A DNA stretch of 20,026 nucleotides from a virus: the IMG/VR virus record IMGVR_UViG_3300037961_001489, positions 1 through 20,026 of that record, one strand, 5' to 3'. Position numbers and translations under genes: made by a program. The notes under the pieces were generated by a model that saw only the letters and a program-made list of their open reading frames with translations, searched no databases and was not told the DNA's origin. Shown here piece after piece: positions 1 through 20,026 of this stretch (position 1 is its first letter; the number at the start of each line of letters is the position of its first letter).

Positions 1-288
1 ATCCGCTATGTCACGGCTGGCACTTACAACACGACGACGGGCGTCATCGGGGAAACCGAAAGCGACACCGCGATCAAGGGCGTGGTGCAGAACATCAGAC
101 AGAGCGAGGTCAACGACCTTGTGCAGGCCAGCGACAAACGTTTGATCGTCGCGGCCAAAGAGCTGGCGACGGCACCTGGGACCAAAGACCGCGTGGTGAT
201 CAGCACCGTGGTGCACCAAATCATCGAGGTGCAGACGATCGACCAAGACAACACGGCGATCACCTACGAGCTGATTCTGAGGGCATAG
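1..288 (+). CDS. Head closure / head-tail connector protein, C-terminal part (5' end outside window)
   Basis: An open frame enters from the left edge and ends at a TAG at 286-288, giving about 95 visible residues. The visible part contains KGVVQNIRQSEVNDLV, a charged stretch ending KDRVVI, then VHQIIEVQTIDQDNT, and finally YELILRA. This short beta-rich ending is typical of small neck proteins that close the capsid portal and dock the tail (head-closure or stopper proteins). The position directly before an HK97gp10-like tail-completion gene supports that role. The in-frame GTG at 82 is not the start, because the frame stays open and protein-like upstream. The exact family is not certain; a general head-tail joining protein is the alternative. 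Confidence 0.68.
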   Translation: MRYVTAGTYNTTTGVIGETESDTAIKGVVQNIRQSEVNDLVQASDKRLIVAAKELATAPGTKDRVVISTVVHQIIEVQTIDQDNTAITYELILRA

Positions 289-290
289 CG

Positions 291-677
291 ATGGCTCGCG
301 GCATCCGAATCCGAGACATCGGCGACTTCTGCAGAGAGGAGGTCGAGCAGGTCGTCAAGGAAACGACGTTTGCACTTCACAGCAAACTGAAGCTGTACGA
401 AGCCGCTACCAACGGCGGAGTCGGCACACCTGTTGATAGCGGGGTGCTGATTGGCGCGTGGGAGCAGACGATGGATAACCCCCTGCAGGGGCGCGTCTTC
501 AACCGCACTGTCTATGCACAGCCCGTGATTATGGGCGAGAACCTGCCTAAGTCCTGGGGCAACAAATATCGGACCAAGCAAGGCACTAAGCCCGGCTATC
601 CCGAGATGATCGCCGACGAGGTAGCCGAAAGAGACGTGCCTAAACTCGTGAATAAAGTCAGGCGGAGACGCGGATAA
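291..677 (+). CDS. Tail completion protein, HK97 gp10 / lambda Z-like
   Basis: This 128-aa protein has the layout of HK97gp10-type neck or tail-completion proteins, which sit at the head-proximal end of the tail. The N-terminal half is a helix rich in charged residues (FCREEVEQVVKETTFAL). It is followed by the family-typical segment TPVDSGVLIGAWEQ, then a VYAQPVIMGENLPKSWGNKY segment matching the usual YA..iE.G...... pattern, and a basic C-terminus KVRRRRG. The ATG lies 2 nt after the upstream stop. The TAA overlaps the next ATG by one base (TAATG), which points to translational coupling. Assignment rests on motif order and position; lambda Z is the functional equivalent by synteny. Confidence 0.78.
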   Translation: MARGIRIRDIGDFCREEVEQVVKETTFALHSKLKLYEAATNGGVGTPVDSGVLIGAWEQTMDNPLQGRVFNRTVYAQPVIMGENLPKSWGNKYRTKQGTKPGYPEMIADEVAERDVPKLVNKVRRRRG

Positions 678-1102
678 TGGCCGCTGCTGATCTCAACTCG
701 ATCCGCTCAACGATCGAAGGGCGTCTTGCCACCGAACTTGCGGGCAGCCCCGTGCTGCCGGTCGTGTTCAACAACATGCCCTACGAGCCGACCCCTAACA
801 GCTCTTGGGTGCAGTGCCTGACCGCCTTCGGAGCCAACGAATATCTCAGCCTCGGTGGCACTTCCGACTCCGACAATCGGATTACTGGGTTGATCCTGTT
901 CAACATTTTCACGCCTAAGGGTGTTGGCCCTGGCGCTAATTATGTGATTGGTAAGCGCGTTCGAGACCTTTACAATAGGGTCAACGTGTCGGGGGTTTAC
1001 TTCGACGCTCCCGTCGGTCCAGAGGCACTGGCTACACCAGCTCCCGAGGGCTATTTTTCAACTCAGGTCCGTGTGACCTTTGAATTTATCGAGGAACTCT
1101 GA
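677..1102 (+). CDS. Tail terminator protein, lambda U / DUF4128-like
   Basis: The product is 141 aa. It starts with a helix (LNSIRSTIEGRLATELA), then has the pattern PVVFNNMPYEPTPNSSWVQCLTAF, a central strand pair ITGLILFNIFTPKGVG, and a second helix YVIGKRVRDLYNRV. This matches the DUF4128 / gpU-like tail terminator fold, whose ring caps the tail tube and joins it to the neck. The neighbours agree: tail completion lies upstream and tail tube genes downstream, as in lambda Z-U-V. The start ATG overlaps the previous stop (TAATG). Cysteine use and composition look ordinary. Family assignment is from memory and would need an HMM search to be firm. Confidence 0.78.
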   Translation: MAAADLNSIRSTIEGRLATELAGSPVLPVVFNNMPYEPTPNSSWVQCLTAFGANEYLSLGGTSDSDNRITGLILFNIFTPKGVGPGANYVIGKRVRDLYNRVNVSGVYFDAPVGPEALATPAPEGYFSTQVRVTFEFIEEL

Positions 1103-1104
1103 CC

Positions 1105-1521
1105 ATGGCCTTTTATCGCGGTGAGGAGGGAAGCGTCAAATTCGACGACGCTGGCTCTTCCGCTTCTGCAATCACTAGCACCCGGTCCTGGTCCCTGACA
1201 CTGGACAAAGAGGTGCTGGAAACCACCGTGATGGGTGACACCTACGCAGGGAATGTCGGTGGCATCATCAGCGGTAACGGCAGCGTTGAAGTGATCTACA
1301 CCGCTTCGTCCTCTGATGAAACGGCAGCATTTATCGATCACATCAACACCCCGACTGATTCAGGTTTGGCGTCATTTGAGCTGTTCCTGGATACCAGCGG
1401 CTCGAAAAAGGTCAGCTTTGATGGCGTGGTGACATCGGCTGAGCTTTCCGCCACGGTGGGTGAAATCGAGATCATCACGGTCAACTTCGTGACCAACGGC
1501 ACCATCACCACCGCTATCTGA
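1105..1521 (+). CDS. Major tail (tube) protein, copy 1
   Basis: A 138-aa protein in the position of lambda V. It begins MAFYRGEEGSVKFD, is beta-rich, contains the stretch TRSWSLTLDKEVLETT, and ends with TVGEIEIITVNFVTNGTIT. These are hallmarks of a tail tube subunit that polymerises into hexameric rings around the tape measure. A GAGGAA Shine-Dalgarno-like sequence lies just before the ATG. The next gene is a paralogue: by eye the two share roughly 45% identity over their whole length, with identical N-terminal MAFYRG and near-identical C-terminal blocks. Codon choice here is more GC-rich than in copy 2, which argues against a very recent duplication. Confidence 0.85.
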   Translation: MAFYRGEEGSVKFDDAGSSASAITSTRSWSLTLDKEVLETTVMGDTYAGNVGGIISGNGSVEVIYTASSSDETAAFIDHINTPTDSGLASFELFLDTSGSKKVSFDGVVTSAELSATVGEIEIITVNFVTNGTITTAI

Positions 1522-1523
1522 TC

Positions 1524-1946
1524 ATGGCTTTTTACCGAGGACAACAGGGCACCGTTAAGTTCGACAAGGACGCAGCCGGTGGGGCACTTTCTGAGATCGC
1601 AGCCGTGCGGTCTTGGTCAATGTCAATCGACAAAGAGCAGCTGGAAGTTACCGACCACGGTGACACCTTCCGCGCTTATGTCGGTGGACTGGTTAGCGGC
1701 ACTGGCTCCTGCGAGGTGCTTTATGACGCCCCAAGTGCAGGCGACAAGCTCGACCTGTTCAATGAGGCGCTTACTGTCGAAGATCCGGCTAACGCTAACT
1801 TTGAGCTGTATCTAGATGAAAGCGGCGACAAAAAGTTGTCGTTTGCGGCTCTAGTTACCAACGCAGAGTTCGGTGCTACCGTTGGGGAGATTGAAGTTGT
1901 TACTATCAGCTTCACTGCAAACGGTACTATCACCTCTGGTATTTGA
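1524..1946 (+). CDS. Major tail (tube) protein, copy 2
   Basis: This 140-aa protein is a paralogue of the gene just upstream. It has the same MAFYRG start, the same VRSWSMSIDKEQLE block, and the same ATVGEIEVVTISFTANGTIT ending. The central segment (about residues 85-110 in both) differs most, which is where surface loops would be expected. The 2-nt gap to copy 1 and the 1-nt overlap with the chaperone gene (TGATG) place both copies in the same transcript. Either both subunits build the tube, or one is a specialised ring such as a terminal or baseplate-proximal ring. The sequence does not decide this. Confidence 0.85.
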   Translation: MAFYRGQQGTVKFDKDAAGGALSEIAAVRSWSMSIDKEQLEVTDHGDTFRAYVGGLVSGTGSCEVLYDAPSAGDKLDLFNEALTVEDPANANFELYLDESGDKKLSFAALVTNAEFGATVGEIEVVTISFTANGTITSGI

Positions 1947-2302
1947 TGCCTGCGACTCAAAGAACGGTTGATCTGCTGGTTGGGGCGTTTGATCTCAACC
2001 AGCGTCGCAAGTTTGAGCTGAAAAACGGCGACGGCAAAAAGATCATCGATCTGTATTTCAAGCCGATCACCCGCGCTGATCGCAAACGGGCGCAGAATCT
2101 TGCTGGTTCTGATGAAGCTCTGGACATCAGCACAAACATGCTTTGTCAGCTTGCCGAGCTGGAGGATGGCACTAAGGCGTTCGCTCCGGCTGATGCAGCG
2201 AAACTGCAACGCGAGTTGCCTGAGTCTGTCTTAAATGAAGTCGAGCTGTTCGTCTTTGGCCTCGGCGAAGAGACCAGTCTCGAAGACGCAAAAAACGACT
2301 GA
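1946..2302 (+). CDS. Tail assembly chaperone, lambda G-like
   Basis: I choose the ATG at 1946, which overlaps the previous stop by one base, over the TTG one codon earlier. The 118-aa product starts MPATQRTVDLLVGAF and has the FELKNGDGKKIIDLYFKPIT and ADRKRAQNLAG blocks, then an acidic helical C-terminus. It sits between tube and tape measure genes, the fixed place of lambda G. Lambda gpG and its frameshifted form gpGT bind the tape measure and tube subunits during assembly and are absent from virions. The last codons (GCA AAA AAC GAC TGA) form a slippery heptamer leading into a second conserved frame, described in the next entry. Confidence 0.8.
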   Translation: MPATQRTVDLLVGAFDLNQRRKFELKNGDGKKIIDLYFKPITRADRKRAQNLAGSDEALDISTNMLCQLAELEDGTKAFAPADAAKLQRELPESVLNEVELFVFGLGEETSLEDAKND

Positions 2303-2478
2303 AGCAGGACAAGTGGACTTTCTATGAGTTTTACTTGGCCTGCGAACTAGGAATGACGGTCAGCAGGCTTCGCACCGAGTTGACAGATGACGAGCTGGTG
2401 CATTTTGCGGCTTTCCATGAGCTGAAGTCTGAGATGGAAGAAAAAGCTATGCAGCGCGCAAAGCAAGGGCGGCGGTAG
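1946..2478 (+). CDS. Frameshifted tail assembly chaperone, lambda GT-like fusion (-1 frameshift)
   Basis: After the heptamer A AAA AAC at 2290-2296, a -1 slip changes the frame. Reading resumes at 2296 and runs to a TAG at 2476-2478, adding 60 residues to 117 residues of G, about 177 aa in total. The added segment includes KQDKWTFYEFYLACELG, MTVSRLRTELTDDELVHF, and a basic end KQGRR. This is the typical T domain: an aromatic-rich start, then a helix resembling domains that contact the tape measure. This stretch has no start codon of its own near its beginning, and it fills the space up to the tape measure gene, so expression by frameshift is the simplest reading. No strong downstream pseudoknot was recognised by eye. 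Confidence 0.82.
2290..2296 (+). promoter_or_regulatory. Slippery heptamer A AAA AAC for -1 programmed frameshift
   Basis: Relative to the G frame the bases are phased as A AAA AAC, the X XXY YYZ arrangement that lets both ribosomal-site tRNAs re-pair after a -1 slip. The G stop codon comes two codons later, and the -1 frame is open for 60 codons with a conserved-looking T domain. A purine-rich GAAGAG stretch lies about 20 nt upstream and could act as a weak internal Shine-Dalgarno stimulator; that part is inference. Confidence 0.8.
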
Positions 2479-2501
2479 ACTTCGCTTATTGCTAGGTCGC
2501 C

Positions 2502-4526
2502 GTGGCAGAAGACGTAACCCTGCTAATCAAGCTGCAGGACCAAGCCAGTCCCAAGATAAAAAGGCTTACGCAAAGCACTAAGCGACTAGAGCAGGCTGCT
2601 AACGGCGCGCAGAACAGCATCCGTCGAACAAACAAAGGAATCAGGGATACGGGGAGGACGGCTGATAAGGCGTCGAAAGGAGTTAACAATCTTGGCAAGG
2701 CTGTTCGCCGTCTTGCTGCTGGCTTTGGTTTTTTCCAGGCTGGCAAGTTTGTCATCTTCAAAACGGCAGAACTTGAGCGGCAGACGAAGAGCCTTGAAGT
2801 GCTTACAGGGTCGCTGGGCAATGCCCGCAGCATCATCAAAGAGCTGCAGCAGTTTGGCGCTGTGACGCCGTTTACAAGTGCAGAGCTGATTGAAACTGCC
2901 AAACGTTTGAAGGCTTTTGGTTTTGAGACAGAACAGATCGTTGATGTCACCAAACGTTTAGCCGACGTTGCTGGCGCAACTGGCGCTGATTTGGGCGGCA
3001 TCGCAACAGCGTTCGGCCAAATCCAAGCAAAAGGCAGGCTGCAAGGCGAAGAGCTGCTCCAACTGCAAGAGCGTGGTATTGGGCTGCAAGACGAGTTGGT
3101 CAAGATGTATGGCTTCACTGCAGATGAGTTCCGCAAAGCTTTAGAAGGTGGCCGGATCAGCGCGGATGCGGTCAATGTTGCGCTGCAAAACATTACTAAT
3201 ACAGGTGGTAAGTATGCCAACGGCGCAATCGCTCAGTCAGAAACATTGAGTGGTAAGTTCAGCACCCTAGTTGACAACATCACAGTTCTCGCTCAACACA
3301 TAGGCAACGCGCTAAGCCCTGCCCTGAAAGGCATTCTTAGCCTAACGAATCAAATTCTTGCTGGCTTCAACGATATTTTGTCGTCGCAAGTTGCTCGTGG
3401 AGTAGCCAGCACCAAGCTGGCGATGCTAACTCCTGGCGGCACGATGGGCGACATCGCGCAGATGCGGGCAAACGTAGCCGCAATGCCGACAACGACATTG
3501 CGTGATGAGGCGTCAATTCAAGAAACCGCAAGACGGCTGGTAGACATAAGAAATTTTGTAAGGGAGTTTGGTACTGCAATCGAAAACAGACGCCTTGGGG
3601 GAGCAACAAAGCAAGAAAGCCTTGCTTTAGAAGGGTTGCAAGGCTTAATTGATGACCAGATGAATGCGCTTGGTAGACGCCAACTGCAAATTGCGGCGGA
3701 AGACAAGCCAACGGTAGTCAACCCCCCTAAGTTGCTCACTAGAACACCCACTGGCAAATCACCTGAGCAGATTGCTTTAGAAAAAGCAGAAAAGATCAAA
3801 GCCAATTTAATTAAGCTGACACAAGACCAGCTTATTTCTGAACGCGAGATTGTTGTTAATCGCCAAGAAGAGACAAGGCTTTTGACCCTTGCCAATGAGA
3901 AAGGCAGTGAATTTGCTGATTTCACTGAAAAAGTTCTCAATCTTGTGAAACAGGGGGTTCCTTTCAGCGAAGCGTACGAGCTTGAAAAAGCTAACCTTGA
4001 TGCGCGGAGATTGGCAGAACAGATTGAAGCGCAGAAACAAGGTGCAGAAGAATTGGCTGATAAGTACAAAAAAGTAGGTGATGCTATTAAAGACAACATC
4101 ACAAATGCACTTATAGATGCACTGGAGGGAACTAAATCCCTGGGTGAGTCAGCCCTCAGCATTGTCAAGCAACTGGCAAGGCAATTCCTGCAGATGGGGC
4201 TTAATCAAGCCTTTGGTGCGCTTGGTCAAACTGGCGGGAGTTTTGGCAATCTTTTTGGTGGTGGTCGCGCAAGTGGTGGCACCGTTCAAGGCGGTCGCTC
4301 TTACATGGTTGGTGAGCGTGGCCCTGAGTTATTTACTCCAGGCCGGACAGGCAGCATCGCACCATCAGGCAGTTTTGGCGGGGCTAACGTAACCGTGAAC
4401 GTTGACGCCTCAGGTTCTAACGTGCAAGGTGATGGACAGCAGGGTAAAGCACTTGGGCGAGCAATCGGTGCTGCTGTTCAGGCCGAGATCATTAAACAGA
4501 AAATGCCTGGAGGACTTCTGAGCTGA
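2502..4526 (+). CDS. Tape measure protein (lambda H-like)
   Basis: This 674-aa protein starts at GTG 2502, shortly after the T-domain stop. The first ~85 residues are a charged coiled-coil helix. Residues ~120-260 carry the conserved tape measure domain: PFTSAELIETAKRLKAFGF, LADVAGATGADLGGIATAFG, QAKGRLQGEELLQLQERG, and ISADAVNVALQ. Hydrophobic helices follow (~265-300), then a long charged coiled coil (~425-560). The Gly-rich C-terminus includes RASGGTVQGGRSYMVGERGP, a typical tape measure ending that is often processed. The protein fills the tail lumen and sets tail length. At about 0.15 nm per residue it predicts a tail near 100 nm. Its TGA overlaps the next ATG (TGATG). Confidence 0.93.
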   Translation: MAEDVTLLIKLQDQASPKIKRLTQSTKRLEQAANGAQNSIRRTNKGIRDTGRTADKASKGVNNLGKAVRRLAAGFGFFQAGKFVIFKTAELERQTKSLEVLTGSLGNARSIIKELQQFGAVTPFTSAELIETAKRLKAFGFETEQIVDVTKRLADVAGATGADLGGIATAFGQIQAKGRLQGEELLQLQERGIGLQDELVKMYGFTADEFRKALEGGRISADAVNVALQNITNTGGKYANGAIAQSETLSGKFSTLVDNITVLAQHIGNALSPALKGILSLTNQILAGFNDILSSQVARGVASTKLAMLTPGGTMGDIAQMRANVAAMPTTTLRDEASIQETARRLVDIRNFVREFGTAIENRRLGGATKQESLALEGLQGLIDDQMNALGRRQLQIAAEDKPTVVNPPKLLTRTPTGKSPEQIALEKAEKIKANLIKLTQDQLISEREIVVNRQEETRLLTLANEKGSEFADFTEKVLNLVKQGVPFSEAYELEKANLDARRLAEQIEAQKQGAEELADKYKKVGDAIKDNITNALIDALEGTKSLGESALSIVKQLARQFLQMGLNQAFGALGQTGGSFGNLFGGGRASGGTVQGGRSYMVGERGPELFTPGRTGSIAPSGSFGGANVTVNVDASGSNVQGDGQQGKALGRAIGAAVQAEIIKQKMPGGLLS

Positions 4527-4864
4527 TGGCTACTTTCCCTTCTATCAATCCAACTTACGGTCTTCAGAAGACCAGCGCCCCAAACGTCAGGATTGCTCAG
4601 TTCGGATCAGGGTATAGCCAGCGCAGTACGTTTGGCATTAATCAAAACCCCAAGTCCTATAGCTTGACGTTTGAAGTGTCCGAAACGGATGCTGACACCA
4701 TTGAAACGTTTTTAGATGCACGTGGTGGAACGGAAAACTTTGACTTCACGCCACCCGGCGAAAGCAGCAGCAGCAAGTTCATCTGCCGTCAGTGGAGCAA
4801 GTCCATTCCATATTTGAACCGTGCGACGATCCAGGCAACATTTGAGCAGGTGTTTGAGTCATGA
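4526..4864 (+). CDS. Minor tail protein, lambda M-like
   Basis: The 112-aa product begins ATFPSINPTYGLQKTSAPNV and contains the family-typical segment RIAQFGSGYSQRSTFGIN, then SLTFEVSETDADTIETFLDA, and ends near a second strand-rich block, IQATFEQV. This pattern (a short Pro/Tyr-rich start, an F(G/A)DGYEQR-like motif, then a minor-tail fold) is that of lambda gpM, a tail tip component at the distal end of the tape measure. It lies directly after the tape measure, as in lambda H-M. Its stop overlaps the next ATG by four bases (ATGA). Confidence 0.88.
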   Translation: MATFPSINPTYGLQKTSAPNVRIAQFGSGYSQRSTFGINQNPKSYSLTFEVSETDADTIETFLDARGGTENFDFTPPGESSSSKFICRQWSKSIPYLNRATIQATFEQVFES

Positions 4865-5601
4865 CGACAACGCAGAGTAACGTTCAAAGGGAGCTTCACT
4901 CCTTAGAGCCGTCAGCAATTATTGAACTGTTCCAGCTGCATCTAACCGCAGCGGTCAACGGTGTGGATTTAGTGTATTACTACCACGCTGGAACGAATGA
5001 GTTGTCGCAAGACATTGTGTTTGATGGCGTCACCTACTCGGCTGTGCCTATTGAAGTTGACGGCTTTGCGGTGACAACAAAGGGCACGTTGCCTCGTCCC
5101 AGAATGAGAATTGCCAATGCGAATAGTGCAATTACGTCTTTGCTCAACAGTTATAACCCGTTGCACGCAGAAGTTCGTCGGATCCGGACGTGTAAGAAGT
5201 TTTTGGATGCTGTCAATTTTGAAAGCGGTACAAACCCAACTGCCGATACAACAGCAGTTTTTCATGGTGGCTACGAATCTTGGTACATCGACCGAGTAGC
5301 AACTGAAAATCCTGAACTTGTCGAGTTTGAGCTGGTTGGGAAACTTGACCTTACCAACCTTCGTTTGCCGACAAGGCAAGTCGTTGAGCACTGTCCTTGG
5401 AAGTACAAGGGCACTCAGTGCAACTACAAGCCAGGCAAAATGTTTAACCTCAACAATCAAGCGGTTACAGATGCATCGCAAGATCAATGTGCAAAGAACT
5501 TAAGGGCATGTGAATTGCGTTTTTCGAAAGGTGAGGGTATTGGCGTGAATGACGATTTGCTGCCGTTTGGAGGATTCCCAGGTGCGCGACTTCAAGTCTG
5601 A
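4861..5601 (+). CDS. Minor tail protein, lambda L-like, with four-Cys Fe-S motif
   Basis: The product is 246 aa. The N-terminal two thirds form a beta domain (GVDLVYYYHAGTNELS, FDGVTYSAVPIEVDGF, PRMRIANANS). The C-terminal part has four cysteines at residues 178, 187, 210 and 217, spaced C-x8-C-x22-C-x6-C, with CPWKYKGTQC as the first pair. In lambda, gpL binds an iron-sulfur cluster through four C-terminal cysteines, and the spacing here is the kind expected for that site. The protein forms the ring joining the tail tube to the tip. A GGAGG Shine-Dalgarno for the next gene lies inside its last codons. Confidence 0.9.
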   Translation: MTTTQSNVQRELHSLEPSAIIELFQLHLTAAVNGVDLVYYYHAGTNELSQDIVFDGVTYSAVPIEVDGFAVTTKGTLPRPRMRIANANSAITSLLNSYNPLHAEVRRIRTCKKFLDAVNFESGTNPTADTTAVFHGGYESWYIDRVATENPELVEFELVGKLDLTNLRLPTRQVVEHCPWKYKGTQCNYKPGKMFNLNNQAVTDASQDQCAKNLRACELRFSKGEGIGVNDDLLPFGGFPGARLQV

Positions 5602-5890
5602 CGCTGAGCAGCACGCTTTAAGGTGTTTGCCTAGTGAAGCTTGTGGTGTTGTTGTTGACGGGAAGTATTGGCCTTGTCGCAACATTGCCGATGATCCCTC
5701 CGCTGATTTTGCGATTGATCCGCGAGATTATGCAACCGCATCGTTCTTTGGATCTGTTGAAGCGATAGTGCATTCTCACCCTGAAGGCGGTCCCGCTAGC
5801 GAAGCTGACAGACGTGCTTGTACTGGAACGGATTTGCCGTGGCATATTTGGAGCGTGCCAGACAAGCAATGGTTGACTATCGAGCCCTGA
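5582..5890 (+). CDS. Tail tip metallopeptidase, JAB/MPN (JAMM) domain; N-terminal half of a split lambda K
   Basis: I place the start at GTG 5582 rather than ATG 5549, because GGAGG at 5569-5573 lies 8 nt upstream and the extra residues before it are not conserved-looking. The 102-aa product has the JAMM zinc-site pattern: Glu19 in PSEACGVV, then H64-S-H66-P, Ser73 and Asp76 in HSHPEGGPASEAD. Six residues, not the usual seven, lie between the second His and the Ser. The ending LPWHIWSVPDKQW is typical of tail-tip JAB proteins. In lambda, K carries JAB and NlpC/P60 domains in one chain. Here they are separate overlapping genes. Its substrate is unknown; cleavage of a tail component or peptidoglycan stem is possible. 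Confidence 0.85.
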   Translation: MRDFKSDAEQHALRCLPSEACGVVVDGKYWPCRNIADDPSADFAIDPRDYATASFFGSVEAIVHSHPEGGPASEADRRACTGTDLPWHIWSVPDKQWLTIEP

Positions 5891-6249
5891 TCGGCAGGCA
5901 GTGGGAATACGGAAAATTTGATTGTTTCACGCTGGTGCGTGACTGGTTTGGCTTGCAGGGAATTGAGTTGCCTGATTTTGAGCGCCCTGCTGACTTGGAG
6001 TCTTGCGAAAGCATCTTTTTGCAGCAGGCGTTGGCTATCGGCTTTGAAGAGGTTGCTTACGCCAGCAGACGCCCTGGTGATGTGCTGATCATGAATCTTG
6101 GGACGGCAACACCAATGCACGCTGCGATTTTGTTGGCTGATGAGCGGATTTTGCACCAGCGGCAAGATTCACTAAGTGCGGTAGAACCGTTTGGGCGATA
6201 CTATGTCTCTAGAGTCGCGGCGGTCTTTCGTTATGCAGCAGACCGTTAG
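5869..6249 (+). CDS. Tail tip NlpC/P60 cysteine peptidase; C-terminal half of a split lambda K
   Basis: The frame is open from 5818, but the likely start is ATG 5869, giving 126 aa and a 22-nt overlap with the JAB gene. The product opens with ALIGRQWEYGKFDCFTLVRD. Cys19 sits in the catalytic FDCFTLV motif and His84 in PMHAAILLAD, matching the Cys-His pair of NlpC/P60 hydrolases, preceded by RPGDVLIMN as in that family. Such tail-tip enzymes cut peptidoglycan peptides during DNA entry. No strong Shine-Dalgarno is seen, so expression probably depends on coupling to the upstream gene. TTG 5818 or GTG 5839 cannot be excluded as starts. Confidence 0.85.
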   Translation: MVDYRALIGRQWEYGKFDCFTLVRDWFGLQGIELPDFERPADLESCESIFLQQALAIGFEEVAYASRRPGDVLIMNLGTATPMHAAILLADERILHQRQDSLSAVEPFGRYYVSRVAAVFRYAADR

Positions 6250-7612
6250 GTTGCTGGATGATTTGGGCGAGCGTTACGGCTCAGAGCATGTTTATTGCAA
6301 CTTGCGCTCTCCTGCAGAGGCGATCAAGCTGCTGTGCATTAACCATCCTGCGCTTCAGAAAGAGCTGGTTGAAGCGCACCAGCATGGTGTTGGTTATACG
6401 TTGGTGCAGGCTGGCACGTTTCTAGGGTACGAAGATCTGCAGTTGCCGTTAGGCAAGAATGATCTGGTGCTCACGCCGGTTGTTGCAGGTAGTGGTGGAG
6501 GTGGAGGAACAAATCAAATTCTTTTAGGCGTTGGTCTTGTTGCACTGGCTATCGTCGCTGCTCCTTTAGGAGCGGGTTTTCTCGGGTTAGGCGCTGGTGC
6601 GTTTACGGCAACAACTGGAGCGGCTTTAGTTGCAGGTACGGCTACAAGCTTTGCTGCCACTGCAGCTTTAAGCGCAGCATCCATTGCGATTGGCTCAATC
6701 GGTGCAAGCTTGATTCTTAGCGGCGTTTCGCAGATGCTTGCCCCGCAACCTACGATTCCTACTCTTCAAAACAGAACTGCGCCAGGGCAAAACACGAACG
6801 CTTCAGGTCCACAAGGTGTTTCACGTGCCACATCAGGCCAACAGTCTTATGCGTTTTCTGGTCCTGCAAATACGGTGGGTGTTGGGGCGACAGTTCCACT
6901 GGTCTACGGCAAGTTGTTGGTTGGCAGTCATTTAATTTCGTCAAAGGTTGAAGTGACGAGTGAAAGCGATCCTACCAGTGACTTTTTTATAACACCAGGC
7001 AAAAAAACAATAACGATCAACGGCGAGAAGGTCAAAAATGAATTTGAATCATTGAGCGGGCTAAGGACTAGAAAATATTTTGACAAGCAAGTAAGGATTC
7101 AAGACAGCCTAACAGGCAGCCAAGAGGAGGGCGCACAATTTCAAAGGAGAAAGATAGAAAAAATTGTTGAATTCGACAGTAAAAACAAGATCACACTCGT
7201 CGACGACCTAAAAGACTTCGGCGTGAGCAATAAAACAAGAGAAAACTTGCAGATTTTAATAGAAATAAACAACGGCCTTTCAAGAGTTATCGGCGACAAA
7301 ACAGTTCCTGCTTTTGTGACTTACGAGATCGTTGTAGAGAAAGAAAATTACGATGCTCCCGATTCTCCTGATTTCGCCACAGCTCGCGGAACAATACAAG
7401 GCTTGTTGAGATCAACGGAAAGTTACAAATTCTGTCATGCTATTGCTTATGCCGTAACTGGCGAAGAGGACAGTGGCACTAGAGTACGCCCAACAATAAG
7501 AATTATTGATTCAGACGCTGGCCCAGGCCAGCAGTTTGTCGTGCGAGGTGTTGGATATAATCATTTTTTCACAAGTAGTGAAAACAGGACTGAAGGGCTT
7601 TCGGAGACTTAA
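6233..7612 (+). CDS. Tail assembly protein, lambda I-like, with long C-terminal extension
   Basis: The frame is open from 6191. I prefer ATG 6233 (459 aa), because the I-family pattern starts at once (MQQTVRLLDDLGERYG); ATG 6203 is the alternative. Residues 1-85 look like the ubiquitin-like I domain, with RSPAEAIKLL and GYTLVQAG. A Gly hinge GSGGGGG (86-92) leads to two hydrophobic Ala/Gly-rich stretches (~95-165), then SGPANTVGVGATVPLVYGKL, where many I proteins end soon after. A further ~215 residues follow (from ~245), with lower GC (about 42% by hand count for 6961-7560, against 55% for 6361-6420) and many AAA, AGA and ATA codons. I do not recognise this part. It may be an acquired domain or a piece of the tip hub. 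Confidence 0.8.
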   Translation: MQQTVRLLDDLGERYGSEHVYCNLRSPAEAIKLLCINHPALQKELVEAHQHGVGYTLVQAGTFLGYEDLQLPLGKNDLVLTPVVAGSGGGGGTNQILLGVGLVALAIVAAPLGAGFLGLGAGAFTATTGAALVAGTATSFAATAALSAASIAIGSIGASLILSGVSQMLAPQPTIPTLQNRTAPGQNTNASGPQGVSRATSGQQSYAFSGPANTVGVGATVPLVYGKLLVGSHLISSKVEVTSESDPTSDFFITPGKKTITINGEKVKNEFESLSGLRTRKYFDKQVRIQDSLTGSQEEGAQFQRRKIEKIVEFDSKNKITLVDDLKDFGVSNKTRENLQILIEINNGLSRVIGDKTVPAFVTYEIVVEKENYDAPDSPDFATARGTIQGLLRSTESYKFCHAIAYAVTGEEDSGTRVRPTIRIIDSDAGPGQQFVVRGVGYNHFFTSSENRTEGLSET

Positions 7613-7614
7613 AA

Positions 7615-9702
7615 ATGGGACTTAACTCTGATTCCGTAATTAAGATCGTTGACCTTCTTTGTGAGGGTCCGATTGATGGCATTGAGGGTGACCGAAAGGG
7701 CGTTTTCCTTGACGAAACAGCTTTGCGGTCTGCAGACGACGAAGACCTTGTAACTGAAGCTCACGTCTCATTCGACGTAAGGCTTGGAGGGCGTGGTCAG
7801 AGTTATTTGCCGCAAGCCTCTGGCAAAACATTTAATGTCGTCAACATCAATAAAGAGGTAGGCACTGGCTACACCGAGATTTTGAACAAGACAGGCACAG
7901 AAGTTAAACAGCGTGATTACGGTGCAGGCGAGCAGGTTGTACAGATTACTGACACTGAAGTTGACAGCATTGACCTAATTTTTACTGTCCCGCGTTTGTT
8001 TTCTACAGCGCAAGAGGGTCTTGTAAAAGGTCAGTTGTTTGATGCGGTAATCTGTTTCAAGGTGTTTATTCAAGATCAAGGAAGCGGCAGCGCGTTCACG
8101 GAAGTTAAGAAATCAAGCGTCAATCGCGTGAGCGAAGATTTCAGGCCAAACAGCTACAATAATATGTTTTACATCGAGGGGATAAGCACCACAAATTATC
8201 AGTACAAAATAAGCGGCATTGAGTTAGAGGGCAAAGGCCCTTGGAACGTTAAGGTAGCAAAATACCCTCTAGCTAAATATCAAGGCAAAATTGCACATAA
8301 AAGGGCTGACTCTGAAATTATCGACCGAGAAATTTTTAGAGCTGACTTTGGCGAATTTGAAGAAATTCCCAAGCGAACACCCTTAAAGGATGGCCGTGCA
8401 AATACTTTAGTTTGGTCAGCAGTCGTTGAAAAATTCAACATTAGATCAGCCTATCCATTCTCTGCATGTGTAGGCATGAGCATCTCAACAGAAGAGTTCC
8501 AGACTCTTCCAACAAGAGCGTACTTGGTCCGTGGCAGAAAGGTTCGCATACCGGCAAACGCAATTGCTAGGCCAGATGGCAGCCTTGATTTTCTTGGTAC
8601 TTTTGACGGCAAGCTCAAAGAAGAAACCTGGACAACATGCCCTGTTTGCATTTTCTACGATTTGCTTACCAATGAACGTTATGGGGCGGGGCATTTCATT
8701 AATGCAAATAATTTAAGCTGGGTTGATCTATACCCGTTGGCGCGTTATGCAAACGAGCTGATAGACGGAGAGCCGCGTTTTGCCTGCAACGTTCAGGTGT
8801 CATCTCAAGCCGAGGCTTTCACTGTTCTGCAGGATTTTGCCAGTGTGTTCAGGGGCATGATGTATTGGCAGTCAAACGTTATTCAAGTGACTGCGGATCA
8901 CGGCAATCTCGACGGCTCAGACATTGACCCTGTTCATATTTTTACAAACTCCAACGTCATTGGCGGCGTATTCAACTACAGCGGATCTTCACTAAAGACC
9001 CGCAGCACCAGCATCAAAATTCGGTATAGCGATCCAGACAACTTCTACAAGCCAAACGTTATTTGCATTGAAGACGCAGACCTTATTGAAAAATATGGTT
9101 ATCAAGTTAAAGAAGTTCTTGCTTTTGGCTGCACTTCTAAAAATCAAGCCAGACGGATGGGACGTTGGATGATGAAATCGGAGGAGATCGACGCGAACAC
9201 CGTCACTTTTGCTGTTGGCTTAGAAGGTGCTCTTGTGTTCCCTGGTCAGGTGTTTGCCATTCAAGATGAGTTGCGTGCTGGCACGCGCTTGTCTGGCCGT
9301 ATTAGCAGTTCCACGACAACCACAATTGTTGCTGACCAATCAATCACCTTGCCTAGCGGAAGCAATCCAACGTTGACCTGTGTCCTGACAAATGGCGGGA
9401 TTGAAAGCAAAAAAATCGATACTGATAACACCAGCGGCACTACGATTACGATCAAGATAGATGCCAAAAATACGCCATTCAGCTCTGCACCTCTTGTGCA
9501 GGCGATCTATTCAATCAGCACTGACAGCGTAAACGAGCAAAAGTTCCGTTGCCTTTCAGTCTCAGACAATGCTGATGGGACGTTCGCCGTTGTAGCTGTT
9601 CAATTCAATGACAGCGTTTATGCCGCTGCGGACGGAGATGAAAAGCTGGTGTTTGAGGACGTTACTACTATTGACCAGAAGCCCCCTAAGCCTGTGATCT
9701 AA
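7615..9702 (+). CDS. Tail tip / central fiber protein, lambda J N-terminal part
   Basis: This 695-aa protein has the hallmark start of J-type tip proteins: IVDLLCEGPIDGIEGDRKGVF, followed by LDETALRSADDED. Further J features are TRAYLVRGRKVRIPANA, TNERYGAGHF, LARYANELIDGEPRFACNV, a Phe-rich FTVLQDFASVFRGMMYW, and RMGRWMMKSEEIDANTVTF. J forms the tail hub and touches the receptor. Lambda J is a single chain of about 1130 aa. Here the N-terminal hub part ends at TAA 9700-9702, which overlaps the ATG of the next gene (TAATG), and the two proteins together total 1182 aa. AT-rich stretches (around 8100-8400) resemble the extension of the previous gene. Confidence 0.9.
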   Translation: MGLNSDSVIKIVDLLCEGPIDGIEGDRKGVFLDETALRSADDEDLVTEAHVSFDVRLGGRGQSYLPQASGKTFNVVNINKEVGTGYTEILNKTGTEVKQRDYGAGEQVVQITDTEVDSIDLIFTVPRLFSTAQEGLVKGQLFDAVICFKVFIQDQGSGSAFTEVKKSSVNRVSEDFRPNSYNNMFYIEGISTTNYQYKISGIELEGKGPWNVKVAKYPLAKYQGKIAHKRADSEIIDREIFRADFGEFEEIPKRTPLKDGRANTLVWSAVVEKFNIRSAYPFSACVGMSISTEEFQTLPTRAYLVRGRKVRIPANAIARPDGSLDFLGTFDGKLKEETWTTCPVCIFYDLLTNERYGAGHFINANNLSWVDLYPLARYANELIDGEPRFACNVQVSSQAEAFTVLQDFASVFRGMMYWQSNVIQVTADHGNLDGSDIDPVHIFTNSNVIGGVFNYSGSSLKTRSTSIKIRYSDPDNFYKPNVICIEDADLIEKYGYQVKEVLAFGCTSKNQARRMGRWMMKSEEIDANTVTFAVGLEGALVFPGQVFAIQDELRAGTRLSGRISSSTTTTIVADQSITLPSGSNPTLTCVLTNGGIESKKIDTDNTSGTTITIKIDAKNTPFSSAPLVQAIYSISTDSVNEQKFRCLSVSDNADGTFAVVAVQFNDSVYAAADGDEKLVFEDVTTIDQKPPKPVI

Positions 9703-11165
9703 TGCCGATTGAATTTCAGCTGATTGCAAAGGATGGCGGACAAACCAATCGCGCCATAGCCACTTGGTCACGAGGTGATGGAGGCTTCACGGCTTCTTTT
9801 GACGTAAAGTATCGCATTGGCGGGGGTAATTATAAAACTTTCAACACCACAGACACATCCCTTACGGTTGACGGTATTAAAACAGGTAAAACCCTTGAAG
9901 TAAAGGTTAGAGCCGTAGGCATTGGTTTTCCTGTTAAAAAATCTGCCTACGTCAGAGCTGAAGGCGTTGTGCCAGATTTATCGACAAATCTTGATAATGT
10001 TAGGCAGCAAGTCCCAAACGTTTCCGGCGTAACAATAACACCAGTCAGCTTCACTCGGGCATCTCTTCGCTGGCAAGCGCCTGTAAACGAAAGGCTAGAG
10101 GGCTTTGCCGCAATCATTAGGCACTCAAGCAAGACAGATAACACGGCAACATTTAGCGATTCAGTGAAGCTGGCTGAAGTCTCAGCATTGGCGAATGCGG
10201 TAGACGTTCCTCTTATGAGTGGCGAATATCTCATTAAACTGCAAGACAAAATAACAAAGACAAAAAGTGCCACTACTGCCAGCACCGTTTTAAGTATTCC
10301 TGACACCCTGCCCCAGCTTTTAGTCCAGACAAAGCGGGAAGATACAGACAGCCCTCCATTTCAAGGGGAAAAGCATGGCGTGTTCTATAGCGATGAGTTT
10401 GATGGTTTGGTGCTAGACGGTGATGCATTTATTGACGATGTATTGCTTATTGATGATGTAGGCAGGATTGATTTTGTCGGCAATCGTCTTACAAGTGGTG
10501 AGTATGAATTTCCAAACGTTTTAGATCTTGGTGGCAAGTTCCAAGCAAACTTAAACCGCATAATCAACTCACGCGGCTTGTACCCGAGTGATTTGATTGA
10601 TGATCGCACAGAGCTAGTGGATAGCTGGACGGATTGGGACGGCCAGTTGGTTGAGGATACAAGCGCAGTGCTTTATTTCCGCGTTAGCAATGAAGCGCCT
10701 ACAGCGGATGACATTTTGCTTGAAGCATCGCCTGACTTTTTCTTGTTTGAGGACGGCGACAAGATGCTGCAGGAGTCCTCGACGGATTACGGCGAATGGA
10801 CTGTTTTGGACAAATCTACCTTTGTTGGTCGAACGTTCCAGTTCAAGGCTGAACTAGAAACCGATCACCCTGACCAAACGCCATTGGTTGAAGAGCTGGG
10901 TTATCAGCTGTCGATTCCAGCTCGCACAGAGAGCAGTGCAACGATCGCTTCTGGAGCTGGTGCAAAAGTGGTGACATTTACCAATGCGTTCTACCAAGCC
11001 CCGTCAGTAGGCATCACGGCTTTTAATCTTGCGACTGGGGACTATCATGAGGTGACATCCGTCACGCGGACTGGTTTCACGGTTCACTTCCGAAATTCAA
11101 GCAATTCATCGGTGGATCGCAATTTCCAGTACGTCGCAGCGGGCTTTGGCTCTGAACAGACTTAA
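9702..11165 (+). CDS. Tail tip / fiber protein, lambda J C-terminal part with Fn3-like and lectin-like segments
   Basis: The product is 487 aa and lies one base into the end of the J hub gene. Residues ~2-85 and ~90-205 look like two fibronectin type III-like beta domains (TNRAIATWSRGDGGFTASFD, FTRASLRWQAPVNERLEGF). A central part holds DEFDGLVLDGDAFIDDVLL and an acidic, Phe/Asp-rich segment. The last ~85 residues (IPARTESSATIASGAG, VTFTNAFYQAPSVGITA, TRTGFTVHFRNSS, FQYVAAGFG) resemble H-type lectin-like ends of phage receptor-binding proteins. I infer that this is the receptor-facing half of a split J. The hub/fiber split may allow easier exchange of the binding part. The domain names are recognised by pattern only. 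Confidence 0.8.
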   Translation: MPIEFQLIAKDGGQTNRAIATWSRGDGGFTASFDVKYRIGGGNYKTFNTTDTSLTVDGIKTGKTLEVKVRAVGIGFPVKKSAYVRAEGVVPDLSTNLDNVRQQVPNVSGVTITPVSFTRASLRWQAPVNERLEGFAAIIRHSSKTDNTATFSDSVKLAEVSALANAVDVPLMSGEYLIKLQDKITKTKSATTASTVLSIPDTLPQLLVQTKREDTDSPPFQGEKHGVFYSDEFDGLVLDGDAFIDDVLLIDDVGRIDFVGNRLTSGEYEFPNVLDLGGKFQANLNRIINSRGLYPSDLIDDRTELVDSWTDWDGQLVEDTSAVLYFRVSNEAPTADDILLEASPDFFLFEDGDKMLQESSTDYGEWTVLDKSTFVGRTFQFKAELETDHPDQTPLVEELGYQLSIPARTESSATIASGAGAKVVTFTNAFYQAPSVGITAFNLATGDYHEVTSVTRTGFTVHFRNSSNSSVDRNFQYVAAGFGSEQT

Positions 11166-11167
11166 AA

Positions 11168-12667
11168 ATGGCAACCCACGATTACGTCCTTGCCAACCAA
11201 AGCGGAAGCTCATTCCGTGCTGATTTGAACAATGCGTTAGCTGCGATCGTCAGCCAGAACAGCAATGCGACAGAGCCTGCAACAAAATTTGCTTACCAGT
11301 ATTGGGTTGACACAAGTGCAACGCCTGCGCTGATCAAGCAAAGAAACGCTGCAAACGATGCCTGGATCACTCTTGCAGAAGTCGATGGTCAAACGCTTGC
11401 TGCTAATGGAACGGCTTCAAAGCCTGGCATTTCTTTTGCTGCTGACGTTAATACTGGCATCAAGCGAAATGCTGCCGATGAAATTGGAATTGTCACTGGT
11501 GGAACTGAAGCAGTAACAATCAACAGTTCACAGCGGGTTGGCATCGGGACGACAAGTCCTGGCTCTTTACTGCATGTAAGCAACGGCAATGATGCCGCCT
11601 CGGGCGAGTTTATCGGACTTACGATTGGTGGCACAAACGTAAACAACGCAAGAACCGCATCTTTAATTAAAGATACAACTACTTACGACTTAATTTATAA
11701 AAATAACAATTTTTCGTCAGCCCTTGGAAATCACATCTTCAAAAACGGCAATAGTGAACACATGCGCATCGATTCCAGCGGCAAAGTTGGTATTGGCACG
11801 AGTAGTCCTACACTGGCCACACTTCATATCAATCAAGGAGCCAATGGGTTTGCACTAAATCTTCAAGAGGGTTCTTCGGCTAATCCCAAAATTTTGTTTA
11901 CAACCACCGCTGGGAATACTGGTGCCACAGCGATTGAGGGCGACCCAGATTCTTCCAGTGGGTTTCTTGCCTTTACAGCTGGCAACAGCGAGAGACTACG
12001 CATTCAAAGCAGTGGGATTGTTACCGTCAATACAACAAATAGTAATCCGCCAGCAAATAGTGTTATTGGCACGGCTTTTAGGGCAGATGGCTCAATCAAT
12101 ACTGCAACATCAAGCACTAAAGCTTTATCGATCGGTCTAAATACTTCTGACGGTACTCTTATTGAATTTAGGCAGGCGGGTACTGCAGAAGGAAGCATTT
12201 CTGTCTCTGGCACCGACGTTTCTCTCAACGGTGCAACACTGTCGCGATATTCGCAGCTTGCAGGTGGCGCGGAACGTACAGAGATTTTACGTGGCTCTGT
12301 AATGAGTAACCTTGACGAGATGTGCGAATGGGGAGAAGAAGACAACGAGCAGCTAAACCGCTCAAAGGTCAGCGATGTTGAAGGTGATCGCGATGTGGCC
12401 GGAGTATTTCGTTGCTGGGACGATGACGATGATGTCTACACCAACGATTTCTATCTCGCGATGACGGGTGACTTTGTGATCCGCATTGCACAGGGCACAA
12501 CCGTTGCACGCGGTGATCTGCTGATGTCTGCTGGTGATGGAACAGCTAAACCACAGAGTGATGATATTGTTCGTTCTAAAACTATTGCTAAAGTAACTAG
12601 CACTGTTGTTTCCGAAACTTATGCAGATGGTAGTTACTGTGTACCCTGTGTTCTTATGGCTTGCTGA
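11168..12667 (+). CDS. Tail fiber protein
   Basis: This 499-aa protein starts MATHDYVLANQSGSSFRADL, an attachment-type N-terminus found in phage fibers (ANQSG..FR.DLN..L.AI), then FAYQYWVDTSATPAL. The middle is beta-rich, with repeated fiber motifs: VGIGTTSP from residue 124, VGIGTSSP from residue 207, and HMRIDSSGKV and ERLRIQSSG segments. Residues ~361-499 form a distinct C-terminal domain containing ERTEILRG, acidic FRCWDDDDDVY, VARGDLLMSAGDG, and a Cys-rich end CVPCVLMAC. Two tandem TGA codons follow, and the same frame then continues for 26 coiled-coil codons (see remnant at 12668-12751). AT-rich patches (11640-11720) hint at mosaic origin. Confidence 0.85.
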   Translation: MATHDYVLANQSGSSFRADLNNALAAIVSQNSNATEPATKFAYQYWVDTSATPALIKQRNAANDAWITLAEVDGQTLAANGTASKPGISFAADVNTGIKRNAADEIGIVTGGTEAVTINSSQRVGIGTTSPGSLLHVSNGNDAASGEFIGLTIGGTNVNNARTASLIKDTTTYDLIYKNNNFSSALGNHIFKNGNSEHMRIDSSGKVGIGTSSPTLATLHINQGANGFALNLQEGSSANPKILFTTTAGNTGATAIEGDPDSSSGFLAFTAGNSERLRIQSSGIVTVNTTNSNPPANSVIGTAFRADGSINTATSSTKALSIGLNTSDGTLIEFRQAGTAEGSISVSGTDVSLNGATLSRYSQLAGGAERTEILRGSVMSNLDEMCEWGEEDNEQLNRSKVSDVEGDRDVAGVFRCWDDDDDVYTNDFYLAMTGDFVIRIAQGTTVARGDLLMSAGDGTAKPQSDDIVRSKTIAKVTSTVVSETYADGSYCVPCVLMAC

Positions 12668-12751
12668 TGAAGCACAGCTGCCTTAAAAGAGGCTATTGCT
12701 AAGATTGAAACGCTTGAAACTAAAGTTGCTGCTCTGGAGGCTGCTAACTGA
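12668..12751 (+). pseudogene. Fiber C-terminal coiled-coil remnant after tandem stops
   Basis: In the same frame as the fiber gene, directly after TGA TGA, 26 codons encode STAALKEAIAKIETLETKVA then ALEAAN, followed by a TGA at 12749-12751 that overlaps the next ATG (TGATG). This heptad-rich ending is what chaperone-type (S74-like) fiber C-termini usually look like. There is no start codon for it in this frame. I read it as a leftover end of an older fiber. The alternative is stop-codon readthrough adding a trimerising tail. Confidence 0.6.
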
Positions 12752-13068
12752 TGGCTAACACCTACACCTGGACCATCGGTCAATGTGACCGCACCATGGC
12801 AGATGGCATGATCAACACCCTTCACTGGCGTGTAGATGCAGCCTCTGAAGATGGAACGGTGACTGCTGGCGCTTACGGATCAGTTGGCCTTGAGCCTGTT
12901 GATGCGGAAGACATGATCCCTTATGCCGATGTGTCAGAAGCGCAAGCGATCAGCTGGGCGCAATCTGCTCTTGGCGGCTCTGAAAGCGTATCAGAAATCC
13001 ACGCTGGTCTTGACGATCAAATCACTGAGCAACAGACTCCAACGGTTGGCACTGGAACGCCTTGGTGA
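12751..13068 (+). CDS. DUF7936-like small phage protein between fiber genes
   Basis: The product is 105 aa. It starts MANTYTWTIGQCDRTM, has NTLHWRVDAASEDG, then AGAYGSVGLEP and YADVSEAQAISWAQSALG, and ends in a Pro/Thr/Gly tail TVGTGTPW. I recognise this as a small family common in tail-fiber regions of marine phages (DUF7936-type), function unknown; an adhesin partner or fiber accessory role fits its place. It starts one base inside the preceding stop and ends with TGATG leading into an 18-codon frame. No signal peptide or membrane segment is visible. Confidence 0.75.
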   Translation: MANTYTWTIGQCDRTMADGMINTLHWRVDAASEDGTVTAGAYGSVGLEPVDAEDMIPYADVSEAQAISWAQSALGGSESVSEIHAGLDDQITEQQTPTVGTGTPW

Positions 13069-13124
13069 TGGAAAAGAACCAAGCGTTTCTACCTGAATTT
13101 TTTGTTTTTGAGGCTGTCAACTAA
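13068..13124 (+). CDS. Possible 18-aa micro-ORF or fiber-end remnant between coupled stops
   Basis: An ATG at 13068-13070 overlaps the previous TGA, and the frame ends at TAA 13122-13124, which overlaps the ATG of the next fiber gene. The peptide would be MEKNQAFLPEFFVFEAVN. Its last codons (GAG GCT GTC AAC TAA TGG CT) closely mirror the end of the coiled-coil remnant upstream (GAG GCT GCT AAC TGA TGG CT). It may therefore be another fiber-end scar whose only present role is to keep ribosomes coupled. Evidence that the peptide itself matters is weak. Confidence 0.35.
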   Translation: MEKNQAFLPEFFVFEAVN

Positions 13125-14509
13125 TGGCTGATCGCAAACTTTCTGAGCTAACAGAGCTGACAGTTCCTGCAACTGGTGATGAGTTTTTGGTGCTTGACGC
13201 ATCAGAAGCAACTGACGCCAACAAAAACAAGCGGATTCAGTTTGGAACGCTTTGCGACCATATTCCTGACGGTAGTGTTGCGGCTCCATCTCTTGGGTTT
13301 GCTTCTGACACTGGTGACACTGGATTTTTCCGCAGTGCAGAAGATGAGATTGCAATCAGCACCAATGACACGCTGAACTCTAAGTTCACAACAACAGGGT
13401 TCCAAGTCGGTGATGGTACGGCGACAGCTCAGCTGCACACTTTTAAGTCAACGACAGGTGATGACGTAATCATCGAGAACACCGAGGCAGGAGCTTCAGA
13501 AGGGCCAAACGTTGTTTTTTACCGCAATTCTGCATCACCTGCTGCTAATGATGTCCTTGGAACGCTTGAGTTCCGTGGCGAGGATGATGCTGGGGACGCT
13601 CAGTCTTATGCAGAAATTACTGCTGGCATTGTTGATCCAACGAACAGCAGTGAAGACGGTCGGATTGATTTCAACACAACGACTGCCGGTAGCCTTTCAA
13701 CTGTTGTCAGGCTGCAAGAGGGCAGGATCGGCATCAATGAATCTGCACCTGTTGGTCCAATCCACGCAACAAATGTAGATACGCAAATTCTGCGCCTAGA
13801 ATGTCCAAACAATGATGCCTCTTCTGGTGCTGACATTACGTTGTACAGGCACCGAAATGATGCTGTGGGACAAGACGGTGATGAAATAAGCACCATCTTT
13901 TTTAGAGGTCATAACGATGATGCAACTGCTTCACAGCGGCAAGTTGAATATGCTTCGATTCAAGGGCAGATCGTCGATGCAACGACAGACAGCGAAGATG
14001 GCAAAATCCTTTTAAGTGTTCAAACCGCTGGCACGCTGACAACTCAGTTTGAGGTTGGCCCTGCTGAGGTTTTCATTGGATCAAACGTCGCCACAGACGC
14101 TGGTGTCATCAGCACTGTAAATTTCAGGGGTGCAAACGACAACTCAACGCCTGAAAACATCAATTATTCAGCTCTTGTCGCGACTGTTGTTGACAATGCT
14201 GATGGGGCAGAGGATGGCCGCATTCAAGTTCAAACGATTTCAGGCGGCACACTTGCCACTCGTTTGGATGTCAATGAGAACAAGATTGGCTTCTTCGGTG
14301 CGACTGCTGCTGTGCAGTCCACTCATGTTGCTGATCTGTCAGCAACTGCAACGACCGGAACGCTGCCAACTGCTAATGGAACGATGACAATTGCAGATGC
14401 AGCATCACCGACCAATGCGGAGTTGCTTGAGTATTGTCGCGAGCTTGAGGCAAAGGTAAATTCTCTTCTAGCCTTTGCAAGTGCTCACGGCCTGATGGCC
14501 TCTAGCTGA
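13124..14509 (+). CDS. Tail fiber-like protein with three internal repeats
   Basis: This 461-aa protein starts MADRKLSELTELTVPATGDE, the typical N-terminus of phage structural proteins anchored by a KLSELT motif, then LDASEATDANKNKRIQF. The body carries three diverged copies of a 56-59-residue unit (residues ~143-198, 253-311, 327-383) with the shared pattern sT..FRG..D, ..YA.I...IVD.T..sEDGrI and aGtLsT. A helical end, AELLEYCRELEAKVNSLL, probably trimerises the fiber. It likely forms a side fiber or adhesin next to the 499-aa fiber. Its TGA overlaps the following ATG. Confidence 0.82.
   Translation: MADRKLSELTELTVPATGDEFLVLDASEATDANKNKRIQFGTLCDHIPDGSVAAPSLGFASDTGDTGFFRSAEDEIAISTNDTLNSKFTTTGFQVGDGTATAQLHTFKSTTGDDVIIENTEAGASEGPNVVFYRNSASPAANDVLGTLEFRGEDDAGDAQSYAEITAGIVDPTNSSEDGRIDFNTTTAGSLSTVVRLQEGRIGINESAPVGPIHATNVDTQILRLECPNNDASSGADITLYRHRNDAVGQDGDEISTIFFRGHNDDATASQRQVEYASIQGQIVDATTDSEDGKILLSVQTAGTLTTQFEVGPAEVFIGSNVATDAGVISTVNFRGANDNSTPENINYSALVATVVDNADGAEDGRIQVQTISGGTLATRLDVNENKIGFFGATAAVQSTHVADLSATATTGTLPTANGTMTIADAASPTNAELLEYCRELEAKVNSLLAFASAHGLMASS
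13550..14272 (+). repeat. Three diverged ~57-codon protein repeats within the fiber-like gene
   Basis: Copies lie at 13550-13717, 13880-14056 and 14102-14272. Each reads roughly (D/G)..(G/S)T..FRG..D..., then YA.I...IVD or VVD, SEDGRI, and GTLsT.....V. They are similar in protein pattern but clearly diverged in DNA, so they are old fiber-building units, not recent tandem copies. Confidence 0.75.
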
Positions 14510-14688
14510 TGGAACGACCCGACCCGATGATCCCCAATAAGCCTGGGGCGCAGGATGTGGAGGCGATGTCAAATCGTCAAGCTTGGTTAAACGAGCTTTA
14601 TGTGTTCGATCGTCGTGATGACCCGGACCATCCGATGCGTGGACTTTTTACGGGCTTAGCTAAGAAGTACCAACAGTTTCGCGGCTGA
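14509..14688 (+). CDS. Small conserved cyanophage-type protein, 59 aa
   Basis: This short gene has an ATG overlapping the fiber stop (TGATG) and ends at TGA 14686-14688, overlapping the next ATG. The 59-aa product begins MERPDPMIPNKPGAQD. It contains SNRQAWLNELYVFDRRDDPD and then HPMRGLFTGLAKKYQQF. The end resembles small proteins near fiber genes in marine cyanophages (HPM.GL.TGL..KY pattern), function unknown. It is soluble by sequence, with no signal peptide or membrane segment. The compact overlaps on both sides make it a confident gene despite its size; the family link is from memory. Confidence 0.75.
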   Translation: MERPDPMIPNKPGAQDVEAMSNRQAWLNELYVFDRRDDPDHPMRGLFTGLAKKYQQFRG

Positions 14689-14813
14689 TGGCTAAATCTT
14701 TGAGCGGACAAAACTTTATCCCTAGCAAACCCAAAAAGACACGTCAAGGGGATGGATCAAATTCACGACCGTCACATAGACGGAAGAAGTATCGTGGACA
14801 AGGAAAACGTTAA
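14688..14813 (+). CDS. Small basic cyanophage-type protein, 41 aa
   Basis: The ATG overlaps the previous TGA, and the gene ends at TAA 14811-14813. The product is 41 aa and very basic: MAKSLSGQNFIPSKPKKTRQ, followed by a Ser/Pro linker and RRKKYRGQGKR. The pattern PSKPKKTRQG with a YRGQG ending is one I associate with short conserved proteins of cyanophages; no function is known to me. The charge would suit nucleic acid or membrane surface binding, but that is inference. It ends the long run of coupled + strand genes. Confidence 0.75.
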   Translation: MAKSLSGQNFIPSKPKKTRQGDGSNSRPSHRRKKYRGQGKR

Positions 14814-14824
14814 TCCCCTTTCCA

Positions 14825-15217
14825 ATGATCAAAACTCTCATTGCGAGTGGTGTCGCCGTTTCAGCAGCTGTGCTGGGATCTCCTGCAATCGCCGGTCCTT
14901 TTTTGAACGTCGAGAATAACGCTGGCTTCCTTGGCGGCGACGGTCTTGACATGGACTTCACCGGCTCCGTGACTGATGTGCACATCGGTTATGAAGGCGG
15001 TGGCGAATTTGCCAGCTACTACATGCAGTTAGGGCCTGCGCTGATTGCGCCTGATGGTGGTTCGGCTGATGTCGAAGCTTCCGGCAAGATTGGCGGTTCT
15101 GTCTTTGTCGATAACGCCAAAAAACTGAGCGTTTACGGCGAGATCAGCTTCATCACTGTGGATGATTTCGACGCTGCCAACCTGGGCACCAAGATTGGCG
15201 CCAAGTGGGCATTTTGA
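14825..15217 (+). CDS. Exported, outer-membrane-like beta protein (cyanophage family)
   Basis: The 130-aa product has a signal peptide (hydrophobic residues ~4-18, cleavage predicted after Ala23 in PAIA-G). The mature part is beta-rich with alternating polar and hydrophobic residues: VTDVHIGYEGG, ASYYMQLGPALI, KIGGSVFVDNAKKLSVYGEI, and the ending GTKIGAKWAF. A terminal Phe with alternating strand pattern is the usual outer membrane beta-barrel signal. Similar small exported proteins occur in cyanophages and marine Synechococcus, by memory. It might alter the infected cell's envelope or be a virion-associated protein. A clear terminator follows it. Its start lacks an obvious Shine-Dalgarno. 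Confidence 0.75.
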   Translation: MIKTLIASGVAVSAAVLGSPAIAGPFLNVENNAGFLGGDGLDMDFTGSVTDVHIGYEGGGEFASYYMQLGPALIAPDGGSADVEASGKIGGSVFVDNAKKLSVYGEISFITVDDFDAANLGTKIGAKWAF

Positions 15218-15252
15218 GTTAGTTTCTGGTTGAACTCCTCACAACAGTTCGC

Positions 15253-15275
15253 GGCCCCTTCACCGGGGCCTTTTT
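15253..15275 (+). terminator. Rho-independent terminator
   Basis: GGCCCC at 15253-15258, a TTCACC loop, GGGGCC at 15265-15270 and five T residues at 15271-15275 form a classic intrinsic terminator after the exported barrel-like gene. The next start codon lies only 3 nt after the T run, so the hairpin occupies the place where that gene's ribosome site would be. Confidence 0.88.
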
Positions 15276-15278
15276 CAT

Positions 15279-15506
15279 ATGCAAAAGCTTTTTAACGTCA
15301 TGGCTGTCGCAGCCTTTGCGATGTCTGGAACGATGGCTGTGAGTGGCGTGCTGTTTTATAGCCGCATTCCATCGTTGACCAAGAAATACATCAGCGACCT
15401 GAAGACTGAGCTGACCAAGGCAGTTTTAGATCAGGTGCCTGTTCCGGAGATCCCTGAGATGCCGGAGTTGCCTAAGGCCACTGGACCTGCAATTCCACTG
15501 CCTTGA
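15279..15506 (+). CDS. Small membrane protein with proline-rich PEIPE tail (cyanophage family)
   Basis: The product is 75 aa. It starts MQKLFNVMAVAAFAMSG and has one hydrophobic segment (~residues 5-28), a charged helix KKYISDLKTELTKAVLDQ, and a Pro-rich end VPEIPEMPELPKATGPAIPL. Very similar proteins exist in cyanophages, where I recall them beside a larger PEIPEI protein; here that partner begins at 16070 after an interruption. The gene probably acts at the inner membrane or in the virion. The ATG sits 3 nt past the terminator's T run, and the only G-rich stretch is the stem GGGG ~9 nt upstream, so its translation signal is unusual. Confidence 0.72.
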   Translation: MQKLFNVMAVAAFAMSGTMAVSGVLFYSRIPSLTKKYISDLKTELTKAVLDQVPVPEIPEMPELPKATGPAIPLP

Positions 15507-15514
15507 CACAAGAA

Positions 15515-15535
15515 AACCCCGCCTAGGACGGGGTT
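15515..15535 (-). terminator. Hairpin terminator, probably for the minus-strand gene, perhaps bidirectional
   Basis: AACCCCG at 15515-15521, a 7-base loop and CGGGGTT at 15529-15535 form a strong stem. On the minus strand it is followed by TTCTTG, making TTTTCTT with the stem end, a good T run. On the plus strand it is followed by CTCAGG, a poorer tail. It could therefore end the leftward transcript from 16071 and also the small membrane gene. Confidence 0.7.
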
Positions 15536-15777
15536 CTCAGGTGCCGACGCTCTAGCAGAACAGAGGCTGATCTAACAGCTTGGGAACTAGGTCTAGCGTG
15601 ATGCTTGTCAGAGTTGCTTTGACCACGGCCAGCCTGCATCACGGCTGACGGGAGTTCAAAACTGACAACCTGGCCTACAGGGAGCACAACTGGCCTAAAA
15701 CGGACATCTTGCGATGGCTGGATTAGGAGAGCCGTGGAGGCTGTAGGAGAGGTATGCCCTTTATAGCACAGGAAAAA
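15536..15777. other. Intergenic stretch with possible structured element
   Basis: No convincing gene is seen. ACGCT at 15547-15551 can pair with AGCGT at 15595-15599, enclosing a small GCTG/CAGC hairpin (15666-15669-style pairing at 15566-15569 with 15576-15579). CTGGCCTA-type octamers occur at 15670-15677 and 15690-15697, and once in reverse near 18646. A purine-rich AGGAG at 15745-15749 precedes an ATG at 15754 that opens a 39-codon frame antisense to the wedge gene. Any of these could be regulatory; none is proven. Confidence 0.35.
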
Positions 15778-16071
15778 TCAGGTCACCATCTTGGTGTTGG
15801 CGGTTTCGTCATTTTCAGTTTCGCTGGTCCCACTTACAGGGTCACTTACGGGGTCACTTACGGGGTCACTTAAAATTGCAAGCCAATCTCTGAGCGCAGC
15901 TCCCGTAGGCGTTGAAGGCGGCCAGCGCACAAATCTAAGTAGCTGCTTCGGGTCAGTGAACAGCATTGAAGAATTGCCAGATCTGCAGACATAGACAAGC
16001 GGCGGTCCTTCTCTGTGCTTGGTAGCTTCAATCCAGAGCTGACCTGCTGTAAACCGTTCGCCTGTTTTCAT
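15778..16071 (-). CDS. Minus-strand gene of unknown function with SDPV repeats
   Basis: This 97-aa protein is read leftwards, starting at ATG 16071. It begins MKTGERFTAGQLWIEATKHR and has PLVYVCRSGNSSMLFTDPKQ, then LLRFVRWPPSTPTGAALRDW. That is a compact alpha/beta fold pattern I cannot name. The C-terminus has three SDPV repeats, encoded by a 12-nt DNA repeat, then an acidic Thr-rich tail. It lies in the opposite direction between two forward genes that I recall as neighbours in other cyanophages, and it ends upstream of a leftward terminator. Its ATG overlaps the ATG of the divergent forward gene. The composition is gene-like, but no homologue is recognised and its function is open. Confidence 0.68.
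   Translation of the reverse strand: MKTGERFTAGQLWIEATKHREGPPLVYVCRSGNSSMLFTDPKQLLRFVRWPPSTPTGAALRDWLAILSDPVSDPVSDPVSGTSETENDETANTKMVT
15829..15874. repeat. Tandem 12-nt repeat encoding SDPV units
   Basis: The unit GGTCACTTACGG is present about three to four times in a row (15829-15874), with the first and last copies slightly altered. On the minus strand it encodes the SDPV repeats of the 97-aa protein. Such short in-frame repeats change copy number easily by slippage, so length variation between related phages would be expected. Confidence 0.85.
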
Positions 16072-16744
16072 GCCAGAGATTCCGGAGATTGGTATTGGAA
16101 CGATAGGCGTGCCAGAAATCCCAGAGCATCAAGTCATTCCACCGCCAAGGTTGCCATCAGAGCCGCCAGTGACATTGATGCTGGGCTTCCCTGTTGCAGA
16201 CATGCCCGGTGGTGAGATCCCACACTATGAGGCGTTGGATTTTACGCCTGGGCGGCATACGCACCAAACAACAAAGCCGCCAAATCCTGGGGAAGAGAAA
16301 AAACCGGCTGAGCCGAAACAGCCGGTTACCGCACCCCTGCCAGCTGCGCCTAATTCAGCTGACACTCCAAAGGTAGAGCCAGAATTGCCATGTCCTCCAA
16401 TATCCGCTTTACCTATAGGTGCACAAAACAAAACTCAAACTGCTGTCATCATTGGTTACGAGATGGTGGATGGGACGTGTGAACCACAACTCAAGCCGTT
16501 GGACTTACCAACGATCATCGGCAATTATCTTCCTGCTCCGGGCCTTGTCACTACGACTGCGACTGTTGCTGCGGTGGCGACTACGGCGGCCATTCTCGCG
16601 AGACCTTTAGGGGACATTCTGCTCAAAGCCGTCAAACCCGTCGTCAAAAAGACGATCAAGAAGATCAAGGAGAAGATGGGGAAGAAAGTTGCTGTTGAGT
16701 CTGCTTGGGAGAGACGGAAGTTTCAGCGGTCTTTACGGAAGTAG
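16070..16744 (+). CDS. Proline-rich, membrane-anchored PEIPE protein (cyanophage family)
   Basis: The product is 224 aa. It begins MPEIPEIGIGTIGVPEIPEH and continues with Pro-rich segments (PPPRLPSEPPVTLMLGFPVA, then PNPGEEKKPAEPKQPVTAPL) to about residue 115. It then has a Cys-containing folded part (TAVIIGYEMVDGTCEPQLKP), one membrane segment (~158-178, TTTATVAAVATTAAILARPL), and a strongly basic end (VKKTIKKIKEKMGKKV). The family is one I associate with cyanophages; an envelope or virion role is likely, and no function is established to my knowledge. Its ATG overlaps that of the leftward wedge gene, and no Shine-Dalgarno is seen. Its last 80 nt overlap the 3' end of the convergent minus-strand gene. 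Confidence 0.75.
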   Translation: MPEIPEIGIGTIGVPEIPEHQVIPPPRLPSEPPVTLMLGFPVADMPGGEIPHYEALDFTPGRHTHQTTKPPNPGEEKKPAEPKQPVTAPLPAAPNSADTPKVEPELPCPPISALPIGAQNKTQTAVIIGYEMVDGTCEPQLKPLDLPTIIGNYLPAPGLVTTTATVAAVATTAAILARPLGDILLKAVKPVVKKTIKKIKEKMGKKVAVESAWERRKFQRSLRK

Positions 16745-17396
16745 GGATTGAGTGCGTGTGGGGCGGCAGATTGCCTGGCGGATTGCTTAGGACAACATCA
16801 GCGCAGATTCCACGGTATGGACTTTTGGGGTGAAAACTGATGCCCTTGCGGAGCAGCTCGCCGCAGTTCTTGAGTCTTGCTATCTCGTGATTAAGCCTTT
16901 TGTCCGCGAGTTGCTGCTCTAAAAGCGCCACTTGCTTTTCTGCCGCTCGATGGCAGCTTTTGATATGAGCGCGATCTAATGGGATTGAAATCGTCGCAGT
17001 GATTCCGCCGTTAATCGAGTAGTTGCTTTTTTGCCCCGTCCGAATCGGACGATAATAAAGGATATGGCCCGGATTATCGGGCCTGCCATCCGGGATGGCA
17101 ATGCCATCCTCATCAAACGCGCCAATGAGATCGAGATTGTCATAGACAGGCTCGTCGTAGTAGGACTCGTAAGGTTTGGCCCAGCTGGTTGTTGTACTGA
17201 GGAAAGGACTGATTGTCAGGCTTGTTCCTTGACAGCTGAAGTTGCCGTATTGATAGACAAAGTTTTTGCCAGGCACAACCTGCACAGCCTGATTGGTGAC
17301 TGAGCCAGAGCTGTTTGCGACTGGAGCGGCAGTGCTTGAAACCTGTGCCTGCGCAGGAGCGGAAAGCAGCAGAAGCGTTGCTATGACTCGCTTCAT
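16665..17396 (-). CDS. Exported protein, MKRV type (cyanophage family), last gene of minus-strand operon
   Basis: This 243-aa protein has a signal peptide (MKRVIATLLLLSAPAQA, cleavage after Ala17). Mature features are GSVTNQAVQVVPGKNFVYQY, NFSCQGTSLTISPF, a loop region rich in Tyr and Asp (YESYYDEPVYDN), ATISIPLDRAHIKSCHRAAE, and a coiled coil LLEQQLADKRLNHEIARLKN. It then has CGELLRKGISFHPKSPYRG with a third Cys pair. The ending is Ser/Thr/Pro/Gln-rich. Related proteins occur in cyanophages, as I recall, ending near ICADV; the extra tail here runs over the 3' end of the convergent gene. The ATG overlaps the stop of the next gene upstream in the operon by 4 nt. It is exported to the periplasm or surface; its role is unknown. 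Confidence 0.75.
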   Translation of the reverse strand: MKRVIATLLLLSAPAQAQVSSTAAPVANSSGSVTNQAVQVVPGKNFVYQYGNFSCQGTSLTISPFLSTTTSWAKPYESYYDEPVYDNLDLIGAFDEDGIAIPDGRPDNPGHILYYRPIRTGQKSNYSINGGITATISIPLDRAHIKSCHRAAEKQVALLEQQLADKRLNHEIARLKNCGELLRKGISFHPKSPYRGICADVVLSNPPGNLPPHTHSIPTSVKTAETSVSPKQTQQQLSSPSSP

Positions 17397-17842
17397 TGCG
17401 TAAAAGTGCTGAGCGTATCCGTGAGGGATTCGATGTCAGTGGTGCGGTTTATGACGGTGTGATTTGTAAGCCCTGGGCCGTTGAGCGTTTCAACGAATTG
17501 AAAGGATGCACCTTGCTCAACAATTTTCCAGTCTGGTTTGCTTGCTGGATTAAGCCCTGTCCATTGGCTTCCGACGCCATTCAAGCTATGCGTTGTTTTC
17601 GTCAGTTTGTGTGGGGCGATGACGCCACCAATTGGTTTAATGTTTGTGCCGCTGACAGTTAGCTCATAGCCGGTCCGATAGTCGTAGGAGTTGATGGTCT
17701 CAGTTATCTTCTGCGTCGTCGTTGTGGTTGATTTTAAGGACCCCTGCTGGAACGAGGGTACGACTGGGATTGACTTTGCTTCTGGAGCGGCAAGGGCGAT
17801 AACAGAGAACACGCCCCATGTGATCCAAATTGCAGCCCACAT
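17393..17842 (-). CDS. Exported protein, MWAAIW type (cyanophage family)
   Basis: The product is 149 aa with an N-terminal hydrophobic signal (MWAAIWITWGVFSVIALA, cleavage probably after Ala18). The mature part is Thr/Ser-rich with VVPSFQQGSLKSTTTTTQKI, YDYRTGYELTVSGTNI, HSLNGVGSQWTGLNPAS, and ASFQFVETLNGPGLTNHTVI, and ends in DTLSTFTQ. This beta-rich, low-charge pattern matches a cyanophage family found next to the MKRV and MKRT types, by memory. It overlaps its upstream neighbour by one base (stop 17842 side) and the downstream gene by 4 nt, so all are coupled. Function is unknown; an envelope or virion-decorating role is possible. Confidence 0.75.
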   Translation of the reverse strand: MWAAIWITWGVFSVIALAAPEAKSIPVVPSFQQGSLKSTTTTTQKITETINSYDYRTGYELTVSGTNIKPIGGVIAPHKLTKTTHSLNGVGSQWTGLNPASKPDWKIVEQGASFQFVETLNGPGLTNHTVINRTTDIESLTDTLSTFTQ

Positions 17843-18336
17843 TATTTGATCGTTAGCTCTTGGATGACTTGTCCGATCGCGGACGTGCCAGCGCCACCAG
17901 CAGTGATTGTAAGAGCACCACCAGTATCAATAGTTCCACCGAGGTTGCCTGCAACACCTCCGCTAGTGGTAGTCACTGAACCAAAAGCGGGCAAGGCTGG
18001 AACTACTCCCGAGGTGACTGTTGTTGAGAGGACGCTTGGGACGCCATCTCCTTCGATGTATGACTCTGCATACGAAAAGCTGTCACCAGCAGTAGTAACG
18101 CTAAAAGCGCCAGGAGTGTAACCAAGAGCAGTGCCGGCAGTGTGTGACCCCAAAGAAGGCACAGTGTCCAGAGTGACGTTAGAGCCAGATACTGCCAGCG
18201 AGCTTGGAACGCGGCTGGCGACTGATCCCGCTCCATCGACTGTCAGCTGAATGCTTGAGTGAATTTTTGATGTGATGTCTGCCTGGGCAGGCAATCCCAA
18301 AAGTGTCACGCCCAATACCAAGAGTGTGCGTTTCAT
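17842..18336 (-). CDS. Exported protein, MKRT type, Gly/Ser/Thr-rich (cyanophage family)
   Basis: This 164-aa protein has a signal peptide ending in LPAQA (cleavage after Ala19). The mature chain starts DITSKIHSSIQLTVDGAGSV and is Ser/Thr/Gly/Val-rich with no Cys: SSLAVSGSNVTLDT, GAFSVTTAGDSFSYAESYIE, PALPAFGSVTTTSGG, and LTITAGGAGTSAIGQVIQEL. The pattern suggests a beta-helix or adhesin-like repeat fold. It overlaps the membrane protein gene upstream by 4 nt and the next gene by 1 nt. Related proteins sit in the same cluster in cyanophages, as I recall. It is exported; its role is unknown. Confidence 0.75.
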   Translation of the reverse strand: MKRTLLVLGVTLLGLPAQADITSKIHSSIQLTVDGAGSVASRVPSSLAVSGSNVTLDTVPSLGSHTAGTALGYTPGAFSVTTAGDSFSYAESYIEGDGVPSVLSTTVTSGVVPALPAFGSVTTTSGGVAGNLGGTIDTGGALTITAGGAGTSAIGQVIQELTIK

Positions 18337-18614
18337 TTGATGCCAGCCTTGGAGTCTTTGTTATCCACGATAACGCCGTTCTCCTCTTTCTTTTTCTTGT
18401 TGAGCTTGCCTAAAGCTGGCGTGTAAGTAGCTGCAGTCCCAGTAAGCAAGCTGGCCGGGAAAGTCGGATCGACAGCTTGCGAGAAAATACCAAGGTAATT
18501 GGCGGTCAAGATGCCCATCGACCACAGCAGGATTGTGACTCGAACAACGTCACCAAGCCAAGAATGCGATTGATCGTCTTGTTCCTCTGCCTTGGACTGC
18601 GGTGTTTCTGCCAT
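18333..18614 (-). CDS. Single-pass membrane protein, first gene of minus-strand operon (cyanophage family)
   Basis: The product is 93 aa. It has an acidic N-terminus (MAETPQSKAEEQDDQSHSW), one membrane segment (~26-44, TILLWSMGILTANYLGIF), a conserved-looking part DPTFPASLLTGTAATYTPAL, and a lysine-rich tail GKLNKKKKEENG. The short length, single membrane helix and charged tail are compatible with a holin-like or anchor protein, but this is inference only. It heads the leftward operon followed by three exported proteins. Its start lies 42 nt from the divergent gene at 18657, across a palindrome. Confidence 0.75.
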   Translation of the reverse strand: MAETPQSKAEEQDDQSHSWLGDVVRVTILLWSMGILTANYLGIFSQAVDPTFPASLLTGTAATYTPALGKLNKKKKEENGVIVDNKDSKAGIK

Positions 18615-18631
18615 GGCGCAACAGAGCTACC

Positions 18632-18644
18632 GTTACAGGGTAAC
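18632..18644. promoter_or_regulatory. Perfect palindrome in divergent intergenic gap, possible operator
   Basis: GTTAC AGG GTAAC is a perfect inverted repeat of 5-bp arms. It lies in the 42-nt gap (18615-18656) between divergent gene starts, the expected place for an operator controlling both. No clear -35/-10 pair was found in the gap. The nearby TAGGCCAG (18646-18653) is the reverse of the CTGGCCTA octamers at 15670 and 15690. Confidence 0.4.
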
Positions 18645-18656
18645 TAGGCCAGGCCA

Positions 18657-18830
18657 ATGCTTCTAATCCTCAAGCCTGTGTTGATGACCATGTGGAAATC
18701 ACGGGCCTTCAAAGAACTGATTGTCGCGATGTGCGAGAAGGTTGTATCGCGGACCGACAACGATTTGGATGATCTGGCTGTCAAGCACCTGCGTGACCTG
18801 CTGTTGCCTGACACAAGGATTGAAAAGTGA
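18657..18830 (+). CDS. Small conserved cyanophage-type protein, 57 aa
   Basis: The ATG at 18657 opens a 57-codon frame ending at TGA 18828-18830, 3 nt before the peptidase gene. The product starts MLLILKPVLMTMWKSRAFKE with a hydrophobic first ~12 residues, then a helical, acidic part DNDLDDLAVKHLRDLLLP. I associate it with a small family in cyanophages, function unknown. Its N-terminus is too short for a full membrane span but could be a peripheral helix. Tight spacing with the peptidase gene suggests one transcript and perhaps a shared lysis-related job (inference). Confidence 0.72.
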   Translation: MLLILKPVLMTMWKSRAFKELIVAMCEKVVSRTDNDLDDLAVKHLRDLLLPDTRIEK

Positions 18831-18833
18831 GCG

Positions 18834-19580
18834 ATGTCCGCCATCATCCAACTGATACTGCTGTTGGGGTTAGGCGTGCTGTCTCTTCTGCCGTTTTTTG
18901 AACGCTTTTCTAAAGATGCGCCCCACCGCATGGCTGCTGTTAAACAGCTTGAGGAGTCCATGCCGCCGGAACTTCTACAAGAGGATGCAGAGTGGTTCCA
19001 GGCTTGGAAGGCGAGCGGGTATGACCAAGAGGTCTACATGCCGTACTTCAAACAACTCGACAACAAAACAGGCACTGGAAGAAGGGAGTGCTTCTCGTCA
19101 GCGTCGGCGATGGTGGCGTCTTTTTATTCCAAAGTTAAGACGGATGATGAATACAATGAGATCAGGGCTAAGTTTGGGGACACCACGTCAGTAAAAGCTC
19201 AGCTGGCAGCTTTACGCAGCCTTGGCCTTGAGGCTGAGTTCCGCAAAGACGGCAATGCTGAAATGGTTGAGCTGGAGATTGAAAACGGCAGGCCGGTCTT
19301 AGTGGCTTATCTGTCAGAGGGCAACATGCTTTTGGGCGAGCCACCAATGTGCAACGGCTTGGGATGCGGCCATTGGGCGGTGATTTCTGGGTACTCACAA
19401 AAAAACAGCGATGATCCTCTTTGGATACTTCAAGACCCCCGTGGTTTCCCTGAGATGGAAAAGGGTGGCTGGTCAAACCCGCATCTAGGTCGCAATGTTC
19501 GAGTGAGGCAGGCTGCTTTCAAGCCACGCTGGGAGGCTGAGGGTGATTCGACGGGATGGGTGATTCTCGTTAATGAGTGA
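18834..19580 (+). CDS. Membrane-anchored C39-like cysteine peptidase, possible endolysin
   Basis: This 248-aa protein has an N-terminal hydrophobic anchor (residues ~3-21, AIIQLILLLGLGVLSLLPFF), then a charged linker and a peptidase C39-like fold. The catalytic triad is visible as Cys86 in GRRECFSSASAMVASFY, His180 in GCGHWAVISGYS and Asp201 in ILQDPRGF. Related C39-like proteins with PYF.Q.DN and CFSS patterns occur in marine phages and are sometimes proposed as endolysins. The uncleaved, Gly/Leu-rich first segment suggests a signal-anchor enzyme held in the inner membrane. Bacteriocin-type processing of a leader is the alternative activity of the family. A membrane gene overlaps its end (ATG 19573). 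Confidence 0.82.
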   Translation: MSAIIQLILLLGLGVLSLLPFFERFSKDAPHRMAAVKQLEESMPPELLQEDAEWFQAWKASGYDQEVYMPYFKQLDNKTGTGRRECFSSASAMVASFYSKVKTDDEYNEIRAKFGDTTSVKAQLAALRSLGLEAEFRKDGNAEMVELEIENGRPVLVAYLSEGNMLLGEPPMCNGLGCGHWAVISGYSQKNSDDPLWILQDPRGFPEMEKGGWSNPHLGRNVRVRQAAFKPRWEAEGDSTGWVILVNE

Positions 19581-19770
19581 TCTGTACTGGATCTGGGCGT
19601 TTATCAGTGCCTTTTGGACAACTATTGTTGTGCAGTGCGCCAAGCCTATGAACTGGGATCAATGCTCAAGGGTTGATGATTGGCTGATTCCTTGGGTGCG
19701 CGACGTGACAGAGATGCACCAAAAAGGTGCCTATCACACCGAAAAGAAAATCCTGGGGCAAGCTAAGTAG
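19573..19770 (+). CDS. Small membrane protein after the peptidase, 65 aa
   Basis: The ATG lies 8 nt inside the peptidase gene. The product has one Trp-rich membrane segment near its start (LYWIWAFISAFWTTIVV, ~4-20), then a soluble part with two Cys and PMNWDQCSRVDDWLIPWVRD, and a polar end KGAYHTEKKIL. A single membrane segment, short length and overlap with a likely lysis enzyme would fit a holin-like or regulatory partner, but no family was recognised. Most of the chain would face one side of the membrane. Confidence 0.65.
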   Translation: MSDLYWIWAFISAFWTTIVVQCAKPMNWDQCSRVDDWLIPWVRDVTEMHQKGAYHTEKKILGQAK

Positions 19771-19792
19771 GATTGCTTTTTGCTCTTTAAGA

Positions 19793-20026
19793 ATGGCGGT
19801 TCTGTGCGATTGGGAAATTAAGGCCAGGTGTCAAAAAAGCCAGATGGTCGCCCCGTTTGATGCAGAACTCCTAAATCCGGCAAGCTTAGATCTGCGGCTA
19901 GGGCTGCATCTGATGGTCGAGAACATCTGCGACCCTGAGCTGTTGCGGGTCGATATTTCAGATAGAACAGAAAATGACCCGTTCATGCTGCAGCCGGGTG
20001 AGTTTTGCTTGGCTGAGACACTTGAG
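19793..20026 (+). CDS. dcd: dCTP deaminase / dUTPase-family protein, N-terminal part (3' end outside window)
   Basis: From ATG 19793 the frame is open to the right edge (78 codons). The product begins MAVLCDWEIKARCQKSQMVA and has LLNPASLDLRLGLHLMVE, then MLQPGEFCLAETLE. The start and the NPAS.DLRLG and QPGEF.LAET motifs are those of dCTP deaminase and related trimeric dUTPase-fold enzymes, which make dUMP or dUTP for thymidylate synthesis. Catalytic residues further on are outside the window, so deaminase and diphosphatase activity cannot be told apart here. It starts 22 nt after the membrane gene and begins a nucleotide-metabolism region. Confidence 0.8.
   Translation, partial: MAVLCDWEIKARCQKSQMVAPFDAELLNPASLDLRLGLHLMVENICDPELLRVDISDRTENDPFMLQPGEFCLAETLE

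Follow-up and report, generated by a model that had tools for sequence, protein, structure and literature searches.

The morons of lambdoid prophages are extra genes located between two others that lie side by side in relatives; many are on the opposite strand, and they come with a terminator. The PeSL are small cassettes shuffled at gene borders, which combine an early promoter for the downstream gene with a stem-loop terminator; promoter/stem-loop cassettes of this type were reportedly described in T4-type phages by Arbiol in 2010 and Comeau in 2014. To our knowledge, only a few examples exist of phage RNAs directed against host functions. RNA decoys have precedents in the pseudo-ToxI of phage PhiTE, a non-coding RNA that consists of a variable number of small structured repeats (PMC3475682), and the Racr RNA anti-CRISPRs or solitary repeat units, which are short RNA units behind a predicted promoter (PMC10651486). 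The non-coding RNAs named in cyanophages are CFrI, PhotoRC-II, wcaG and the glutamine-riboswitch (PMC9602691).

The locus presented here belongs to a virus record of 20,026 bases with cyanophage tail and lysis genes (the window, by which we mean this whole stretch). As the preliminary description reported, a minus-strand ORF of 97 amino acids (m97; 15778-16071) lies between two plus-strand ORFs, up75 on its left (15279-15506, 75 amino acids) and dn224 on its right (16070-16744, 224 amino acids). The start codons of m97 and dn224 overlap as CATG (16069-16072). Up75 is assigned to PHROG 568 (phrog_568, 1.6e-11) and has one predicted membrane segment, as read from its sequence; dn224 belongs to PHROG 570. 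Both flanking genes had been regarded as a former pair, and they are indeed neighbours in empty-site relatives: only 1-9 nt separate them in eight distinct relatives, which makes them an ancestral neighbouring pair. The suggestion that they were once joined does not hold. A single ancestral gene split by the insertion was rejected, given that the two proteins fall in separate PHROGs and that most empty-site relatives have two ORFs, L056 being the only one without a start codon for dn224. The near-repeat previously reported in the flanking genes (15444-15460 and 16073-16089, 14 of 17 identical) is present and goes beyond chance, since four pairs of that quality are observed between up75 and dn224 versus 0.15 in codon shuffles; it reflects the proline-rich PEIPE motif common to both flanking proteins. 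Of 120 distinct up75 homologues, no more than 29 have a PEIPE-like tail, with a single case among the eight from empty sites. The motif therefore does not mark the insertion, and the interpretation of the near-repeat as a duplication or insertion scar was discarded.

Judging from the relatives, the up75/dn224 junction serves a family of marine cyanophages as a cargo slot. Among 66 loci fetched by dn224 alone, 49 carry m97, nine are empty and the rest contain DUF3310 or DUF3310 and another gene, so the comparison of presence and absence that had been proposed reveals a variable slot. The other states comprise a rightward DUF3310 gene (PF11753, 3e-18), DUF3310 together with m97, and further small genes. 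DUF3310 occurs at the junction as an alternative or an addition in L053, L072, L080, L102, L122 and others, sometimes with a further small gene in the slot (L127, L134). A dn224 tree with 112 rows gave 12 state changes among the 17 minority rows for m97, 16 among 21 for DUF3310 and 18 among 34 for the RNA cassette described below; gain and loss are not told apart in these counts, which an erroneous tree would inflate. The resemblance to morons is thus twofold: m97 is present in some relatives and absent in others, where the flanking genes are then adjacent, and the insert has its own terminator (a minus-strand hairpin and T-run, 15510-15535). These elements of the moron reading put forward in the preliminary description (presence/absence, cargo gene and terminator) stand; the PEIPE motif and near-repeat fall as evidence of joining, and the RNA cassette had been missed. 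The locus differs from morons in belonging to a cyanobacterial virus, with no integrase seen in the window, and in a slot that takes m97, DUF3310 and RNA cassettes in several combinations. With its empty, single and double occupancies, the junction provides a clean natural experiment on the entry and exit of phage cargo.

A scan of IMG/VR by m97 alone recovered 53 relatives, and the distinct m97 proteins amount to 78 once the loci fetched through dn224 are added, nearly all of them at the same junction; the CATG overlap with dn224 is kept in most relatives where it is checkable. The median pN/pS of the m97 frame is 0.35, four of the five other frames have values of 1.2-1.9, and the antisense frame that shares the wobble position of m97 has 0.43. 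On this evolutionary signal, m97 is a real coding gene under purifying selection in its own frame, and a chance ORF can be dismissed on the grounds of its homologues and the frame-specific pN/pS. An unconserved leftward frame or a constant gene order in relatives had been named as observations that would speak against the moron reading; the frame is conserved as a protein and the slot varies. The protein has a conserved domain of about 65 residues and then a variable tail with KMVT at its end. In the window, this tail includes SDPV repeats encoded by a tandem 12-bp repeat (GGGTCACTTACG, 15835-15873) that was not seen in relatives. M97 matches PHROG 37139 (function unknown, E 7.2e-12), and distant relatives occur in the isolates S-CBP42, S-CBP2 and S-CBS3 within small clusters of unnamed genes, which in S-CBP2 and S-CBS3 are near replication genes. 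The structure prediction that had been called for yielded a fold of four strands and two helices with moderate confidence (pLDDT 73); against the PDB it gave no significant match, only weak Pur-alpha-like ones, and its significant matches in a viral structure library were limited to its own family. No PADLOC match and no Pfam match above cut-off were obtained for m97. The protein may be a small host-takeover factor, possibly able to bind nucleic acids. Upstream, a minus-strand terminator predicted by the scan inside the dn224 coding sequence (16302-16327) is conserved in relatives, on the minus strand in 40 of 111 and on the plus strand in nine, with changes in the stem sequence. The leftward operon m93-m164-m149-m243 probably ends there, before m97, and m97 would therefore need its own promoter; the window scan detected no clear one, the promoter-like site described below being downstream of the gene.

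The stretch from 15507 to 15777 has the appearance of an RNA gene, a unit separate from m97 and likewise leftward. The preliminary description considered it to be a terminator followed by an intergenic stretch. However, positions 15539-15770 correspond to a conserved structured-RNA cassette, and the hairpin, which is present (15515-15535), belongs to this adjoining cassette with its own promoter-like site and not simply to m97. About 270 nt separate the stops of m97 and up75 in the window; in the relatives that only have m97, this gene ends inside the last codons of up75. The terminator of the cassette (15510-15535, minus strand) abuts up75 and reads AACCCCG CCTAGGA CGGGGTT, then TTTTCTT. With a T-run (15510-15516) that belongs to the minus strand, the hairpin would end leftward and not rightward transcription; the weakness of this T-run explains why the terminator is absent from the scanner list. 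Among relatives, the stem sequence and the loop vary and the pairing is retained. At the opposite end, just after the m97 stop, a promoter-like extended -10 on the minus strand (TGTGCTATAAA, 15760-15770, read from 15770 to 15760) matches the consensus TRTGnTATAAT at nine of ten positions and reads left into the RNA modules. Of the 44 loci with the cassette, 39 have this motif after m97, versus none of the 87 m97 loci without it, and pattern scans for the two flanks of the cassette returned 22 and 58 stretches. The conservation of these flanks, a promoter-like motif and a terminator at the two ends, speaks for the cassette as an independent unit. The leftward frame at 15523-15687 corresponds to no reading frame common to relatives, and the stretch is covered by RNA modules. 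Two loci (L227, L228) have two tandem RNA cassettes, each with its own terminator, and in two others (L097, L153) a module called T is inserted within the loop of the terminator hairpin.

The modules between these flanks belong to about nine families (A to H and T), and the window array is D-B-C along the transcript. Module D (15669-15752, minus strand; about 83 nt) is a promoter-proximal long hairpin recognized by model R2 (7e-20 on the minus strand vs 0.0044 on the plus strand), in which five pairs are changed on both sides versus 2.1 when shuffled, far above slid controls. Module B (15600-15668, minus strand; about 67 nt; model R1, 6.8e-20 on the minus strand) has two covarying stems and an invariant complementarity between loop and tail (GAUGC/GCAUC). 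This complementarity is possibly a pseudoknot, a pairing that covariation cannot test because it is invariant. The alignments of B and D are small, with nine related sequences each. The terminator-proximal module C (15544-15598, minus strand, coordinates from the identical locus L002/L055) has 55 nt, is near-invariant and is found in many arrays. Module A, of 34-39 nt, has two 3-bp stems, with 13 different stem combinations; the stems are perfect in 22 of 27 variants, whereas shuffled interiors average 0.4 and never exceed 3 of 27. It occurs in A-A tandems, and arrays are otherwise mostly made up of different modules. The 61 distinct arrays among relatives display 30 module combinations and follow a common order along the transcript: D or E comes first, A, B and C succeed it in this sequence, and G, F or T stands last before the terminator. 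No conflict with this order appeared among 59 ordered pairs from 35 arrays, as compared to a mean of 16.4 and a minimum of 7 in 2000 shuffles; being related, these 35 arrays are not independent draws. The arrays clearly point to a fixed framework with changing content, and the anatomy as a whole (the slot, the coding nature of m97, the flanks and the structured, ordered modules) is well supported by the comparison of these sequences. Modules also occur at two other places. Single D, C or T modules without cassette flanks lie between the leftward genes for a 56-aa protein and an SSB-like protein, about 1.2 kb beyond an endolysin-like gene (L093:9750-9830, L041:778-855, L024:937-990, L133:9846-9886, L225 and L231), and cassettes occur between up130 and up75 in L113, L230 and L233.

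Several observations indicate that the RNA is on the minus strand. The fold z of the whole window cassette is -4.6 on the minus strand versus -1.3 on the plus strand, the alifold value of module B is -17 versus -8, the consensus energies of B and D favour the minus strand, where G-U exceed A-C pairs, and model R2 scores far higher on this strand of module D. This assignment agrees with the promoter-like motif, with the T-run of the terminator and with the modules at the second site, which are read in the same direction within a leftward operon. Averaged over 41 interiors without the terminator, fold z is -0.8 on the minus and -0.6 on the plus strand, barely better than shuffled, and module A, taken by itself, has a consensus energy slightly in favour of the plus strand; the strand call consequently depends on B, D, the flanks and the context.

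The cassette matches no Rfam family and is present in dozens of environmental cyanophage contigs. The window region had no covariance-model match at E up to 1, ten relatives gave only matches far below gathering scores, and no tRNA or known RNA was found in the cassette, which sets it apart from CFrI, PhotoRC-II, wcaG and the glutamine-riboswitch. As far as we know, these four are single elements and not modular arrays. The cassette DNA had no match in the phage records or plasmids searched, and a literature search, thin on subscription papers, found nothing alike. With PeSL it shares the form of a small shuffled cassette with promoter and stem-loop at gene borders. The content differs: distinct structured RNA modules stand in a set order between the promoter-like site and the terminator, and whereas the promoter of a PeSL drives the downstream gene, the promoter-like site here is followed by no protein gene. 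Like pseudo-ToxI it would be a phage non-coding RNA of small structured units in variable number, but with several unrelated module families in a fixed order and no sequence link found to a host antitoxin. Like the Racr RNAs it has short units behind a predicted promoter, but no Cas6 was found in 151 host-family genomes. Against 300 host-family genomes the window cassette DNA gave only matches of 24-29 nt; in 400, no match to models R1 or R2 was convincing. The best model match (L219, E 0.004) was rejected as a host origin of the modules and taken as chance, because neither cassette flanks nor phage genes are there. L203, a MAG labelled Sphingobacteriales, carries the whole phage gene block and was for that reason taken as a mis-binned phage contig. 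Abi_2 is present in 13 of the 300 host-family genomes, and no modules that might be AbiF-like RNA partners lie near the Abi_2 genes of these 13.

From the sequence we infer the following expression and function for the cassette. The slot would hold two leftward units, m97 and, directly 3', a separate RNA gene with a sigma-70-type extended -10 promoter, the independently folding modules D-B-C and an intrinsic terminator. The RNA would be transcribed from the promoter-like site during infection, each module would bind a host protein or nuclease and so act in trans, and their module content would suit phages to different host factors, defence being the most plausible. We give this reading somewhat less than an even chance. 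The form favoured is an RNA that inhibits, or is a decoy for, host factors that bind or cut RNA, given that its modules are under structural constraint, can replace one another and have an uneven distribution, and that phages use RNA decoys elsewhere; the step of action in trans is weak because no host target was found. Its most elaborate version, a combinatorial rack in which one promoter and one terminator serve ordered slots of folded decoys, each against a different host factor and reassorted like alleles, is rather doubtful. The principal alternative is a regulatory shuffling cassette of the PeSL type, whose promoter-like site, stem-loops and terminator would serve recombination and transcriptional insulation between modular genes without any function in trans. 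Cassettes placed at gene borders in variable slots with promoter and terminator, single modules that also lie between two early genes, and a fixed order expected from homologous recombination and deletion within one collinear ancestral array would all fit. Nevertheless, such a function needs a promoter and a terminator only and not several covarying modules with compensatory changes, and the promoter-like site fires into the modules and then the terminator, driving no gene; we hold this explanation to be unlikely.

Another possibility is that the RNA acts in cis, the modules being 3'-UTR or intergenic elements for the processing and stability of the m97 mRNA, or of that of up75 in the opposite direction, with an effect limited to their own mRNA. 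The cassette does follow m97 in the same orientation in 33 of the 34 tree rows that have one (Fisher p 0.02, ignoring phylogeny), and single modules lie inside a leftward operon beside the SSB-like gene. Yet a conserved extended -10 separates the m97 stop from the modules, L181 has a junction cassette without m97, and the cassettes between up130 and up75 (L113, L230, L233) have no preceding leftward gene, which makes this interpretation improbable. It is more improbable still that the array mimics a type III (ToxI-like) antitoxin, each module neutralizing a specific host toxin ribonuclease. The tandem A modules of 34-39 nt do come close in size to the repeats of ToxI (36 nt) and are likewise repeated, module B is pseudoknot-like and PhiTE offers a precedent (PMC3475682), but the modules are mutually different instead of one repeated unit, no likeness to host loci was found in 300 to 400 host-family genomes, and ToxN (PF13958) was found in none of 151 host-family genomes, in a search that gave nothing in control genomes either. 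Finally, the hairpins would have to act as DNA (an origin, a packaging or a recombination site) in an explanation suggested by the stems of module A, which are almost all Watson-Crick (155 of 162 cells, with two G-T and two A-C in plus orientation) and fit either strand. B and D nevertheless have minus-strand G-U pairs where the plus strand would mismatch, R2 is far better on the minus strand, and the terminator and promoter-like site agree with it, leaving a DNA element very improbable, the least credible of these explanations. If the reading of the modules as RNAs acting in trans is true, an ordered, reassorting array of structured modules would represent a new class of phage non-coding RNA, and its modules could be used as probes for the RNA-binding or RNA-cutting factors of marine picocyanobacteria.

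Elsewhere in the window, 57 bases (17277-17333) of the leftward gene for a 243-aa protein are 84-88% identical to the T4-like cyanomyoviruses Syn30, S-SM1 and S-RIM4, and the rest of the 4 kb queried has no match to them. The adjacent ORFs of 138 and 140 amino acids at 1105-1946 look like tandem paralogues and probably encode tail proteins.
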